Origin: Pedobacter cryoconitis | Lineage (GTDB): Bacteria; Bacteroidota; Bacteroidia; Sphingobacteriales; Sphingobacteriaceae | DNA: 64,000 nt | Direction: 5' to 3' | Assembly: GCF_014200595.1 (NCBI RefSeq) | Contig: NZ_JACHCG010000001.1 | Span: 1,550,001-1,614,000, forward strand | In this document: in pieces, positions 1-64,000 of the stretch | Layout: each line of letters starts with the position of its first letter | Position numbering within the stretch: the stretch's first letter is position 1 | Made by a program: the position numbers and the translations under genes | The notes under the pieces: model-generated | Database searches by the model: none | The model's input: the letters and a program-made list of their open reading frames with translations, nothing else | Told to the model about the DNA's origin: nothing

Positions 1-2
1 GC

Positions 3-959
3 AATAACTGGGCAAGGGGACGTAAACTCAAAGGGGAACCGGCAAAAAAAGCGGAGCATCACCATTATGGTTTAAATGCTCAGGGTGAAATCATCGTTGA
101 AAGGCAATACACCAGTTTTGAGCAATATTTCTATGAGCTGTTTTTTATCAGGACTCACGATACGATAACCCGCTATAGGTTTTCTTATGATAACAAGGAG
201 ATCGAACAGATTTCCCGGTTCTATTACGAGCAGAACCAGCTGACTCAACATATTACTGTAGCTGACAATCAATGCAAATGTGATTATGCAGTTTATTATT
301 ATAACAGCAATCAAAAGTTGATTGAAAAGAAATGCCATCTGGAATTTGATGATTTTGAAACAGACAGGAACCATGAATACAAATATGACCAGTTTGGCCT
401 GCTGGAAACTATTACGGAAAACCGTGAAAGTATTATTTACCAGAAATCAGCTCAATCTATCAGTTTTAAACAGCTTACGGTTATGGCCGAAGACAGGCTA
501 TTTACGGTACTCCGGCAAAATATCCATCAGCATGCTATACCAGAAGAATTATATTGTTTGTATCTCTATTATGGGAATGCTCATTTGTTTCCGCCAGCTA
601 TAGCTTACGGCACTAAAGCTGAAAAAGACCATTGGCAGGTGCAAGGAACTAAGGCGAAATGGATCATCTGGAATCCTGCTGATTATCAATACAACATGGA
701 AGTTAATATGGATGGGGAGACAGAGCGCTTTTTTGACCTTTATAACCAGGAAACAGAAATGCAGCAAAAATATGCAGCTGCAAAAAAAGCTATTATAAAC
801 GTGGTCATGAAGCTAAAAGATAGTTTGAATGAATTCACACTGAATAAAACAAGTGATTTTGTAATCATAGCAGCTGATGATGAACAAGCTGATTTAAAAA
901 AGAACTTCAAAATATTGAATCCTGAACTTTTTGAACAATTCAGAAAAGATCTTCCATAG
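3..959 (+). CDS. YD-repeat-like protein, 5' end outside the window
   Basis: The reading frame is open from the first bases of the window to the stop at 957-959, so the gene starts upstream and at least 318 codons are present. The first in-frame start-like codon is a TTG at 318, but the protein-like sequence clearly continues upstream of it, so I treat the gene as truncated by the window edge. The visible part has several degenerate tyrosine/aspartate repeats, such as RFSYDNKEIEQ, YYYNSNQKLIE and YKYDQFGLLETI, which resemble YD (RHS-type) repeats. The C-terminal 130 residues are charged and lack recognisable motifs. Function is not known; an RHS-like surface protein or a protein linked to a polymorphic toxin locus is possible but unproven. 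Confidence 0.7.
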   Translation, partial: NNWARGRKLKGEPAKKAEHHHYGLNAQGEIIVERQYTSFEQYFYELFFIRTHDTITRYRFSYDNKEIEQISRFYYEQNQLTQHITVADNQCKCDYAVYYYNSNQKLIEKKCHLEFDDFETDRNHEYKYDQFGLLETITENRESIIYQKSAQSISFKQLTVMAEDRLFTVLRQNIHQHAIPEELYCLYLYYGNAHLFPPAIAYGTKAEKDHWQVQGTKAKWIIWNPADYQYNMEVNMDGETERFFDLYNQETEMQQKYAAAKKAIINVVMKLKDSLNEFTLNKTSDFVIIAADDEQADLKKNFKILNPELFEQFRKDLP

Positions 960-1026
960 AATTCAAAAACATTTTAATTAAGCTGATGTTTAAACCTTTC
1001 ACCTACAAAAGGGTAGCAATCAGCTT

Positions 1027-1317
1027 ATGGAACCATTTAACATTAAAATCAAACACGGTAAAAAAGAAATTACCTTAACTATCCTGCCCGATGACAAGGG
1101 CTATTTTAAAGTAATTTATTTTGGAGGAATATTAGGAGCCATCTATTTTGACGGGCATAACTGGGAACAGGTTCCTCCAGCCGATGTTATCGCCGGAGAT
1201 CTGCCAATGTATGAACCAGATCCAACAGGTGATGATCATGAAGATATCTCACTGACTGAATACCTGGTTGAACGCGCAGGCCGTGAAATTGACTTATACC
1301 ATGATGAACATATCTGA
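1027..1317 (+). CDS. Hypothetical protein, 96 aa
   Basis: A small acidic protein of 96 residues with an ATG start, 67 bp after the previous gene and 20 bp before the DUF421 gene on the same strand. It begins with a beta-rich segment (IKIKHGKKEITLTI, then KVIYFGGILGAIYFDG) and ends in an acidic, helix-prone tail. There is no signal peptide or membrane segment. The amino acid composition looks like a real protein and the spacing suggests cotranscription with its neighbours. I do not recognise a family, and no function is proposed. Confidence 0.65.
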   Translation: MEPFNIKIKHGKKEITLTILPDDKGYFKVIYFGGILGAIYFDGHNWEQVPPADVIAGDLPMYEPDPTGDDHEDISLTEYLVERAGREIDLYHDEHI

Positions 1318-1337
1318 TGGACCTAATCTAAAATCTA

Positions 1338-1826
1338 ATGGACTTAATGAGCAGGATATTTGGGGAGGGCAAGGACCTCAACGCATTAAATATGGGATGC
1401 CGTGCACTGGTGTTGTATTTCATAATGCTACTATTTATCAGGATTTCCGGTACCCGCACATTCGGTAAAAAGACTGCTTTTGATAATATCATTGTCATCA
1501 CAATTGGTGCATTATTAAGCAGGGTAGTTGTGGGTGCATCTGCTTTTATGCCAACAGTTACCGCTGGTTTTGTACTGGTTATGTTGCATCGTGCTTTAGC
1601 ATGGGCAAGTTTACATCACCAATGGGTTGATCGTATAATTAAAGGATCAGAAAGAATATTATATACACAAGGGCAAATTGACCAGCAAAATCTGGACAAG
1701 AGCCTGATGTCTAAAGGCGATCTGATGGAAAGTGTAAGAATAAACGGTAATCTCAATGACCTTGAAGCTATAAATGAGGCGCGTTTGGAGAGAACAGGGG
1801 AGATCAGCATCATCAAAAAAGAATAA
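1338..1826 (+). CDS. DUF421 (YetF-like) membrane protein
   Basis: A 162-residue protein with two to three hydrophobic N-terminal segments (around residues 22-38, 50-65 and 70-88) followed by a small cytoplasmic domain. The order of segments and the motifs LLFIRISGTRTFGKK, FDNIIVITIGALLSR and the C-terminal SVRINGNLNDLEAINEARLERTGEISII are typical of the DUF421/YetF family, and the length is near normal for short members. The biochemical role of the family is not established; Bacillus homologues have been linked to membrane or spore-envelope functions. It lies 20 bp after the small unknown gene and is followed by a large inverted repeat that separates it from the ROK regulator. Confidence 0.85.
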   Translation: MDLMSRIFGEGKDLNALNMGCRALVLYFIMLLFIRISGTRTFGKKTAFDNIIVITIGALLSRVVVGASAFMPTVTAGFVLVMLHRALAWASLHHQWVDRIIKGSERILYTQGQIDQQNLDKSLMSKGDLMESVRINGNLNDLEAINEARLERTGEISIIKKE

Positions 1827-1864
1827 ATTTTATAAATAAAGAAAATATAGCCTCCATATTTTAG

Positions 1865-1945
1865 TTAATAAATAAATTTTAAACATTACTAATACTTATT
1901 AAATAAAATAAAAAGTATTAGTAATGTTTAAAATTTAATTATTAA
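1865..1945. repeat. Large AT-rich inverted repeat at the ROK regulator promoter
   Basis: Two perfectly complementary 25-base arms lie at 1873-1897 and 1913-1937, separated by 15 bases. One mismatch (1872/1938) is followed by seven more pairs (1865-1871 with 1939-1945). The right arm runs up to the predicted -7 box of the ROK gene. It could be an operator for the ROK protein, a hairpin terminator for the DUF421 transcript, or both. It lacks the GC-rich stem of the other terminators in this window. Confidence 0.85.
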
Positions 1946-1950
1946 GTTTG
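1943..1950 (+). promoter_or_regulatory. Predicted -7 box of the ROK regulator gene
   Basis: TAAGTTTG matches the Bacteroidota -7 consensus TAnnTTTG exactly and lies 31 bp before the ATG at 1982. No clear -33 TTG is visible at the usual distance; that region is occupied by the right arm of the inverted repeat. Confidence 0.5.
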
Positions 1951-1981
1951 GTAAAGACAACTAAACCAGACTATTGCAGCT

Positions 1982-3160
1982 ATGAATAATAGGGAACTAT
2001 TAAGAGTTGATATTATTAAGCAACTATATTATAAAAATCCACTTTCGCTAACTGAGCTAAGTAAGCTGACTTCTAAAAGTTTACCACTGGTTACGAAAGT
2101 AGTGAATGACCTGGTTTCAGAAGGATATGTGCAGGAGCAGGGCCTTGGGCCTTCTACAGGAGGAAGAAGAGCCTCTTTATTTCTTTTGAATATCGAAAAA
2201 CAGCGCTATGTTATTTCTGTAGCTACAGATCAGTTCACCGCCCGGTTGATTATCTACGATCTGGCTAATACGATCATTCTTCCAGTTAAAAAACTTGAAC
2301 TCGATATCCTGGACGATGAAGAAGCAGTAGATAAACTCGTTTCATTCATTGCGGAAAATATTGCAGCTTCTGGCATAGACCAAAAAAAATTCCTGGGGAT
2401 TGGAATTGGTATGCCCGGTTTTATCAGTGCAGAAGAGGGCGTAAACTATACGCATCTAAAAACTAAAGACGGTTCACATTTTGGTAAATATTTAACAGAC
2501 AGGCTTAAGCTTCAGGTATTTATTGATAATGATTCACGCCTGATTGCTAATGCCGAGTTGTTTTTCGGTGCCGCAGTAGGGATGAAAGATGTAATGGTCG
2601 TTAATATTGGCTGGGGAACTGGTTTAGGTATGATTATCAACGGTCAACTATATAGGGGAAACAGCGGATATGCAGGTGAGTTCAGCCATATCCCTTTATC
2701 TACAACCAATATGTTATGCTCTTGTGGTAAACGCGGCTGTCTGGAAGTGGAAACCTCTCTGCTCGTGATGACACAGAAAGCTAAACTGGCTATGGAAGCA
2801 GGAGAAGCAACCAGTATGACCGAACTCTTTAAAGATGAAAGCAGGAATACAGGAGAGTTATTTTTAGAGGCTGCCCGTAACCACGACCCTTTAGCAGTTT
2901 CTATCCTTTCTGAAGCAGCCTTTCATATTGGAAAAGGAGTAGCCACCTTAATTCATATTATGAATCCCGAATGTATCGTCCTGAGTGGCAGGGGGGCAGC
3001 AGCGGGTAAAATATTACTACCACCCATACAACAAGCAATCAATGAATTCTGTATTCCAAGAATAGCTGCTCAAACCACAGTTGTACTTTCAGAATTAGCC
3101 GCGGATGCAGAATTACTGGCAGGAGCAAGCTTAGTCATTGAGCATTGTGAATTTGACTGA
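1982..3160 (+). CDS. ROK-family transcriptional regulator (NagC/XylR type)
   Basis: A 392-residue protein with an N-terminal winged helix-turn-helix (about residues 8-70; LSLTELSKLTSKSLPLVTKV) followed by a ROK sugar-kinase-like domain. The glycine-rich GIGIGMPGF and the ROK zinc signature (LCSCGKRGCLEVE, near residue 245) are intact. Regulators of this type repress sugar genes and are released by a sugar or sugar phosphate. The gene lies 75 bp upstream of a SusC/SusD pair on the same strand with no terminator between, so it is the likely local regulator of the carbohydrate locus. The promoter lies in a large inverted repeat, which suggests autoregulation. The effector sugar cannot be read from the sequence. 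Confidence 0.9.
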   Translation: MNNRELLRVDIIKQLYYKNPLSLTELSKLTSKSLPLVTKVVNDLVSEGYVQEQGLGPSTGGRRASLFLLNIEKQRYVISVATDQFTARLIIYDLANTIILPVKKLELDILDDEEAVDKLVSFIAENIAASGIDQKKFLGIGIGMPGFISAEEGVNYTHLKTKDGSHFGKYLTDRLKLQVFIDNDSRLIANAELFFGAAVGMKDVMVVNIGWGTGLGMIINGQLYRGNSGYAGEFSHIPLSTTNMLCSCGKRGCLEVETSLLVMTQKAKLAMEAGEATSMTELFKDESRNTGELFLEAARNHDPLAVSILSEAAFHIGKGVATLIHIMNPECIVLSGRGAAAGKILLPPIQQAINEFCIPRIAAQTTVVLSELAADAELLAGASLVIEHCEFD

Positions 3161-3235
3161 TTTAACTTTTAATTCACATTAATAACTAATATAAAATAAA
3201 ACTAAATCGAATTACTAACCTAAACCACACCAAAC

Positions 3236-6200
3236 ATGAGAAAAATTTACTTAAAGTATTTAAGTGTTTTTCTGTTAACCCTGTTGACAGTCAACGCTTT
3301 TGCACAAAAAACCCTTACTGGGACAGTAAGGGATGCTTCCGGCCCTGTGCCGGGAGTTAGTGTTTCGCTAAAAGGCACTTCCAAAGTTACCCAGACAGAT
3401 GGCGCCGGAAGGTTTTCAATCACCGCCGGTTCAAATGATGTTTTGTCTTTTTCTGCGGTAGGTTACGCCAAACAGGAAGTCACTATTGGGAATCAAACCT
3501 CACTGAATGTTACCTTGACTGAAAGTGAAAACAGTCTGAATGAAGTTGTTGTAACTACCGCATTAGGGATTAAACGACAAGAAAAATCATTGGGCTATGC
3601 AGTAAGTACGGTCACAGCTAAACAATTAACAGAAGCTGGTAATACCAATTTTGCATCCGCTTTATATGGTAAAGCTGCCGGAGTAAAAATTACTACTGCG
3701 CCAGGTGGTGCGAGCAGTGCGGTCAACGTACAAATCCGTGGAATTAACTCTATCAGTTATAATCAACAACCTCTATATGTAGTAGATGGGGTAATGATTA
3801 GAAATGATGGTCAGAATGGAGCTGCGGGTGCTAACAACAATAACTATTGGGGAGATCAGCGGATCAGAGGAAACGGTATTTTAGATATCAATCCTGCGGA
3901 TATTGAAAGTCTGACTATCTTAAAAGGAGCGAGTGCTTCTGCTTTATATGGTTCAGACGCTGGAAGTGGTGTGGTCGTAATTACTACTAAAAAAGGAATA
4001 AAAGGAAAAGGTCTTGGAATTGATTTTAATTACCAGGGATCAATTGATCAGGTTGCTTTTCTTCCGAATTTCCAGAATGTGTACGGCCCGGGTTATGACA
4101 GGGCTACTAACTTAGCGAATGCCGGGCGTGAAGATGGCTGGATTGCAGATCCAAGTTCACCAACAGGATTAAGACCATATTTCAGAGCTTACGCAAACTT
4201 TGGCCCTAAAATGGAAGGTCAGCAGGTGAAATGGTGGGATGGTTCAATCCGTTCTTATTCTCCGCAACCTGATAACTACAAAGACGTTTATCAGACAGGT
4301 TATACCTCAAACGCAAACGTGGCTATCTCAAACCAAAGCGAAGCGATCAATTACCGTTTCTCCGCATCGCGTCTGGATTATAAAGGTACACAACCAGGAA
4401 ACACAGGTTCGAAGAACTCTTTCAACTTAAACTCTACGATTAAACTTGCGCCAAAACTTTCTGCCGATGTAATTGTGAGTTATGTAAATACGATTACCAA
4501 AAACAGACCTTATCAGTTAGGCCAGGTTTTAGGTTCATTTGGTGGTTTCTTCAGCCGTGCTGAAGATATGAACCTGATGAAAGAAAAATTCCAGACTAGT
4601 GATGGCTATAAATATGCACAGTTTAACCAACTGGATCGTCCAGAGCCATTCGTTTATAATATCAGAGCAACTAATTTGCTTGATTTCTACTGGCAGCAAT
4701 TGAAAAACGAGTACGTTGAAAATGAGAATAGATTATTATCAAGTTTCACTTTAAACTATGATGTTGCTAAAAACCTGAAATTCAGAGGGCGTATTGGTAA
4801 TGACTATACAGGTGCAAGAACAGAAAACCGTCAGTTTACTGAAGTTCCGATCGCATTAAATGGGAATACAAGTACTGGTGGATACACCACTACGCAAGGA
4901 CAATATGCAATTTTGTATGGAGATGCTTTACTAACTTACTCCAATAAAATTGGTAAAGACCTGAATCTGTCAGTAAGTGGGGGTTACCAGGGTAGAAATG
5001 AAACTTATAAAGACCAGCAATCGAATACGAAAGATGGATTAGTTTCAAGAAACTGGTTTGCAATCAGCAACTCATTCAGTGTTCCTGAAACTTCTGACAT
5101 CAGAAAACAACAATCGAAATATGCTTACCTTGGAATCTTAAACTTAGGCTACAAAGACTTCTTGTTCTTAGAAGGTACAGCACGTCAGGAATATGCATCT
5201 ACACTGCCTCCGCAGAATAACAAATACTCTTACTATTCATTAAATGGTGGTTTCGTTTTCAGTGATGTAGTGAAATTACCGGGCTTCTGGAACTATGGTA
5301 AATTAAGAGCTTCTTATGGCGTGGTAGGTAATGCGCCACCGTTATATGAATCAAATATTGTTTATACACAAACCTCTCTTCAAACCATTAATGGTTCAGT
5401 TCCATCCTTAGTTACTGCTAATGCTTATGGAAATAATACTTTAATGCCAGAAAAGAAACACGAAGCTGAATTTGGTCTGGAAACCCGCTTTTTAGAAGGA
5501 CGTCTTGGCTTGGATGTAAGTTATTACAATAACCGTGTTAAAAACCAGATCGTGCCACTACAAGTAAGTTCAACTGCTGGTGCAACCAGTCAGATTGTAA
5601 ATGTGGGTGAAATTGGAAGCAGAGGATTTGAAGTCGCTTTAAATGCAACTCCTGTAAAAGCTGGTAAGTTCCGTTGGGATACACGTTTGAATTTCTCTTC
5701 TAATAAATCACGTGTAATTTCATTAATGCAGGGTATGTCTGAGTTGAATTTCTATTCTTCAGATCAGTCAACTGCTAAAATTGTAGCCAAAGCCGGTGAA
5801 GAATTGGGTAATATTTATGTACGCCCAAGAGCAACAGATTCCAAAGGCAATTATATCATCAATGATGATGGTTTATATGTAATGGATAACAGTACCTACG
5901 TTAAAGCTGGTAACATTATGCCAAAAGTTGTTGGCGGTTTCTCTAATACGATCAGCTATGGTAACTTCTCTCTGGACTTCACTATTGATGGCCGTTTCGG
6001 AGGAAAGATGCTTGCACCAAACCTTAAATTTATGCGCGGAGCAGGTATGCTGGAAAACTCTATGGAATTCAGAGATGCTGAACATGGTGGAATTGCTTAC
6101 ACCAGTAATGGTAAAACGTACAACGATGGGGTATTGTTACAAGGTGTAAACCAGACTACAGGCTTACCAAATACCAAAGTTGTTTCTGCTGCTGATTATT

Positions 6201-6502
6201 ATATAAACACTTATAACTGGGGAGAAGGCTCTTTGACAGATGGAGAAATTTTTGATAACAGTTATATCAAAATGAGAGAAGTGGTATTAAGCTACAAGTT
6301 GCCAGCTTCGTTTACCAGTAAACTTAAAATCACCAACCTGAGAGTTTCATTGATTGGCCGTAACTTATTCTACATCTGGCGTACGCTGAAAGATTTAGAT
6401 CCTGAAGCACCATTAGGAAATAAATGGTGGTCACAAGGAGTAGATGTAGGCTCTACAGCTGCATCAAGAAATTATGGTTTTTCTATAAGCGCGAATTTCT
6501 AA
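3236..6502 (+). CDS. SusC/RagA-family TonB-dependent outer membrane transporter
   Basis: A 1088-residue SusC-type protein. It starts with a signal peptide ending in VNAFAQ (about residue 24), then a carboxypeptidase-regulatory-like beta domain (about 25-105), a TonB box region (NEVVVTTALG), a plug domain (about 110-235, with the SusC motifs IRGINSI and LYVVDGV) and a 22-strand barrel ending in an aromatic residue (SANF). Such proteins import oligosaccharides through the outer membrane with energy from TonB and a SusD lid. The SusD gene follows after 21 bp. The ROK regulator upstream and the two glycosidases downstream define a polysaccharide utilisation locus. The substrate is not predictable from the barrel. 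Confidence 0.96.
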   Translation: MRKIYLKYLSVFLLTLLTVNAFAQKTLTGTVRDASGPVPGVSVSLKGTSKVTQTDGAGRFSITAGSNDVLSFSAVGYAKQEVTIGNQTSLNVTLTESENSLNEVVVTTALGIKRQEKSLGYAVSTVTAKQLTEAGNTNFASALYGKAAGVKITTAPGGASSAVNVQIRGINSISYNQQPLYVVDGVMIRNDGQNGAAGANNNNYWGDQRIRGNGILDINPADIESLTILKGASASALYGSDAGSGVVVITTKKGIKGKGLGIDFNYQGSIDQVAFLPNFQNVYGPGYDRATNLANAGREDGWIADPSSPTGLRPYFRAYANFGPKMEGQQVKWWDGSIRSYSPQPDNYKDVYQTGYTSNANVAISNQSEAINYRFSASRLDYKGTQPGNTGSKNSFNLNSTIKLAPKLSADVIVSYVNTITKNRPYQLGQVLGSFGGFFSRAEDMNLMKEKFQTSDGYKYAQFNQLDRPEPFVYNIRATNLLDFYWQQLKNEYVENENRLLSSFTLNYDVAKNLKFRGRIGNDYTGARTENRQFTEVPIALNGNTSTGGYTTTQGQYAILYGDALLTYSNKIGKDLNLSVSGGYQGRNETYKDQQSNTKDGLVSRNWFAISNSFSVPETSDIRKQQSKYAYLGILNLGYKDFLFLEGTARQEYASTLPPQNNKYSYYSLNGGFVFSDVVKLPGFWNYGKLRASYGVVGNAPPLYESNIVYTQTSLQTINGSVPSLVTANAYGNNTLMPEKKHEAEFGLETRFLEGRLGLDVSYYNNRVKNQIVPLQVSSTAGATSQIVNVGEIGSRGFEVALNATPVKAGKFRWDTRLNFSSNKSRVISLMQGMSELNFYSSDQSTAKIVAKAGEELGNIYVRPRATDSKGNYIINDDGLYVMDNSTYVKAGNIMPKVVGGFSNTISYGNFSLDFTIDGRFGGKMLAPNLKFMRGAGMLENSMEFRDAEHGGIAYTSNGKTYNDGVLLQGVNQTTGLPNTKVVSAADYYINTYNWGEGSLTDGEIFDNSYIKMREVVLSYKLPASFTSKLKITNLRVSLIGRNLFYIWRTLKDLDPEAPLGNKWWSQGVDVGSTAASRNYGFSISANF

Positions 6503-6523
6503 TCGCATTAATTCAGAGATAAG

Positions 6524-8119
6524 ATGAAAAAATTAATTATAAACATAAGCTTTGTTTTAGTTGCAGCGACGTCACTAGTGAGTTGCAAAAAAGCAATTGA
6601 AGATAAATTTTATAACCCGGAGAAAGCACGTGATGCAAGTTTGTCCGGACTTTTTACAGCCATGTTAAACAATGACAGGGTAGCTGCGAAATATTGGAAT
6701 GTACGTACTTTTTTATGTCAGATGCCTGGCGTGTATGCACAAACTTCTTACTTCCCTAATGCAAATTCAGTTTACCAGCAGAGTGATGGCTATTCGCAAA
6801 ACTATTGGGATGATTTTTATGCTACAGGTGGTAATGGAAGCGGAAGTATGGCACAGTACCGTTCTATGGAGACTAAATTCAAAACGCTTTCAGATACAGA
6901 AAAAGCAGCCCAGGCCACAATTATGCAGGCTGCGAAAGTAGTTTTGATAGAGCAGGCTGCAAAGATGGTAGACTTATGGGGGGATATTCCTTATAGCGAA
7001 GCCGGTAGTCTGGAAACAAGCAGTACAATTGTGAATGCTAAATTTGATGAGCAAAAAGCATTATATACCAGTTTCATCGCTGATCTGGCAACTGCTGGTG
7101 CTTACTTCAAAGCGAATCCGACCAATAAAGATTTTGCTAAAGCAGACATTTTGCTAAAAGGTGATGTCAATCTATGGGCACGTTATGCAAATTCTTTACG
7201 CTTAAGATTACTGATGCGTATTTCGAAAGTTGACGAAGGAACAGCCAGAACAGCTGTATTGGATATGTTAAACAACTCGGCTGCTTTTCCATTGATTGAT
7301 GGTGGAAATAATCCTTCTTACAACCCGGGTGTATCTGATGTTTTACTACAACCTTTAACCAATAGCACCAGTGATTTAAGTGCAGCTTTTATGGAAGGCA
7401 GCTGGTATGCTACAGATTACATGTTAAACACGGTGATGTTGCCAGCGAACGACCCGCGTATTCCGGTAATTTATGATAAATACGGCAGAACAGTAAATGG
7501 TAAGTTTGTACCAAATGCAGGCTATAAAGCAATGCCGGTTACGATGACCGGATCAGATCAGGAAACTAAATTTGCAGATTATTCAGTACTTGATTCTGCT
7601 ACCTTTCTTTATAACCAAAAATTACCGGGTATTGTAATCACAGCTTCTGAAGTCAATCTTTTGAAAGCTGAAGCCTATGAAAGATGGGGTAGCTCAGCCA
7701 GTGCGCAGACTGCTTATGGAAATGCCTTAAGACAATCCGTTACTTTTTATCACTACCTGAATAGTTTAAATCAGGGTGGTGGATATGTGAATGTTCCAGT
7801 TCCTGCCGCTGCTGATATTGATGCCTGGGTAAATACGTCTTCTGCTGCCTATACGGGTACTTCTGCAAATAAACTGGCTAATATTTATACTCAAAAATGG
7901 GTTCATTTAGGGGTACTTCAATCTACAGAAGCCTGGTCTGAGTACAGAAGAACAGGTTTTCCTGTCTTAACTTTCCCTTCAGATGGTAAATTATCTGGTT
8001 TTGATACTCCTCCAACCAGGTTAATTTATCCAGGTAAAGAAAAGATCCTGAATGCAGCAAATTATCAGGCTGTTCAAGCTAAGGATACGCGTAAAACCAA
8101 GATCTTCTGGCAACCGTAA
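6524..8119 (+). CDS. SusD/RagB-family nutrient-binding lipoprotein
   Basis: A 531-residue lipoprotein. The N-terminus has a type II signal with the lipobox LVSC and Cys21 as the acylation site, followed by KK. The body carries SusD-family features: a helix-rich TPR-like fold, with VVLIEQAAKMVDLWGDIPYSE near residue 140, YANSLRLRLLMRIS near 225 and VNLLKAEAYERWG near 375. The composition fits the SusD-like 2 subgroup better than classic SusD. It would sit on the cell surface as the binding lid of the preceding SusC. A strong rho-independent terminator follows 26 bp after the stop, so susC/susD mRNA probably exceeds that of the downstream glycosidases. Confidence 0.95.
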   Translation: MKKLIINISFVLVAATSLVSCKKAIEDKFYNPEKARDASLSGLFTAMLNNDRVAAKYWNVRTFLCQMPGVYAQTSYFPNANSVYQQSDGYSQNYWDDFYATGGNGSGSMAQYRSMETKFKTLSDTEKAAQATIMQAAKVVLIEQAAKMVDLWGDIPYSEAGSLETSSTIVNAKFDEQKALYTSFIADLATAGAYFKANPTNKDFAKADILLKGDVNLWARYANSLRLRLLMRISKVDEGTARTAVLDMLNNSAAFPLIDGGNNPSYNPGVSDVLLQPLTNSTSDLSAAFMEGSWYATDYMLNTVMLPANDPRIPVIYDKYGRTVNGKFVPNAGYKAMPVTMTGSDQETKFADYSVLDSATFLYNQKLPGIVITASEVNLLKAEAYERWGSSASAQTAYGNALRQSVTFYHYLNSLNQGGGYVNVPVPAAADIDAWVNTSSAAYTGTSANKLANIYTQKWVHLGVLQSTEAWSEYRRTGFPVLTFPSDGKLSGFDTPPTRLIYPGKEKILNAANYQAVQAKDTRKTKIFWQP

Positions 8120-8144
8120 CCTATAGCATGTTAAGTTAACATCT

Positions 8145-8178
8145 TGTCCCGGTTAGTTTTTTTAGCCGGGACATTTTT
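8145..8178 (+). terminator. Rho-independent terminator after susD
   Basis: The stem TGTCCCGG (8145-8152) pairs with CCGGGACA (8166-8173), followed by a short T-rich stretch. It lies between the SusD gene and the alpha-fucosidase gene. Partial read-through would make it an attenuator inside the locus. It also argues against any start codon of the fucosidase gene near 8144. Confidence 0.8.
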
Positions 8179-8218
8179 ATATTCCGGAGATAAAATCAGT
8201 TCAATAAATCCGATCCTA

Positions 8219-9652
8219 ATGAAGATAAAAATTATAATTGCAGCGATGCTGATTTGTGCTGCCGGCAAATTAGCAGCACAAGAAAACGGAGTTCATCAGC
8301 AGTCAACGGTTTATGAATGGCCTGAAGATCCACTGGTTAAAAAGAAACTTGACAAATGGCAGGACCAGAAATTTGGAATGATAATTCACTGGGGATTATA
8401 TGCCGTACCCGGTATTATAGAATCCTGGTCGCTTTGTTCAGAAGATTGGATAGAACGCGATAGTACAAAGACTTATGACGATTATAAAAAGTGGTACTGG
8501 GGGTTGAGTAAAGCTTTTAATCCGGTACATTTCAATCCGGAACAATGGGCAAAAGCTGGTAAAAGTGCAGGCATGAAATATCTTGTTTTTACCACTAAAC
8601 ATCATGATGGTTTTGCGATGTTTGATACCAGAGAATCTGATTTTAGCATCGCTAAAGGCCCTTTTGCAAACAACCCTAAAGCAGATGTTGCTAAATATGT
8701 ATTTGACTCTTTCAGAAAAGAAGGCTTTATGATCGGTGCTTATTTTTCCAAGCCCGACTGGCACTCTGAATATTACTGGTGGTCTAAATATGCTACTCCC
8801 AACCGCAATAACAATTATGACATTCAGAAAAATCCATGGAGATGGAATAAGTTTAAAGGTTTTGCCTATAACCAGCTGGAAGAACTGATGACCCGCTATG
8901 GTGGTATTGATATCTTATGGCTTGATGGAGGATGGGTAAGACCGCTGGAAACTGTCAATGAAGAGGTACGCTCCTGGGGCGCTGATATCCCAAAGTGGAG
9001 CCAGGATATTGATATGCCTGAAATCGCCCGGATGGCAAGAAAAGCGCAACCCGGTATTTTGATGGTAGACAGAACTGTTCACGGGCCTTATGAGAATTAT
9101 CAGACCCCTGAACAAAAGATTCCTGACACGCAACTGGATCATCCATGGGAAAGTTGCATGACATTGGGCGGGGCATGGGGATTTGTTCCAAATGATCAAT
9201 ATAAGCCTGCCAGTGAAGTGATTCACAAACTCGTGGAAATTGTAGCTAAAGGCGGAAGTTTGCTTTTAGGGATTGGGCCAGATCCGGATGGTACGTTACC
9301 AGCTTCGGTAGTGACTAAATTAAATGAGATTGGTCAATGGACTTCTAAAAATGGTAAAGCCATTTACAATACCCGGATTACTAAAAACTACCACAGTGGC
9401 CAAACCTGGTTTACGCAAAGTAAAGATGGTAAATTAAAGTATGCAATCTATTGTAGAAATGTTGAAGAACATCCGGCGAAGACCATTAGCTGGACAGGGA
9501 ATTTACCAAAAAAAGGGACAGTGATGAAATTAGTTTCTACAGGTCAGCCGCTAAAATGGACAATATCAAATGAGCAAATCACCGTAGAATTACCTGCGGA
9601 TACAATAGGTTCAGAAGCCGCTTTGTCTTTTGAATTTATACCTGCCACTTAG
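8219..9652 (+). CDS. Alpha-L-fucosidase, GH29
   Basis: A 477-residue exported glycoside hydrolase. I chose the ATG at 8219 because it begins a clean signal peptide (IIIAAMLICAAGKLAAQ); the open frame extends to 8144, but that would start inside a terminator hairpin. Family GH29 is shown by GMIIHWGLYAVPG, YLVFTTKHHDGFAMFDT and DILWLDGGW, where Asp236 is in the position of the catalytic nucleophile. A small beta-sandwich forms the C-terminus. The enzyme releases L-fucose from oligosaccharides, probably in the periplasm. It lies between SusD and a GH3 gene, so the locus probably handles a fucose-containing glycan; linkage preference is not predictable. Confidence 0.94.
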   Translation: MKIKIIIAAMLICAAGKLAAQENGVHQQSTVYEWPEDPLVKKKLDKWQDQKFGMIIHWGLYAVPGIIESWSLCSEDWIERDSTKTYDDYKKWYWGLSKAFNPVHFNPEQWAKAGKSAGMKYLVFTTKHHDGFAMFDTRESDFSIAKGPFANNPKADVAKYVFDSFRKEGFMIGAYFSKPDWHSEYYWWSKYATPNRNNNYDIQKNPWRWNKFKGFAYNQLEELMTRYGGIDILWLDGGWVRPLETVNEEVRSWGADIPKWSQDIDMPEIARMARKAQPGILMVDRTVHGPYENYQTPEQKIPDTQLDHPWESCMTLGGAWGFVPNDQYKPASEVIHKLVEIVAKGGSLLLGIGPDPDGTLPASVVTKLNEIGQWTSKNGKAIYNTRITKNYHSGQTWFTQSKDGKLKYAIYCRNVEEHPAKTISWTGNLPKKGTVMKLVSTGQPLKWTISNEQITVELPADTIGSEAALSFEFIPAT

Positions 9653-9694
9653 TGGTTTACAATTTTTACAGGAAGAAAACTTAAATTATAATTA

Positions 9695-12424
9695 ATGAAG
9701 TATAAAGTCGTTTTATTGCCGTTCCTGCTTTCCTTTTTAAGTTATGCTGCTGTTGCGAACGATACACTTAAAGTAGTTAAAAATAAAAGCAAGGTAAAGA
9801 CATCATCTATTTTGCCCCTATATAAAAATCCGGGTATCAGTATTGAAGAAAGAGTGCGTGATTTGCTCTCCAGAATGACCCCAGAAGAGAAATTCTGGCA
9901 GCTTTTTATGATTCCCGGAGACCTCGATGGGGTAGATAAAAACCGCTATAAAAACGGGATCTTTGGCTTACAGGTCAGTGCAGTTTCACAGGGAGGGGGG
10001 GGCGCAGGACAAATGTTAAACTACAATACAAAAGAAAACGCTTTTACACTGGCCAAAAAGATTAATGCCATACAGCGGTATTTCGTTAAAGAAAGCCGTT
10101 TAGGTATTCCTATTATTGCATTTGATGAAGCACTGCATGGCCTTGTCAGACAAGGAGCTACCGCTTTTCCACAAGCTATTGGTCTTGCAGCCAGCTTTGA
10201 TACCGCTATGATGGGACAAGTAGCCAGCACAATAGCAAAGGAAACTAAAATCAGGGGGATCAGGGATATTTTAACACCGGTAGTGAATATTGCTTCGGAT
10301 GTACGCTGGGGGCGCACCGAAGAAACTTATGGGGAAGACCCTTTTTTGGCTTCTCAAATGGGGCTGGCTTTTGTAAGCGCATTTGAAAGAGAGAATATCA
10401 TTACTACGCCTAAACATTTTGTAGCCAACGTTGGCGATGGTGGCCGTGATAGTTATCCGATCCATGCCGATGAACGTTTATTGGAAGAAGTCTATTTCCC
10501 TCCGTTTAAAGCTACCCTACAGCAAGGAAAAAGCCGTTCACTGATGACTGCTTATAATAGCTTAAACGGAACTCCTGCTACTTCAAATGCTTATTTGCTG
10601 ACTCAAAAACTGAAAACAGAATGGGGATTTAAAGGGTTCGTTATTTCTGATGCAGGAGCTGTTGGGGGTGCAAATGTTTTGCATTATACAGCTGCGGATT
10701 ATACGGAGGCAACCAGGCAAGCGATTATTGCAGGTCTGGATGTGATTTTTCAGACAGAATATGACCATTACAAATTATTTATTCCTCCGTTCCTTGATGG
10801 GTCAATTCCTCAAAAACGAATAGATGATGCAGTTTCAAGAGTTTTAAGAGCAAAATTTGAATTGGGACTTTTTGAAAACCCTTATGTTTCCGAAAAGGAT
10901 GCTGAAAATGCTTTGAATGACCAAAGTCATAAAGCTATTGCTAAACAGGCTGCTTTAAAATCTTTTGTTTTGCTGAAGAATTCAAAATCTGTGTTGCCTC
11001 TGCAAAATATTAAGAACATATTGGTGGTTGGAGAAGATGCTGCTGAAGCCCGTTTAGGAGGCTACAGTGGAACTGGTAATGGTAAGGTCAGTATAGTGGA
11101 CGGTTTGAAAAAAAGAGCTGGTGAACAGGTTAAGATTACTTATAGTAAAGGAAGCACACGCGATCCGGTTTTATACCTGCCTGTCGCTAAACAATTTCTG
11201 AAAACAGATACCGCTTCCGGGCTTTTCGCTGAATATTTTGATAACCTTACTTTAAGTGGTAAACCTTTGTTTACGCGGACAGATCAGGGTATCGATTTTA
11301 TGTGGACACTGTCTGCTCCGGACAAACGTTTAGAAAAAGATCAATATGCGGTCCGGTGGAACGGGGAAATTAAAGCCCCGAAATCGGGAACTTATCAAAT
11401 TGGACTGGAAGGGAATGATGGTTACCGTTTGTATCTGGACGGAAAACTATTAATTGATCAGTGGGAGAAAATATCTTATCATACCCGTTTAGTTCCATTC
11501 ACTTTTGAGCAGAACAAGTCCTATCGGGTCCGTGTAGAGTTTAAAGAACCTAAGGGCAATGCGCACATCAGGCTGATCTGGAATTACGGCGTTGCAGATG
11601 CGCGCGCTAAAGATTTAGCTGATGCAGTTCAACTCGCTGAACAAGCAGATGTTATTGTGGTAGCTGCTGGAATTAAAGAAGGAGAATTTCAGGATCGCGC
11701 ATTATTGAGCTTGCCAGGTAACCAGGAGAAACTGATTGAGGCGATGGAGAAATCAGGGAAACCTGTAGTTGTTTTATTAGTGGGTGGCAGTGCCATTACG
11801 ATGGACAATTGGTATAATGACGCTGCGGCAGTTCTGGCCATCTGGTATCCGGGAGAAGAAGGAGGAAATGCGGTTGCAGAAACTTTGTTCGGGGACTACA
11901 ATCCCGCAGGACGCTTACCAATTACTTATCCGGTTCATGAATCACAACTGCCATTAATCTACAACCATAAACCAACCGGAAGAGGTGATGATTATAACAA
12001 CCTGAGTGGTGAACCTCTTTTACCATTTGGCTTTGGCCTGAGTTATACAAAATTTGAATACAGAGACCTGAAATTAAGTAAAAAGGTGATTTCAAATCAA
12101 ACTGATATCTCCAAAACGGAATCCGTAACAGCAAGTTTTACTTTACAGAATACAGGGACTTTTGACGGAGAGGAAGTTGTACAACTCTATATCCGTGACC
12201 TGCTGAGTACGGTAGCCAGACCGGTTTTAGAATTGAAGGGTTTTGAACGCGTCAGGTTAAAAGCAGGTGAGTCAAAGCGGGTTTCATTTGAAATTACTCC
12301 TCAAATGTTACAAATGCTGAACGCTGAAATGAAGACTGTTATCGAGCCCGGAGACTTTAGAATAATGATTGGATCTTCGAGCAAAGAACTCCTGTTAAAG
12401 GATACTTTAAAGGTTATTAAATGA
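9695..12424 (+). CDS. Beta-glucosidase-like GH3 enzyme with PA14 insertion
   Basis: A 909-residue exported protein with a signal peptide (VVLLPFLLSFLSYAAVA). The order is an N-terminal GH3 barrel (about 55-400), with the substrate-binding KHFVANVGDGG and the nucleophile Asp319 in FVISDAGAVGG; an alpha/beta sandwich domain interrupted by a PA14 domain (about 505-650; SGTYQIGLEGNDGYRLYLDG); and a C-terminal fibronectin III-like domain (about 780-905). GH3 enzymes with PA14 include beta-glucosidases, xylosidases and N-acetylhexosaminidases with restricted aglycone sites, so the sugar is uncertain. It follows the GH29 gene by 42 bp and probably shares its mRNA. An eight-G run at 9995-10002 lies in the coding sequence. 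Confidence 0.93.
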   Translation: MKYKVVLLPFLLSFLSYAAVANDTLKVVKNKSKVKTSSILPLYKNPGISIEERVRDLLSRMTPEEKFWQLFMIPGDLDGVDKNRYKNGIFGLQVSAVSQGGGGAGQMLNYNTKENAFTLAKKINAIQRYFVKESRLGIPIIAFDEALHGLVRQGATAFPQAIGLAASFDTAMMGQVASTIAKETKIRGIRDILTPVVNIASDVRWGRTEETYGEDPFLASQMGLAFVSAFERENIITTPKHFVANVGDGGRDSYPIHADERLLEEVYFPPFKATLQQGKSRSLMTAYNSLNGTPATSNAYLLTQKLKTEWGFKGFVISDAGAVGGANVLHYTAADYTEATRQAIIAGLDVIFQTEYDHYKLFIPPFLDGSIPQKRIDDAVSRVLRAKFELGLFENPYVSEKDAENALNDQSHKAIAKQAALKSFVLLKNSKSVLPLQNIKNILVVGEDAAEARLGGYSGTGNGKVSIVDGLKKRAGEQVKITYSKGSTRDPVLYLPVAKQFLKTDTASGLFAEYFDNLTLSGKPLFTRTDQGIDFMWTLSAPDKRLEKDQYAVRWNGEIKAPKSGTYQIGLEGNDGYRLYLDGKLLIDQWEKISYHTRLVPFTFEQNKSYRVRVEFKEPKGNAHIRLIWNYGVADARAKDLADAVQLAEQADVIVVAAGIKEGEFQDRALLSLPGNQEKLIEAMEKSGKPVVVLLVGGSAITMDNWYNDAAAVLAIWYPGEEGGNAVAETLFGDYNPAGRLPITYPVHESQLPLIYNHKPTGRGDDYNNLSGEPLLPFGFGLSYTKFEYRDLKLSKKVISNQTDISKTESVTASFTLQNTGTFDGEEVVQLYIRDLLSTVARPVLELKGFERVRLKAGESKRVSFEITPQMLQMLNAEMKTVIEPGDFRIMIGSSSKELLLKDTLKVIK

Positions 12425-12465
12425 CCGGAGAAAATCGTGTAACATATCAGATTGACTAAGCAGTT

Positions 12466-12500
12466 AAAGGCCCTTTTTATTCATAAAAAGGGCCTTTTTT
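12466..12500 (+). terminator. Rho-independent terminator after the GH3 gene
   Basis: A long, nearly loopless hairpin: AAAGGCCCTTTTTAT pairs with ATAAAAAGGGCCTTT, followed by TTT. It ends the carbohydrate locus and lies only 24 bp before the chrA-type gene start. Confidence 0.9.
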
Positions 12501-12523
12501 CGTATCTTTAAGCTTAATCATTT

Positions 12524-13861
12524 ATGGGAGAAACACAAGTGGGGAAACCCGGATTCAAGGAAGCTTTAAGGTTTTGGTTTAAGTTAGGATGGATTAGTTT
12601 TGGTGGAACCGCAGGGCATATCGCCATCATGCACGATTTTCTGGTTGGTCAGAAAAAATGGGTCAGCAATAGCCGTTTCTTTCACGCCCTGAGTATTTGT
12701 ATGTTGCTGCCCGGGCCCGAAGCACAACAATTGGCTATTTATATTGGCTGGCAATTACATGGAAAAAAAGGAGGATTGGCTGCGGGTATATTATTCGTGC
12801 TTCCCTCCATGTTTATTTTGCTGGCTTTAAGTATTGTTTACGTGTCTTACGGAAGCCTCCCGTGGATTTACGCCATGTTTAACGGTTTAAAACCGGCTGT
12901 AATTGCAATCATTATTATTGCGCTGTATAAGGTCGGGCAAAAATCCCTTAATGGTGTTTTACACTATTTGGTAGCTGTCCTTGCTTTTATCTGTATTTTC
13001 TTTTTCAATGTTTCTATGCTGATGATTATTGCAGGAAGCATTACGCTTGCTCTGCTGATCCAGTATCTTAAGCCCGGTTTATTGCATGAGAAAAGTAAAG
13101 CAGCAGGGCAGGAGTTGCAGGAAGAACAGGATTATTATATCAACTCCTGTTCAGCTGAGCCGGACGGTGGTTTTAAAATTAAAACATTCCTCAAACAAAT
13201 ATCCATTTTTCTGCTGTTATGGTGTATACCGATAGCCGTTTTCTACTGCCTGTCAGGAGAATTTATTTTCTGGAAGCAATTGACCCTTTTCTTTACGCAA
13301 TCTGCTTTTATGACTATAGGAGGCTCTTATACGGTATTGCCATACGTTGCACAATTTGCAGTTGCCAAATTAGGATGGCTTTCTAAAATGCAAATGGTGG
13401 ACGGTTTTGCACTGGCAGAAACTACACCGGGGCCGCTGATCATTGTAGTCGGCTTTGTCGGTTTTATGGCGGGATTTAATCATTTCCACGGATCGCTGCT
13501 GATGGGAAGCCTGGCCCTTGTTACTACTGTTTTTTACACCTTTTTACCCTGTTTTCTATTCATATTTGCTGGCGGGCCTTTAATTGAAAAGTCACACGGA
13601 AATGAAACCATTGGCGGTGTCCTGAAACTGGTTACTGCTGCTGTGGTAGGGGTAATTTTGAACCTGACGCTGTTTTTAGGTAAAGATGTGATATTTCCAG
13701 GCGGTGTGACCCTCCAGCATCTGGATCCGGTAGCACTGGTCTGGGTAGCCGTTTCGTTGTTTCTTTTGCTCAAACTGAAACTGAATGTAGTTTATCTTAT
13801 TTTATTAAGTTTGCTATTTGGGCTGATACGTTATTATATTGGCGAAGTTTATATTGGATAA
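12524..13861 (+). CDS. chrA: ChrA-family chromate/anion transporter
   Basis: A 445-residue inner membrane protein with two homologous CHR halves, the usual long-chain form. The first half has GWISFGGTAGHIAIMHDFL and LLPGPEAQQLAIYIGW; the second has FMTIGGSYTVLPYVAQF and AETTPGPLIIVVGFVGFMAG. The GG and PGP motifs are characteristic of the family. About ten to twelve hydrophobic segments are visible, with a polar linker around residues 185-220. Family members export chromate in resistant bacteria, but many chromosomal copies have no tested substrate, so chrA denotes the family. There is no chrB or chrR nearby. The start is 24 bp after the preceding terminator, so the leader must be very short. 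Confidence 0.9.
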   Translation: MGETQVGKPGFKEALRFWFKLGWISFGGTAGHIAIMHDFLVGQKKWVSNSRFFHALSICMLLPGPEAQQLAIYIGWQLHGKKGGLAAGILFVLPSMFILLALSIVYVSYGSLPWIYAMFNGLKPAVIAIIIIALYKVGQKSLNGVLHYLVAVLAFICIFFFNVSMLMIIAGSITLALLIQYLKPGLLHEKSKAAGQELQEEQDYYINSCSAEPDGGFKIKTFLKQISIFLLLWCIPIAVFYCLSGEFIFWKQLTLFFTQSAFMTIGGSYTVLPYVAQFAVAKLGWLSKMQMVDGFALAETTPGPLIIVVGFVGFMAGFNHFHGSLLMGSLALVTTVFYTFLPCFLFIFAGGPLIEKSHGNETIGGVLKLVTAAVVGVILNLTLFLGKDVIFPGGVTLQHLDPVALVWVAVSLFLLLKLKLNVVYLILLSLLFGLIRYYIGEVYIG

Positions 13862-14062
13862 CAAATACCCGGGTATCAATTTGATTATGACGCATTGGAA
13901 AAAGCTGGAAGTCTACAGACCATTGAGCAAGCTATTTATTTTGAAATCTCGGCAGCGTTTAAAATGACTTATCCGTTAACGCAGGAATTTTTAATACTGG
14001 CCGAACATATTGCAGAAGAAATAAGGAAAGATTTACTGCCATTTACTTTATCCATTGTGCTA
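13862..14062 (+). pseudogene. Coding-like gene remnant after chrA
   Basis: Directly after the chrA stop and in the same frame, a stretch of about 65 codons reads like real protein (for example GYQFDYDALEKAGSLQTIE, then YFEISAAFKMTYPLTQEF) and stops at about 14062. It has no start codon except an internal ATG near 13959, and its 3' end overlaps the end of the opposite-strand hydrolase gene. I do not recognise the family. It is probably the end of a gene that lost its front. Confidence 0.35.
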
Positions 14063-14969
14063 AAGAGCTGATGAATTCTGTCTGCTGATCTGTATATAAA
14101 TAGTGGGCGCAATTTTCAAGATATTTCAACTGACCAGCACCCACCAGATTTTGCAGGTTCATGATTTGTGCTGTGGAAAACAGGCCGTCATCTTTACCAT
14201 ATAAAGCATGGATACTAAGCTTGTTGTCATGTAAACGCTTCAAAACTGGCATAATGCTCATACCAGAATAATTCTCGTTTTTCCAGAAACCAAGCACAGG
14301 AGCATCCGTTTTATGTGCAGATAGCTGCTTATAAACTATATCTGATTCCAGTTTAGCATATAAACTTTTAGCTAACGCATTCTGATTTTTTGTACTGAAA
14401 AATCCATTTCCGGAAGAATGCTTAAAACAAGCTGCCCTGTATTCAAAAGAATTGGGATCCATCTTTTCAATTGCAGAAACACGGCTCAGGTTTATGCTGT
14501 CATTTTTAGACCGGTAAATTACCTTTGACCGTTCCAATATAGTTTTATAAGTTTCAGGCTGTGATAACAGGGAACTGACCAGAACTAAAGACCTTACATT
14601 TTGCGGATATTTTTCTGTATATAATGTGGCTGCAATTCCACCAAAGCTAAAGCCAATCAGTGTCGCTTTTTTCAAAGAATACTTTTGATAAATGCCATTC
14701 AAATCCTCAAAAGTCTGCTGGAAATTGTATTGTGCATTTTTATCATTTTATAACCCTTCACCACGTCTATCATAAAGCACCACATAAAAACCCTGATCGG
14801 CAAGTTTCTGCGCTGTAGTAACCTCAAAAGCCCTGGAGCTGCTGCCTGGGCCACCATGAATAAAGATTACAGGTTTATGCTTATGGTTTCCGTAAGCTTT
14901 GCTGTAAAGTGATTGTCCATTTGCAAGAAATGCCGTTAAGAAAAGGAGAAAAAAGAAGGTATATTTCAC
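14043..14969 (-). pseudogene. Alpha/beta hydrolase interrupted by one in-frame stop
   Basis: Two open segments in the same frame (14969 to 14751 and 14747 to 14043) form one alpha/beta hydrolase of about 308 residues, separated only by a TAA at 14748-14750 (codon 74). The first segment has a signal peptide (FFFLLFLTAFLANGQ) and the HGGPGSSS oxyanion motif; the second has the nucleophile elbow GFSFGG, the acid in YGKDDGLF and the catalytic His in ENCAHYLY. The residues around the break (RRGEGL, stop, NDKNAQYNFQQTFEDLNG) join smoothly, where relatives usually have R-S before this point. A single base change (TCA to TAA) would explain it. It resembles proline iminopeptidase-like hydrolases. Either a young pseudogene or a sequencing error. 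Confidence 0.8.
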
Positions 14970-14981
14970 AAACGAAAGTAC

Positions 14982-15014
14982 AAAAAATGCCGCCCAATCT
15001 GAGCGGCATTTTTT
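14982..15014 (-). terminator. Bidirectional-type terminator after the amidohydrolase pair
   Basis: AAAAAATGCCGC (14982-14993) pairs with GCGGCATTTTTT (15003-15014), with T-runs on both sides. It closes the minus-strand amidohydrolase operon. It lies only 12 bp ahead of the broken hydrolase start codon, so that gene would depend on read-through or a promoter inside the hairpin. Confidence 0.85.
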
Positions 15015-15056
15015 GTTAAATTACAAGCTATAAATCCAGCCCGATTAATTGATGAA

Positions 15057-16352
15057 TTATTGCTCTGCTGCATATTTATCACTGAACTTTTTGTCCAGTT
15101 GCTTATGCAGGTTATCCAGATTAATATCCCTTCCCTGGATAAAAGCCTGCTCTACCTTATTTGTTTTCATATCCAGTGCATCTCCCGCAGAAATAAAGAA
15201 AGTGGCATCTTTCCCAACTTCAATACTTCCGGTGGTTTGGTCTGTACCCATTGCTTTTGCTGCATTCAAGGTAATTGTACTTAATGCCTTTTCTTTATCC
15301 AGGCCCCATGCAGTAACTGTTCCTGCCATAAAAGGCAAGTTGCGCTGTTGCCAGTACCCATCAATGCTTAAAACAACATTTAAGCCAGCATTAGCCAGAA
15401 TAGCTGCATTTTTATAAGGCATATTTACATCGTCATCATTGTTGTTTGGCAAAGCATGCGGCTGTTTAACCACCACCGTAATGTTGTTCGCCTTTAAAAA
15501 ATCAATGATTAAATAAGCCTCATCCGCGCCCGTAATTACCGGTGTGATACCGAACCCTTTCGCGAAATTAACCGCTGCTACAATATTCTTTTGACTTTCT
15601 GCCTCAATAAACAACTTTTCTGTACCTGCGAAAACAGGCTTCATAGCCTCAAACCGCGTATTGATCACTTCAGGTTTGCCCATTTCTGCATAAGCTTTTG
15701 CTTCCGCAAAAAAAGAAGTCAATTGGTTAATAGCCGATTGTGTACGTTCTGCTAATACTTCTGGTGCCAGCTGCGGACGGCCATAACCCCTGAAGCGGGG
15801 TGTCGCCGGCCAGCTCATATGCATCGCATCGTCTTTCCTGAGCGCAGCATCTTCCCAATTCCAAGCATCCAGTTGAACCACAGAAGAACTGCCAGAAATT
15901 ACTCCACCCTGTGGTGTGGGTTGTGCCATCAATATACCATTACTACGTAAAGTAGCAGGTACTTTTGAATCCGTATTGTAAGCAACAATAGAGCGGATAT
16001 GCGAATTATAATCACCAATCTCCTCAAAATCAAGCGTAGCTTTTACAGCCTCAATTTCTGTTAACCCTAAATTTGTTGTTGCGGCAATAAAGCCCGGGTA
16101 AATATGTTTCCCACTCGCGTTGATGCTCATGACATCACCTTGAGGAACTTGCCCGCTGGCAGCTACCGCTATAATTTTTCCATTCCCAAAAAGGAGTGTT
16201 CCGTTTTCAATCACTGAACCATTTCCAACATGTATTGTTGCGCCGGTTATCGCTATGGTTTTACTTTGTTTTTTCGCCGGAGATATGTTGGCCTGTGCAA
16301 AACACATCAGGCTTGATGCCGATAAAGCCAGGCTAAATAGATATGTTTTCAT
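15057..16352 (-). CDS. Exported amidohydrolase-family protein lacking the HxH metal motif
   Basis: A 431-residue protein with a signal peptide (YLFSLALSASSLMCFAQA). I chose the ATG at 16352: it follows the stop of the upstream gene with one base between (TAA-G-ATG) and begins the signal peptide, while the open frame extends to 16376 inside that gene. The composite-domain start (ATIHVGNGSVIENGTLLFGNGKI) and the end (SIEVGKDATFFI) mark the imidazolonepropionase-like amidohydrolase family. The place where active members have a metal-binding HxH reads FIAATTNLG, so the first metal site is absent. It is probably cotranscribed with, and perhaps a partner of, the larger amidohydrolase upstream. Confidence 0.88.
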   Translation of the reverse strand: MKTYLFSLALSASSLMCFAQANISPAKKQSKTIAITGATIHVGNGSVIENGTLLFGNGKIIAVAASGQVPQGDVMSINASGKHIYPGFIAATTNLGLTEIEAVKATLDFEEIGDYNSHIRSIVAYNTDSKVPATLRSNGILMAQPTPQGGVISGSSSVVQLDAWNWEDAALRKDDAMHMSWPATPRFRGYGRPQLAPEVLAERTQSAINQLTSFFAEAKAYAEMGKPEVINTRFEAMKPVFAGTEKLFIEAESQKNIVAAVNFAKGFGITPVITGADEAYLIIDFLKANNITVVVKQPHALPNNNDDDVNMPYKNAAILANAGLNVVLSIDGYWQQRNLPFMAGTVTAWGLDKEKALSTITLNAAKAMGTDQTTGSIEVGKDATFFISAGDALDMKTNKVEQAFIQGRDINLDNLHKQLDKKFSDKYAAEQ

Positions 16353-16353
16353 C

Positions 16354-19300
16354 TTAGTGTGCATGTTCTGATTCATTTAATTCTGCTGAGTAGTTTTCTA
16401 AAGTTTCGCAATTGTAAAGGCGTGGAGCAATTCCCTGGGCACGTTGCGTACCAGAACCGCTGCTTTTGCTCTCTAACATCTTTTGAATTAAACGTGCTTT
16501 TTCAGTTTGCTGAGTTTTAATCACCAATGCATCCTTCTCTATATCCCAATAAGCAACACCATCTACAAAAGTCTTTTCAGCTTTTGCATAAATAGAAAGC
16601 GGGTTGTCTGACCAGATCACTACATCAGCATCTTTACCCGCTTTTAAACTTCCAACCTGGCCGTCAATATGAAGCATTTTTGCAGGATTTAAGGTCACAA
16701 ACTTAAAAGCTTCCTCTTCAGGAACATTTCCATATAAAACAGCCTTGCCAGCTTCCTGATTTAAATGTCTCGCCATTTCTGCATCATCAGAATTGAAAGC
16801 AGTTGTAATCCCTACATTGTGCATAATCTTTCCATTGTAAGGAATAGCTTCTGCAACTTCATTTTTATAAGCCCACCAATCAGAAAATGTCGAACCGGCA
16901 ATGCCATGCGCCTTCATTTTGTCAGCCACTTTGTAACCTTCTAAAATATGTGTGAACGTATTGATCTTGAAACCCAGACTATCTGCCACATGGATCAGCA
17001 TATTAATTTCACTTTGCACATACGAGTGACAGGTAATGAAACGCTTATTCTTTAAGATTTCTACAATCGCATCTAATTCCAGGTCACGGCGGACATTGTT
17101 CCCTTTTACGGCGATTGCTTTCTCATACTCTTTTCCGCGTGTAAACTCATCCACAAAAGTCTGTTCAACACCCATACGTGTTACCGGGAAGCGTGCACCA
17201 GTACCAAAATTACTCTGCTTTACGTTTTCACCCAAAGCAAACTTGATGAAACCATCAGCACCAGCAAATTTCAACTCTTCTGGTGCTTTACCCCAGCGTA
17301 ATTTAATCAATTGAGACTGACCGCCAATCGGGTTTGCCGAACCATGTAAAATATGAGAAGTGGTTACACCTCCTGCCAGCTGGCGATAAATATTTACATC
17401 TTCCGAATTAATAATATCCGCGATACGAACCTCCGCAGAAACAGATTGTGCACCTTCATTAATACCACCGCTGCCTGCAATATGCGAATGCTCATCAATA
17501 ATTCCCGCAGTTACATGTTTGCCTGTTGCATCAATAACTTTTGCATTGCCTGCATTCAGGTTTTTGCCTACTGCTTTGATTTTTCCATTTTCCAGCAATA
17601 CATCTGCATTTTGCAGGATGCCTTCTTTTTCATTTGTCCAGACTGTCGCATTTTTAATCAGCACATTTTCTGCTTTTGGCAATTCTGTATTTCCGAAAGC
17701 GCCAAAAGGATAGATGACCGGGCCCATGGCTAAACTAGATTTCGGCTCTTCCTTTTTGAGTGTTTCTTTAGCTGCTTCTTTGTAAGATGCTGTAAATCTG
17801 CCGGTCGTTCCATCCGGAAGTACTGCTTCACCTTTAAATACCAGGGGAGAAGCTGCGGTCAAAAATCCACTTAAGCGGACATTACCAGCAGGATTCTTTT
17901 TTAAATTGAAGTTAATGCTTACCCAATCGCCATTTCTTGTAAAAGCAGCAGTAGCTTTAACGCTATCTACACCAATTCTTTCAATTGCTGCCACTGAACC
18001 ACCTGATGCCCCGGTGATTTTTAAAGTTAAGGCACCTAAACCGTCAATGTTTAAATTGTAATTTCCACGGATATCTGTGATATCTATTCTGTTGATAATA
18101 AAGCGTTTTCCCTGTACCCAGTTTTCAAAAATGATGTTCTCTTTTTTGAACAGGTTATCGGATGAAATCAGGAAATTGGCTACTTTACCTTTTTCCAGTG
18201 AACCTACTTTATCGCTGATCCCTAAAAGAGAAGCCGGGATTTCGGTGATGGATTGTAAAGCTTGTTTCTCTGTTAAACCTTTTTCAATTGCAAGGCGGAG
18301 ATTGGCCCAGAAATCACGGGTGTTTTCTAAACCGAACGACGTCAAGGCGAATTTAATTCCTGCCTTTTCTAAAGCAGCTGCATTGGCAGGTGCCATTTCC
18401 CAGGCTTTCATTTGTGCCAGCGTTAAGTTTCTTGCTTCCGAAGGATCTTCCACATCATAAGCTTTAGGGAAATTCAACGGTATAATTAAGCTTGCCCCGG
18501 TTGCTTTAACTTCCTGAATGCGCTGATATTCATCACCTGTAGATTTGATGATATATTGTTTGCCAAACTCTTTTCCAATTTTATCGGCACGAAGGATATT
18601 AGCCCAGCCATCAACCTCAAAAAGCTGGGGGATATTTTGCTGCTTTCCAAATTCTTCGAGTGAAATATTGTATTCCTCTTTTTGTTTGCTATACCACTGT
18701 GCATCGTAATAAGTTTGACGCAATAAAGCAATTGAACCCATTAAAGAGGTTGGATAATCGTTTGAAGACGTCCCTTTGCTGAATGAATAGTTTGCAGCAG
18801 TCTGATCTTTCAGGAATATAGTGTTAGCAGCACCATCATTCAAGGTTACTGCCGCAGAAATTCCGCGTGCAATTCCGTCACGGTTGATTACATTGACACT
18901 TCCGAAACCAGCTTTCCGCAGCTCATCTGCTTTTTTGCTGTCCACAGAGAAAATGTTTTTCACCTGTGTTTCCGGTCTGATAGCTTCGTTCCACCCATAA
19001 GCGCCTTTTTTTGTCGAAACAAAAACAGATTGACGTGCGCCGCGAGGTTGAACAACAGCTTCCGGTAAACCATAGCCGGTAAAAGCGTCTACTAAGGAAG
19101 GATAAATGAATTTTCCTTTCACATCAATAATCACGTAACCTTTAGGTACAGCCAGGCCAGAGCCAACTGCTTGTATTGTTTGGCCTTTCACCAATAAGGT
19201 AGCGTTTGTAAGTGTTTGATTGGAATTGACGACGATTGTTGCGTTGGTAAACGCAAACATACCCGGTCTGGTGTCAAAAGAGCCATTAACAGGGTAGGTA

Positions 19301-19365
19301 GTTTGCTGTGCAAACAAAAATGCAGCATAAAATACCAGCACAACGGCGAGTAAAAGTTTCTTCAT
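16354..19365 (-). CDS. Exported double-domain amidohydrolase
   Basis: A 1003-residue protein with a signal peptide (LLLAVVLVFYAAFLFAQ). It holds two amidohydrolase-like units: an N-terminal one (about residues 25-440), whose HxH position reads LVDAFTGYG and is therefore without metal ligands, and a C-terminal one (about 570-975) with an intact site: DEHSHIAGSGG, the His in CHSYVQSE, THILEGYKVADK and the Asp in FNSDDAEMARH. A beta-rich segment lies between. Such proteins hydrolyse cyclic amides or dipeptide-like substrates in the periplasm; the substrate here is unknown. It is the first gene of a two-gene operon with the smaller paralogue. Confidence 0.9.
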   Translation of the reverse strand: MKKLLLAVVLVFYAAFLFAQQTTYPVNGSFDTRPGMFAFTNATIVVNSNQTLTNATLLVKGQTIQAVGSGLAVPKGYVIIDVKGKFIYPSLVDAFTGYGLPEAVVQPRGARQSVFVSTKKGAYGWNEAIRPETQVKNIFSVDSKKADELRKAGFGSVNVINRDGIARGISAAVTLNDGAANTIFLKDQTAANYSFSKGTSSNDYPTSLMGSIALLRQTYYDAQWYSKQKEEYNISLEEFGKQQNIPQLFEVDGWANILRADKIGKEFGKQYIIKSTGDEYQRIQEVKATGASLIIPLNFPKAYDVEDPSEARNLTLAQMKAWEMAPANAAALEKAGIKFALTSFGLENTRDFWANLRLAIEKGLTEKQALQSITEIPASLLGISDKVGSLEKGKVANFLISSDNLFKKENIIFENWVQGKRFIINRIDITDIRGNYNLNIDGLGALTLKITGASGGSVAAIERIGVDSVKATAAFTRNGDWVSINFNLKKNPAGNVRLSGFLTAASPLVFKGEAVLPDGTTGRFTASYKEAAKETLKKEEPKSSLAMGPVIYPFGAFGNTELPKAENVLIKNATVWTNEKEGILQNADVLLENGKIKAVGKNLNAGNAKVIDATGKHVTAGIIDEHSHIAGSGGINEGAQSVSAEVRIADIINSEDVNIYRQLAGGVTTSHILHGSANPIGGQSQLIKLRWGKAPEELKFAGADGFIKFALGENVKQSNFGTGARFPVTRMGVEQTFVDEFTRGKEYEKAIAVKGNNVRRDLELDAIVEILKNKRFITCHSYVQSEINMLIHVADSLGFKINTFTHILEGYKVADKMKAHGIAGSTFSDWWAYKNEVAEAIPYNGKIMHNVGITTAFNSDDAEMARHLNQEAGKAVLYGNVPEEEAFKFVTLNPAKMLHIDGQVGSLKAGKDADVVIWSDNPLSIYAKAEKTFVDGVAYWDIEKDALVIKTQQTEKARLIQKMLESKSSGSGTQRAQGIAPRLYNCETLENYSAELNESEHAH

Positions 19366-19427
19366 AATAGGTTAAGGGGTTAATTTATTTAAAAATAATA
19401 CAAATTAATAATCAACTCACTTAATCA

Positions 19428-19446
19428 CTCAATTTTTACAATTGAG
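19428..19446. promoter_or_regulatory. Inverted repeat upstream of the amidohydrolase operon
   Basis: CTCAATT (19428-19434) and AATTGAG (19440-19446) form a perfect dyad with a five-base centre in the 211-bp gap between the divergent amidohydrolase and PIG-L genes. It could be an operator; no adjacent regulator gene suggests which protein binds. No clear TAnnTTTG box was found in this gap. Confidence 0.35.
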
Positions 19447-19576
19447 ACAAGGAAAAAAGTGGTTTATTATTTCTTCCGTTAGAATTGTAAAAAAAATAAT
19501 TTAAAATAAACCAATTGAAATATAGATTGTTAAGGATTTCAAATTGTCAATATTGAAAGTCCAATTTTAGAAAAAA

Positions 19577-20221
19577 ATGGATACTGATCATCAAACAGTT
19601 GCAATTATTGTAGCTCATCCGGACGATGAAACATTATGGACAGGTGGTACATTAATTGACCATCCGGACTGGCGGGTTTTTATAGCCTGTTTATGTCGTA
19701 AAAACGATGAAGAGCGTGCTGGCAAATTTAGCAAAGTCCTTAATTATTATAAGGCAAAAGGGGCAATGTCAGATCTGGACGATGGCCCGGCTCAGCAACC
19801 TTTAGCTGAAAAATTGGTACAAAGGAAAATCCTCGGGCTGGTTCCTCATAAATGGTTCGATCTGATCATTACACATAGCCCGGATGGTGAATATACCAGG
19901 CATCGCCGGCACGAAGAAATAGGAAAAGCAGTAATCAAGCTCTGGCATTCAGGAAAAATCCGGGCAAGTGCACTCTGGACATTTGCTTACGAAGATGGAA
20001 ACCGTACGTATTTTCCAAAAGCAATCACTAATGGAACTTCCAATTACGAACTCAGCTGGCAAAGCTGGCAGAAAAAATATAATATTATCACCGAAATTTA
20101 TGGTTTTGCCACAGATAGCTGGGAGGCAATGGCTACTCCAAAACACGAAGCTTTCTGGCAATTTAAGGAACCTGAAAAAGCGATGGCGCAGCTATATCTT
20201 CAGAAAAAGGACATCAAATGA
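19577..20221 (+). CDS. PIG-L (LmbE-like) family deacetylase
   Basis: A 214-residue cytosolic protein with the family zinc motif AHPDDE at residues 14-19 (IIVAHPDDETLWTGG) and the later HSPDGEYTRHRRHEE, whose His completes the metal site. These enzymes remove the N-acetyl group from GlcNAc-linked metabolites, as in GPI, mycothiol and bacillithiol synthesis, though many have unknown substrates. The stop overlaps the next start by four bases (ATGA), so translation is coupled to the glycosyltransferase. A deacetylase next to a GT4-type transferase suggests a step that makes and then deacetylates a GlcNAc-type glycoside; that is inference. Confidence 0.9.
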   Translation: MDTDHQTVAIIVAHPDDETLWTGGTLIDHPDWRVFIACLCRKNDEERAGKFSKVLNYYKAKGAMSDLDDGPAQQPLAEKLVQRKILGLVPHKWFDLIITHSPDGEYTRHRRHEEIGKAVIKLWHSGKIRASALWTFAYEDGNRTYFPKAITNGTSNYELSWQSWQKKYNIITEIYGFATDSWEAMATPKHEAFWQFKEPEKAMAQLYLQKKDIK

Positions 20222-21360
20222 AAGTACTTTTGCTTTATGACTACCCACCATCTCCAAGCGGCTTAGCTACTCAGGGAGATCTTTTATACCGTGGGCTGAC
20301 CGAAATGGGGATTGATGTACATGCAGTACATTTTGAGTCTCATCTGGAAAAAGAATGGTATTACCGATGGTTTAAACCAGATATTGTGACTGGTGTAGGC
20401 TACTGGGGTTATACACCTGAACAGGTAATACATCCCCAAAAGTATGGATTAACTGCTGTGCCATGGCTGGTTGCAGATGGGTATATCGCAAATCATCAGC
20501 AAGTACTGAATAGGCTTCCATTACTGTTAGTGACCTCAAATTGGGTAAAAGAAATGTATATCCGTGATGGGATCATTGGAGATCGTATAGCAGTATTGCC
20601 GGTAGGTTGTGATACAGCCAGGTTTGCAGCTGCTCATCTGGAAGAAGCGAAAATAAAGGCAGTCAGAGATTCATTTGGTCTGTCCCCGGATCAATTAATG
20701 ATTTTGACTGTTGGTGGCGATGCCGCCTCAAAAGGGGCAAGGGAAGTTATGCAGGCATTATCTATGATCCAGAACGAAGTGCCTGACTGGAAATATGTTT
20801 GTAAAGTATGGCCGCAGCCAAGAACAACAATTCAGAATAGTGCTGATCTTGACCTTGCAGATGGGCTCGGTATTCACAAGCGGTTTAGTTTTGCAACAAG
20901 TATTACCTCGAGAAATTTTATGCCTTATTTGATTTCGGCTTGTGATATTTATGCCGCTCCTTCCCGGTTAGAAGGTTTTGGAATGTCACAAGTGGAAGCA
21001 GGTGCCTGTGGAAAACCTGTCATTGGAATGAAGGCTATGGGGATGCTGGATACTATGGTTCATCAGCAAACAGCTTTGCTGGCGGAAATAGGGGTCCGTA
21101 TCATTGCCGATGAAGTCAGTGTGCCGGATCTAACCGATCCTGAGAAAACTTGTAAAGTTCGTCTTGATCCGCCCAGAACTGTAGATTATCGTGCTGATCC
21201 AATCAGTATTGCTGGCCATTTAAAGGAGTTAATGACAAATCCGGCTTTAAGAGAAAGCTTAGGTAAAGCAGCTCAAAAGCATGTCGAAGCACATTTTGAT
21301 TATCGGGTAGTAGCTAAGCGGTATCTAGAAATTATCAAAGACAGACTGGGCGTTCAATAA
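20218..21360 (+). CDS. GT4-type glycosyltransferase
   Basis: A 380-residue GT-B-fold glycosyltransferase. The N-terminus has the acceptor-side glycine-rich loop (YPPSPSGLATQGDLL); the donor side has ILTVGGDAASKGA near residue 165 and the GT4 signature SRLEGFGMSQVEAG (an E-x7-E motif) near 250. There is no signal peptide or membrane segment, so it acts in the cytosol or at the membrane face. Its start overlaps the deacetylase stop by four bases and the glycosidase gene follows 42 bp after its stop. Donor and acceptor are unknown. The neighbour pair recalls BshA/BshB of bacillithiol synthesis, but I see no specific BshA signature. Confidence 0.9.
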   Translation: MKVLLLYDYPPSPSGLATQGDLLYRGLTEMGIDVHAVHFESHLEKEWYYRWFKPDIVTGVGYWGYTPEQVIHPQKYGLTAVPWLVADGYIANHQQVLNRLPLLLVTSNWVKEMYIRDGIIGDRIAVLPVGCDTARFAAAHLEEAKIKAVRDSFGLSPDQLMILTVGGDAASKGAREVMQALSMIQNEVPDWKYVCKVWPQPRTTIQNSADLDLADGLGIHKRFSFATSITSRNFMPYLISACDIYAAPSRLEGFGMSQVEAGACGKPVIGMKAMGMLDTMVHQQTALLAEIGVRIIADEVSVPDLTDPEKTCKVRLDPPRTVDYRADPISIAGHLKELMTNPALRESLGKAAQKHVEAHFDYRVVAKRYLEIIKDRLGVQ

Positions 21361-21402
21361 TAAGGGGCCTGCAATTCAATAAAAAGATTGGAGATCATAA
21401 CA

Positions 21403-22521
21403 ATGGAAAAACAACTGATCGGGAAAGCAAAACAAGCTGCACTTGAAGTATTGCTGCACAATATGAATGGCCCTTATCATGGACTGCCCCGTACTGCGGG
21501 TTGGGGATATCCTGAGCCTTATACCAGGGACCTGCTGATTACTGCATTAGGAATCGGTGTTAGCGGTAATGACCCGTTGAAAGAGAGCATGGTCAAGGTA
21601 TTGGAAACCCTTGCCGGAACACAAAGTAAAAATGGTCATATTCCATCGCTTGTACATGATCAAGAGAATCGGGGTGCCAGTGATACCACACCTTTATTTT
21701 TACTGGCTACAGGGATCTTTAGAAAAATAATGGATCAACCTGATTTTCTGGAAGAAGCTGTCCAAAAAGCAATGACCTGGATGGAATTTCAGAAACCTGC
21801 TGATAGTGGACTGGTTGCTCAGCAACCCACCAGTGATTGGAGAGATGAACAATGGGTGCCAGGTTACGGGCTCTTTGTGAATACGCTGACCTATAGTTAT
21901 CTCAAATTGTTTGACAAACAGGAGCAGGCCAATGAAATACTGAAGGAAATGAGCCGGTTTGCACTCACTGATAAACCCTATTATGCATTGTGGACTTATA
22001 AGGTTTACAGCAGTGAACGCTTTGATTTATTGGGAAATAGCCTGGCTATTTTATCCGGGATAATCCCAGTTTCCAATGCAAAAGATATAATTGCATGGAT
22101 TGAAGACGAATGTGCGGGCATGAGATTAAAAGGAGAGCTTGCGGTTGATCTTCCCCCGAATTTATTTCCATTCATTGAGCCTGGAGATCTCGACTGGATT
22201 ACAAGGTATCAATACTTTAACCAACCCGGGGAATACCATAATGGAGGAATCTGGCCATTTGTTTGCGGATTTTATATCGCGGCACTGGTTGCCTGTGAGC
22301 AATATCAACTGGCCGGAGAAAAATTAATCGTGCTGGGCAAAGCATTGCAAGCAGCTGCTGATCAAAGTAAAAATCTTCAGTTCGGATTTAATGAATGGCT
22401 AAAAGCACAGAGCGGAAAGCCTGCCGGACAAGACTGGCAAAGCTGGAGTGCATCTATGTATATCTATGCTGCTGAATGCGTAGCAACCAAAAGAACACCC
22501 TTTTTTGAAAATATAAGATAA
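21403..22521 (+). CDS. Six-hairpin glycosidase-like protein (GH100/debranching type)
   Basis: A 372-residue protein without a signal peptide. I chose the ATG at 21403, preceded by a GGAG 12 bp upstream; the open frame has a TTG five codons earlier. An (alpha/alpha)6 barrel is suggested by the regular helices and motifs YPEPYTRDLLI, GASDTTPLFLLA, TSDWRDEQWVPGYG, EYHNGGIWPFVCGFYIAAL and DWQSWSASMYIYAAECV. These resemble neutral invertases (GH100) and amylo-1,6-glucosidase-like enzymes, with acidic residues in TRD and DWRDEQW as possible catalytic groups. It is the third gene of the deacetylase/glycosyltransferase operon and ends at a terminator. The substrate is unknown; it could turn over the product of the first two enzymes. 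Confidence 0.75.
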   Translation: MEKQLIGKAKQAALEVLLHNMNGPYHGLPRTAGWGYPEPYTRDLLITALGIGVSGNDPLKESMVKVLETLAGTQSKNGHIPSLVHDQENRGASDTTPLFLLATGIFRKIMDQPDFLEEAVQKAMTWMEFQKPADSGLVAQQPTSDWRDEQWVPGYGLFVNTLTYSYLKLFDKQEQANEILKEMSRFALTDKPYYALWTYKVYSSERFDLLGNSLAILSGIIPVSNAKDIIAWIEDECAGMRLKGELAVDLPPNLFPFIEPGDLDWITRYQYFNQPGEYHNGGIWPFVCGFYIAALVACEQYQLAGEKLIVLGKALQAAADQSKNLQFGFNEWLKAQSGKPAGQDWQSWSASMYIYAAECVATKRTPFFENIR

Positions 22522-22541
22522 TCGAAGGAGGTTATTTATTC

Positions 22542-22570
22542 ACCCGCTAAAATCCATAGCGGGTTTTTTT
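22542..22570 (+). terminator. Rho-independent terminator after the glycosidase gene
   Basis: ACCCGCTA (22542-22549) pairs with TAGCGGGT (22557-22564), followed by six more T. It ends the deacetylase/glycosyltransferase/glycosidase operon. Confidence 0.9.
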
Positions 22571-22702
22571 ATGCGCATTCAAGTTCAAAAATGACCAGTT
22601 CAAGATCGACATCGTCCAGATTAGGTATTTGCTGATTGATTTCGGATGGAAGCAGGGATACTTTTGAAGAAGAAATTAAAACACAAGCTAAAAAATAGAA
22701 CG

Positions 22703-23971
22703 ATGAAAAAGAATCAACGCTACCTTGCCAATACCCTGATTACCGGGGCGCTTGCCATCTTGGCAACTCCCATTTTTGCACAGTCAGTTTCAGCCACAAA
22801 GGGTGCTGATCAGATCCGTCATTTCCACATTAATGTCCCCCAGGCGGCGATTGCCGATCTTCGTCAACGTATTGCCGCTACAAGATGGCCGGAAAAGGAA
22901 ACGGTAAAAGATCAGACTCAGGGTGTGCAATTAGAGAAGATCCAGAAACTGGTAAAGTACTGGGGAACAACCTATGACTGGCGTAAAGCAGAAGCCAAAC
23001 TGAATGCTTTGCCACAGTTTATAACAACCATCGACGGATTGGATATTCAGTTCGTACATATCAAGTCTAAGCATAAAAATGCGATGCCACTGATTATTAC
23101 GCATGGCTGGCCTGGTTCTATCTTTGAACTGCTGAAAATCGTTGGCCCACTTACAGATCCTACCGCTTATGGAGGCCGCGCAGAAGACGCTTTTGACCTT
23201 GTTCTTCCATCAATGCCGGGATATGGTTTTTCTGGTAAACCTCAGGGAACCGGCTGGGATGCAGATCACATTGCTACAGCATGGGATGTATTGATGAAAC
23301 GTCTGGGCTACCAGCATTATGTTGCTCAGGGGGGAGACTGGGGTTCAGTAGTTGCCGATAAAATGGCGCACCAAAAGCCAGCAGGATTGCTTGGCATCCA
23401 TGTGAATATGCCTGCAACTGTGCCTGCTGATGTAGCGAAAGCACTTAACAATGGAGAACCTGCACCCGCAGGACTATCTGTTAAAGAAAAAGCAGCATTT
23501 AAATCACTGAATTATTTATACAAAAAAGGTGGAGGTTATGCAGCAATGATGGTTACCCGTCCACAGACTTTGGGCTATGGTTTATCGGATTCACCAGCCG
23601 GGCTTGCTTCCTTTTTCTACGACAAACTAAATGAGTGGACTTTTAGTGGAGGCGATGCAGAAAAAGTATTGACTAAAGATGAAATTCTGGATGACATTTC
23701 TCTCTACTGGCTTACCAATACCGCAGCTTCTTCTGCCCAACTTTACTGGGAGAATAATGCCAATAACTTCAACGCTGTAGATATCTCGGTTCCGGCAGCT
23801 GTAACGGTCTTTCCCGGGGAAATTTACCAGGCACCAAAAAGCTGGACGGAACGCAGTTACCATAACCTGATCTATTTCAATGAGGTTAGCAAAGGGGGCC
23901 ACTTTGCCGCCTGGGAAGAGCCGCAGCTTTTTGCAGAAGAGCTTCGTGCAGCATTCAAATCATTACGTTAA
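22703..23971 (+). CDS. Exported epoxide hydrolase-like alpha/beta hydrolase
   Basis: A 422-residue protein. I chose the ATG at 22703, which begins a typical signal peptide (LANTLITGALAILATPIFAQ) after MKKNQ; the frame extends 19 codons upstream. An N-terminal epoxide hydrolase (EHN) domain (about 40-145; HFHINVPQAAIADLRQRI and ATRWPE) precedes the alpha/beta hydrolase core with the oxyanion motif HGWPGSIFE, the nucleophile Asp in GGDWGS, and the catalytic His in KGGHFAAWEEP. Relatives open epoxides, as in juvenile hormone or microsomal-type epoxide hydrolases, but bacterial substrates are mostly unknown. The signal peptide places it in the periplasm. The OsmC gene follows after 46 bp. Confidence 0.9.
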   Translation: MKKNQRYLANTLITGALAILATPIFAQSVSATKGADQIRHFHINVPQAAIADLRQRIAATRWPEKETVKDQTQGVQLEKIQKLVKYWGTTYDWRKAEAKLNALPQFITTIDGLDIQFVHIKSKHKNAMPLIITHGWPGSIFELLKIVGPLTDPTAYGGRAEDAFDLVLPSMPGYGFSGKPQGTGWDADHIATAWDVLMKRLGYQHYVAQGGDWGSVVADKMAHQKPAGLLGIHVNMPATVPADVAKALNNGEPAPAGLSVKEKAAFKSLNYLYKKGGGYAAMMVTRPQTLGYGLSDSPAGLASFFYDKLNEWTFSGGDAEKVLTKDEILDDISLYWLTNTAASSAQLYWENNANNFNAVDISVPAAVTVFPGEIYQAPKSWTERSYHNLIYFNEVSKGGHFAAWEEPQLFAEELRAAFKSLR

Positions 23972-24017
23972 TTCAATACGCATTCAGTTAAAAACATAAA
24001 CATTTAAAATAGAAATC

Positions 24018-24440
24018 ATGGAAAATCACACGATAGAAAAAGTACTTTATACAGGTAAAACACATACCACAGGCGGCAGAGACGGTGCGTCTCAAAGTTC
24101 TGACGGACGCCTTGATGTTAAACTCTCCATCCCTGGTAGTTCAGGAAGCGGTACTAATCCGGAACAACTATTAGCGGCGGGCTGGTCTGCCTGTTTTATC
24201 GGAGCAATGAAAATTGCAGCGGCTAAGATGAAGATCAATCTTCCTGAAGATGCAGCAATTGATACAGAGGTGGATCTGGGGACAGCGGGAGATGCTTACT
24301 TTTTACAGGCACGTTTAACTATAAGTCTGCCCGGTTTACAGCCGGAAGTCGCAAGGGCGCTTGCAGATGCTGCTCACCAGACTTGCCCATATTCCAAAGC
24401 CACGCGTGGTAATATTGATGTAGTCATTAACCTGGTTTAA
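24018..24440 (+). CDS. ohr: Organic hydroperoxide resistance protein, OsmC/Ohr family
   Basis: A 140-residue peroxidase of the Ohr branch. The two catalytic cysteines are in GWSACFIGAM (about residue 59) and HQTCPYSKATRGN (about 124), and the Ohr-typical NPEQLLAAG is present. The enzyme reduces organic hydroperoxides, with lipoyl proteins as usual electron donors, in the cytosol. It lies 46 bp after the epoxide hydrolase-like gene and is closed by a terminator, so the two may form an operon for oxidised lipid or aromatic compounds. No OhrR regulator is next to it. Confidence 0.93.
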   Translation: MENHTIEKVLYTGKTHTTGGRDGASQSSDGRLDVKLSIPGSSGSGTNPEQLLAAGWSACFIGAMKIAAAKMKINLPEDAAIDTEVDLGTAGDAYFLQARLTISLPGLQPEVARALADAAHQTCPYSKATRGNIDVVINLV

Positions 24441-24447
24441 AAAGCTC

Positions 24448-24478
24448 AAGGCCTGTTCGTTTACCGGACAGGCCTTCA
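24448..24478 (+). terminator. Rho-independent terminator after ohr
   Basis: AAGGCCTGT (24448-24456) pairs with ACAGGCCTT (24468-24476). The T-tract is short, but the stem is GC-rich and perfectly paired. Confidence 0.8.
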
Positions 24479-24501
24479 TTTGTAAAATGATAACTGTAAA
24501 T

Positions 24502-24516
24502 TAACATTTGTTATCA
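24502..24516. promoter_or_regulatory. Copy of the Crp/Fnr-type palindrome seen at 37209
   Basis: TAACATTTGTTATCA is identical over 15 bases to 37211-37225, the core of the palindrome ahead of the quinone oxidoreductase gene. Here it lies 86 bp before the unknown gene at 24602. The left outer half is weaker (ATTAACA), and no -7 box lies at the spacing found at the other sites, so binding is less certain. Confidence 0.4.
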
Positions 24517-24601
24517 CAAAAAATAGAAAGATGAAGATTATAGGTGTACATTATGATACCTTCGGATTATGATATTACAAGATTAGAGCCAGCAGCTATA
24601 T

Positions 24602-25216
24602 ATGAAAATTTCCAGAGACGATCCGTTTGACTTGAATCTTTGTATCAGAGGGTTAGGTGTTTTAACTACTTATATGCATTCTGATATTTATGAATATATC
24701 TACTATTTCACTTTTAAAAAAGTGATGAAATCCTATGCGAAAGATTTCAATGATGCGTGGGAACAATATCTGGATGAAGATGAGTTTTTTGAAAAAATAG
24801 AGGATCCTTTTGTTCAGAATGCGCTTAAAGCTCAGTTCAAACTCATGAAGTTTAAATTGGAACTGATCCGGAGATTTGGGTTTACGGAAACAGAAGATCT
24901 GGAAGATGCTGAAATTATTATACAGGCACAGCGGTTTAAACCTTATGTACTGATTTATAAGCGGGCTAAAAGTTATAAAAAACTAAAGCTTTATTACGAA
25001 CGGACATTGGAGGGGATTATCGCGTGTTTGTATAGCTATGCCGCGGCGATCACTGTACAGCGTTATAAAATTCCACTGTTATTTAAAAGACAGTTTAATT
25101 CAGCTGATCAGAACTGGTCGCGTCTGCTGAACACTGATGATAATAATGTCATATTATTGAAGCAATTGATTGCTGGATTAAAGGAAGATCTGGATCAGTT
25201 GAGGTTATTGTTGTAG
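24602..25216 (+). CDS. Hypothetical protein, 204 aa
   Basis: A 204-residue helix-rich soluble protein without a signal peptide or membrane segment. It has many aromatic and charged residues (IYEYIYYFTFKKVMKSYAK, then KPYVLIYKRAKSYKKLK) and an acidic C-terminal helix (LKEDLDQLRLLL). I do not recognise a family. It is a single gene with its own upstream region, which carries a copy of a palindrome linked to a Crp/Fnr regulator elsewhere in the window. Function unknown. Confidence 0.7.
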   Translation: MKISRDDPFDLNLCIRGLGVLTTYMHSDIYEYIYYFTFKKVMKSYAKDFNDAWEQYLDEDEFFEKIEDPFVQNALKAQFKLMKFKLELIRRFGFTETEDLEDAEIIIQAQRFKPYVLIYKRAKSYKKLKLYYERTLEGIIACLYSYAAAITVQRYKIPLLFKRQFNSADQNWSRLLNTDDNNVILLKQLIAGLKEDLDQLRLLL

Positions 25217-25319
25217 AAATAAGAAAGCCAATCATTTTTAAAAGTAATAGGGGTATTAACTTTTTGTTCGTTTAAGTTATAAGTGTTAACTATACACTGT
25301 TGATTATATAATTTAAATT

Positions 25320-26741
25320 ATGAAACTTACAAATTTTAAGGTAGTGGTTATGTTGCTGTTCCTCACGCCTTTAATGACCCTGGCGCAAAGTGGCGGACAA
25401 AGAAAAAGTGATCTGGTAGTCGTACTGATCAAAAAATATATTACTGAAAAACGCGTGGATCAGATTTATGCGCTGGGCAGTAAAAGCTATAAATCTTCTA
25501 TCAGCCAGGAAAAATTGGCTGATTTTTTTGAGAAAAACATCTATATTCTGGGGAAAATTAAGGAATCTTCTTTGATCAGCCCCAAGAAAAACCTGAATAG
25601 ATACAAGTTGGAGTTCGAAGCTGAAAATATAGAACTTTCTTTCTCACTTGATCAGAATAACAAACTAACTGAACTTTCTTTTTCAGATTTTGTGCCTGTC
25701 ATTACTAAAAAGATCACACTGGTTCCTTCTTCCAATCCCTTGAAATCAAAACTGGACAAAGAAATTAATACGCTGGCAAGGAGTTATATTCAAAATTCAA
25801 ATACTGTAGGTTTGAGCATTGGTATTTTAAAAGATGGAAAGACCTATACTTATGGGTATGGCAGTACACAAAAGAAGAATGGGGTGCTTCCTGATGCGAA
25901 TACAATTTTTGAAATAGGTTCCATTAGCAAAACATTTACTGCTCAGCTGCTCGCCTGGTATGTGAGTGCAGGAAAGATCAGTTTAACGGATCCAATTACG
26001 AAATATCTGCCGGATTCAGTAGCTGCGAACCCTGAGCTTCAGCAAATAAAGGTTGTAAATTTAAGTAACCATACTTCGGGATTAGTTCGCTTGCCGGAAA
26101 ATCTTATGAACAAAAACTCTGATGCTGCAAATCCTTATAAAAGCTATACTAAGGAATTATTATTCAGTTACTTAAAGTCTTGTAAGCTGGCCTCCGTTCC
26201 GGGAGAGGTTTATAGTTATTCCAATACGGGCACGGGGCTTCTGGGCGTGATTTTAGAACGGATCAGTGGTAAAACCTATGAAGAGCTGGTGAAAGAAATC
26301 ATAACTGATCCTTTAAAAATGAACAGTACATTTCAGCACCTGACTCCTGAATTGGCAAAACGCTTTGCGAAAGTATATAACTTGGAGGCGAAGGAAGTTA
26401 AAGCATGGGATCTCGATGCCCTTGTTGGTGCCGGTGGTCTTCGTTCCACTGTTAATGATATGCTGATTTATGCGGATAACAATATTGAAAGTAAAAATCC
26501 TGATTTAGCAAAAGCATTTGAACTTACCCATCAGGTTACTTTTTCGAAAGACCCTATGGTTGGTTTGGGTTGGCACATCATGAAGCCAACAACGGATACT
26601 TATTATTGGCATAATGGTGGAACTGGCGGAAGCAGAAGTTTTATTATCATCAATATCAATAAAAAGACTGCTGTAGTTGTACTTTCTAATTCGCAAGCCG
26701 ATACTGATAATGTAGGCGTAGGAATTATAGAGAAATTATAG
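25320..26741 (+). CDS. Exported serine hydrolase, class C beta-lactamase-like
   Basis: A 473-residue protein with a signal peptide (VVVMLLFLTPLMTLAQ), an N-terminal alpha/beta domain (about 28-135) like those in proteins that remodel small peptides, and a beta-lactamase/transpeptidase-like domain (about 145-470). The catalytic motifs are complete: SISK (SxxK) in IGSISKTFTAQ, YSN in YSYSNTGTGLL and HNGG in HNGGTGGSRS. Such proteins include D-aminopeptidases, esterases and cell-wall enzymes; the sequence does not decide which. It stands alone, with a terminator 10 bp after its stop that it shares with the convergent purA gene. Confidence 0.9.
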   Translation: MKLTNFKVVVMLLFLTPLMTLAQSGGQRKSDLVVVLIKKYITEKRVDQIYALGSKSYKSSISQEKLADFFEKNIYILGKIKESSLISPKKNLNRYKLEFEAENIELSFSLDQNNKLTELSFSDFVPVITKKITLVPSSNPLKSKLDKEINTLARSYIQNSNTVGLSIGILKDGKTYTYGYGSTQKKNGVLPDANTIFEIGSISKTFTAQLLAWYVSAGKISLTDPITKYLPDSVAANPELQQIKVVNLSNHTSGLVRLPENLMNKNSDAANPYKSYTKELLFSYLKSCKLASVPGEVYSYSNTGTGLLGVILERISGKTYEELVKEIITDPLKMNSTFQHLTPELAKRFAKVYNLEAKEVKAWDLDALVGAGGLRSTVNDMLIYADNNIESKNPDLAKAFELTHQVTFSKDPMVGLGWHIMKPTTDTYYWHNGGTGGSRSFIIININKKTAVVVLSNSQADTDNVGVGIIEKL

Positions 26742-26750
26742 TGATTTAAA

Positions 26751-26776
26751 TAACCGGTGCGTTTGCTCACCGGTTA
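26751..26776. terminator. Hairpin between convergent serine hydrolase and purA genes
   Basis: TAACCGGTG (26751-26759) and CACCGGTTA (26768-26776) form a perfect nine-pair stem located between the two stop codons. T-tracts are weak on both sides, so termination strength is uncertain. Confidence 0.65.
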
Positions 26777-26787
26777 TTCATTAAATG

Positions 26788-28065
26788 TTAATTCAGAATT
26801 AGCGTTTGTTTTCTATCCGGGCCCACAGAAAGGTATTTTACAGGTATATCTAACTGCTCTTCTAAAAATGTGATATAAGTTTTTAGTTTTGCAGGTATCT
26901 GATTTATCGAGTTTATACCAGTTATATCCTCTTTCCAACCTTCAATTTCCTGTAATACAGGTATAGGTTGAATAGAAATTATATCATAAGGCATGTAATC
27001 AATGACCTCACCATTGTAATTATAATGTGTACAGGCGTAAATCTGATCAAATCCACTGAGTACATCTGCTTTAGTCATAATCAATTGCGTGACCCCGTTA
27101 ATCATAATCGCATATTTTAATGCGGGTATGTCAATCCATCCGGTACGTCTGGATCTTCCGGTTATTGCACCAAACTCGTGACCTTTAAGACGTAATTCTT
27201 CTCCCGTTTCATTATCTAGTTCCGTAGGAAAGGGGCCGCCGCCTACACGTGTACAGTAAGCTTTGAAAATACCTATTACTTCGCCAATTTGGTTAGGCGC
27301 AATCCCCAGGCCTGTACAGGCGCCAGCAGTGGTCGTATTGGAAGAGGTTACAAATGGGTAAGAGCCAAAATCAATATCCAGCATAGTACCCTGTGCACCT
27401 TCAGCCAATACCTTTTTTCCTTGTTTTACATAGGTATTGACTACATGTTCTGAATCCACTAATGGAAATTGACAAATTAAATCCAGTGCTTCGAAAAATG
27501 CGTTTTCCTGTGCGCTGAAGTCAACAACTTCACCGTATAAGGATTGCAGTATAGCTTTGTGTTTGCTAACCAGTTTTTCGTAACGCTGCTTAAAATCTGG
27601 CAAAGTGAAATCACCAATACGTAAACCATTACGGCCGGTTTTATCCATATATGCAGGGCCAATTCCTTTTTGTGTAGAACCAATTTTGCCGTCGCCCATT
27701 CTTTTTTCAGAAGCGGCATCCAGCAGCCGGTGCGTAGGTAAGATCAAATGTGCTTTTTTTGCAATCATCAGCTTCTTATTCCCAAGTAAATCATGCCCGG
27801 CTTCTTTTAAATTGTCCAGTTCTCTTTTTAAAGCAATTGGATCGATAACCACACCATTTCCAATCAGGTTCATCGTGTTTTCAAAGAATATGCCCGATGG
27901 TATTGTATTCAGTACAAACTTTTTACCTTCAAATTCTAAAGTATGACCTGCATTCGGGCCTCCCTGAAAACGGGCAATCAGATCATAGTCCGGACTTAAA
28001 ACATCCACAATTTTTCCTTTACCTTCGTCGCCCCATTGGAGGCCTAATAAAACATCAACAGCCAT
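26788..28065 (-). CDS. purA: Adenylosuccinate synthetase
   Basis: A 425-residue protein of the normal length. The GTP loop GLQWGDEGKGKIVD begins near residue 8 and contains the catalytic Asp; GGPNAGHTLEF follows; QKGIGPAYMDKTGRNGLR and the C-terminal TGRSRRTGWIDIPAL are diagnostic. It joins IMP and aspartate using GTP, the first step from IMP to AMP. It lies directly downstream of a Crp/Fnr gene on the same strand, and its promoter carries a near-palindrome that also occurs ahead of that regulator, which suggests control by the neighbour. The ATG is clear and no other purine genes are nearby. Confidence 0.98.
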   Translation of the reverse strand: MAVDVLLGLQWGDEGKGKIVDVLSPDYDLIARFQGGPNAGHTLEFEGKKFVLNTIPSGIFFENTMNLIGNGVVIDPIALKRELDNLKEAGHDLLGNKKLMIAKKAHLILPTHRLLDAASEKRMGDGKIGSTQKGIGPAYMDKTGRNGLRIGDFTLPDFKQRYEKLVSKHKAILQSLYGEVVDFSAQENAFFEALDLICQFPLVDSEHVVNTYVKQGKKVLAEGAQGTMLDIDFGSYPFVTSSNTTTAGACTGLGIAPNQIGEVIGIFKAYCTRVGGGPFPTELDNETGEELRLKGHEFGAITGRSRRTGWIDIPALKYAIMINGVTQLIMTKADVLSGFDQIYACTHYNYNGEVIDYMPYDIISIQPIPVLQEIEGWKEDITGINSINQIPAKLKTYITFLEEQLDIPVKYLSVGPDRKQTLILN

Positions 28066-28089
28066 TATCTATTTATTTTTTTGTTGAAG

Positions 28090-28133
28090 CAAAGTTGAGG
28101 ATAACCTGGTAGCTGTCAATTGTCAAATGGCAA
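28090..28133 (-). promoter_or_regulatory. purA promoter with Crp/Fnr-type operator
   Basis: On the minus strand a -7 box CAACTTTG (28090-28097; one mismatch to TAnnTTTG) lies 24 bp before the purA ATG, with a TTG about 19 bp upstream of it. The near-palindrome TTGTCA-AA-TGGCAA (28120-28133) is centred 29.5 bp above the -7 box, where a class II activator would sit. The same 14 bases occur inverted at 28744-28757. Confidence 0.6.
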
Positions 28134-28146
28134 AAAAACAAATCAG

Positions 28147-28710
28147 TTATTTTTTTCTGATCCGGCTCAGTGAGGATGGCGTAATTCCAAGGTAGGAAGC
28201 CAGCATGGAAAGTGGGACGCGGTTAGCCAGGCCAGGATAATGGTCAAGAAAATGCAGATAACGGGTTTGCGCATCCTGAACCAGCATATTACTGCTTGCT
28301 CTCATTTTATTTTCCATCACATAAGAAGTGATTTTTGAAAATAGATCGCTCCAGCCGGTAATGGTATTGGAAAGTTCTTCAAAACCTACTTTGGAAAAGA
28401 CCAGCAGGGTAGAATCAGTTACTGCTTCAATATATTCTGCTGTAGGAATTTCATCCCGAAAGCTATTGATATCGGCTATAAAACGGTTTTCATAAACAAA
28501 ATAACGGGTATAACCTTCACCAGTTTTATCATAATAACAAACTCTGAATACCCCATCTGTGATGTATCCTATTTTATCTGCTATCTGACCAGCTTGTGAA
28601 AAGTATGCTCCTTTTTTTATTGTTTTTGGTTTTACTTTGGATTGAATCATTGCAATCTGCTCCTGACTGAGGTGCCCAAATTGAAGGAGGTAGTTAATTA
28701 ATTCTTCCAT
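28147..28710 (-). CDS. Crp/Fnr-family transcriptional regulator
   Basis: A 187-residue regulator with an N-terminal cyclic-nucleotide-binding-like beta roll (about 20-115; KGAYFSQAGQIADKIGYITDG) and a C-terminal winged helix (about 140-187; PLSMLASYLGITPSSLSRIRKK). No FNR-type cysteine cluster is present. The ATG at 28710 is preferred; the frame also opens at a TTG at 28716, inside the predicted -7 box. A 14-base near-palindrome lies ahead of this gene and, inverted, ahead of purA, so it probably controls itself and purA. The C-terminus is short, as in many Bacteroidota members. The signal sensed is unknown. Confidence 0.92.
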   Translation of the reverse strand: MEELINYLLQFGHLSQEQIAMIQSKVKPKTIKKGAYFSQAGQIADKIGYITDGVFRVCYYDKTGEGYTRYFVYENRFIADINSFRDEIPTAEYIEAVTDSTLLVFSKVGFEELSNTITGWSDLFSKITSYVMENKMRASSNMLVQDAQTRYLHFLDHYPGLANRVPLSMLASYLGITPSSLSRIRKK

Positions 28711-28713
28711 ATT

Positions 28714-28757
28714 CAAAGTTAATCAGTCCTGGTTAAACAAAAATTGCCATTTGACAA
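28714..28757 (-). promoter_or_regulatory. Promoter and operator of the Crp/Fnr gene at 28147-28710
   Basis: TAACTTTG (28714-28721, minus strand) matches TAnnTTTG exactly. The near-palindrome at 28744-28757 (TTGCCATTTGACAA on the plus strand) is centred 29.5 bp above it, the same spacing as at purA. The -7 box ends four bases before the ATG, so the mRNA would be leaderless or nearly so. Confidence 0.55.
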
Positions 28758-29264
28758 AAAATCGTGGAGAAAGGTGGAATTTGACGTAGTTTTATAAATT
28801 GTCACAAGTTTACGGATTTCCGTAAATAAAGTATTCTTTTTCTGCATACTTTTGATCAATTAACATGCTAATACGGTGCCTTTCTGTATAATTGCAATAG
28901 TCTGTTTAGTTAATATTACGAGGTAGTTGAATTATTGATTAATAAGGCTATGAATAATATTTAAATGAAAAATAATTCACAGCTGATTAAGGTTCTGTTC
29001 GGTAGGAACTGAACAGTGTTTGAAGCAGGTCTGAAAGGTGTCTGAACAAGAGATGTCTACTAGCCTTATAGTCAGTAGTTTACGTATAGCCTATTTCGGT
29101 CGTTTTTAGGGTGTAATTGGCTGTTTTTCAAGGCTGATTTTAATGGTTTTTTGATTTAGAATAAGGAGATATCAGCTAAATACTTGTGTTTCGTTATTGG
29201 TAAGAGAATTGTATATTCGTGATTTAGCTGAAAACTACAATCTGACAATTTATAAATAACCTGA
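28758..29264. other. Gene-free region ahead of the AraC gene
   Basis: About 500 bp of AT-rich sequence with no plausible gene. It holds a perfect dyad, TTTACGGA-TT-TCCGTAAA (28809-28826), and 20 bp further a perfect plus-strand -7 box, TACTTTTG (28847-28854). Further on are a small hairpin (CTGTTC and GAACAG near 28996-29014) and otherwise featureless sequence. If the box is used, the transcript carries a leader of about 400 bases before the AraC start or is a separate small RNA. Confidence 0.4.
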
Positions 29265-29267
29265 TTG

Positions 29268-30128
29268 ATGAAAATGCATGATATTCCTGTTCATAAACTT
29301 GAGCTGAGTACTGCGATAGGCGTAGAGCTGCAATACTTTGATAGGGATGATTTCTCAGATTCCAAAATGGAAACGATGGGCGCCCATCGGGATGATCATT
29401 ATTTGTTTTTTTTTATTGAGAAAGGACATGCCTCTATGGAAGTGGAATTTAAGGAAAGACAATGTAAAACGGGAACATTATACTATATCTTACCATCACA
29501 GGTACATCGACGGATAAATAATAAAGATGCTACGGGCTGGATCTTAGCTGTAGACCCCTCTTTGGTTCCACTTAATTATGTAGATATCTTTGATCATCTT
29601 TCCTATCTTCAGGAACCATATTTACTGAATCCGGTTCAATTAAAACAATGGAGCAGTGTGTTCAAATTACTTAATGCGAAATACAATAAGGATCAGGATG
29701 ATCCTTTTTACATACCGGTAGTCCATGCCATAGTTCAGTTGTTCCTGACTATGACTGCCAAATGTTTCAACGCTGGCCCGGGCATGAGTCTGAAATTATC
29801 CAGACCCGTTGAAATGTCCAAACAGTTTAAAAGATTGGTGATAGAAAATTTCCGGACAATCAAGAGCCCCTCTGCTTATGCAGATAAGTTAAACGTTTCT
29901 GAATCCTATCTGAACGAGGTTGTGAAAAAGGTGACCGGATTCCCGGTAACATTCTGGATAAACCAGGAAATTATACTGGAGGCAAAAAGACAGCTTTATT
30001 ATAGCCAACTGGATATCAAGGGAATCTCAACATTGCTGGGCTATGATGATCAATCCTATTTTTCCAGGTTCTTTAAGAAACTTACAGGAATGTCTGCTAT
30101 AGCTTTTCGTGCTAAATACCGCAAATAG
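29268..30128 (+). CDS. AraC-family transcriptional regulator
   Basis: A 286-residue regulator with an N-terminal cupin-like ligand domain (about 10-160; DDHYLFFFIEKGHASMEVEF) and a C-terminal AraC DNA-binding pair of helix-turn-helix motifs (about 185-285; YADKLNVSESYLNEVVKKVTG and LLGYDDQSYFSRFFKKLTG). The ATG at 29268 is taken as start (a TTG precedes it). It lies 77 bp ahead of a siderophore-interacting protein, an MFS exporter and an outer membrane receptor on the same strand and is probably their regulator, responding to iron or a siderophore; that is inference from context. Confidence 0.93.
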   Translation: MKMHDIPVHKLELSTAIGVELQYFDRDDFSDSKMETMGAHRDDHYLFFFIEKGHASMEVEFKERQCKTGTLYYILPSQVHRRINNKDATGWILAVDPSLVPLNYVDIFDHLSYLQEPYLLNPVQLKQWSSVFKLLNAKYNKDQDDPFYIPVVHAIVQLFLTMTAKCFNAGPGMSLKLSRPVEMSKQFKRLVIENFRTIKSPSAYADKLNVSESYLNEVVKKVTGFPVTFWINQEIILEAKRQLYYSQLDIKGISTLLGYDDQSYFSRFFKKLTGMSAIAFRAKYRK

Positions 30129-30205
30129 TGCTAAAGTTACTCGATTATTGCTATTTAAACGGCGCTTAAATCTGCGTCCCTTTGCTTGTACTAAAACAAT
30201 AGTAT

Positions 30206-30913
30206 ATGCAAAAAGAGTCTCTTCAACAAGCAAATGGCAATTCAATCGATGAGCGGTTATTGCTGCAAACAGGATATGTAGAAAAAGTAAATAGCGTAGG
30301 AAAGGGGGAAATCATAGAGATCAGTTTGTATCTCCCTCTGGTTAACATGCTGGACTGGACAGAGGTTCCTTATATAAAATTTTCTGTTGGCGGAGCGCTT
30401 TTCCGCAAGTATACACCAGCTGCATGGGATGCCAAAGCTCAGACCTGCACCTTGTTTATTGATGCTGCACATGATGGGCCTGGAACTACCTGGGCACGCA
30501 GGCTGCGGGAAAGGGATTTGGTTCAATATATAAAAGTTGGAAGCAGCCGCCAGTCACCTCATCCTACCGGCAGAATAGTTGGACTGGGAGATGTGACGAG
30601 TATAGGACAACTGCTTGCCTTATTTCAAATGACGAATCCAGGCACCCGTTTTTCTGGTGTATTATTAATTACTGACCGTGAGCAATCCGAATATTGTAAT
30701 AAAAATCTGTCTCCTTATCTGCACCCTGTTTTATGTGAGGATACAGATCAGATAACGCCTGTAATTTCCTGGATCAATGCGCAAAAATACTCAATTCCAG
30801 ACACGTGTTTTTATATCACGGGTAATGATTTTGTGGTTATTCAGTTGAGGAAATCATTGATTGCTATGGGATTTGCTACTGAGCAGATTAAAGTGAAAGG
30901 ATTCTGGTCATGA
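30206..30913 (+). CDS. Siderophore-interacting protein (ViuB-like FAD/NADPH reductase)
   Basis: A 235-residue flavoprotein of the siderophore-interacting family. The N-terminal FAD-binding barrel has YIKFSVGGALFRKYTPAAWD (the usual RxYT) and AHDGPGTTWARRLRERD; the C-terminal NAD(P)H-like domain has GRIVGLGDVTSIGQLLAL, ITDREQS and CFYITGN. Family members release iron by reducing ferric siderophores in the cytosol. The stop overlaps the MFS gene start by four bases, and the receptor gene follows, so the three genes form an operon for siderophore or related iron uptake. The C-terminus (VKGFWS) has the aromatic end often seen in the family. Confidence 0.88.
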   Translation: MQKESLQQANGNSIDERLLLQTGYVEKVNSVGKGEIIEISLYLPLVNMLDWTEVPYIKFSVGGALFRKYTPAAWDAKAQTCTLFIDAAHDGPGTTWARRLRERDLVQYIKVGSSRQSPHPTGRIVGLGDVTSIGQLLALFQMTNPGTRFSGVLLITDREQSEYCNKNLSPYLHPVLCEDTDQITPVISWINAQKYSIPDTCFYITGNDFVVIQLRKSLIAMGFATEQIKVKGFWS

Positions 30914-32157
30914 GCGACTCTTTTGCAGCCTTAAGGTACAGGGATTTCCGGGTTTATATCGGGACACGTTTGTTTTTTACTTTCGCCTATCAGATGCAAA
31001 CTGTAATTACAGGGTTTTATATCTATCACTTAACAGAAAGTGTTTTTTTACTTGGATTATTTGGGCTTTTTGAAGCCGTACCTGCGATCACAATTGCATT
31101 GTATGGTGGTTACATTGCTGATAAATCCGAAAAACGAAAGATGTTATTGTGGATTTATACGGCCGTATTATTATGTTCTTTGGTTTTGCTTTGTGTAACG
31201 ATGACTAGTGTACAGGTCTTTATATCCACTGCGGTATTGATAAAAATCATCTTTTTCCTTGTTTTCTGCAATGGAATAGCACGCGCATTTTTGGGGCCTG
31301 CTAATTTTACGATCTATACGGAAAGTCTGCCAAAAGAAGCTTATGCGAATGGAAACAGCTGGAATAGTACCATAAGGCAGGCAGGATCTATTCTTGGCCC
31401 GGCTGTGGGCGGCATAGTATATGGGTATTTTGGAATAACTGCTGCATTAGTGTTAATTGTCCTGTTTATTTTAATGGCGCTGATCACCGCCTGTTTTCTT
31501 AAAAAATATCCGCCTGTTTTTACACCCAAAGAAAATTTCTGGAAAAGTTTGGCCGGGGGTATACAGTTTGTTTTCAGGAATAAAATGATGCTGGGGGCAA
31601 TGAGCCTTGATTTGTTCGCTGTGTTTTTTGGGGGCTTTGTTGCACTCTTACCAGTTTTTGCGAACGATATTTTAAAAGTCGGCCCGCAAGGATTGGGATT
31701 GATGCGGGCTTCAACTTCCGCAGGTGCAATTTTAGTCATGCTGCTGATGACAAAATATTCTCCTATGCACAAGCCGTGGCGGAATTTACTTTTGGCTATC
31801 ACGGGTTTTGGTTTATCAATCATCTGTTTCGGAATCTCCAAAAATTTCTATTTGTCACTTTTCCTGCTTTTCGCCAGTGGAGGATTTGATAGTGTAAATA
31901 TGCTAATCAGGGGTACTATTATGCAGTTACTGACGCCAGATACCATGCGTGGCCGGGTATCCGCAGTGACGTCAATGTTTATAGACTCGTCCAACGAAAT
32001 TGGTGACTTTGAATCCGGAACGGTTGCAGGTTTAATTGGTACTGTACCGGCAGTAGTTGTTGGAGGGTGTATTACCTTAACAGTAGTTGGAATTACCTAC
32101 TGTAAAACGAAAAAATATATGTCATTCTCCATCGGAGATATCCATCCGGAAATTTAA
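30910..32157 (+). CDS. MFS transporter, EntS-like
   Basis: A 415-residue membrane protein with about twelve hydrophobic segments. The major facilitator loop between segments 2 and 3 is visible (GGYIADKSEKRKMLLW), and the C-terminal motif MRGRVSAVTSMFIDSSNEIGD is typical of the MFS_3/EntS group, which includes enterobactin exporters. It overlaps the siderophore-interacting gene by four bases and precedes a TonB-type receptor by six. It could export a siderophore or return the emptied one; no synthesis genes are in the window, so use of foreign siderophores is also possible. Confidence 0.9.
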   Translation: MSDSFAALRYRDFRVYIGTRLFFTFAYQMQTVITGFYIYHLTESVFLLGLFGLFEAVPAITIALYGGYIADKSEKRKMLLWIYTAVLLCSLVLLCVTMTSVQVFISTAVLIKIIFFLVFCNGIARAFLGPANFTIYTESLPKEAYANGNSWNSTIRQAGSILGPAVGGIVYGYFGITAALVLIVLFILMALITACFLKKYPPVFTPKENFWKSLAGGIQFVFRNKMMLGAMSLDLFAVFFGGFVALLPVFANDILKVGPQGLGLMRASTSAGAILVMLLMTKYSPMHKPWRNLLLAITGFGLSIICFGISKNFYLSLFLLFASGGFDSVNMLIRGTIMQLLTPDTMRGRVSAVTSMFIDSSNEIGDFESGTVAGLIGTVPAVVVGGCITLTVVGITYCKTKKYMSFSIGDIHPEI

Positions 32158-32163
32158 ATTATT

Positions 32164-34587
32164 ATGAAATTATTGAATAATATAATCGCAATAACATTAA
32201 TGTTTACTGCTATTTCGGGCTTAAGTTTAGCGCAAACGGCTAATGAAGGTCAACTCACTGGAACAGTAATTGATTCTTTAACGAATATGGGTGTTGACTT
32301 CGCTACAATCAGTTTATTTAAAGCAGGCGTTACCGAACCAATTGCTATGATCAGTACAGATCCAACGGGTAAATTTGAGTTTGTAGCTATTCCCCGGGGA
32401 GTGTATCGCCTTACTGTTGATTTTATTGGCTATCACAGAAAAATTATTACATCTGTCGTTATCGGGCCTGAAGTGTCTTTGGTTTCTCTCGGCAAGCTCA
32501 TGCTTGCACCCGCCGGTAACACTTTAAAGGAGGTAACTATACAAGCTAAAACCCAGGTTCTGGAAAACAGAGCTGATAAACTGATATACAATGCCGCTGC
32601 CGATGTTACCTCCCAAAGTGGTGTGGCTACTGATGTATTAAAAAAGGTGCCGATGGTCGCGGTGGACATTGACGGCAATGTGGAGTTACAGGGAAATGCC
32701 AATGTCAGATTTCTGATCAATGGAAAACCTGCTACCATATTTGGCTCGAATATATCGGATGTCTTACAATCTATGCCCGCCAGCCAGATCAAAAATATTG
32801 AAGTGATGACCAGTCCGGGAGCGAAATATGATGCTTCGGGCACAGCAGGAGTTATCAATATTGTCTTAAAGGATAATCAAATAAAAGGTGTAAACGGAAG
32901 CGTTAATTTATCTGGGGGAACCCGGTTTGAAAATGGTTCAGTAAACCTGAATGCCAGGAATAGAAATTTTGGTGTAAGTGCATTTTTCAGTGGAAATTAT
33001 CAATTAAACTCTAATATTGGGGTTCTGAGTAACCGGCTTTCCTTCAAGTCCGCTAAAGATACCTTAACCCGGTATATACAGAATCGCTTTAGTCCTTTTT
33101 CAAGGAACGGCTATCAATCAGGGGTTAGTGTGGATTGGAATATTACACCTAAAGATGTATTAACAGCTACGTTTGGACTGAACCAGGTGATTACACATGG
33201 AACTGGCAGGATTGTACAAAATCAACAAACTTATCTTTCTACAGGCAGGATATTATCTGATATCAATAGTGAGCGTACAGATGCCACGGATTTTGGTGAA
33301 AATACGCAGAACTGGAGTCTGGCTTATAAAAAAACCTTTCAAAAAGAGGGAAGGGAGTTGAATTTTCTCTACGTATCGAGCGCTGCTAAAAATACAAATT
33401 ATGATTCGCAGGTTACCAGTTATCAGAATGGCGCGTTTCCCAGCAGTGGTATCAATAGTGATAATCCTGGAAATGAGCATGAAACTGATATCTCAATTGA
33501 TTATATTGAACCATTAGCAAAGAATTTCAAGCTGGAGACGGGATTAAAAGCCATATTCGAAAATATCAATAACAGTGTGGTTACTGATAGCTTGTTGAAT
33601 GATGGGACATTTGTAAATAATCCGGGCCAGACCTATAGTTTTAATTTCAAAAGGAACATTTATGCCGGTTATATTTCAACTTCAATTTCCCTGTTTAACA
33701 ATTTTTTAAACGGAAAAGCCGGGATACGTTACGAAAGGACGGATACCAAGTCCGATCTGTCAAATGTTGCTATACCAGTGAACAATATATGGGCACCAAA
33801 TCTTTTAGTACAACATAAGCTGGATGAAACTCAAGCTGTCAGGTTTACTTATATCTACAGAATACAAAGGCCCGATTATGAGGATTTGAATCCCTTCCTG
33901 GAAATTATCGATCCACGCAATATCAATACTGGAACGCCTGAATTGAAGAATGAAACGGGACAGAAATTTGAAATAGGTTATAGTAAAACGTTTGCCAATA
34001 GCAGCAGTCTGTATATCGGTGCTCTTTATAACCGAAATAGTAATGATATTCAGCATTTTACTGCTTTTTTTTCTGTATATACTGCAAATGGAACTGACTA
34101 TAATAATGTGTCCCTTACAAAAACCGCAAATATTGGATCTCAAACTACATTAGGAATCAATATTTCGGGTTCAGCAGTAATCAATGAAAAGTTAAACCTG
34201 CGTGTTAACCTTCTTTTGCTTGAAAAAAACAACCTGGTTCCCGGATTACCTGCTGTGGGTGGGTTTTCTTATAACGCCAACCTGAATGTGACCTATAACC
34301 TGAATAAAGATATAATTGCGGAAGGCTTTGGTACAATTGACTCAAAAAGAACAGATTTTCAAAGTATCCGTCCAGGTTCGTATAATTATACGGTTGCTGT
34401 TAAAAAGCAATTATTTAATCATCGGGCCAGTATTGGCCTGATGACCACGAATCCATTTAATCATTATGTAAATCAATATTCCAGCGCATATGGTACTGGT
34501 TTTACACAAACTAATTTAAGACAACGAACTATGCGTTCATTTGGAATTACATTTAGCTATAAGTTTAATCAACAGGCTAAATCCTGA
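32164..34587 (+). CDS. Outer membrane beta-barrel receptor, TonB-dependent type
   Basis: An 807-residue protein with a signal peptide (LMFTAISGLSLAQ), a carboxypeptidase-regulatory-like domain (about 25-120; TGTVIDSLTNMGVDFATISL), a plug-like domain (about 130-230; IKNIEVMTSPGAKYDASGTAGVINIVLK) and a barrel ending in FSYKFNQQAKS. It fits the outer membrane beta-barrel family 3 more than classic SusC. As the last gene of the siderophore-like operon (six bases after the MFS stop) it is the likely outer membrane entry for the iron compound. The convergent DUF3667 gene ends four bases away, with no hairpin between. Confidence 0.9.
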   Translation: MKLLNNIIAITLMFTAISGLSLAQTANEGQLTGTVIDSLTNMGVDFATISLFKAGVTEPIAMISTDPTGKFEFVAIPRGVYRLTVDFIGYHRKIITSVVIGPEVSLVSLGKLMLAPAGNTLKEVTIQAKTQVLENRADKLIYNAAADVTSQSGVATDVLKKVPMVAVDIDGNVELQGNANVRFLINGKPATIFGSNISDVLQSMPASQIKNIEVMTSPGAKYDASGTAGVINIVLKDNQIKGVNGSVNLSGGTRFENGSVNLNARNRNFGVSAFFSGNYQLNSNIGVLSNRLSFKSAKDTLTRYIQNRFSPFSRNGYQSGVSVDWNITPKDVLTATFGLNQVITHGTGRIVQNQQTYLSTGRILSDINSERTDATDFGENTQNWSLAYKKTFQKEGRELNFLYVSSAAKNTNYDSQVTSYQNGAFPSSGINSDNPGNEHETDISIDYIEPLAKNFKLETGLKAIFENINNSVVTDSLLNDGTFVNNPGQTYSFNFKRNIYAGYISTSISLFNNFLNGKAGIRYERTDTKSDLSNVAIPVNNIWAPNLLVQHKLDETQAVRFTYIYRIQRPDYEDLNPFLEIIDPRNINTGTPELKNETGQKFEIGYSKTFANSSSLYIGALYNRNSNDIQHFTAFFSVYTANGTDYNNVSLTKTANIGSQTTLGINISGSAVINEKLNLRVNLLLLEKNNLVPGLPAVGGFSYNANLNVTYNLNKDIIAEGFGTIDSKRTDFQSIRPGSYNYTVAVKKQLFNHRASIGLMTTNPFNHYVNQYSSAYGTGFTQTNLRQRTMRSFGITFSYKFNQQAKS

Positions 34588-34590
34588 TAG

Positions 34591-35310
34591 TTAGTGTTTG
34601 ATAAACAGGTCAATCAAAAGGCCCAAAAGGATTACTGAAGCAGAAAATGTCAGTAATCCTAATATATAGGAAGCCATTGCTTTTAAATAATTTGCCCATT
34701 TCTGTTTGTCAAAAAACTGCCCGATTGCCCAGGTACTATATGCCATACTTATAATTCCGGAAACCTTCATTAAACTTAGTTTTGTCAGGCCTTCTAAAAT
34801 TGCAAAAACAGAAAAGATGAGCATGCTGGTTCCGATCACAAAACACAATAGAATCAATATTTCAAAAAAGTTGTAGTTCTGTTTTCTGAAAAATAGTTTG
34901 AGCCAGAAGGCTATAAATACACCCATGATGATATTCCCATAACCGTAGTGGTTCTGAACCCATTTGAAAATTAAGTTTGCTGTTGGATTTGTGGGGTCAT
35001 TAAAACTAATGTACTCTTCCTTCAGATGAAAAAAATGGGTGGTTAATGTATAGATTAAAGAGGCTACTATGATGAATATAATTGGTTTTACAAGTTTACT
35101 CCTGTCTTTCGCAATAAATTCTCTTACGTTTTGTCCGGGTCTGATCAGCAACTCTTTAATGGTGAACAGGATGCCTCTTTCAAAGTGTAAAACGTGTTCA
35201 AGCTCGTGTATAATATAATGACCATTAATTCTTTTGATGCTTGCAGGCTGCCCGCAATTGGAACAATATTTTCCTGTTAATTCAAGATTACAGCTAGTAC
35301 AATGTGTCAT
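34591..35310 (-). CDS. DUF3667 membrane protein with zinc ribbon
   Basis: A 239-residue protein. The N-terminus has two CxxC pairs (HCTSCNLELTGKYCSNCGQP) that form a zinc ribbon, then the family motif ELEHVLHFERGILFTIKELLIRPGQNVREFI, and four to five membrane segments from residue 90 on. This arrangement defines DUF3667, common in Bacteroidota and of unknown function. It is a single gene, convergent with the receptor gene, with only three bases between the stops. Nothing in the context suggests a role. Confidence 0.88.
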   Translation of the reverse strand: MTHCTSCNLELTGKYCSNCGQPASIKRINGHYIIHELEHVLHFERGILFTIKELLIRPGQNVREFIAKDRSKLVKPIIFIIVASLIYTLTTHFFHLKEEYISFNDPTNPTANLIFKWVQNHYGYGNIIMGVFIAFWLKLFFRKQNYNFFEILILLCFVIGTSMLIFSVFAILEGLTKLSLMKVSGIISMAYSTWAIGQFFDKQKWANYLKAMASYILGLLTFSASVILLGLLIDLFIKH

Positions 35311-35387
35311 TTATTTATTTTTTTTGAGAAGTATTTTTTTAACTGGCAGTTCATGTTTCTGCCTCACTAAATGTATAAAATTATTTA

Positions 35388-36124
35388 TTGATCTTTCCGG
35401 GTGAGCAATTAAAATATAATAATATTTCTTTATTAAACGCTCTGTTTGAGGGAGAAAAACACATTACCGATATTGTTTACAACCCAACTGAACTGGGTGG
35501 GGATGACAGGGAGCATAAAAAGGCCTGCTTCGATTTGTTGTGTACCGGAGACCATGGCGAGCAATTTATCGTGGAGATGCAGCGGGCAGCGCATAATAAT
35601 TTTGAGGACCGCTGTATTTTTTACATGAGCCGGCTGATCCATCAGCAAAAGCTAAAGAGCAGGCGTAACTGGGAAGTTAAACTTAAAGAAGTTTTCCTGG
35701 TTGCAATCCTGGATTTTAACATGAAAAATTGCCTGAGTGACCATTATTTGCAAAGTATTTCCCTGGTCAATACCGGTACAGGTGAAATATTCCACAATGG
35801 ACTGGGATTTAAGTTTTTGGAACTGCCTAAATTTGGGAAGAAAGAAGATGAACTGGAAACTGAGCTGGACAAATGGGTTTATTTGTATACGACTCGATTT
35901 TACAACGGGAAGAAGACGATCAGTACCGTCTTGGGTATGCAGAATGGAAGGGAAGAGAAGAAGGAATGGAAAAGGGGTTAGAACAAGGTTTAGGACAAGG
36001 AAAGGAAGAAAGGAAACATGAAACTGCGCTTGCTATTGCAAGAAAAATGAAAGAAGAAAAATTTGATATTGATAAAATTGCGGGGTTTACTGCGCTCCCG
36101 ATTGAAGAAATAGAAAGGCTTTAA
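35388..36124 (+). pseudogene. Rpn-family nuclease/transposase-like gene, truncated and frameshifted
   Basis: Remnant of a PD-(D/E)XK Rpn-type gene (recombination-promoting nuclease). The first frame (35388-35981) has the family core: SLLNALFEGEKHITDIVYNP, the catalytic-type stretch DLLCTGDHGEQFIVEMQ and LDFNMKN. The start is missing: the usual first 40 or so residues have no counterpart upstream. After about 35880 the family sequence moves to another frame (ending at 36124), which encodes the usual tail, YAEWKGREEGMEKGLEQG and IARKMKEE. A helical region between is lost, so a deletion with frameshift is likely. Intact relatives cut DNA and promote RecA-independent recombination. A hairpin follows at 36134. 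Confidence 0.8.
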
Positions 36125-36133
36125 AAAGAGGCA

Positions 36134-36165
36134 AGAGACTATACCCTTAATTTGGTATAGTCTCT
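36134..36165. terminator. Bidirectional-type terminator
   Basis: AGAGACTATACC (36134-36145) pairs perfectly with GGTATAGTCTCT (36154-36165). It lies between the decayed Rpn gene and the convergent quinone oxidoreductase gene; T-tracts are modest. Confidence 0.75.
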
Positions 36166-36191
36166 GATTCTTAATATACATTTAAGGGTGC

Positions 36192-37160
36192 TTAAATACT
36201 TACTACAAGCCTTTTTCCATCAGTGATTTCCATGTTCCAGATTTTTTCAATGTCCTGAACCGGGACTATGGTTACCTCTATTGTCAATTGCTGATCTGCT
36301 GCAAGCTGAAACATTTCCGGAAGGATCTCCTGAAAAAGCAGGCCGACTTCTTCTTTTGTCCAGCTTCCCAAACCGGAGCCTGATAGCTGGAGATCAATGC
36401 TGCGTAATATTTGTGAGGATAAAGTGATCGTATCTCCGGACATCGAGCCTATAGATACATAACGGGTACGGGCGGAGAAAGTTCCGGTGCCTTTTAAGGA
36501 GGAGAGAATTAGTTCTGCGGAATGCCCCCATAGATAATCGATAACGACGTTGATAGGCGTTACTGCGTGTATCTTTTTTAGCTGGTCAACAAAAGAAGCA
36601 TCGTCCTGATTCAGAGAGATAAGCTGATCTGCTCCCAGGGCTGGCAAAGTCTTCAGTATTTCTTCATTTCTGCCGGTAACAACTATCTTTCCTGCGCCGT
36701 AATGTCTGGCAAGCTGAATAGCTATTTTACCAGTGAAACCAGTAGCGCCATTGATTAAAACTGTTTCCCCGGGTTGTAATCCGGCGCGGAAACGCAGTGC
36801 CAGAGCCGATCCCATAGCTGCATTTGGTAATGCTGCGGCGGTAGCATCATCCAGTCCGTCGGGTACAGGCGAGCACCACTCTTTTAAAAACACGGCTTGT
36901 TCTGCCATTGTACCAGAAGTGCCGACACCATAAATACGCTGTCCGTTTGATAAAATACCAACACCATCAGTACATACTACTTGTATCTTAGCTGTTTTTT
37001 CCGAAGAATAATGCTTGCCACTGGCCTTTAATTTGTCCAGGTTTTTGATGGATACGGCTTTTACCTGCACTAAAATTTCACGATCGTGCTGAACCACTGG
37101 TTCAGGGATTTCTGCATATTGAGGTATTTCACCTGCCTGATAGATTATTGCTGCTTTCAT
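36192..37160 (-). CDS. Quinone oxidoreductase-like MDR protein
   Basis: A 322-residue medium-chain dehydrogenase/reductase without zinc ligands, of the quinone oxidoreductase type. The N-terminal GroES-like part has EILVQVKAVSIKNLDKLKASG; the Rossmann part has GETVLINGATGFTGKIAIQLA (AxxGxxG) near residue 135 and a NADPH-type loop VTGRNEE. It probably reduces quinones or enals with NADPH. It lies downstream of a Crp/Fnr gene on the same strand; between them are a perfect -7 box and a 16-base palindrome, so it is the probable target of that regulator. Confidence 0.9.
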   Translation of the reverse strand: MKAAIIYQAGEIPQYAEIPEPVVQHDREILVQVKAVSIKNLDKLKASGKHYSSEKTAKIQVVCTDGVGILSNGQRIYGVGTSGTMAEQAVFLKEWCSPVPDGLDDATAAALPNAAMGSALALRFRAGLQPGETVLINGATGFTGKIAIQLARHYGAGKIVVTGRNEEILKTLPALGADQLISLNQDDASFVDQLKKIHAVTPINVVIDYLWGHSAELILSSLKGTGTFSARTRYVSIGSMSGDTITLSSQILRSIDLQLSGSGLGSWTKEEVGLLFQEILPEMFQLAADQQLTIEVTIVPVQDIEKIWNMEITDGKRLVVSI

Positions 37161-37179
37161 TGTTTATCAATTTATACCA

Positions 37180-37224
37180 CAAATTTACGGTCGCAATGCT
37201 CAGGCCGCGATAACATTTGTTATC
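37180..37224 (-). promoter_or_regulatory. Promoter and Crp/Fnr-type palindrome ahead of the oxidoreductase gene
   Basis: TAAATTTG (37180-37187, minus strand) matches TAnnTTTG exactly, 19 bp before the ATG. The palindrome GATAACA-TT-TGTTATC (37209-37224) is centred 29.5 bp above the -7 box, the same distance as in the purA and 28-kb regulator promoters. It lies between the regulator gene and its presumed target. Confidence 0.65.
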
Positions 37225-37232
37225 AAATGAAA

Positions 37233-37811
37233 TCATGTTTTTTCCCTGATCAGCTGGCTTTTAATGCGGCTGAGGTGAACGGAACTCACACCTAAATAAG
37301 AGGCTATATAATGCTGAGGTACCCGTTGAATGATCATCGGCTTTTCCTGCATCAATACCTGGTATCGTTTTAAAGGAGAATCTCTGAGAAAGGAAAAGAA
37401 ATGGTTCATGTAGTGAAACATCCGGTCGAAAAGATTATTGATAAATTCGTCTCTTAGTTCCGATACATTTTCCAGTTCTGGCAGTATTTTTTCCAGGTCT
37501 TGTTTACTGATATGCCAGAGTACACACGGCTCGATGGTTTCTATGTTGAGCAGACTTGGTACTTGCTTTTTTAAGCTCTCTATTGATGCTACCGTTTCAT
37601 TTTCAAAAAAGAATTGTGTGGTGAGATCTTTGCCATCATTATTAAACCAGACACGGATACAGCCTTTTTCAATAAAGAATATTTTTTTTGCAATCTCGCC
37701 CTCTTTGAGCAAAGTTGTTTTTGCCGGGACTTCCAGTTTTTTGAGACAACCCGAAAATCCAGCAAACTGACTATCGCTCATCCGGAATTTTCTTTTTAAT
37801 TGTTCAAGCAT
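37233..37811 (-). CDS. Crp/Fnr-family transcriptional regulator
   Basis: A 192-residue regulator with the ATG at 37811 as start (the open frame extends to a TTG at 37853). An N-terminal beta roll (about 15-115; KTTLLKEGEIAKKIFFIEKGCIRVW) is followed by a winged helix (about 145-190; PQHYIASYLGVSSVHLSRIKSQL). There is no FNR-type cysteine cluster. Its gene ends 72 bp before the oxidoreductase gene on the same strand, and the palindrome in that gap is the probable binding site. This repeats the layout at 28 kb: regulator first, target behind it. The signal is unknown; an oxidative or electrophile cue would suit the target. Confidence 0.92.
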   Translation of the reverse strand: MLEQLKRKFRMSDSQFAGFSGCLKKLEVPAKTTLLKEGEIAKKIFFIEKGCIRVWFNNDGKDLTTQFFFENETVASIESLKKQVPSLLNIETIEPCVLWHISKQDLEKILPELENVSELRDEFINNLFDRMFHYMNHFFSFLRDSPLKRYQVLMQEKPMIIQRVPQHYIASYLGVSSVHLSRIKSQLIREKT

Positions 37812-37914
37812 AGACAGATTTTTTGCTGAATATCCGGAATTTCTTTCAAACAAAACATTAACTTAATACCCAGGCTATACCAATAAGTTTTATTTGCAGC
37901 TTAATTCAAAAAAA

Positions 37915-39171
37915 ATGGATAGAAGAGAACTCCTGAAAACTATTGGTATCCTGTCGGGTTCATTATTAATCAGTGATTATGTAGCTGCACAGGAAAATGC
38001 AACATCCACCCTGATAGAAAATGGAAAAGATCAGTTATCCATTCAGGAATTCCAGAAATATTATCAGACAGACCGTTCATTTACTAACCTTGAAAATGGT
38101 TTTTTTGGTGTCATGTCCGAACCTGTTCTCCATACATTTATTGAAAATACCAGGACTGTGAACAGCAGATTATCAGGTTTTGCAAGGTTAGAATTTCCAC
38201 AGCTCTACCGGGACGCGCTGCTCTTGACCGGAACCTATCTGAAATTACCTTCAAACTCATTCATCTTTACCAGGAATGCCACAGAAGCACTTAATATTGC
38301 TATTCAGGGGTATCCTTTAACAGCTGGTGATGAAGTTATCCTGAGCCAGTTTGATTATGACAGTATGGTTGAGACTTGGGAAATGCTGCAAAAAACCAAA
38401 AAGATTAAACTGGTCTACCTGGAAATTCCTGCACACCCTGAGTCTACAGCACAAATTGTTCAGCTTTATAAAAATGCCGTAACCAGCAGGACCAGAATTG
38501 TTCATCTGACACATATCAATCATTTTACCGGGTTGATTCTTCCTATCAAAGAAATAACGGATGCTTTAAAGCCTTCTGGTGTCAAAACTATCCTGGATGC
38601 AGCACATTCGTTTGCACATATAGATTATTCAATCACGGAACTTGGTGCAGACTTAGTTGCGATTAATCTTCACAAGTGGTTTGGATCACCTGTAGGTACC
38701 GGGTTACTTTATGTGAAGCCAGAGCTGATCAGCACGATGAACCCTTTATTTGGTGATGTGAAGCAAAAGGAAAACAGTATTTATAAATTGGCGCATTTTG
38801 GGACTACACCATTTGCCAATATTATGACCATAAGTGCTGCAATGGCATTTCAGCAGAAGATTGCGCCTGCGGTCAAACAGAATTATCTGCATGAATTAAA
38901 AAAAACCTGGATAGATGGCGTACAGCATTTATCAGCAGTAAAGGTGCTGACACCGGTTAGTCCGGAATGGTCTTGTGCAATTGGTGCTTTCCGGATGAAA
39001 AATATGAGCGCTAAAAAAGCTGTTGATCAGCTATGGACTGCGCATAAAATTTTAAGTGTTGTACGTAACCTGAAAGGAGGGGACTGTATCAGGATCACTC
39101 CTCAGATCTATAATACAACTGAAGATTCAGAACGTCTGGTCAAAGCATTAACAGTACTTAGCAATTCATAG
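37915..39171 (+). CDS. Aminotransferase class V (isopenicillin N epimerase-like), Tat-type signal
   Basis: A 418-residue PLP enzyme. The ATG at 37915 is preferred because it begins a twin-arginine-like signal (MDRRELLKTIGILSGSLL); the frame extends seven codons upstream. Class V features are FIFTRNATEALNIAIQGYP, GDEVILSQFDYDSM, the PLP Asp/His region ILDAAHSFAHIDYS and the Schiff-base lysine in INLHKWFGSPVGTGLLY. Relatives include isopenicillin N epimerase and cysteine desulfurase-like proteins; the substrate is unknown. Tat export would deliver the folded, cofactor-loaded enzyme to the periplasm. It is divergent from the Crp/Fnr gene and ends at a terminator. Confidence 0.9.
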   Translation: MDRRELLKTIGILSGSLLISDYVAAQENATSTLIENGKDQLSIQEFQKYYQTDRSFTNLENGFFGVMSEPVLHTFIENTRTVNSRLSGFARLEFPQLYRDALLLTGTYLKLPSNSFIFTRNATEALNIAIQGYPLTAGDEVILSQFDYDSMVETWEMLQKTKKIKLVYLEIPAHPESTAQIVQLYKNAVTSRTRIVHLTHINHFTGLILPIKEITDALKPSGVKTILDAAHSFAHIDYSITELGADLVAINLHKWFGSPVGTGLLYVKPELISTMNPLFGDVKQKENSIYKLAHFGTTPFANIMTISAAMAFQQKIAPAVKQNYLHELKKTWIDGVQHLSAVKVLTPVSPEWSCAIGAFRMKNMSAKKAVDQLWTAHKILSVVRNLKGGDCIRITPQIYNTTEDSERLVKALTVLSNS

Positions 39172-39201
39172 GACAGCAAAACAGGTCTGTATTTAATCCT
39201 G

Positions 39202-39238
39202 AAAAAGGATGCATCTGAAATAGAATGCATCCTTTTTT
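39202..39238. terminator. Bidirectional-type terminator
   Basis: AAAAAGGATGCAT (39202-39214) pairs with ATGCATCCTTTTT (39225-39237). It separates the aminotransferase from the convergent TonB receptor gene. Confidence 0.85.
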
Positions 39239-39262
39239 AGTAAATGAAGCGGGGGTTAGTAA

Positions 39263-41971
39263 TTAGAAGCTATAACCCAGTTTAGCATAATAATATGCCC
39301 CTGTAACGCCTAATTGACTGTTATTCCCATTGTAATATTTAAAGTTTCCATTGAAACTCAGGCTTGGATCATTTAATGGCGGCATTTTATCAAAGATATT
39401 ATTCGCACCTATTCCAAATCTTACCTTGTTCTTAAATTGATAAGAAACTTCAGCATCTAAAGTGACCAGTGCAGGCATCGTATTTAAACCAATTACCTTT
39501 TGAGCAATTGGATATTGGTTCGACAATTCTCCGGCTCTGTAAACCCGTAATGAACTTGTAAATCCATTCAGATTATGTACAATAGACATCGTAAAATTAT
39601 TCTGTTTAGTTGCGGTTGCGGCAATACGCTCAGGATTAAAAATATTCTCATTTAAGGAAGCCAGAATTGCTGAGTTATGTACGCCAACAATTTTAAGCAG
39701 GTTGTAATTATAGGAAGCAAGGAAAGTAAAATGTCCTAAATTATTGGCATGTAATTCATATTGAGCAACAATGTCTATACCTTGGGTGCGGGTGTCAATT
39801 GCATTGGCAAAATACCTTGCAGATTGAATACCAACGATATTATAATCATCAAATAATTTCTTGATCAAAGGATTACTTGTCGTAAAAAAACTTGTTCTTA
39901 CAATTCTGTCGTTGACTCTTACCGCATAAAGATCTGCTGTAATGAATAGGTTTTTTACAGGCAAAGCAGTTAATCCGGCGCTCACATTATATGATTTTTC
40001 AGGCTTTAAAGGCTGTGCACCTAAAGCAATTGCAGCTGGAGAGTTGATGGGTAAAGTACTGTTCTCTCTGGACACAATCTGACCTACAGCCGGATCAAGT
40101 GTATAATTGGTTTGTGTCTGTGAGAAATATGATTGTTGTAGCGAAGGCGCTCTGAATCCTGTATTGGCTGCACCACGAATCGCATACCCTTTGATAAATT
40201 CGTAACGGGCAGAAATCTTTCCATTGATTGTAGAGCCGAAATCACTGTAATATTCATAACGTGTTGCAGCACTTACGGTAAAAGATTTAGTGAAATCTGC
40301 TGTTAATTCAGCATAAGCAGCGGTAGTATTTCTGCTTTGAGCTACCTCGTTACTTGGACGGTATCCGACATAACCCTGTGAACCTACAGGAGCTCTCTTT
40401 CCTGCATTCGGACCATCAAGAATTGGCACTCCTCCATCAATATACGAAGCTTCTTCACCAGCTTTAATCGAATAGTTTTCCACTCTGAATTCAGCACCGT
40501 ATGCTAAGGAATAAACCTTGTTCTGGCCTAGTGCTTTTACAAAATCAAGATTGGCAGCATATTGGTTAAAATGGTGCGTACCCAGGTAAAAATCCGTAGG
40601 GCTTTTAGTACCTAAAGAAGGATTGTCAGAATTCAGCAGGTTAAATTGCACCGAGTTTCCACCCAGAGAAACACTGGCATCCATCATCCCCAATGATTTA
40701 AAGTCTTGTTTGTAACCACCCGCAAAAGAGTAGTCTGTGGTTACTATTTTACCTCTGGCTAAAAAGCCGTCAGGATAGATAGAACGTACCGTACCATCAT
40801 CACTTGGTAATCTGAAACGGTTACTTCCATTTAAAGTATTGTTGTAGTTTACGCCTCCAAATGCATAGATTTTGCCTTCATTTTTTAAAGGCTGTGAATA
40901 ATTGATCATGGTTCCCAGTACCTTTTTCTGCGGATCTCCCTCAATCATGGTCACTTTTGGATCGGCAGCGTATGCGGCATTTTTTGCGTCGCCCACAGGG
41001 TCTGAATAAGTCACGTTACCGGCTGCATTTTTAATAGTTCCAAAATACTGTTTTCTTAAATCGGCACCAGCTCTTACGGTTTTCTCTGCATACAATCCTT
41101 GTACAGCGATGTTAAGTATACCATTGTTTTTTAAAGCAAAACCTTTGTCTATCCCAATCTTTGTATTGAAACCATCTCCTCTGGAAGTAATTCCACTTTG
41201 GACATCAACGCTGCCCCCGGTATCTTTCTTCAGAATGATATTGATTACCCCGGCAATCGCATCTGATCCATAAATAGCTGCTGCTCCATCTTTTAATACT
41301 TCGATAGATTCAATGGCTGATACTGGAATTGCATTTAAATCTACACCTGTATTGTCAGCAATCAAAAAGGCACTGATATGTCTTCTTTTTCCGTTGACTA
41401 ACACCAGCATCTGATCGGTTCCCATACCACGCATAGTGCTCGGCCTGATCGTTTCCGAACCATCTCCCCGTACAATACGATTTTGAGTAAATGAGGGAAC
41501 AAGCATTTGTATCAATTCGGCGGTATTGGTATACCCGGAAGTTTTGATCTCCTGAGAAGAAATCAGCTGAACAGGAACCGGTGATTTAATGATACTTCTG
41601 CTTTTTCCCCTGTTACCGACAGAAATGCTAACCTCATTCAAGTTGGATGAGTTATCGGTCATCATTACCGTGATCACCGTATCTCTTGTTAGTTTAATCG
41701 TTTTAGTATATTTAACAAAGCCGACACTTGAAATTTCAAGCTGATATACCCCGGTCTTTATTCCTGTGAGTACAAATGAACCATCCGGAGCAGATTTGGT
41801 CATTCTGTGTACAGGGTTCAGCGTGATTGTAGCGCCTTCTATCAAGTGACTGCTTTCTTCAGTAGCGATCTTACCTTTTAGGGTTAGCTGCGCTTTTAAA
41901 GTGCTTGCTGACAGGGTGAACAGAACAAGTAAACCAAACAATTTTTTAAAGCTGGTGGACATAATTTTCAT
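39263..41971 (-). CDS. TonB-dependent receptor
   Basis: A 902-residue outer membrane receptor with a signal peptide (LFGLLVLFTLSASTLKAQ), a carboxypeptidase-regulatory-like domain (about 28-110), a plug domain (about 130-250; TMRGMGTDQMLVLVNGKRRH and SIEVLKDGAAAIYGSDAIAG) and a barrel ending in YAKLGYSF. An alternative ATG lies three codons downstream. It is a single-component receptor, not a SusC, as no SusD follows. A near -7 box (CATCTTTG, minus strand) lies about 20 bp upstream. The cobalamin riboswitch 290 bp away points the other way, so this is not marked as a B12 receptor; the ligand is unknown. Confidence 0.93.
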   Translation of the reverse strand: MKIMSTSFKKLFGLLVLFTLSASTLKAQLTLKGKIATEESSHLIEGATITLNPVHRMTKSAPDGSFVLTGIKTGVYQLEISSVGFVKYTKTIKLTRDTVITVMMTDNSSNLNEVSISVGNRGKSRSIIKSPVPVQLISSQEIKTSGYTNTAELIQMLVPSFTQNRIVRGDGSETIRPSTMRGMGTDQMLVLVNGKRRHISAFLIADNTGVDLNAIPVSAIESIEVLKDGAAAIYGSDAIAGVINIILKKDTGGSVDVQSGITSRGDGFNTKIGIDKGFALKNNGILNIAVQGLYAEKTVRAGADLRKQYFGTIKNAAGNVTYSDPVGDAKNAAYAADPKVTMIEGDPQKKVLGTMINYSQPLKNEGKIYAFGGVNYNNTLNGSNRFRLPSDDGTVRSIYPDGFLARGKIVTTDYSFAGGYKQDFKSLGMMDASVSLGGNSVQFNLLNSDNPSLGTKSPTDFYLGTHHFNQYAANLDFVKALGQNKVYSLAYGAEFRVENYSIKAGEEASYIDGGVPILDGPNAGKRAPVGSQGYVGYRPSNEVAQSRNTTAAYAELTADFTKSFTVSAATRYEYYSDFGSTINGKISARYEFIKGYAIRGAANTGFRAPSLQQSYFSQTQTNYTLDPAVGQIVSRENSTLPINSPAAIALGAQPLKPEKSYNVSAGLTALPVKNLFITADLYAVRVNDRIVRTSFFTTSNPLIKKLFDDYNIVGIQSARYFANAIDTRTQGIDIVAQYELHANNLGHFTFLASYNYNLLKIVGVHNSAILASLNENIFNPERIAATATKQNNFTMSIVHNLNGFTSSLRVYRAGELSNQYPIAQKVIGLNTMPALVTLDAEVSYQFKNKVRFGIGANNIFDKMPPLNDPSLSFNGNFKYYNGNNSQLGVTGAYYYAKLGYSF

Positions 41972-42261
41972 ATAAATATTCTCTTTTTTGACAAAGATGT
42001 TCTGCGTATATGAAGTTGATGTTATGACATCTTTATGCTAGCCTACATTGGTCGGATGGATATTCTTAAAAGTTGTGAAAGCAGAGGGAATTCAGTTATA
42101 CTAAAATCAGGGCAATTGCGTTTAAAACGTATTATTGTTCCCTAAAAAAGTGTAACAGATAAGTTATATGAAATTAAAGCTAGCAATTTAACTATGTTAA
42201 GCTAATTTTATTTGGTTTTATTTTCTACATTGCAAATGTGTTCTTTGCATACCACATCAAA
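41972..42261. other. Upstream region between the receptor gene and the riboswitch
   Basis: About 290 bp without a gene. It contains a small dyad, GATGT-TATG-ACATC (42018-42031), near the receptor promoter. A weak plus-strand promoter candidate (TTTG at 42211-42214, GTTCTTTG at 42240-42247, spacer 25) is correctly placed to start the riboswitch transcript. Confidence 0.35.
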
Positions 42262-42433
42262 CGGAAATGGTTATACTTAATTGTAGATTAATAGGGAATC
42301 GTGTGTAAATCACGAACTGTCGCGCAACTGTAAGTAACTAAAAAAGTTTTCATCCGCAAAATATCCACTGTTCTACCGATAGAATGGGAAGGATGATGAA
42401 AAACGTTACAAGTCAGGAGACCTGCCTGTTCCG
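42262..42433 (+). ncRNA. Cobalamin (B12) riboswitch aptamer
   Basis: The conserved parts occur in the right order: ATAGGGAATCG, a small stem around TGTAAAT (GTG and CAC), the invariant CTGTCGCGCAACTGTAAG (42317-42334), ATCCACTG (42363-42370), ATGGGAAGG (42384-42392) and the B12 box AAGTCAGGAGACCTGCC (42410-42426). GTAAC at 42334 pairs with GTTAC at 42405, and an outer helix CGGAA (42262-42266) with TTCCG (42429-42433) closes the element. It lies on the plus strand 204 bp ahead of prpB. Cobalamin riboswitches usually turn off B12 uptake or B12-independent isozymes. I see no clear terminator or RBS-masking hairpin after it, so the switching mechanism is open. Confidence 0.93.
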
Positions 42434-42497
42434 AATGGACAATGCTTTCGCGATCCGAAGCTTTTAGTCTGAAAGATGTTTATTCTTACATAAAAAA

Positions 42498-42531
42498 TTG
42501 CGTCCCTGATTCAGGTACTGGTATAACTTTG
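42498..42531 (+). promoter_or_regulatory. Possible second promoter between the riboswitch and prpB
   Basis: TTG (42498-42500) and TAACTTTG (42524-42531; exact TAnnTTTG) are 23 bp apart, in the accepted range. The spacer holds a dyad, GTCCCTG-ATT-CAGGTAC (42502-42518, one mismatch), that could be an operator. If active, transcripts starting about 100 bp before prpB would escape the riboswitch. Confidence 0.45.
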
Positions 42532-42637
42532 TATTTTTATTCGCCTTTCTCTTCTTAAAATCTTCCCGTCAGCAGCATGGTATTAAAAATCAAAGAACAT
42601 TTTTAACCGAAGCTAATTTTTCTAAAAAAAACTGACG

Positions 42638-43537
42638 ATGCAAACAAACAATCTTAAATCCCCCGGTCAAAAATTCCGGGAGGCTTTGAAAACAGAAAGT
42701 CCCCTTCAAATTGTGGGAGCGATCAATGCTAATCATGCTTTATTAGCGCAACAAGCAGGATTTAATGCCATTTATCTTTCAGGAGGCGGTGTAGCTGCCG
42801 GATCATTAGGGATTCCTGATCTGGGTATTACTACACTGGAAGATGTATTAATTGACATTCAACGGATCACTAATGTCTGTGATTTACCGCTGATGGCCGA
42901 TGTAGATACTGGTTTCGGCCCATCTGCATTTAATGTAGCCCGTACTGTAAAATCATTGATTAAAGCAGGTGCTGCGGCACTTCATATCGAAGATCAGGTA
43001 GGTGCCAAGCGCTGTGGCCACCGTCCGGGTAAAGAAGTGGTGAGTAAAGCAGAAATGGCAGATCGCTTGAAAGCTGCTGTGGATGCCAGAACAGATGAGC
43101 ACTTTGTGATTGGTGCCAGAACAGATGCTTTTGCAATCGAAGGACTGGAGAAAACATTGGAAAGAGCTGTTGCCTATAAAGAAGCAGGGGCAGATTTCAT
43201 TTTCGCAGAAGCCGTACCAGATCTTTCTTATTATCAGAAATTTGTAGATGCTACAGGAATTCCTGTACTGGCGAATATTACTGAATTTGGCATGATTGAC
43301 ATGTATACGGTCGACGAGCTTAAAAATGCCGGTGTGGGATTGATCTTATATCCATTATCTGCTTTTCGCGCGGCCAATAAGGCTGCTGAAAATGTCTATC
43401 GGCACATCCGCAAAGACGGTACGCAAAAGAACGTACTGGACACGATGCAAACCAGGGAAGAACTCTATAAGAGTATAGGATACCACAATTACGAGCAAAA
43501 ATTAGATAATCTTTTTAAAGCGCAGAAAAATGATTGA
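42638..43537 (+). CDS. prpB: 2-methylisocitrate lyase
   Basis: A 299-residue enzyme of the isocitrate lyase/PEP mutase family. The diagnostic catalytic motif [10 protein letters not shown] (near residue 123) and the metal site [11 protein letters not shown] (near 86) are intact, and [18 protein letters not shown] is typical of PrpB. It splits 2-methylisocitrate into pyruvate and succinate, the last step of the methylcitrate cycle that consumes propionyl-CoA. It is the first gene of the operon and is preceded by a cobalamin riboswitch. Its stop overlaps the prpC start by eight bases. Confidence 0.97.
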
Positions 43538-44684
43538 TAACCAGGAAGTACCAACGTTCAAGCCAAAAAAAAGTGTAGCACTTTCGGGTGTTGTAGCAGG
43601 GAATACTGCTTTATGCAGTGTAGGGAAAAATGGTAATGATTTACATTACAGAGGTTATAATATTCTGGACTTAGCAGAAAAAGCCGAATTTGAAGAAGTA
43701 GCTTACCTGCTTATTTACGGTTCTTTACCTACTAAACCACAACTGACAAATTATAAGACCAAGTTAAGGTCACTCCGGGGACTGCCTAATTCGGTTAAAA
43801 ATATTTTACAGCAGATTCCGGCAGCTGCGCATCCGATGGACGTAATGCGTTCCACGGTATCGGCCATTGGCAGTATACAACCGGAAAAGGATGATCATAA
43901 TATTGCAGGAACAAGAGACATCGCCGATAAATTACTGGCTTGTTTCAGCTCTGCACTATTATACTGGTATCATTACGCACACAATGGAAAAATCATCGAG
44001 GTAGAAACGGATGATGATTCGATTGGCGGACATTTCTTACATCTTTTACATGGTCGCAAACCTTCAGCATCCTGGGTAGATGCCATGCAGATCTCACTTA
44101 ACCTGTATGCAGAGCATGAGTTCAATGCTTCTACTTTTACCAGTAGGGTAATTGCAGGAACAGGTTCTGATATCTATTCAGCTATTACAGGAGCGATAGG
44201 GGCATTGCGCGGACCTAAGCATGGTGGTGCAAATGAGGTAGCTTTTGATATACAGAGCCGTTATAATTCACCTGATGAGGCTGAAGAAGATATTCGCAGG
44301 CGTGTAGCTAACAAAGAAGTAATCATCGGATTTGGTCATCCGGTTTACACTATTTCAGATCCAAGAAACGTAGTCATTAAAAAGGTAGCCAAAGAGCTTT
44401 CGGAAGAGGCAGGAGACATGCTGCTTTACAATGTTGCGGAGCGTTTGGAAACCCTGATGTGGGAGGAGAAAAAGATGTTCCCGAATCTGGATTGGTTCTC
44501 CGCAGTTTCTTATCATTTAATGGGTGTACCCACCTTAATGTTCACTCCGCTTTTTGTGATTTCAAGAGTTACAGGATGGAGTGCACATATTATCGAACAA
44601 AGACAAGATGGGAAAATCATCAGGCCGAGTGCCAATTATACAGGCCCTGAAAACAGGGAATTTGTTTCAGTTGAAAATCGTTAA
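43530..44684 (+). CDS. prpC: 2-methylcitrate synthase
   Basis: A 384-residue citrate synthase-fold protein. It has [21 protein letters not shown] at the N-terminus, [12 protein letters not shown] near residue 230 and the catalytic His in [15 protein letters not shown] near 270, all typical of 2-methylcitrate synthases. Position between prpB and prpD decides against ordinary citrate synthase. It condenses propionyl-CoA and oxaloacetate to 2-methylcitrate. Its first eight bases overlap prpB, so the two are translationally coupled; prpD follows after 29 bp. Confidence 0.96.
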
Positions 44685-44713
44685 AAGTAATCGTTAATAA
44701 ATCAGATAAAAAA

Positions 44714-46165
44714 ATGTCATCACACATCTCAAATGAAAGACCACAAACTGATCAGGTATTAGTTGATATTGTGGATTATGTATTGAATTACGAAATAAAA
44801 AATGAACTGGCCTGGAAAACAGCACACTACTGTTTGCTGGATACTTTAGGATGCGGTTTGGAAGCGCTAACTTATCCTGCCTGCACTAAATTATTAGGCC
44901 CTGTGGTACAGGGTACCATTGTTCCCAATGGGGCTAAAGTTCCGGGAACACAATTTCAATTAGACCCGATTCAGGCAGCATTCAATATCGGTACAATTAT
45001 TCGCTGGCTGGATTTTAACGACACGTGGCTGGCAGCAGAATGGGGCCATCCTTCGGATAATTTAGGTGGTATTCTGGCTACTGCTGATTGGCTTTCCAGA
45101 ACATCTGTTGCCAATGGAAAACCTGCATTACTGATGAAAGATGTATTGGAAGGGATGATCAAAGCACATGAAATTCAGGGTGTACTAGCTTTGGAGAACT
45201 CTTTCAACAAAGTGGGATTAGACCATGTTATCCTGGTTAAAGTAGCTTCTACAGCTGTTGTTGGAAAATTAATCGGGCTTACCCGTGATGAATTGGTCAA
45301 TGCAGTTTCACTGGCTTTTGTAGATGGACAAGCTTTAAGGACTTATCGTCATTCTCCAAATACTGGAAGCCGTAAGTCGTGGGCTGCGGGAGATGCAACT
45401 TCGCGCGCTGTTCGTTTGGCGTTAATTGCGAAAACAGGAGAGATGGGTTATCCATCTGTACTGACCGCTAAAACCTGGGGATTTTATGATGTCTTGTTCA
45501 AAGGAAATGAGTTCAGGTTCCAACGTGATTACGGTTCTTATGTGATGGAAAATGTACTGTTCAAAATTTCTTTCCCTGCTGAGTTTCACTCTCAAACTGC
45601 GGTAGAAGCTGCCATGACGATTCATGAGAAATTAAAGGCGTCAGGCAAAACAACGGATGATATCAAAAAGATAACTATTCGTACGCATGAAGCGGCTATT
45701 CGTATCATTGATAAGAAAGGGCCATTAAATAATCCTGCGGACAGGGACCATTGTATCCAGTATATGGTTGCTGTACCGTTAATTTATGGAAGGTTAACTG
45801 CTGCCGATTATGAAGACAACATCGCAGTTGATTCAAGAATTGATTTATTACGTGCGCAGATGGAATGTGTGGAAGATGTACAATTTACCACAGATTACCA
45901 TGATCCTGCAAAACGTTCGATTGCCAATGCATTGCTTGTGGAATTAAATGATGGAACTGTGCTGGAAGAAGTTGTAGTTGAATATCCTATCGGGCATCAG
46001 CGCAGAAGAGCAGAAGGGATTCCTGAGTTATTGAAGAAGTTCAAGATCAATCTTGCGCGGAAATTCCCTGAAAAACAACAACAGGCTGTTTTACATGCTG
46101 CATTAGATTACAGCAGACTTGCCAATACGCCTGTAGATGAATTCATGGATTTACTGGTAATTTAA
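44714..46165 (+). CDS. prpD: 2-methylcitrate dehydratase
   Basis: A 483-residue MmgE/PrpD-family protein of normal PrpD length. Typical segments are [15 protein letters not shown] near residue 42, [20 protein letters not shown] near 97, [15 protein letters not shown] and [18 protein letters not shown] near 285. It dehydrates 2-methylcitrate to 2-methylaconitate; the usual next step uses an aconitase, which is not in the window. This is an Fe-S-independent, cofactor-free enzyme, so the operon pattern is prpBCD without acnD/prpF. The thioesterase gene follows after 25 bp. Confidence 0.96.
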
Positions 46166-46190
46166 TTATTTTAAATGAACTTCGTCACAA

Positions 46191-46574
46191 ATGACAACAG
46201 AAGAAAAAATTGATCAATCGGAGACCCATGTTTTTAAAGTGGTATTTCCTGATACGACCAATCATCACAATACGATGTTCGGCGGAAGAATATTAATGAT
46301 GATGACCGAAACGGCGTTTATGACGGCAACCCGGTTTTGCCGGAAGAGTTTTGTGCTGGTGAGCAGTGGTCAGATAGATTTTAAAAAGCCTATTCCTGCT
46401 GGTTCTATGGTTGAATTGGTAGGCAGGGTGGAGCGTATTGGCAATACCAGTATTACTATTCAGGTAGAGGTCTATCTGGAAAAAATGAGGGAAGAGTTCA
46501 GAGAAAAGGTAGTGAGCGGTGCGTTTACTTTAGTCGCAATTGACGAGGATAATAAACCTGTTTTAATCCGTTAA
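46191..46574 (+). CDS. Acyl-CoA thioesterase (hotdog fold)
   Basis: A 127-residue single-hotdog thioesterase of the YciA/cytosolic acyl-CoA hydrolase type. The motif VFPDTTNHHNTMFGGRILMMMTE (with the family N-x-x-x-x-F-G-G core) lies near residue 17, and GQIDFKKPIPAGSMVELVGRV follows. It hydrolyses acyl-CoA in the cytosol. As the last gene of the prp operon, it may relieve the trapping of CoA as propionyl- or other short-chain acyl-CoA; that is inference from position. A perfect terminator follows 6 bp after its stop. Confidence 0.9.
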   Translation: MTTEEKIDQSETHVFKVVFPDTTNHHNTMFGGRILMMMTETAFMTATRFCRKSFVLVSSGQIDFKKPIPAGSMVELVGRVERIGNTSITIQVEVYLEKMREEFREKVVSGAFTLVAIDEDNKPVLIR

Positions 46575-46580
46575 ATCCTT

Positions 46581-46611
46581 AACCAACCCGGCTTTAAAAG
46601 CCGGGTTGGTT
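46581..46611. terminator. Bidirectional terminator between prp operon and lrp gene
   Basis: A long perfect hairpin, AACCAACCCGGCTTT paired with AAAGCCGGGTTGGTT, separated by one base, with T-rich and A-rich flanks. It ends both the prp operon and the convergent Lrp-type gene. Confidence 0.92.
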
Positions 46612-46612
46612 T

Positions 46613-47074
46613 TTAAAAACTAATATTATAAGAGTTTTTGATTTCTGCCATTGCAAAAGTACTATGTGTACTTCCTATGCTTTTAACAGAGCCTAATTTG
46701 TTAAAAACAAAATCCTGGTAATGTTTCATATCTCTGGCGTAAACCTTTAGTATAAAATCAAAGTCCCCCGAAATATTATAACATTCCACCACTTCATCGA
46801 TCTTTAAAATGTCTTCTACAAATTGGTGACCTATTTTTCTATCGTGTTGTTTGAGTTTAATATTGCAAAAGACTATGAATCCCTGGTTAAATTTTTCGGG
46901 ATCAAGTATCGCAATATACTTTTTAATATATCCATTACTTTCCAGTCTTTTTACCCGTTCAAAAACAGGCGATGGTGATAAACTTACTTTAGCCGCAAGC
47001 TCTTTTATCGTGTAATTTGAATTGTTACCTAATATCTTCAGCAGCAATAAATCTGTATCATCTAATTCGTCCAT
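46613..47074 (-). CDS. Lrp/AsnC-family transcriptional regulator
   Basis: A 153-residue Lrp-type regulator: N-terminal helix-turn-helix (about 5-60; NYTIKELAAKVSLSPSPVFERVKRLESNG) and a C-terminal RAM ligand-binding domain (about 70-150; VVECYNISGDFDFILKVYARDM). Such proteins sense amino acids and control their metabolism. It is divergent from metE with 236 bp between. An exact -7 box and a dyad in the promoter spacer suggest autorepression; control of metE is a plausible inference. Confidence 0.94.
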   Translation of the reverse strand: MDELDDTDLLLLKILGNNSNYTIKELAAKVSLSPSPVFERVKRLESNGYIKKYIAILDPEKFNQGFIVFCNIKLKQHDRKIGHQFVEDILKIDEVVECYNISGDFDFILKVYARDMKHYQDFVFNKLGSVKSIGSTHSTFAMAEIKNSYNISF

Positions 47075-47097
47075 AGAATAATTTTCCTTAGTGATGC

Positions 47098-47129
47098 CAA
47101 AAATAAAGACTTAAAAGCATAATATGCTT
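47098..47129 (-). promoter_or_regulatory. lrp promoter with dyad operator
   Basis: On the minus strand TATTTTTG (47098-47105) matches TAnnTTTG exactly, 23 bp before the ATG. The perfect dyad AAGCATA-A-TATGCTT (47115-47129) begins nine bases above it, within the -33/-7 spacer, a place that fits autorepression by the Lrp protein. Confidence 0.5.
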
Positions 47130-47198
47130 CTGTTTTATCATAAAAAAGTTATTTATCCTTATTTATTGCAAGTAATAAAGTTTTAAAATCTTCATATA

Positions 47199-47206
47199 TA
47201 CCTTTG
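47199..47206 (+). promoter_or_regulatory. Predicted -7 box of metE
   Basis: TACCTTTG matches TAnnTTTG exactly and lies 104 bp before the metE ATG. No -33 TTG is clear at the standard distance. The leader of about 98 bases shows no SAM or cobalamin riboswitch motifs. Confidence 0.5.
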
Positions 47207-47310
47207 TAAGGAATTAAAAACTGATTTGTAGCAAATAGAGCACTGGTTATTGAGAAATAAACGGGGAGTTTTTTACAATGATTATTAACCATTTAAAAAG
47301 TTGAACAAAG

Positions 47311-49626
47311 ATGCAAACGCACAACCTTGGCTATCCGCGAATTGGTAGCAACAGAGAACTAAAAAAAGCCTGTGAACAATACTGGGCAGGAAAAATTACT
47401 TTAGCAGAGCTATTAAGTAAAGGAAAAAATATATCAGAACATAACTGGAAATTACAACAGGAAGCGGGAATAGACCTGATCCCTTCTAACGATTTTTCGT
47501 ATTATGACCAGATCCTGGATATGTCCTTAACAGTAGGTGCTATTCCAAGGCGCTATAATCAGGTAGCCTTAAAATCCAATAATGAAATGGATTTGTATTT
47601 TGCTATGGCAAGAGGTTATCAGAAAGAAGGATTGGACATTACCGCAATGGAAATGACAAAATGGTTAGATACAAATTACCATTATATCGTTCCTGAATTT
47701 TACAAAGATCAGGAGTTCAAATTATTCTCTAATAAAATCGTTAACGAGTTTGTAAGTGCAAAGCGTTTAGGCATCAATAGCAAGCCTGTAATCATTGGCC
47801 CGGTTTCTTACCTGTTATTAGGGAAAGAAAAAGAGGAAGGCTTTGATAAACTGGATTTAGTGAAACGTTTACTTCCAGTATATGTAAAGATTTTAACGGA
47901 GTTAAAAGCACATGGAGCTGAATGGGTACAATTTGATGAACCATTCCTGGCTTTAGATATTAATGCTCAGGCAAAAGAAGCTTATCAGTATGTTTATGCA
48001 GAGCTGAAAAAGAAATTTCCACAACTGAAAATCCTGGTAGCTACTTATTTTGAGGGTTTAAAAGATAATCTGGTTTTAGCAGCGTCATTACCTGTTCATG
48101 CTTTACATATTGATCTGGTACGTAATCCAGAGCAATTGGATGAGGTACTGAATGCTATTCCTGAGCAATTGATTTTATCTCTGGGGGTAGTTGATGGAAG
48201 AAATGTCTGGAAAAATGATTTTGAGCAATCTTTGTCGATCATAAAAAAAGCAGTGGATCAACTAGGAAGCGACCGCGTACTGATTGCACCTTCGTGCTCT
48301 TTGTTGCATTCGCCTTGTGATCTGGATTTAGAAACCAATGATCAAACTTTAACTCCTGAGATTAAACAATGGTTAGCTTTTGCTAAACAAAAGATTGATG
48401 AAGTAGTGACGTTGAAGGCTTTGGCCTGTGAAAACCCTGATGCAATTGCATTGGAGAAATTAGAAAAAAATAAAAAGGCTACTTCCAACCGCAGAACATC
48501 GAAACTGATTCACAATGAGCAAATCAAACAGCGTGTAAGTGCGATTACGGCTAAAGATGCAGCGCGTACAAGTCCTTTTCCTGTACGTAAAAAAATACAG
48601 CAGGAAATTTTACAGTTGCCTCTTTTTCCAACGACAACTATAGGTTCATTTCCACAGACTCCTGAGGTTAGAAGCTGGAGAGCGCAATTCAAGAAAGGCG
48701 AAATTACTCCGGCAGAATATGATACCTTATTGAAAAAAGAGACAGAAGAAACAATTCGCTGGCAAGAAGAAGTAGGTATTGATGTATTGGTTCATGGTGA
48801 GTTTGAACGCAATGACATGGTAGAATATTTTGGCGAACAGCTGGATGGTTTCACCTTTACAAAAAATGGCTGGGTACAAAGTTATGGTAGTCGTTGTGTT
48901 AAGCCTCCTATCATCTATGGAGATGTACACAGACCAGAGGCAATGACTGTTTACTGGACGGAATTTGCACAATCATTGACTAAAAGTTTGGTGAAAGGTA
49001 TGTTGACCGGCCCTGTTACGATTTTACAATGGTCTTTTGTCCGCAATGACCAGCCACGTTCTGTTACTTGTAACCAAATCGCATTTGCGATTCGTGATGA
49101 AGTGGCAGACCTGGAAAAAGCGGGGATCAAAGTTATCCAGATTGATGAGCCAGCTATCCGTGAAGGTTTACCTTTAAGAAAAGCAGATTGGCAAGCTTAT
49201 TTGCAATGGGCAGTAAACGCGTTTAAAATTTCAGCAAGTGGTGTAAATGATGGAACACAGATTCATACACATATGTGTTATTCTGAATTTAATGATATCA
49301 TTCAGAATATTGCTGATATGGATGCGGATGTAATTACCATTGAGTGCTCGCGTTCACAAATGGAACTATTAGATGCTTTTGCTGATTTCAAATATCCGAA
49401 TGATATCGGGCCGGGAGTTTATGATATCCATTCTCCAAGGGTACCTTCAAAGGAAGAAATGGTAGCGCTTTTAGTAAAAGCGAAAGCTGTGATTCCAGCT
49501 GAGCAACTTTGGGTAAACCCTGATTGCGGATTAAAAACCCGCCATTGGCCAGAAACTAAAAGTGCTTTAATTGCAATGGTCGCAGCAGCTAAAGAACTAA
49601 GTGCAAAGGAATACGCATTAAATTAG
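47311..49626 (+). CDS. metE: Cobalamin-independent methionine synthase
   Basis: A 771-residue MetE of normal length with the two barrels: N-terminal (LGYPRIGSNRELKKACEQYW; about 1-360) and C-terminal catalytic (about 430-770; TTIGSFPQTPEVRSWRAQFK). Zinc ligands are visible in IHTHMCYSEF and NPDCGLKTR, and IQIDEPAIREGLPLR contacts the substrate. It transfers a methyl group from methyltetrahydropteroyl-polyglutamate to homocysteine. In many bacteria metE is under a B12 riboswitch; here the leader shows none, though one lies 4.9 kb upstream ahead of prpB. The divergent Lrp gene is the likely local regulator. Confidence 0.97.
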   Translation: MQTHNLGYPRIGSNRELKKACEQYWAGKITLAELLSKGKNISEHNWKLQQEAGIDLIPSNDFSYYDQILDMSLTVGAIPRRYNQVALKSNNEMDLYFAMARGYQKEGLDITAMEMTKWLDTNYHYIVPEFYKDQEFKLFSNKIVNEFVSAKRLGINSKPVIIGPVSYLLLGKEKEEGFDKLDLVKRLLPVYVKILTELKAHGAEWVQFDEPFLALDINAQAKEAYQYVYAELKKKFPQLKILVATYFEGLKDNLVLAASLPVHALHIDLVRNPEQLDEVLNAIPEQLILSLGVVDGRNVWKNDFEQSLSIIKKAVDQLGSDRVLIAPSCSLLHSPCDLDLETNDQTLTPEIKQWLAFAKQKIDEVVTLKALACENPDAIALEKLEKNKKATSNRRTSKLIHNEQIKQRVSAITAKDAARTSPFPVRKKIQQEILQLPLFPTTTIGSFPQTPEVRSWRAQFKKGEITPAEYDTLLKKETEETIRWQEEVGIDVLVHGEFERNDMVEYFGEQLDGFTFTKNGWVQSYGSRCVKPPIIYGDVHRPEAMTVYWTEFAQSLTKSLVKGMLTGPVTILQWSFVRNDQPRSVTCNQIAFAIRDEVADLEKAGIKVIQIDEPAIREGLPLRKADWQAYLQWAVNAFKISASGVNDGTQIHTHMCYSEFNDIIQNIADMDADVITIECSRSQMELLDAFADFKYPNDIGPGVYDIHSPRVPSKEEMVALLVKAKAVIPAEQLWVNPDCGLKTRHWPETKSALIAMVAAAKELSAKEYALN

Positions 49627-49650
49627 CTATAAATGCCTGATGAGGCAATA

Positions 49651-49683
49651 AAACCCGCTATACAATTTGTATAGCGGGTTTCT
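49651..49683 (+). terminator. Rho-independent terminator after metE
   Basis: AAACCCGCTATACAA (49651-49665) pairs with TTGTATAGCGGGTTT (49667-49681), a perfect 15-pair stem. Confidence 0.88.
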
Positions 49684-49724
49684 TCGTTGATGAAGTTCTG
49701 CTTCGGCAAATAAATGAAAAAAAA

Positions 49725-49772
49725 CTTGTGTAGTTAAATAGCTACATTTATATTTGTAGTCAAATAGCTACA
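49725..49772 (+). promoter_or_regulatory. ArsR-type promoter with two tandem operators
   Basis: -33 CTTG (49725-49728) and -7 TATATTTG (49749-49756; exact TAnnTTTG) are 20 bp apart. Two near-identical 18-base dyads occur 26 bp apart: TGTAGTTAAATAGCTACA (49729-49746), which fills the spacer, and TGTAGTCAAATAGCTACA (49755-49772), which covers the expected start site and ends two bases before the ATG. This layout fits tight autorepression by the ArsR protein encoded next. Confidence 0.75.
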
Positions 49773-49774
49773 TA

Positions 49775-50095
49775 ATGAATTTAAGACGAGACGTATTTCA
49801 GGCGATAGCAGATCCGACCAGGAGGGCCATCCTGTTATTGGTTGCTTCACAATCCTTAACAGCAGGGGCAATAGCGGCAAATTTTAATACTGCCAGGCCA
49901 ACAGTTTCCAAACATCTGCAAATACTTACAGAATGTGAACTGCTGGAACAAAAACAAACGGGCAGGGAAATTTACTATCAGACGAATGCGAAAAAGATGA
50001 AGGACATAGCTGACTTTATCGAACCGTTCCGCCAGTTGTGGGATGACAGGTTTAACAAATTGGAAAGTATCATGAAAAATTATCAACCAAAATAA
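49775..50095 (+). CDS. ArsR-family transcriptional repressor
   Basis: A 106-residue winged-helix regulator ([26 protein letters not shown], then the recognition helix in [23 protein letters not shown]). The metal-binding CxC of ArsR/SmtB is absent, so it belongs to the non-metal group often paired with SRPBCC (AHSA1) proteins. It begins an operon with an SRPBCC protein (9 bp gap) and a DUF4256 protein (11 bp gap). Two tandem operators in its promoter indicate autorepression. The inducer is unknown. Confidence 0.93.
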
Positions 50096-50104
50096 TAGCA
50101 TCAT

Positions 50105-50578
50105 ATGGAACAAAAAACAAAAGTTAATGCCGAAGAAGGTAAACAGGAGGTAACAATTACAAGAGAATTTGACTTGCCGCTGGAGTTACTTTTCAAAGCA
50201 TGTGCGGAGCCTGAAATTATTGCACAGTGGATGGGAACGAAGGTGTTGAAAATGGAAAGCCAGAAGCATGGCAGTTATCAGTTTGAAACGAGCGATGCAA
50301 AGGGGAATGTAGTATTCCGGGCAAATGGGGTTATTCATGAGTTTATTCCAAACCAAAAAATTACCCGGACATTTGAAATGGAAAACACACCTTTTGGCGT
50401 CCAGCTTGAATTTGTAGAATTTGAAAAACTAACTGATCATACTAGTCAGTTGCGTATGCGGGTAATTTATGAATCACTGGCACAAAGGAATCAGGTTTTA
50501 CAATTGCCTTTTGTTCAGGGAATTAATATGGCACATAACAGGTTACAGGATATTGTTGGTAAAAATAATTTCAATTAA
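50105..50578 (+). CDS. SRPBCC (AHSA1-like) family protein
   Basis: A 157-residue START-like protein (TITREFDLPLELLFKACAEPEIIAQWMG, then a helix-grip core and TFEMENTPFGVQLEFVEFEK) of the AHSA1 group. These proteins bind hydrophobic ligands in a deep cavity. It is the second gene of the ArsR operon, a pairing widely seen in bacteria, in which the ArsR protein controls its own SRPBCC partner. The ligand is unknown. Confidence 0.92.
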   Translation: MEQKTKVNAEEGKQEVTITREFDLPLELLFKACAEPEIIAQWMGTKVLKMESQKHGSYQFETSDAKGNVVFRANGVIHEFIPNQKITRTFEMENTPFGVQLEFVEFEKLTDHTSQLRMRVIYESLAQRNQVLQLPFVQGINMAHNRLQDIVGKNNFN

Positions 50579-50589
50579 TTTATACAGAA

Positions 50590-51156
50590 ATGGATAATTA
50601 TAAAGAAGAGTTCTCAGCAGCGGAACAAAAAGAGTTTTTCGGGATATTGAAAGTGCGTTTTGAGAAGAACAGGAATCGCCATAAGGATTTGGAATGGGCT
50701 GAGATACAGGAGAAACTGGAAGCTCATCCTGAAAAACTCTCGTCCTTACGGGCAATGGAAAAAACTGGCGGTGAGCCGGATGTTGTTGGTTATGATCAAA
50801 AGACAAAAGAATACATTTTCTATGATTGTTCGCCGGAAAGTCCGAAGGGGCGCAGAAGTCTTTGTTACGATCTTGAAGCGCATACGTCAAGGAAAGAGTT
50901 TAAGCCAGAAAACAATGTTATTGACGTGGCAGCTGATATGGGTGTTGAGCTTTTAACTGAAGAAGAATACAGGGAATTACAGCAAATAGGGAATTTTGAC
51001 ACCAAAACGTCGAGCTGGATAAAAACACCTGCCCATATCAGAAAGTTGGGTGGAGCTGTTTTTTGCGACCGGCGTTATGATACGGTTTTTTTATATCATA
51101 ATGGAGCAGAATCTTATTATGCGGCGCGTGGTTTCAGGGCTTCAATCCGGGTGTGA
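50590..51156 (+). CDS. DUF4256 protein
   Basis: A 188-residue cytosolic protein matching DUF4256: it begins FFGILKVRFEKNRNRHKDLEW and has MEKTGGEPDVVGYDQKTKEY, FYDCSPESPKGRRSLCYD and a C-terminal RYDTVFLYHNGAESYYAARGF. The role of the family is unknown; members often occur next to SRPBCC proteins, as here. It is the last gene of the ArsR operon and its stop lies two bases from that of the convergent AraC gene. Confidence 0.88.
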   Translation: MDNYKEEFSAAEQKEFFGILKVRFEKNRNRHKDLEWAEIQEKLEAHPEKLSSLRAMEKTGGEPDVVGYDQKTKEYIFYDCSPESPKGRRSLCYDLEAHTSRKEFKPENNVIDVAADMGVELLTEEEYRELQQIGNFDTKTSSWIKTPAHIRKLGGAVFCDRRYDTVFLYHNGAESYYAARGFRASIRV

Positions 51157-51158
51157 AT

Positions 51159-52058
51159 TTATTTCAGTAATCTGAAGCTGGACGGGATTTGTTGCGTATG
51201 CTTTTTGAAGAAGTGACTGAAGTTAGATGGATCTTCAAAACCAAGACTATAGCTGATTTGTGAAATATTCCATTCTGAATGCTTCAGCATTGCAATTGCT
51301 TCGGTAGTGATCCTATCTGAAATGTGGTTTGTAGTTGTTTTCCCTGTAACAGATTTCACAGCCCGGTTCAGGTAGTTTACATGAACCCCTAATTTATCCG
51401 CATAAGCTGCTGCTGAACGCATTTCGAATTCCTCTGATGGAGATTCAATTGGAAACTGCCTGTCCAGCAATTCATTGAAAATTGCTGTAATTCTGGCTTT
51501 TGCATCAACAAACTGATAAACTTTATCCAAAGGGGACATTTTCATGGCCAGGTGTATCAGCTCATTTAAATGGGTTCTTATCACATCATGTTTATATTCA
51601 TAGTCAGTTAACAGGTCTGCCTGCATTTTTTTAAAGATGCTGTCAACTAATTTTTCCTGTGTTTTATTTAACATGAATACTGGTTTCGCACCGTTGGCAA
51701 ATAAGGTTAGCCCGCGAATTCCATTTTTGTAATAATCGTTGTAATAGGATTCCCGAAAAATTAAATATCCCCCAAAATTGCTTTCTTCAAGCATGTCCAA
51801 AGTGTAAGGTATATCAGGATTGAAAAAAACTAAAGCAGTTCCATTTACTTCAAGACTTTTATCGCCATAATGGAGCAAAACACGACCTTTAAAAAGTGAT
51901 ACTTTATAAAAGTCGCGTCGCCGATAGCTTATTTTAGCACCATTTGAACATTGTTCATTCGTTACAATCGCAAATTGGGTTTTACCACTATTTGCAGATT
52001 GATCGTATGGCGTAAATTTATCCTTGTAAAAACTTTCTAATGATTCAGTTTTTTTCAT
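51159..52058 (-). CDS. AraC-family transcriptional regulator
   Basis: A 299-residue regulator with an N-terminal cupin-like domain (about 25-150; YKVSLFKGRVLLHYGDKSLE) and a C-terminal AraC double helix-turn-helix (about 200-297; YADKLGVHVNYLNRAVKSVTG and SLGFEDPSNFSHFFKKHTQ). It is the last gene of a minus-strand group with a monooxygenase-like protein and two SDRs (43 bp after the last SDR) and probably controls it. The effector is unknown. Confidence 0.93.
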   Translation of the reverse strand: MKKTESLESFYKDKFTPYDQSANSGKTQFAIVTNEQCSNGAKISYRRRDFYKVSLFKGRVLLHYGDKSLEVNGTALVFFNPDIPYTLDMLEESNFGGYLIFRESYYNDYYKNGIRGLTLFANGAKPVFMLNKTQEKLVDSIFKKMQADLLTDYEYKHDVIRTHLNELIHLAMKMSPLDKVYQFVDAKARITAIFNELLDRQFPIESPSEEFEMRSAAAYADKLGVHVNYLNRAVKSVTGKTTTNHISDRITTEAIAMLKHSEWNISQISYSLGFEDPSNFSHFFKKHTQQIPSSFRLLK

Positions 52059-52101
52059 TAGCTAAATCTATGCATTTCCGGGGGATTTTAACTTTTACTT
52101 G

Positions 52102-52851
52102 CTATCCGGTTACACTATTCAGGAACTTCAGCGCGTCTTGCGTTGATTTTTGTGATTTTTCGAACACTTCTTTAGTCAGACCTGCGTGGAGCTCATATTC
52201 ATCTTTTTTCAGGCCAGCCATGAGCGCATCGATAATCGTTGAGGCAGGCATTTTGTAATCTGCTTTTACTGCTTTAGAAAATGGAGTATCCACTAAGGGG
52301 GCCATAAGCTCAAATAGCTTAATAGAAGATGAATTACGTTCTAAAACAAGTCTGAGCCCCAGAATATAGGAATGTAACGCAGCCTTGGTTGCACTATAGG
52401 TCGGATGCATTAAATCAGGTACAAATGCTACAGCAGAAGTGGTTATAATCATCGCTGATTCTGGATGTACAGCAAGAAGTGGCGCTAGCTCATGCGTGAG
52501 TAAAACTGCGGAGTTATAGTTGGTCAACATCTCTTGTTTGCTGATTTCATAAGCGTTGCTACCATCTAAAAGACTATAATTAGTTGCGATACCAGCATTT
52601 AGAAAGATCATATTTAAATCGGGATATTCACTTTTGAGTGTGCTGACAAGACTGCGTACAGACTGCTCATCTGATAGGTCACATGCAATGGCAATAGCAT
52701 TTGGCAACTTTGCTGCCTCTTCTTTCAGCCTTTTCTCATTCCGGGCAATCATGATCACTTTGTTGCCCGCCTGGCTAAACTGCTTTGCAGCTTCAAGCCC
52801 CATTCCAGTTCCGCCGCCAGTAATTAGTATGGTGTTTTTAGTCGTTTTCAT
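52102..52851 (-). CDS. SDR oxidoreductase, DltE-like
   Basis: A 249-residue classical short-chain dehydrogenase. The cofactor motif TGGGTGMGLEAAK is at the N-terminus, IFLNAGIATN stands for NNAG, and the catalytic Ser-Tyr-Lys is in TTSAVAFVPDLMHPTYSATKAAL. The protein resembles the DltE-like SDRs. It starts one base after the stop of the upstream SDR, so the two are coupled. The substrate is unknown. Confidence 0.92.
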   Translation of the reverse strand: MKTTKNTILITGGGTGMGLEAAKQFSQAGNKVIMIARNEKRLKEEAAKLPNAIAIACDLSDEQSVRSLVSTLKSEYPDLNMIFLNAGIATNYSLLDGSNAYEISKQEMLTNYNSAVLLTHELAPLLAVHPESAMIITTSAVAFVPDLMHPTYSATKAALHSYILGLRLVLERNSSSIKLFELMAPLVDTPFSKAVKADYKMPASTIIDALMAGLKKDEYELHAGLTKEVFEKSQKSTQDALKFLNSVTG

Positions 52852-52852
52852 T

Positions 52853-53686
52853 TTATTTAGATTCTTTGTTCAATATTTCCGGAATAAATAATTTTCTCAT
52901 GTAGTTTACATAGTCCTGATCACTTTTATTTTGTCTCGCCCCAAAATATAAACGGGTATCTACGCCGGCCATATAACGCAATTGATCTTTATTATCGGAA
53001 GCGGCTTCATAGATTACTTCAGCAATATCAGCTGTGGTTGAGGTCATAGTGTCGTTTTTATACCAATTGTCCAGCGCTATTTTATCAAATTCCTGATAGG
53101 CAGTGATGTTATCATTTGCAGCCATGCTTACTGCGCCAAAGAAATTGCTTTCTGTTGATCCTGGCTCAATAATTTTGACTGAAATGTTTTGTGAAAGCAA
53201 CTCATAAGCTAAGGACTCAGAGAAACCTTCTATTGCAAATTTAGTGGAGTGATAAAGGCTGCATGTTGGAAAAGTTACTCTTCCACCTTGTGAAGTAATA
53301 TTAATGATTAAGCCTGCTTGTTTTGCTCTGAAATGTGGCAGGATAGCTCTAATGACATCCATTACACCAAATACATTGACACTGAATTGCTGCATGACCT
53401 GTTCTGAAGTCGATTTTTCAAACGCACCCAGTACGCCAAAGCCTGCATTGTTCACAACGGCATCAATACTTCCGAATTTTTCAATTCCAGAGGCGATTGC
53501 AGCTGCAATACTTTCTTTATCCTGAACATCCAGCTTTGTCAAAAAGATATTTTTGATGGCAGATAGTTCTTCTTCTTTTTCTGGTGCGCGCATAGTAGCG
53601 ATTACATTCCATCCTGCTGCTGCGAATTTTTTTGCAGTTGCTTTACCAATACCTGAAGATGTTCCTGTGATTAATATAGTTTTCAT
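52853..53686 (-). CDS. SDR oxidoreductase
   Basis: A 277-residue classical SDR: TGTSSGIGKATAKKFAAAG (cofactor), LDVQD, VNNAGFG, and the catalytic Ser, Tyr and Lys in NITSQGGRVTFPTCSLYHSTK. It is the second gene of the minus-strand operon, four bases after the monooxygenase-like gene. It is close in sequence to the SDR at 63095-63910 (shared NVIATMRAPE/NPE, LYHSTKFAIEG/LYHGTKFAVEG and KDQLRYMAG/KDQLRYAAG), which is also beside an AraC gene. The substrate is unknown. Confidence 0.93.
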   Translation of the reverse strand: MKTILITGTSSGIGKATAKKFAAAGWNVIATMRAPEKEEELSAIKNIFLTKLDVQDKESIAAAIASGIEKFGSIDAVVNNAGFGVLGAFEKSTSEQVMQQFSVNVFGVMDVIRAILPHFRAKQAGLIINITSQGGRVTFPTCSLYHSTKFAIEGFSESLAYELLSQNISVKIIEPGSTESNFFGAVSMAANDNITAYQEFDKIALDNWYKNDTMTSTTADIAEVIYEAASDNKDQLRYMAGVDTRLYFGARQNKSDQDYVNYMRKLFIPEILNKESK

Positions 53687-53690
53687 AATG

Positions 53691-53993
53691 TTATTTTATT
53701 AAGTTAAATTTTTCTATAAGCTGGATTGATTTGAAAGGTTCAGCTGTAAATGCTAAAGCCTGTTCAACGTATTGGTTTGTGGCAACAACTTCTAAATGTC
53801 CTTCGAAGCTTTTTTGCGATTCCCATGTTTCAATAATACAGGACACTAATGGATTGGTGCTGTCGCCGTAAATTTCATAACTAATGCATCCCGGTTCGGA
53901 TGGTGTGTTTTTCCTGAGTACTGAAAAAATAGGTTCAAGAGATGCTGCGTTACTTTGGTCGCTGGCTGTGAATAATGTTAAATAGGTGATCAT
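53691..53993 (-). CDS. Antibiotic biosynthesis monooxygenase (ABM)-like protein
   Basis: A 100-residue dimeric alpha/beta-barrel protein of the ABM/YgiN group (LEPIFSVLRKNTPSEPGCISYEI, IIETWESQKSFEGHLE and KSIQLIEKFN). The ATG at 53993 is preferred, as it gives the family length and lies 20 bp after an exact -7 box; the frame extends 26 codons upstream, through the promoter. YgiN-like proteins oxidise quinols. It is the first gene of the operon with two SDRs and AraC, and divergent from the flavin monooxygenase. Confidence 0.85.
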   Translation of the reverse strand: MITYLTLFTASDQSNAASLEPIFSVLRKNTPSEPGCISYEIYGDSTNPLVSCIIETWESQKSFEGHLEVVATNQYVEQALAFTAEPFKSIQLIEKFNLIK

Positions 53994-54013
53994 ATAAATG
54001 TGTTTTAACACTA

Positions 54014-54021
54014 CAAAGTTA
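54014..54021 (-). promoter_or_regulatory. Predicted -7 box of the ABM-SDR-SDR-AraC operon
   Basis: TAACTTTG on the minus strand matches TAnnTTTG exactly, 20 bp before the ABM start. A small dyad, GTTTG-TTT-CAAAC (54045-54057), lies upstream of it. Confidence 0.5.
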
Positions 54022-54221
54022 TAGAGTGAGGTAAAGGGGATCATGTTTGTTTCAAACCAATACTTGTTCAATTCAAACCTTGCAGTGTTTCTTATCCTTT
54101 TATACTTGTGCTGGCGCTATCGGCTCATATTATTTACGACTATTTTTAAATTGAACCCGGCTATTTTACTTGCAGGAATAGGAGTAAGTTTAGAGTGCCT
54201 GAATCAAAATATTTTTAGCTT

Positions 54222-55388
54222 ATGTTATTACAGAATAAAAAAGTCGCTATTGTTGGCGGCGGTCCTGGAGGGTTAACTCTGGCGAAGTTGCTTCAACTTA
54301 AAGGCGTTGATGTGAAAGTTTATGAAAGAAGTAAAGATAAATCGGCTGTTCAGCAGGGTGCTACGCTTGATTTGCACTACGAATCAGGTTTAAAAGCATT
54401 ACGGGAATGCGGATTGATGGAAGAGTTTGAAAAAAACTACCGGCCGGGAGCTGACCGGTTAACTATTACTGACCAGCACGCAGTAGTCCGCTTTGGCGAG
54501 GCTGAAGAGGGAAGAATTCAGGATTTGAACAGCGAATATGCGCGTCCGGAAATAGACCGTGGCCCGCTCCGTGATTTACTGATTGAATCATTGCAAGACG
54601 AAACTATAGTTTGGAATGCCCATTGTGCTGAACTGAAAAAAGATGGGAGCAGATGGGAGCTGATTTTTAAAAACGGGACAGTTGCTGATGCTGATTTTGT
54701 GATTGCAGCAGACGGAGCTAATTCAAAAATCAGGAAATACATTACGGACATTCAACCTGTTTATTCAGGGATTACCGTTTTGGAGGGCAATATTTACAAC
54801 GCTGCGGTTAATGCACCGCATTTGTGGGAATTGACTAACGGGGGAAAAGTTTTTGCACTGGGCGGTTCCAAAACAATTGTGCTGAGTGCAAAGGGTGAAG
54901 GTTCACTTTCATTTTATACAGGTACCAGGGAAACAAAGGACTGGGTAAAAGCATCGGGTATTGACTTTGAAAATAAAGAGCAGATTCTCGCCTGGTTTAA
55001 ACAACGTTTTTCAGATTGGAGTGTGGATTGGCAGAAGGTATTCTTAACTGATGAATCTTATTTTGTGGCCAGACCACAATATTATTTCCCTGTAGATCAA
55101 GCATGGCAGGCGCTTCCGGATTTAACTATGATTGGCGATGCAGCTCATCTTATGCCGCCTTTTGCAGGTGAGGGAGTGAATCAGGCCATGCAGGATGCAT
55201 TGGAATTATATGAAGCATTGTGCATGGGGGATTTTAGTTCTTTGCAGGAGGCCATTGCAGCATTTGAAAAGAAAATGTGCAGCAGAACTTCAGAGGTAAC
55301 AGTGGATACTCTGCTACAAACTGAAGCATTGCATTCAGAGGACAGCCTTCAGTATTTGCTGGATATGTTTAATCATTTTCGGAGTTAA
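54222..55388 (+). CDS. FAD-dependent monooxygenase, Tet(X)-like
   Basis: A 388-residue flavin monooxygenase of the class A hydroxylase type. It has the FAD motif IVGGGPGGLTLAKLLQLKG at the N-terminus, TLDLHYESG near residue 45, the second motif DFVIAADGANSKIRKY near 150, and GDAAHLMPPFAGEGVNQAM near 300. The order and several stretches (GGGPxGLTxAKLLQ, TLDLH, MIGDAAHLMPPFAG) are as in the tetracycline destructase Tet(X). By eye, the Tet(X) His234 position seems to be Ser here, so tetracycline activity is doubtful. It is divergent from the ABM/SDR/AraC operon and ends at a terminator. Confidence 0.88.
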   Translation: MLLQNKKVAIVGGGPGGLTLAKLLQLKGVDVKVYERSKDKSAVQQGATLDLHYESGLKALRECGLMEEFEKNYRPGADRLTITDQHAVVRFGEAEEGRIQDLNSEYARPEIDRGPLRDLLIESLQDETIVWNAHCAELKKDGSRWELIFKNGTVADADFVIAADGANSKIRKYITDIQPVYSGITVLEGNIYNAAVNAPHLWELTNGGKVFALGGSKTIVLSAKGEGSLSFYTGTRETKDWVKASGIDFENKEQILAWFKQRFSDWSVDWQKVFLTDESYFVARPQYYFPVDQAWQALPDLTMIGDAAHLMPPFAGEGVNQAMQDALELYEALCMGDFSSLQEAIAAFEKKMCSRTSEVTVDTLLQTEALHSEDSLQYLLDMFNHFRS

Positions 55389-55397
55389 TATTCATAA

Positions 55398-55430
55398 AAA
55401 AGCCGTCCCCTTTAGTTGGAGACGGCTTTT
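55398..55430. terminator. Bidirectional-type terminator
   Basis: AAAAGCCGTC (55398-55407) pairs with GACGGCTTTT (55421-55430). It separates the monooxygenase gene from the convergent TonB receptor gene. Confidence 0.87.
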
Positions 55431-55446
55431 ACACAATATAAAAACC

Positions 55447-58026
55447 TTATAAAGAATAACGTAGTGTTACCCCATAGGTTCTTGGATCACCAAGTACGCC
55501 AGCATATAAACCGGAGTTACCCGCTGCGGCCTGCAATTGTTCGTAATAATTTTTATTGGCGATATTTCTGGCCCAGATAAATACAGAGAATTTATCTGAC
55601 TTAAATCCTAATCTACCATTCAATAGCGAATAACCCTCCACATTTAACACACTTGATGGAGTTGGGTTTGAAGAATATTCTGAGCGGTAACTCGCATCGG
55701 CAGCAATAAAATATCTGCCTGTTGTAGTGGCCAGTTTACCAGGATTGCTGAACTCTGCACCACCAGAAACATTCCATTTAGAGATACCCGGTAATCTGCC
55801 ACCTGAAGCATCTTTAAAGGCTACTTGTGTAGCTACACCATTCACGAGTTCTGTATGACCGGTTTCTTCTAATGGAAGCGGTGCATTTGTAAATTTCACA
55901 TATTTGCCATCAAGATAAGCCAGAGCCGCATTTATAGTTAAGAACCTTCCTATCTGGTAAGTTCCATCAACTTCCAAACCTTTTACCCTGACTTTTTCTG
56001 CATTGGCAAGATAACCTCTGTTTACACCCAATTGTGGTGATTGTACATTGGTCTGGTAATCTTTAATGTCTGTATTAAAAGCACTAACGTTTACGATTGC
56101 ACCTTTAACAGGTTTAGTTTTAATTCCTAATTCGTAATGTTGAACATATTCTGGTTTTACGACGGCTACAGACAAGTCTGCTTCTCCGGTAGCAGTAGTT
56201 GGCAACCCACCCACGTTAACACCAACTGGTTTATAAGCGGTAGAAAAAGTTCCATAAGCGTTTAACTTGGTCGTAGGACGGTATGAAACTGTGATATTAC
56301 CAGACAAATTGTTGTTGTCCACATTGGTTGTGAACCGCTGATTGGCATAAACAGCTGTTTTTAGTGCAAGTAAAGCAGGATCTGTGGTTTGCAAGCCTCC
56401 GTAAGTTGTCCTGTCATAGTCTACATCTTTTTTATCATAAGTATATCTTAACCCTGGTAAAACATGCAGGTGGTTCACAATCTCCCAATCAACCTGTGCG
56501 AATACAGCAGCACTCAATGATTTAATAGTTGAATTAGTTTTGATACCGTAACCATCTAGCAGACCTGGTGTTGAATATAATGCCTGTGCACCAGTATTAC
56601 TAGTTTGCACAAATCTCCACTGATCTTTACCTACTTCTTCTGTCTGTCCCAGACCTTTTAGATTCTGACCAAGGAAATATACACCAATCACACCGCTTAC
56701 TTTTTCTGAGAGATTACCGGCATATCTGACTTCTTGTGAATACTGATCGTGGCGGGAGGTCCCCTGAGATTTAGTCAATGCAGATAGTTCTGAGAAATCT
56801 CTGTCGTTTGTAGGATTCCAGTTCCAGAATCTCCATGCAGTAGTTGAAGTCAGGGTTCCATTACCTATTTTATAATCCACATTTACGGATAACCCACCGA
56901 TGGACTGATCGTGTTTCCATGGCGTATTGGTATTGATTGTTCTGGACTTCGGATCTACTACAGGCTGCTGGTAGCCTAAGTCAGAAACAATTTTAGCATA
57001 CTGACGGTAAGGACTTCTTTCTGTTGCAGTAACCCCTGCAATTACCAGTGGGTAACCTGCGGGGTGCTGAATGCTTGCATCTCCACTAAACAAGATTTGT
57101 AGTTTATCTGAAGGGGTATAATATAATTGACCTTTAAAACCAAGGTTGTTCTGACCGCTATATCTGCGTTCTTCTTTAGTATTGAAAATTGTACCATCGC
57201 GTTGAGTTCCGGAAATGGATAATCTTGCGGCAAGATTTTTTCCAATCCCTCCGGTAACTGATGTTTTCGCCTGCATAAAGTTGTAGTTTCCAAAACTCAA
57301 TTCAACTTTTCCGCTTGGTGTTTGTGTTGGTTTTGCTGTAGTGATGTTAAATGCACCTGCGGTAGTATTCTTACCAAACAATGTTCCTTGCGGGCCACGT
57401 AATATTTCTATTTGTTCAATGTCCAGAAAATCTGTAGAGGTAGCAGCCGGACGAGCCTGGTAAACTCCATCTACATAAAAGCCTACACCTGGATCAATAC
57501 CATCGTTGGTTAAGCCAAATGTTGAACCTAAACCCCTGATATTAAGTGTCGTATTTCTGGCATTTGAAGCATATAATTGTACTGAGGGAACCAGTTCTTT
57601 TAAACGGTTAACGTTAAAAGCACCTGCGTTTTCTGCGGCCTGACCTCCGATAACAGTAATTGCAATAGGCACATCTTGCAATACTTCTGAGCGTCTTCTT
57701 GAGGTGACAACGATTTCATCAAGCAGCGCACTTTCGATCAGGATTAACTCAAAAGGTGTATCCTGAAGCTTTAGAATCTGAAAATCCTGTGATTTATAGC
57801 CAACTGAACTCACCCGAAGGTAAAATGGGAGTTCTTGCTTTGAATCGATACTGAACTTGCCATCAACATCCGCAGTTGCAGAAATCTTAGTGCCTCTGAT
57901 CAGCACTGTTGCATGTGGTACCGGAACGCCGTTACTACTTTTTATAACGCCCGTTATCGCACTTTGGGCAGAAACATAATTTGCCGTTAGCAGAAGTGAA
58001 AGGATAATGAGTAAATGTTTCTTCAT
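55447..58026 (-). CDS. TonB-dependent receptor
   Basis: An 859-residue receptor; the ATG at 58026 starts the signal peptide (LLIILSLLLTANYVSAQ), while the open frame begins at a TTG five codons upstream. Order: carboxypeptidase-regulatory-like domain (about 22-100), TonB box and plug (about 105-225; LDEIVVTSRRRSEVLQDVPIA, LNIRGLGSTFGL, IEILRGPQGTLFGKNTTAGA) and a barrel ending in TYGVTLRYSL. The plug motifs are like those of receptors in the FecA/CirA-like group from sphingomonads. No SusD partner or enzyme is adjacent; the ligand is unknown. Confidence 0.93.
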   Translation of the reverse strand: MKKHLLIILSLLLTANYVSAQSAITGVIKSSNGVPVPHATVLIRGTKISATADVDGKFSIDSKQELPFYLRVSSVGYKSQDFQILKLQDTPFELILIESALLDEIVVTSRRRSEVLQDVPIAITVIGGQAAENAGAFNVNRLKELVPSVQLYASNARNTTLNIRGLGSTFGLTNDGIDPGVGFYVDGVYQARPAATSTDFLDIEQIEILRGPQGTLFGKNTTAGAFNITTAKPTQTPSGKVELSFGNYNFMQAKTSVTGGIGKNLAARLSISGTQRDGTIFNTKEERRYSGQNNLGFKGQLYYTPSDKLQILFSGDASIQHPAGYPLVIAGVTATERSPYRQYAKIVSDLGYQQPVVDPKSRTINTNTPWKHDQSIGGLSVNVDYKIGNGTLTSTTAWRFWNWNPTNDRDFSELSALTKSQGTSRHDQYSQEVRYAGNLSEKVSGVIGVYFLGQNLKGLGQTEEVGKDQWRFVQTSNTGAQALYSTPGLLDGYGIKTNSTIKSLSAAVFAQVDWEIVNHLHVLPGLRYTYDKKDVDYDRTTYGGLQTTDPALLALKTAVYANQRFTTNVDNNNLSGNITVSYRPTTKLNAYGTFSTAYKPVGVNVGGLPTTATGEADLSVAVVKPEYVQHYELGIKTKPVKGAIVNVSAFNTDIKDYQTNVQSPQLGVNRGYLANAEKVRVKGLEVDGTYQIGRFLTINAALAYLDGKYVKFTNAPLPLEETGHTELVNGVATQVAFKDASGGRLPGISKWNVSGGAEFSNPGKLATTTGRYFIAADASYRSEYSSNPTPSSVLNVEGYSLLNGRLGFKSDKFSVFIWARNIANKNYYEQLQAAAGNSGLYAGVLGDPRTYGVTLRYSL

Positions 58027-58527
58027 AATGTTAATATTCAATGGTTAGCAGGTTATACGCACCAGATAATTGGTTTTATGCGTTAGTTTTAGGTGATTAT
58101 TGCATAGCAAAGCCATCTGGATATTTTTAGCATCCAGCCAGGTTTTAAAATATGATATTTATAGGCGTTTTAGTCTTGCTCAGTGACTACTGAGCAGAAT
58201 CAATAGCAACAGCTACAGTCTGATAGAAAGAGGGTTCCTTCCTGAGCTGTTTTTCTTTTCATTTTTATAAAATGTAAATCTGTTTTCATTTAGTTCTGGT
58301 TGTAAAGATTTATTTTGATTATACGAATATAGTATTCTTTTTTTGTTAAAAAGATTAAATCTATGGATTTTGTAGTTTTTATTTGAAGTGTCAGAAAAAT
58401 CTCTCTTTAATATGGTGTTAAGACAATAATTCATTATTGAAAATCATAAGGGCCGGCTGAGCAGGCTGTTATAAAAATGCCAAACAATCATACGAACATG
58501 ATGTTATCCTGAAAAAATAAATGAATT
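58027..58527. other. Gene-free region between the TonB receptor and an SDR gene
   Basis: About 500 bp of AT-rich sequence. The only clear structure is a perfect dyad, TGCTCAGT-GACT-ACTGAGCA (58177-58196), which lies 150 bp above the receptor start and could be an operator or hairpin. A 73-codon open frame in the AT-rich part (58213-58434) looks non-coding. Confidence 0.4.
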
Positions 58528-59382
58528 ATGGCTAAGATATTAATAACAGGAGCGGGGTCAGGATTTGCGAGAGAAGCAGCCTTGCGTTTAGCAGAAAAGG
58601 GAAACTCAGTAATTGCAACAGTTGAAATCGTAGCTCAGATTGCTGGTTTGAAAAAAGAAGCTGAAGATAGGGGTATAGATTTGCAAGTTGAGAAATTGGA
58701 CGTTACCAATTCTGATGATCATATTAAAGCGTGGAAATGGGACATAGATGTGCTATTAAATAATGCAGGGATTTCAGAAGGCGGATCTGCTGTTGATATC
58801 CCGTTAGATAAAGTTCGTCGTCAATTTGAAGTTAATGTTTTTGGCCCACTGGCGCTGACACAGGGCTTTGCTAAGAAGTTTATAGAAAATAAGAAAGGGA
58901 AAATTGTATTTCTTTCTTCTGTAGCCGGATTATCGGCCGATCCTTTTACTGGTGCTTATGCGGCATCCAAACATTCAATTGAGGCTTTCGCAGAGGCATT
59001 GAATAAAGAAGTTAGTGAATTTGGGGTTCAGGTTGCTACTATAAACCCTGGCCCTTACCTGACTGGTTTTAATGACAGGATGTTTGAAACATGGAAAGAG
59101 TGGAGAGATGATGATAATCATACGGTATTTGACTATAGTAAGATATCTTTTCCTCATGAACAATATGATCCGGAAGCTATTGTAGATTTAATTGTTAAAG
59201 TTCTGAGTAATGAGATCGATAATTACCGTAATCTTTTACCTGAATCTTTTGCAGATCAAATCAAAGAACAACAAAAATTAGTATGGACTAAAAAGCAAAA
59301 TAGTACAACTGGTAAACGTGATGAACTGGTACAAAAAGCTTATGAAATTGAACCTGGTACTCCGGTCGGGGAGGAAAAATAG
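58528..59382 (+). CDS. SDR oxidoreductase
   Basis: A 284-residue short-chain dehydrogenase: TGAGSGFAREAALRLAEKG (cofactor; the second Gly of TGxxxGxG is Phe-Ala here), LLNNAGISEGG, catalytic Ser in IVFLSSVAGLS and Tyr-Lys in YAASKHSIEAFAE. The C-terminal 60 residues are long and charged. It is a single gene between the TonB receptor and azoreductase genes. The substrate is unknown. Confidence 0.92.
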   Translation: MAKILITGAGSGFAREAALRLAEKGNSVIATVEIVAQIAGLKKEAEDRGIDLQVEKLDVTNSDDHIKAWKWDIDVLLNNAGISEGGSAVDIPLDKVRRQFEVNVFGPLALTQGFAKKFIENKKGKIVFLSSVAGLSADPFTGAYAASKHSIEAFAEALNKEVSEFGVQVATINPGPYLTGFNDRMFETWKEWRDDDNHTVFDYSKISFPHEQYDPEAIVDLIVKVLSNEIDNYRNLLPESFADQIKEQQKLVWTKKQNSTTGKRDELVQKAYEIEPGTPVGEEK

Positions 59383-59452
59383 AGATTGATAGAATAGATT
59401 CAATGTTTGAGGTAATGCAGGTTTCTGCCACCTCAAACATTATTTTGAAGGT

Positions 59453-60055
59453 TTAATCAATCTTTATACTATCAATTGCGTCTTCCATTGCAGTTTCCTT
59501 TACTCCGGGTACTTTTAATCCTTCTGCACGGAATACAGTGAGATCAGTCATGCCTAAAAAGCCAAGAAAAGCTTGCAAATAAGGAGCAACAAAATCGTTA
59601 GCTTTACCCGGGCCTTGTGAATATACACCGCCCGAAGACATGGCCACATAAACTTTTTTTCCTGTTACCATTCCGACAGGGCCATTTTCACCATACCCAA
59701 AAGTTATTCCTGCCCTGGTAATATGATCAATCCATGCCTTAAGTGACGAATGGATAGTGAAGTTGTAAAGCGGTGCACCAATAACAATGATGTCCGCGGC
59801 CAATAATTGTTTAACGACCTGGTCAGAAAAACGGATAGATTCTTTTTCCTGCGCGGTTAGCTGCTCTCCAGGAATAAAGAAGGTACGAAGAACTTCAGGA
59901 CTAAGATGTGGAATTTTGGCATCGACAAGATTTAATTCTTCCACAGTACTACCCGGGTACTTTTGCTGAATTTTTTCAACTATGGTATAACCCAGCTTAA
60001 TGCTGTGTGATTCTTTGCCTTGCATGCTTGAGATTAAATGAAGGATATGTTTCAT
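59453..60055 (-). CDS. azoR: FMN-dependent NADH-azoreductase
   Basis: A 200-residue flavodoxin-like fold protein. The ATG at 60055 begins the normal N-terminus (MKHILHLISSMQGKESHSI); the open frame runs 18 codons further. AzoR motifs are DIIVIGAPLYNFTIHSSLKAWIDHI near residue 95 and MSSGGVYSQGPG near 140. It reduces azo compounds and quinones with NADH via FMN in the cytosol. It is divergent from an HxlR gene; an exact -7 box (60092-60099) and a dyad (60125-60144) lie between, so HxlR is its likely regulator. Confidence 0.92.
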   Translation of the reverse strand: MKHILHLISSMQGKESHSIKLGYTIVEKIQQKYPGSTVEELNLVDAKIPHLSPEVLRTFFIPGEQLTAQEKESIRFSDQVVKQLLAADIIVIGAPLYNFTIHSSLKAWIDHITRAGITFGYGENGPVGMVTGKKVYVAMSSGGVYSQGPGKANDFVAPYLQAFLGFLGMTDLTVFRAEGLKVPGVKETAMEDAIDSIKID

Positions 60056-60091
60056 AATAATATTGCTTATTTTTAATACTGTTAACACCAG

Positions 60092-60144
60092 CAAAAGTAG
60101 GGTTGGCAAGTCATTAAAAGTCCGTACTTACCTAAAGGAAAGTA
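60092..60144 (-). promoter_or_regulatory. azoR promoter and shared HxlR-type operator
   Basis: TACTTTTG (60092-60099, minus strand) matches TAnnTTTG exactly, 36 bp before the azoR start. The near-perfect dyad TACTTACCT-AA-AGGAAAGTA (60125-60144; one mismatch) lies between azoR and the divergent hxlR gene, 35.5 bp from the -7 box centre to box edge. Confidence 0.55.
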
Positions 60145-60178
60145 GTTACATTGAGGTAAGTGATGTATCTTTACTACT

Positions 60179-60556
60179 ATGAAAATGATTAGAAATGAGG
60201 ATCTTCCAAGCCATGAAGAATGCGCAGGCTCGCTCAAAAACGTGCTTGATGCACTCTATGTTCTGAATGGAAAGTGGAAGGTGGCATTGATCCTTTGCCT
60301 GGTACAATCCTCAAAACGTTTTAATGAGATTCAACATGAAATCACTGGAATATCCTCCAAGGTATTAGCTAAAGAGTTAAAAGATCTGGAATTGAATGAC
60401 TTTATCAAACGTAATGTATATCCGACCACCCCGGTAAGTATTATTTATGAAGCAACTGAGTATAGCCAGACTTTAAAAAACGTGATAGGTGAATTGAGTG
60501 CCTGGGGTGAACAGCACAGAGAGAAAATTAAGCAAAGTATGCGAAAACAATCCTGA
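60179..60556 (+). CDS. HxlR-family transcriptional regulator
   Basis: A 125-residue winged-helix protein of HxlR type (LNGKWKVALILCLVQSSKRFNEI, then the recognition helix in ISSKVLAKELKDLELNDFIKR). A Cys near residue 15 (HEECAGSL) is in the position of the redox- or aldehyde-sensing cysteine known in this family (HypR, QorR, YodB). It is divergent from azoreductase, as YodB and AzoR1 are linked in Bacillus, so it may sense quinones or electrophiles and control azoR. It is followed by a decayed hydrolase gene on the other strand. Confidence 0.93.
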   Translation: MKMIRNEDLPSHEECAGSLKNVLDALYVLNGKWKVALILCLVQSSKRFNEIQHEITGISSKVLAKELKDLELNDFIKRNVYPTTPVSIIYEATEYSQTLKNVIGELSAWGEQHREKIKQSMRKQS

Positions 60557-60559
60557 ATT

Positions 60560-60899
60560 CTAAGAATTCCGGTTTAATAATTTCCTTACTTTTTTTACGA
60601 TCACGTGAGTGAGTGGTAATGCCATATAATCCGTTGGTTTTTTCCAGGAGGAGAACTTTGTGATAACAATATTGTTAGTCCCGTCAACAAACAGATTTTG
60701 TCCAGCCGCGTTTTCAATGGCCCAGCCCAAAAGATCAGTATCCGCGGACACATAACTGAAATTCTTCTCTTTAGATTCCTGAATCCTTCAAACTTGTATA
60801 GAATTCATAGAGATTCACAGGCTTGTAGCCTGCTGGCACGGGCTCCCAATTTGTTGCTATAGCATAGGTTTTTTGCTGAACTTCATTAAGCTCGTCCAT
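60560..60899 (-). pseudogene. Serine hydrolase (beta-lactamase-like) remnant
   Basis: Two protein-like pieces in different frames. The first (60899 to about 60780) reads MDELNEVQQKTYAIATNWEP and then GYKPVNLYEFYTSLKDSG; the second (about 60772 to 60560) reads KEKNFSYVSADTDLLGW, AIENAAGQNLFVD and NNIVITKFSSWKKP. They match, in order, parts of serine hydrolases such as 6-aminohexanoate-dimer hydrolase, where SADTDLLGW and GQNLFVD lie far apart. So the N-terminus is missing, a frameshift separates the pieces, and an internal deletion has joined two GQ sites. It lies six bases after the GNAT gene stop, on the same strand. Confidence 0.65.
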
Positions 60900-60905
60900 A
60901 TCCGG

Positions 60906-61439
60906 TTATTTTGCTAAATGTGAATATAGCTTAAAATTACCTGGGACTCCCCGAACCATACGGTATGATTTCAGTAACCCTTCGTACTGGTAACCACATT
61001 TTGTAAGTACACTTTCAGAACGTGAATTTGTTTCAAGAACGGTAGCTTGTATCCTAATGAAGCCAAAGCTTGAAAATCCCCAACTAGTTATTTCTTTGCA
61101 CATGGCAGTTGCTATGCCTCTTTTCCAGTAAGCAGGTGATAAATCATAAGCAATTTCTGCACTTTTGTTTACAGTAGAGATGGTATGAAAACCTATTGTT
61201 CCTATCAGGGTATTATTGTTTTCGTCAATGACGGCTAAACGTATAGCAGAGTCTTTATCAGCAGCATTATATTCCAGGTATAATGATTCCAGATCGTTAA
61301 CGGAGTTAAGGTTCCAACTGGTACCCTCATATACTTCTTTGATAGATAAATAATCATACCAGCTTTGTAAATCTTCCTTTTCAAGCTGCCTGAAATAAAT
61401 TCCAGGATAATTCATTTCAGGAATACATTCTGCTCTCAT
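60906..61439 (-). CDS. GNAT-family N-acetyltransferase
   Basis: A 177-residue acetyltransferase of the RimJ/RimL group: IYFRQLEKEDLQSWYDYLS at the start, GTIGFHTISTVNKSAEIAYDL in the core, the acetyl-CoA loop in PAYWKRGIATAMCKEI near residue 105, and ATVLETNSRSESVLTKCGY. It transfers an acetyl group to a protein N-terminus or small amine; the acceptor is unknown. It lies upstream of the decayed serine hydrolase and divergent from the antiporter gene. Confidence 0.9.
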   Translation of the reverse strand: MRAECIPEMNYPGIYFRQLEKEDLQSWYDYLSIKEVYEGTSWNLNSVNDLESLYLEYNAADKDSAIRLAVIDENNNTLIGTIGFHTISTVNKSAEIAYDLSPAYWKRGIATAMCKEITSWGFSSFGFIRIQATVLETNSRSESVLTKCGYQYEGLLKSYRMVRGVPGNFKLYSHLAK

Positions 61440-61754
61440 CTCATATTTTTAAATATTAGGGCATAGATAATATTTTATACTATAAATAACAATATAATCT
61501 TGTATTCCTTTCGGAAGAATCAAAAAGCCAGAGCAGGAGATGGACTGAATACGTAAATTTATCTAACTCAAAAGGGGAAGGACCTGAAAAGCCTGTTATA
61601 AATAGAGTAGGGACATAAAAATGTCCGAAGGGTGGGACACTGGTGTTTAGTTGATTATCCTGAATACAATTCTTTTTAAATAAAAAACCATAAAGGATTT
61701 TAAGTGTCCAACAATCTTTAAAGTTTATTGTTGTCATTTAGAAATTATAAAAGA
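61440..61754. other. Gene-free region between GNAT and antiporter genes
   Basis: About 315 bp of AT-rich sequence. It contains a small hairpin, GGACAT-AAAA-ATGTCC (61611-61626). No exact -7 box, riboswitch or credible gene was found; an 85-codon open frame on the minus strand looks non-coding. Confidence 0.4.
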
Positions 61755-63005
61755 ATGGATCAATACCTCGTTATACTTACGATCATAGGGGTAGGAATCC
61801 TTGGAATGGCCTGGATGCCATCATTTACTGCCAAAACAAGAATATCATATTCCATCATTTACCTTTTAATCGGTATGCTGCTTTACAGCGTTTTTGACTT
61901 TCTGCCTGCCCCAAATCCAAGGGTACATGGTGAATTTACACTTCACTTAACAGAGCTCGTACTTATTGTCTCGTTGATGTGTACAGGACTGAAAATAGAT
62001 CAGAAATTTTCATTCAGGACATGGATAATTCCATTCCGGCTGATTACTATTACCATGTTTCTTTGTATAGCAGCAGTTACATTAATAGGTATTTACTATT
62101 TTAAAATGCCTCTTTCTACTTCCATATTACTTGCTGCCGTACTTTCACCTACAGATCCTGTACTAGCTACTGATGTGCAGGTTGGTGATCCCAATGAGCA
62201 GGATCGTGACAATGCTAAGTTTTCTCTGACTGCCGAGGCTGGTTTTAATGACGGCATGGCTTTTCCCTTTGTATGGCTCGCCATAGCGCTGGCCATGACT
62301 TCAGGAGGTGATACTTCCTTTTTGTTTACATGGGCATTGAAACATGTGCTTTACCAGATTGCTGCCGGCTTAATTTGTGGATTTCTATTGGGTAAATTAT
62401 TAGGGTATGTACTTTTTACGCTTGGTAAGAAATACGAGACTTTCTTTACTCAGGATGGTTTTGTCTCTATAGCAGCAACATTGATCGTATACGGTGCGAC
62501 TGAAAGCATTCATGGATATGGATTTATTGCCGTATTTATTGCTGCAATAACCCTCAGAGCTTACAAGAGGGATCACAAATATCATAACCGCCTGCATGCA
62601 TTTTCAGATCAGATTGAAAGGATTCTTGTGGCCATTATGTTAATTCTCTTTGGAGGAAGTCTTGTGCGGGGCGTAATGAACAGCCTTACCTGGCCAATGG
62701 CCGCGTTTGGGATTGTCTTTATCTTTGTGATCAGACCATTATCTGGTTTGATCGGACTGATTGGCACAAAGCTCAAAATTCAGGAGAAACTGGTGATCAG
62801 TTTTTATGGTATCCGGGGAATGGGATCTATTTATTACCTGGCTTTCGCCTTTGGAACTACTTTCTTTAAGGATCAGGATGCCCTTTGGTCAATTATAGCT
62901 TTTATTGTACTTATTTCTATTGGCATACACGGGATTACTGCTGGCTTTACATTTAAAAAACTCGAGCAGGTATTACCTGAGGATAACGAATTAATTGCCA
63001 GATAA
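61755..63005 (+). CDS. Na+/H+ antiporter, CPA1 (NhaP) type
   Basis: A 416-residue membrane protein with about twelve to thirteen hydrophobic segments. I chose the ATG at 61755; the open frame starts nine codons earlier. The CPA1 motifs SPTDPVLATDVQVGD (near residue 135) and LTAEAGFNDGMAFP (with the conserved Asn-Asp pair, near 160) are complete, and FYGIRGMGSIYYL near 355 matches the late conserved segment. It exchanges Na+ or K+ for H+ across the inner membrane. It stands alone; the next SDR gene follows after 89 bp. Confidence 0.93.
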   Translation: MDQYLVILTIIGVGILGMAWMPSFTAKTRISYSIIYLLIGMLLYSVFDFLPAPNPRVHGEFTLHLTELVLIVSLMCTGLKIDQKFSFRTWIIPFRLITITMFLCIAAVTLIGIYYFKMPLSTSILLAAVLSPTDPVLATDVQVGDPNEQDRDNAKFSLTAEAGFNDGMAFPFVWLAIALAMTSGGDTSFLFTWALKHVLYQIAAGLICGFLLGKLLGYVLFTLGKKYETFFTQDGFVSIAATLIVYGATESIHGYGFIAVFIAAITLRAYKRDHKYHNRLHAFSDQIERILVAIMLILFGGSLVRGVMNSLTWPMAAFGIVFIFVIRPLSGLIGLIGTKLKIQEKLVISFYGIRGMGSIYYLAFAFGTTFFKDQDALWSIIAFIVLISIGIHGITAGFTFKKLEQVLPEDNELIAR

Positions 63006-63094
63006 TCAGTAAAAAGAATACAAATCTCCTGAATTCGTATTACCTGCCACTAATCCATTGACACGACCTTTACCCTATAATTAAAATCGAAAAA

Positions 63095-63910
63095 ATGAAA
63101 AAGACAATTTTAATAACAGGTGCAAGCAGTGGTTTAGGAAAAGAAACTGCGAAGTTATTTCAGCGGGAAGGTTGGAACGTTATTGCTACTATGCGTAATC
63201 CAGAAAATGGGGCAGAACTACAAGCATTAGAAAATGTTTTGGTGACCAGACTCGACGTTTTGGATTTAGGTTCTATTGAAAGTACAGTATATGAAGGTAT
63301 TCAAAGATTTGGAAAAATTGATGTACTGCTTAATAATGCCGGTTATGGTGCTTATGGCCCTTTGGAGGCTTCTCCAAGAGAGAAAATTATTCGCCAGTTT
63401 AACACGAATGTAATTGGTCTTTTAGATGTTACTAAAGCATTGCTACCCCATTTTCGCGTGAATAAAAGCGGAATGATCATTAATATTTCTTCTATTGGTG
63501 GCAAAATGACTTTTCCATTAGGCAGTTTATATCATGGAACCAAGTTTGCCGTAGAAGGTATCTCCGAATCTTTGAAGTATGAGCTGGAACAGTTTGGAGG
63601 AGAAGTAAAGATTGTGGAACCGGGTGGTATTGACACTGATTTTATTGGCCGCTCCCTTGATGTAAGTAATGATGAAACCCTTATTGAATATCAGCCATTA
63701 ATCGGAAAGATCATGTCGGCAATGCAGGTATTATTTGAAAATGCTTCGCCGGCTGCTGTGATCGCTGGTGTTATTTATGAAGCGGCTACAGACGGTAAGG
63801 ATCAACTCAGATATGCCGCGGGAGAAGATGCCCGGATAATGTTAGCAGATCGCAGGCAATATGACGATGAAACATTTGTAGCAGGGATAAAAAGTCAATT
63901 TGGGATTTAA
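63095..63910 (+). CDS. SDR oxidoreductase
   Basis: A 271-residue classical SDR: TGASSGLGKETAKLFQREG (cofactor), TRLDVLD, LLNNAGYGAYG, and the catalytic Ser, Tyr and Lys in NISSIGGKMTFPLGSLYHGTK. It is a close relative of the SDR at 52853-53686. The start of an AraC gene follows 26 bp later, the same neighbour type as at 52 kb. The substrate is unknown. Confidence 0.93.
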   Translation: MKKTILITGASSGLGKETAKLFQREGWNVIATMRNPENGAELQALENVLVTRLDVLDLGSIESTVYEGIQRFGKIDVLLNNAGYGAYGPLEASPREKIIRQFNTNVIGLLDVTKALLPHFRVNKSGMIINISSIGGKMTFPLGSLYHGTKFAVEGISESLKYELEQFGGEVKIVEPGGIDTDFIGRSLDVSNDETLIEYQPLIGKIMSAMQVLFENASPAAVIAGVIYEAATDGKDQLRYAAGEDARIMLADRRQYDDETFVAGIKSQFGI

Positions 63911-63936
63911 TTTCTTTAAAAGGATATTTACCATAT

Positions 63937-64000
63937 ATGAAGAGTGAATTTATTCATTTAAAAACAATCTCAGATATGCTGAAACTATTCGGTTTGGGTA
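63937..64000 (+). CDS. AraC-family regulator, 3' end outside the window
   Basis: The frame starts with ATG at 63937 and continues to the end of the window (21 codons: MKSEFIHLKTISDMLKLFG and on). This N-terminus is typical of Bacteroidota AraC regulators that precede or follow SDR genes. Only the start is visible, so the call is provisional. Confidence 0.5.
   Translation, partial: MKSEFIHLKTISDMLKLFGLG

Follow-up and report, generated by a model that had tools for sequence, protein, structure and literature searches.

Aptamer and gene order at the prp locus

In Pedobacter cryoconitis, a candidate cobalamin riboswitch stands ahead of prpBCD, the genes of the B12-free methylcitrate cycle, which raises the question of whether B12 itself decides how this bacterium consumes propionyl-CoA. 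To the whole stretch of 64,000 nucleotides that was analyzed we refer as the window. A complete aptamer pointing at prpB had been proposed from its motifs, and a covariance search agreed with this proposal: RF00174 (Cobalamin) matched over its full length (model positions 1 to 189 of 189) with 95.3 bits (E = 1.8e-22; gathering score, 31.5), the only Rfam match above the gathering score in the 64-kb window. The aptamer lies in sense orientation, and prpB, the next gene on the same strand, starts 194 nt past the end of the model match. Closing helix and B12 box were found where they had been placed, the helix being drawn slightly differently in the Rfam alignment, and the core (GGGAA and CAACTGTAA) was present as well. 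The description of the element had, however, passed over the hairpin P13, whose loop L13 is complementary to L5 over six pairs. A script recovered these six pairs in 20 of the 21 prp aptamers, and inspection by eye showed them in the remaining one (locus L011); in btu-type switches with the L5 letters GTCCC, the loop reads GGGAT in four of those that the script could parse. Judged by its sequence, the prp element is a cobalamin riboswitch of the class-I type and would be expected to bind cobalamin.

Features of the prp locus and its surroundings (positions in the window)
Feature	Position	Strand	Basis
Cobalamin riboswitch aptamer	42251..42443	+	RF00174, complete model
P1 closing helix, CGGAA 42262-42266 / TTCCG 42429-42433	42262..42433	+	letters
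L5 letters GTCGCG, kissing partner of L13	42319..42324	+	complementarity
B12 box AAGTCAGGAGACCTGCC	42410..42426	+	letters
Hairpin P13 GCTTTCGCGATCCGAAGC, loop L13 CGCGAT 42449-42454	42444..42461	+	6 pairs with L5
Leader, P13 to prpB	42462..42637	+	between aptamer hairpin and start codon
prpB, 2-methylisocitrate lyase	42638..43537	+	TIGR02317, 409.5 bits (cutoff 354.4)
prpC, 2-methylcitrate synthase	43530..44684	+	NF009006, 699.6 bits (cutoff 550)
prpD, 2-methylcitrate dehydratase	44714..46165	+	TIGR02330, 846.6 bits (cutoff 458)
4HBT-fold acyl-CoA thioesterase, fourth gene in the run	46191..46574	+	PF03061, 60.4 bits (cutoff 20.6)
Terminator-like hairpin, 14 nt past the thioesterase stop	46588..46609	+	pattern match only
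Lrp/AsnC-family regulator adjoining metE	46613..47074	-	PF01037, 79.6 bits
metE, B12-independent methionine synthase	47311..49626	+	TIGR01371, 1131.4 bits

The three prp genes were confirmed, but the end assigned to the operon (46574) falls on the stop codon of the thioesterase gene, although only prpBCD had been named. The original prediction thus lacked the thioesterase, and it mentioned metE neither as a neighbor nor as the probable source of the switch. Terminator-like sites such as the one behind the thioesterase numbered 4 in the region versus 3.7 expected in shuffles. The metE gene of the window has no riboswitch of its own, as no cobalamin match was obtained at E values up to 0.5 between 46560 and 47400. 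We also considered the thioesterase as a general member of prp operons and rejected this, because it follows prpD in only 1 of 26 loci with sequence at this place (L011). Relatives of the thioesterase stand behind cobalamin riboswitches at other loci; five genomes have a further riboswitch in front of such a gene.

Riboswitch and mutase across genomes

In four sets of prpB loci, a riboswitch preceded prpB in sense orientation at 8 of 13, 12 of 18, 0 of 17, and 0 of 18 loci. Relatives thus keep the link, a point that had been proposed for checking: it was found in 20 further genomes, with aptamer scores between 94 and 105 bits. Within the 55 loci L036-L090, 52 are proteobacterial and were scanned with a regular expression for the B12 box (≤3 substitutions) rather than with Rfam, which gave one match, without the core motif; the three remaining loci, of Bacteroidota type or unnamed, were scanned with Rfam.

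Riboswitch and mutase were compared in 67 genomes carrying prpB, 21 with the prp riboswitch (including that of the window) and 46 without. A full-length mutase (PF01642, 746 to 759 bits) was encoded in all 21 genomes with the riboswitch, in contrast to 1 of the 46 without it (L027/G137, a MAG; 723.6 bits). It was absent from all 23 of these 46 genomes with a stated completeness of 97 to 100 percent. Counted from the mutase, 21 of the 22 prpB genomes that encode it in full length carry the riboswitch, as against none of the 45 that do not. The same contrast appeared within genera, as judged by record names among the best 80 matches listed: P. cryoconitis M2T3 has riboswitch and mutase, whereas P. 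cryoconitis Xaverov 94 has neither and encodes IcmF only; likewise, Elizabethkingia occulta has both and E. argenteiflava has neither. The 67 genome rows are not independent of one another, and phylogenetic support for the link is thin: a test on the PrpB tree, run without the proteobacterial rows L036, L038, L041, and L052, gave two supported independent pairs, of which both or one behaved as expected (sign test, median p = 0.5).

The genome of the window itself encodes parts of the B12-dependent route, as the check for mutA/mutB revealed. The large part of a mutase and a separate B12-binding part (TIGR00640, 166.3 bits), which lie on separate contigs, are accompanied by an epimerase (TIGR03081, 143.2 bits; cutoff 114.95). 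MetH (2101 bits) and genes for corrinoid salvage and an adenosyltransferase are present as well. The best PDB match of the large part was 2-hydroxyisobutyryl-CoA mutase with 512.9 bits, followed by human methylmalonyl-CoA mutase with 495. Its letters RQYAGF and ARGTY, which we take to be active-site letters of the methylmalonyl-CoA type, are the same as in the human enzyme, and 2-hydroxyisobutyryl-CoA mutase has RQIAGF and AQKEY at these sites. The residues therefore favor methylmalonyl-CoA as the probable substrate. Since the prp switch is found, among the relatives examined, where the B12-dependent route also occurs, the cell probably picks its route by the B12 level; in this bacterium, the amount of B12 would probably set the route for propionate.

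Leader sequences and relation to metE

The leader between aptamer and prpB varies in length, with 192 to 194 nt in two Pedobacter, 320 to 322 nt in the Elizabethkingia group, and 387 to 473 nt in the others. P13 is conserved in the prp leaders of relatives. A frame opens with an ATG at the start of P13 (MLSR...) and runs for 38 codons in the window, for 10 in L011, and for 11 in most other leaders; we rejected this leader peptide as coding because P13 alone accounts for the conservation. Directly 5' of the prpB start codon, CTGACG (42632-42637) could pair with CGTCAG (42567-42572). A distal partner for the 5' arm of P13 reached p < 0.05 in 0 of 21 prp leaders versus 8 of 25 metE leaders (300 dinucleotide shuffles for each leader). 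Moreover, forcing or freeing P13 left the predicted access to the prpB start nearly constant, the mean unpaired fraction at -30 to -1 being 0.42/0.43 in the window and 0.57/0.57 in L011.

In a tree of aptamers, those of prp share one branch with the aptamers of metE and of thioesterase genes (98/94, starred), apart from the btu type, a label that here comprises 11 genus switches with the downstream gene known by tblastn in three. One versus two captures by prp gave an AU p value of 0.0775. The Chryseobacterium group has 15 long prp leaders. Six of them matched the leader and start of metE significantly, and the rest were compared in an alignment of six chosen prp and six metE leaders. DNA matches to metE on the same strand with E < 0.001 were obtained for L148, L019, L145, L149, and L012 among 21 spacers, and a second comparison, of 11 spacers with 9 metE genes, yielded L019, L148, and L143. 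A tblastn search of the prp spacers with the MetE protein returned nothing below E = 2.3, so the metE remnant in the prp leaders is known from DNA matches alone. In 11 of the 15 Chryseobacterium-group leaders, the open reading frame from the metE-derived start abuts prpB (the open-frame shuffle test was run without L149 and three GTG starts). Because 6 of 15 leaders match metE leader and start, the prp riboswitch was probably taken over from metE.

This kinship, together with the metE remnants and the lack of a detected expression platform in the prp leaders, would also suit a leftover metE riboswitch that was carried along with the DNA and still folds, with prp no longer under its control. 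We regard this as unlikely, since the aptamers still score 94 to 105 bits in the 20 relatives, P13 and the L5-L13 match are kept, and the riboswitch follows the full-length mutase so closely among prpB genomes. Less probable still is a promoter between aptamer and prpB that drives prpBCD and leaves only a short leader RNA to the riboswitch. The motif TAACTTTG at 42524-42531 fits TAnnTTTG, the Bacteroidota -7 consensus, but no such motif is kept at this place in L011. Moreover, TATATTTA (5 of 6 specified letters) occurs 5' of the aptamer in all 19 Chryseobacterium-family leaders, although the corresponding region of the window and of L011 showed no clear motif.

Proposed control and comparison with known systems

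The reading we prefer, with a probability of about 0.8, is that the riboswitch holds prpB, prpC, prpD, and the thioesterase gene low in the presence of coenzyme B12 and allows their expression when B12 is short, extending the logic of metE to a three-enzyme bypass. With plentiful B12, propionyl-CoA would pass through methylmalonyl-CoA mutase and the prp operon would be kept low. In B12 shortage, the mutase would lack its cofactor, methylmalonyl-CoA and propionyl-CoA would accumulate, and the methylcitrate cycle would take over from the derepressed operon; the thioesterase perhaps frees trapped CoA at this stage. The original prediction of prpBCD being switched off by B12 is thus supported, on the presumption that the aptamer binds its ligand, shares a transcript with prpB, and acts on the prpB start in response to B12. 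The opposite sign, activation by B12, or an antisense mode appears very improbable: a Listeria cobalamin riboswitch governing an antisense RNA is cited in the available part of PMC11575231, but the aptamer here lies in sense directly 5' of prpB, its co-occurrence with the mutase suits an off switch, and B12 represses prp in Mycobacterium tuberculosis (PMC10924821, available part).

A wider reading, which we hold as tentative and somewhat doubtful, is that one metE-born riboswitch lineage spread over a B12-shortage module of metE, prpBCD, and thioesterase. In the Chryseobacterium group, the metE copy would have been lost and its start left as a relay open reading frame, translationally coupled to prpB. 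In the Pedobacter lineage, prpBCD would have replaced metE directly, setting metE free, and the thioesterase, with propionyl- or methylmalonyl-CoA as its substrate, would be an enzyme of B12 shortage that has so far gone unrecognized.

If the proposed control is true, B12 status directly toggles two known propionyl-CoA routes without a protein regulator, and the methylcitrate cycle joins the pathways under cobalamin riboswitches. The prp leaders look like a traceable example of a riboswitch that moved to another gene, and they suggest that the response to B12 shortage includes a thioesterase. A search of open-access full texts, leaving aside the supplementary lists of the main survey of riboswitches, found no report of a cobalamin riboswitch on prp.

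The closest known system is the metE cobalamin riboswitch, which shares the aptamer family and the logic of shutting its gene off when B12 is present; in Priestia megaterium genes, metE repression matching the use of MetH has been tested (PMC9600662, as far as available). In the prp case, by contrast, the leader is remodeled, and the genes behind the switch encode several enzymes that together bypass the mutase instead of an isozyme. The mutA cobalamin riboswitch of V. parvula, in the accessible portion of the same source, is likewise tied to propionate metabolism, but it is named for the mutase, the B12-dependent branch, whereas the prp switch stands before the genes of the bypass. In M. tuberculosis, riboswitches are reported on metE and PPE2 (PMC4428469) and also on rpfB (PMC12713380), in the parts available of both. 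The ppe2 riboswitch works via an upstream open reading frame, according to the available part of the latter; the Chryseobacterium group resembles it by a short open reading frame between aptamer and prpB, often abutting prpB, as a putative relay, whereas a frame of this kind is absent from the window and from L011. Added B12 represses prpD, prpC, and metE of M. tuberculosis, and its effect on prpR-prpD-prpC-Rv1132-metE was followed by RNA-seq, qPCR, and targeted proteomics; there, too, methylcitrate genes lie beside metE and both are lowered by B12 (PMC10924821, available part). Unlike the riboswitch-fronted prp genes studied here, however, those of M. tuberculosis are described, in the portion available, under the protein PrpR. 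Since B12 repression of prp there proceeds by another regulator, the same physiology may have several origins.

Aptamer and operon in the window

A covariance search matched the aptamer upstream of prpB over the whole length of the Rfam cobalamin model (RF00174) at 95.3 bits, compared with a gathering score of 31.5, and returned no other Rfam match above threshold in the window. Since the match lies on the + strand with prpB-prpC-prpD downstream, the original prediction of a complete aptamer pointing at prpB held, and its closing helix and B12 box were recovered in place on read-back. Loop L5 of the aptamer and the hairpin P13 immediately after it were likewise present at the positions read, and L5 (GTCGCG) can form six complementary pairs with the P13 loop (CGCGAT). 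A script found this six-pair complementarity in 20 of 21 prp aptamers; its pattern missed the other Pedobacter locus, L011, in which the match was seen by eye.

Features of the window and of prp or mutase loci of relatives
Feature	Locus	Coordinates	Strand	Remarks
Cobalamin riboswitch aptamer	Window	42251-42443	+	RF00174, full model length, E 1.8e-22
First codons of prpB	Window	42638-42661		MQTNNL
Terminator-like hairpin	Window	46588-46609		Downstream of thioesterase gene, pattern match
First codons of metE	Window	47311-47334		MQTHNL
metE (with riboswitch) and prpB, divergent	L023, Chitinophagaceae MAG	2202-5873
metE and prpB in one run	L040, Chitinophagales MAG	2675-5897
MutA-/MutB-like pair	L176, Myroides sp. 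NP-2	4510-7289	minus	453 + 468 residues, below curated cut-offs

Downstream of the aptamer, prpB, prpC, prpD and a 4HBT thioesterase gene all scored over or well over curated cut-offs; prpB and prpC overlap, and gaps of 29 and 25 nt precede prpD and the thioesterase gene, respectively. The hairpin that follows is terminator-like, but sites of this kind did not exceed shuffled sequence in frequency across the region. Past this hairpin lie an Lrp-type gene on the opposite strand and then metE, which has no riboswitch in front. The first codons of prpB resemble those of metE, and TNN also occurs in a Myroides PrpB without riboswitch; judged from the sequences, the likeness could be due either to chance or to common origin.

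No recognizable report of a cobalamin riboswitch on prp genes was found in the open-access full texts searched. The terms prp, propion and methylmalonyl are absent from the main text of a 2013 survey of riboswitch regulons (PMC3766115), the target lists of which are in its supplements and possibly include a prp target without remark.

Distribution of the riboswitch-prp link and of the mutase

At a threshold of E up to 1e-80, prpB was rare: it was detected in 21 of 121 sampled genomes of the window's family, in a single one of the 14 from its genus, namely the window's genome itself, in 19 of 197 of the Chryseobacterium family and in 5 of 395 of a phylum sample. Rfam scans of four sets of prp loci revealed a sense riboswitch before prpB in 8/13, 0/17, 0/18 and 12/18 loci; in L023, the riboswitch is on the opposite strand, where it precedes a divergently oriented metE. 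Including the window, 21 prpB loci carry the riboswitch and 46 do not. Whether relatives keep the link had been raised as a check, and 20 further genomes do: Pedobacter cryoconitis M2T3, 6 named Chryseobacterium, Elizabethkingia occulta and 12 others of the Chryseobacterium family (3 grouping with Elizabethkingia, 9 assigned to the Chryseobacterium group from their tree position and sequence).

The original prediction also called for a search for mutA/mutB, and the genome was found to encode a methylmalonyl-CoA mutase large part (515 residues; TIGR00641, 752.6 bits, cut-off 303.8) and, on a different contig, a separate B12-binding protein (139 residues; TIGR00640, 166.3, cut-off 57.45), together with an IcmF-type fused mutase, an epimerase (143.2 bits, cut-off 114.95) and MetH (2101 bits). 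The closest sequence match of the large part in the PDB was 2-hydroxyisobutyryl-CoA mutase (512.9 bits), with human methylmalonyl-CoA mutase close behind (495). At two positions of the active site, however, the large part carries the same letters as the human enzyme, which favours methylmalonyl-CoA. Besides the match before prpB, the genome holds two RF00174 matches. One precedes the gene of a TonB-dependent receptor; the other lies upstream of a BtuF-like gene, within a cluster matching CobQ, CobD, CbiB, BtuC-like, BtuD-like, adenosyltransferase, CobU, CobT and CobS, several of these protein matches being below curated cut-offs.

A full-model PF01642 match (746-759 bits) was present in 21/21 riboswitch-prpB genomes, and a full-length mutase in 1 of the 46 prpB genomes without riboswitch (a MAG, L027/G137, 723.6 bits); among the remainder, matches were IcmF-type or, in Myroides (L016), a degenerate pair, and some genomes had none. 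The mutase was absent from all 23 of the 46 with stated completeness (97-100 percent), and a mutase gene was possibly missed in the other 23, for which completeness is not stated. With kinship ignored, the association had a Fisher's p of 1.7e-16. The PrpB tree required 4 changes for the riboswitch and 5 for the mutase, and supported branches yielded only 2 independent contrasts (sign test, median p 0.5). Both ran in the expected direction in 180 of 200 pairings; in the other 20, one did and the other showed no difference. By record name, the within-genus contrasts are P. cryoconitis M2T3 versus Xaverov 94 and E. occulta versus E. argenteiflava. The pattern is therefore clean, though drawn from few events. 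Separately, the Myroides sp. NP-2 pair lacks the B12-binding domain and the usual RQYAGF and SGYH letters, and reads as degenerate or B12-free mutase-like.

Mode of control

We propose that coenzyme B12 would switch prp off. Class-I switches reportedly favour adenosylcobalamin as their ligand (PMC12713380). Adenosylcobalamin is also the mutase cofactor. None of the expression platforms tried for prp leaders held (P13-arm partner test; folding). In the window and, in part, in L011, CGTCAG and CTGACG were predicted to pair into a hairpin that ends where prpB starts. Among metE leaders, a distal element able to pair with the P13 5' arm reached p < 0.05 in 8 of 25. Many of the leaders L180-L201 and L207-L219 have such an element near the start, and those of the Elizabethkingia group show changes on both sides of the pairing (CTCTCG with GAGAGT); we regard this element as a candidate expression platform of metE leaders. 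A different type of cobalamin switch in Bacteroidota (L127, L138-L141) carries GGAGG within P13, only a few nucleotides upstream of a start codon, an arrangement that resembles direct masking of a ribosome binding site.

Kinship with metE switches

Of 24 metE loci in the genomes searched, 20 have their own riboswitch (19 by B12 box, L013 by RF00174 position), the exceptions being the window, L011, L026 and L160; within the window's genus, metE accounted for 5 of the 20 riboswitch regions fetched. An aptamer tree with 76 rows has long branches, and most of its btu labels were assigned by leader similarity; in it, the prp, metE and thioesterase switches and three others formed one supported branch (98/94), separate from the btu-type branch (98/92). 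The tree placed prp as 2 changes, in the Chryseobacterium family and in the window with L011; a single prp clade was not rejected (AU p 0.0775).

All four genus relatives fetched have the order riboswitch-metE-thioesterase, the window and L011 have riboswitch-prpBCD-thioesterase-lrp-metE, and one Chryseobacterium has riboswitch-prpBCD-five ORFs-lrp-riboswitch-metE; prpB lies within 12 kb of metE in 7 of 15 Chryseobacterium-group genomes. In L040, metE ends 12 nt before prpB, with no cobalamin riboswitch in front of metE at E up to 0.1. Because the window's metE is closer to the Chryseobacterium group (76-78 percent identity) than to five genus relatives (65-73 percent), the sequences hint at its transfer. 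In five genomes (L117, L119-L122), a metE-branch riboswitch is separated by about 115-119 nt from a downstream gene for a thioesterase of 127 residues; the three of these proteins that were aligned are 57-59 percent identical to the window's. These may be paralogues, since closer relatives of the window's thioesterase are common in other Bacteroidota and, of 26 other prp loci, just one has the gene after prpD.

Same-strand comparison of the window's metE region with prp spacers gave matches at E 2e-7 (L148), 4e-6 (L019), 1e-5 (L145) and 6e-4 (L149, L012), and the L019 spacer aligned with the metE of the same genome from -86 to +69 (E 9e-8; 163 columns, 64 percent); MetE protein did not match the prp spacers. 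By nucleotide similarity, several Chryseobacterium-group prp leaders thus still resemble a metE leader plus start. From the metE-like start (ATG or GTG), a frame of 63-78 codons is open in 11 of the 15 leaders of this group, its end falling anywhere from 15 nt upstream of the prpB start to 14 nt past it; in L019, L145 and L148 it spans 36-53 codons and stops 55-84 nt before prpB, and none was found in L147. Shuffling gave such an open frame a chance probability below 0.05 in 7 of the 10 leaders examined; these leaders are interrelated. The prp leaders of the window and L011 have no such frame. Their distance from B12 box to start, 210-211 nt, is like that of the metE leaders of three genus relatives (210-217 nt; 192 and 172 nt in two others).
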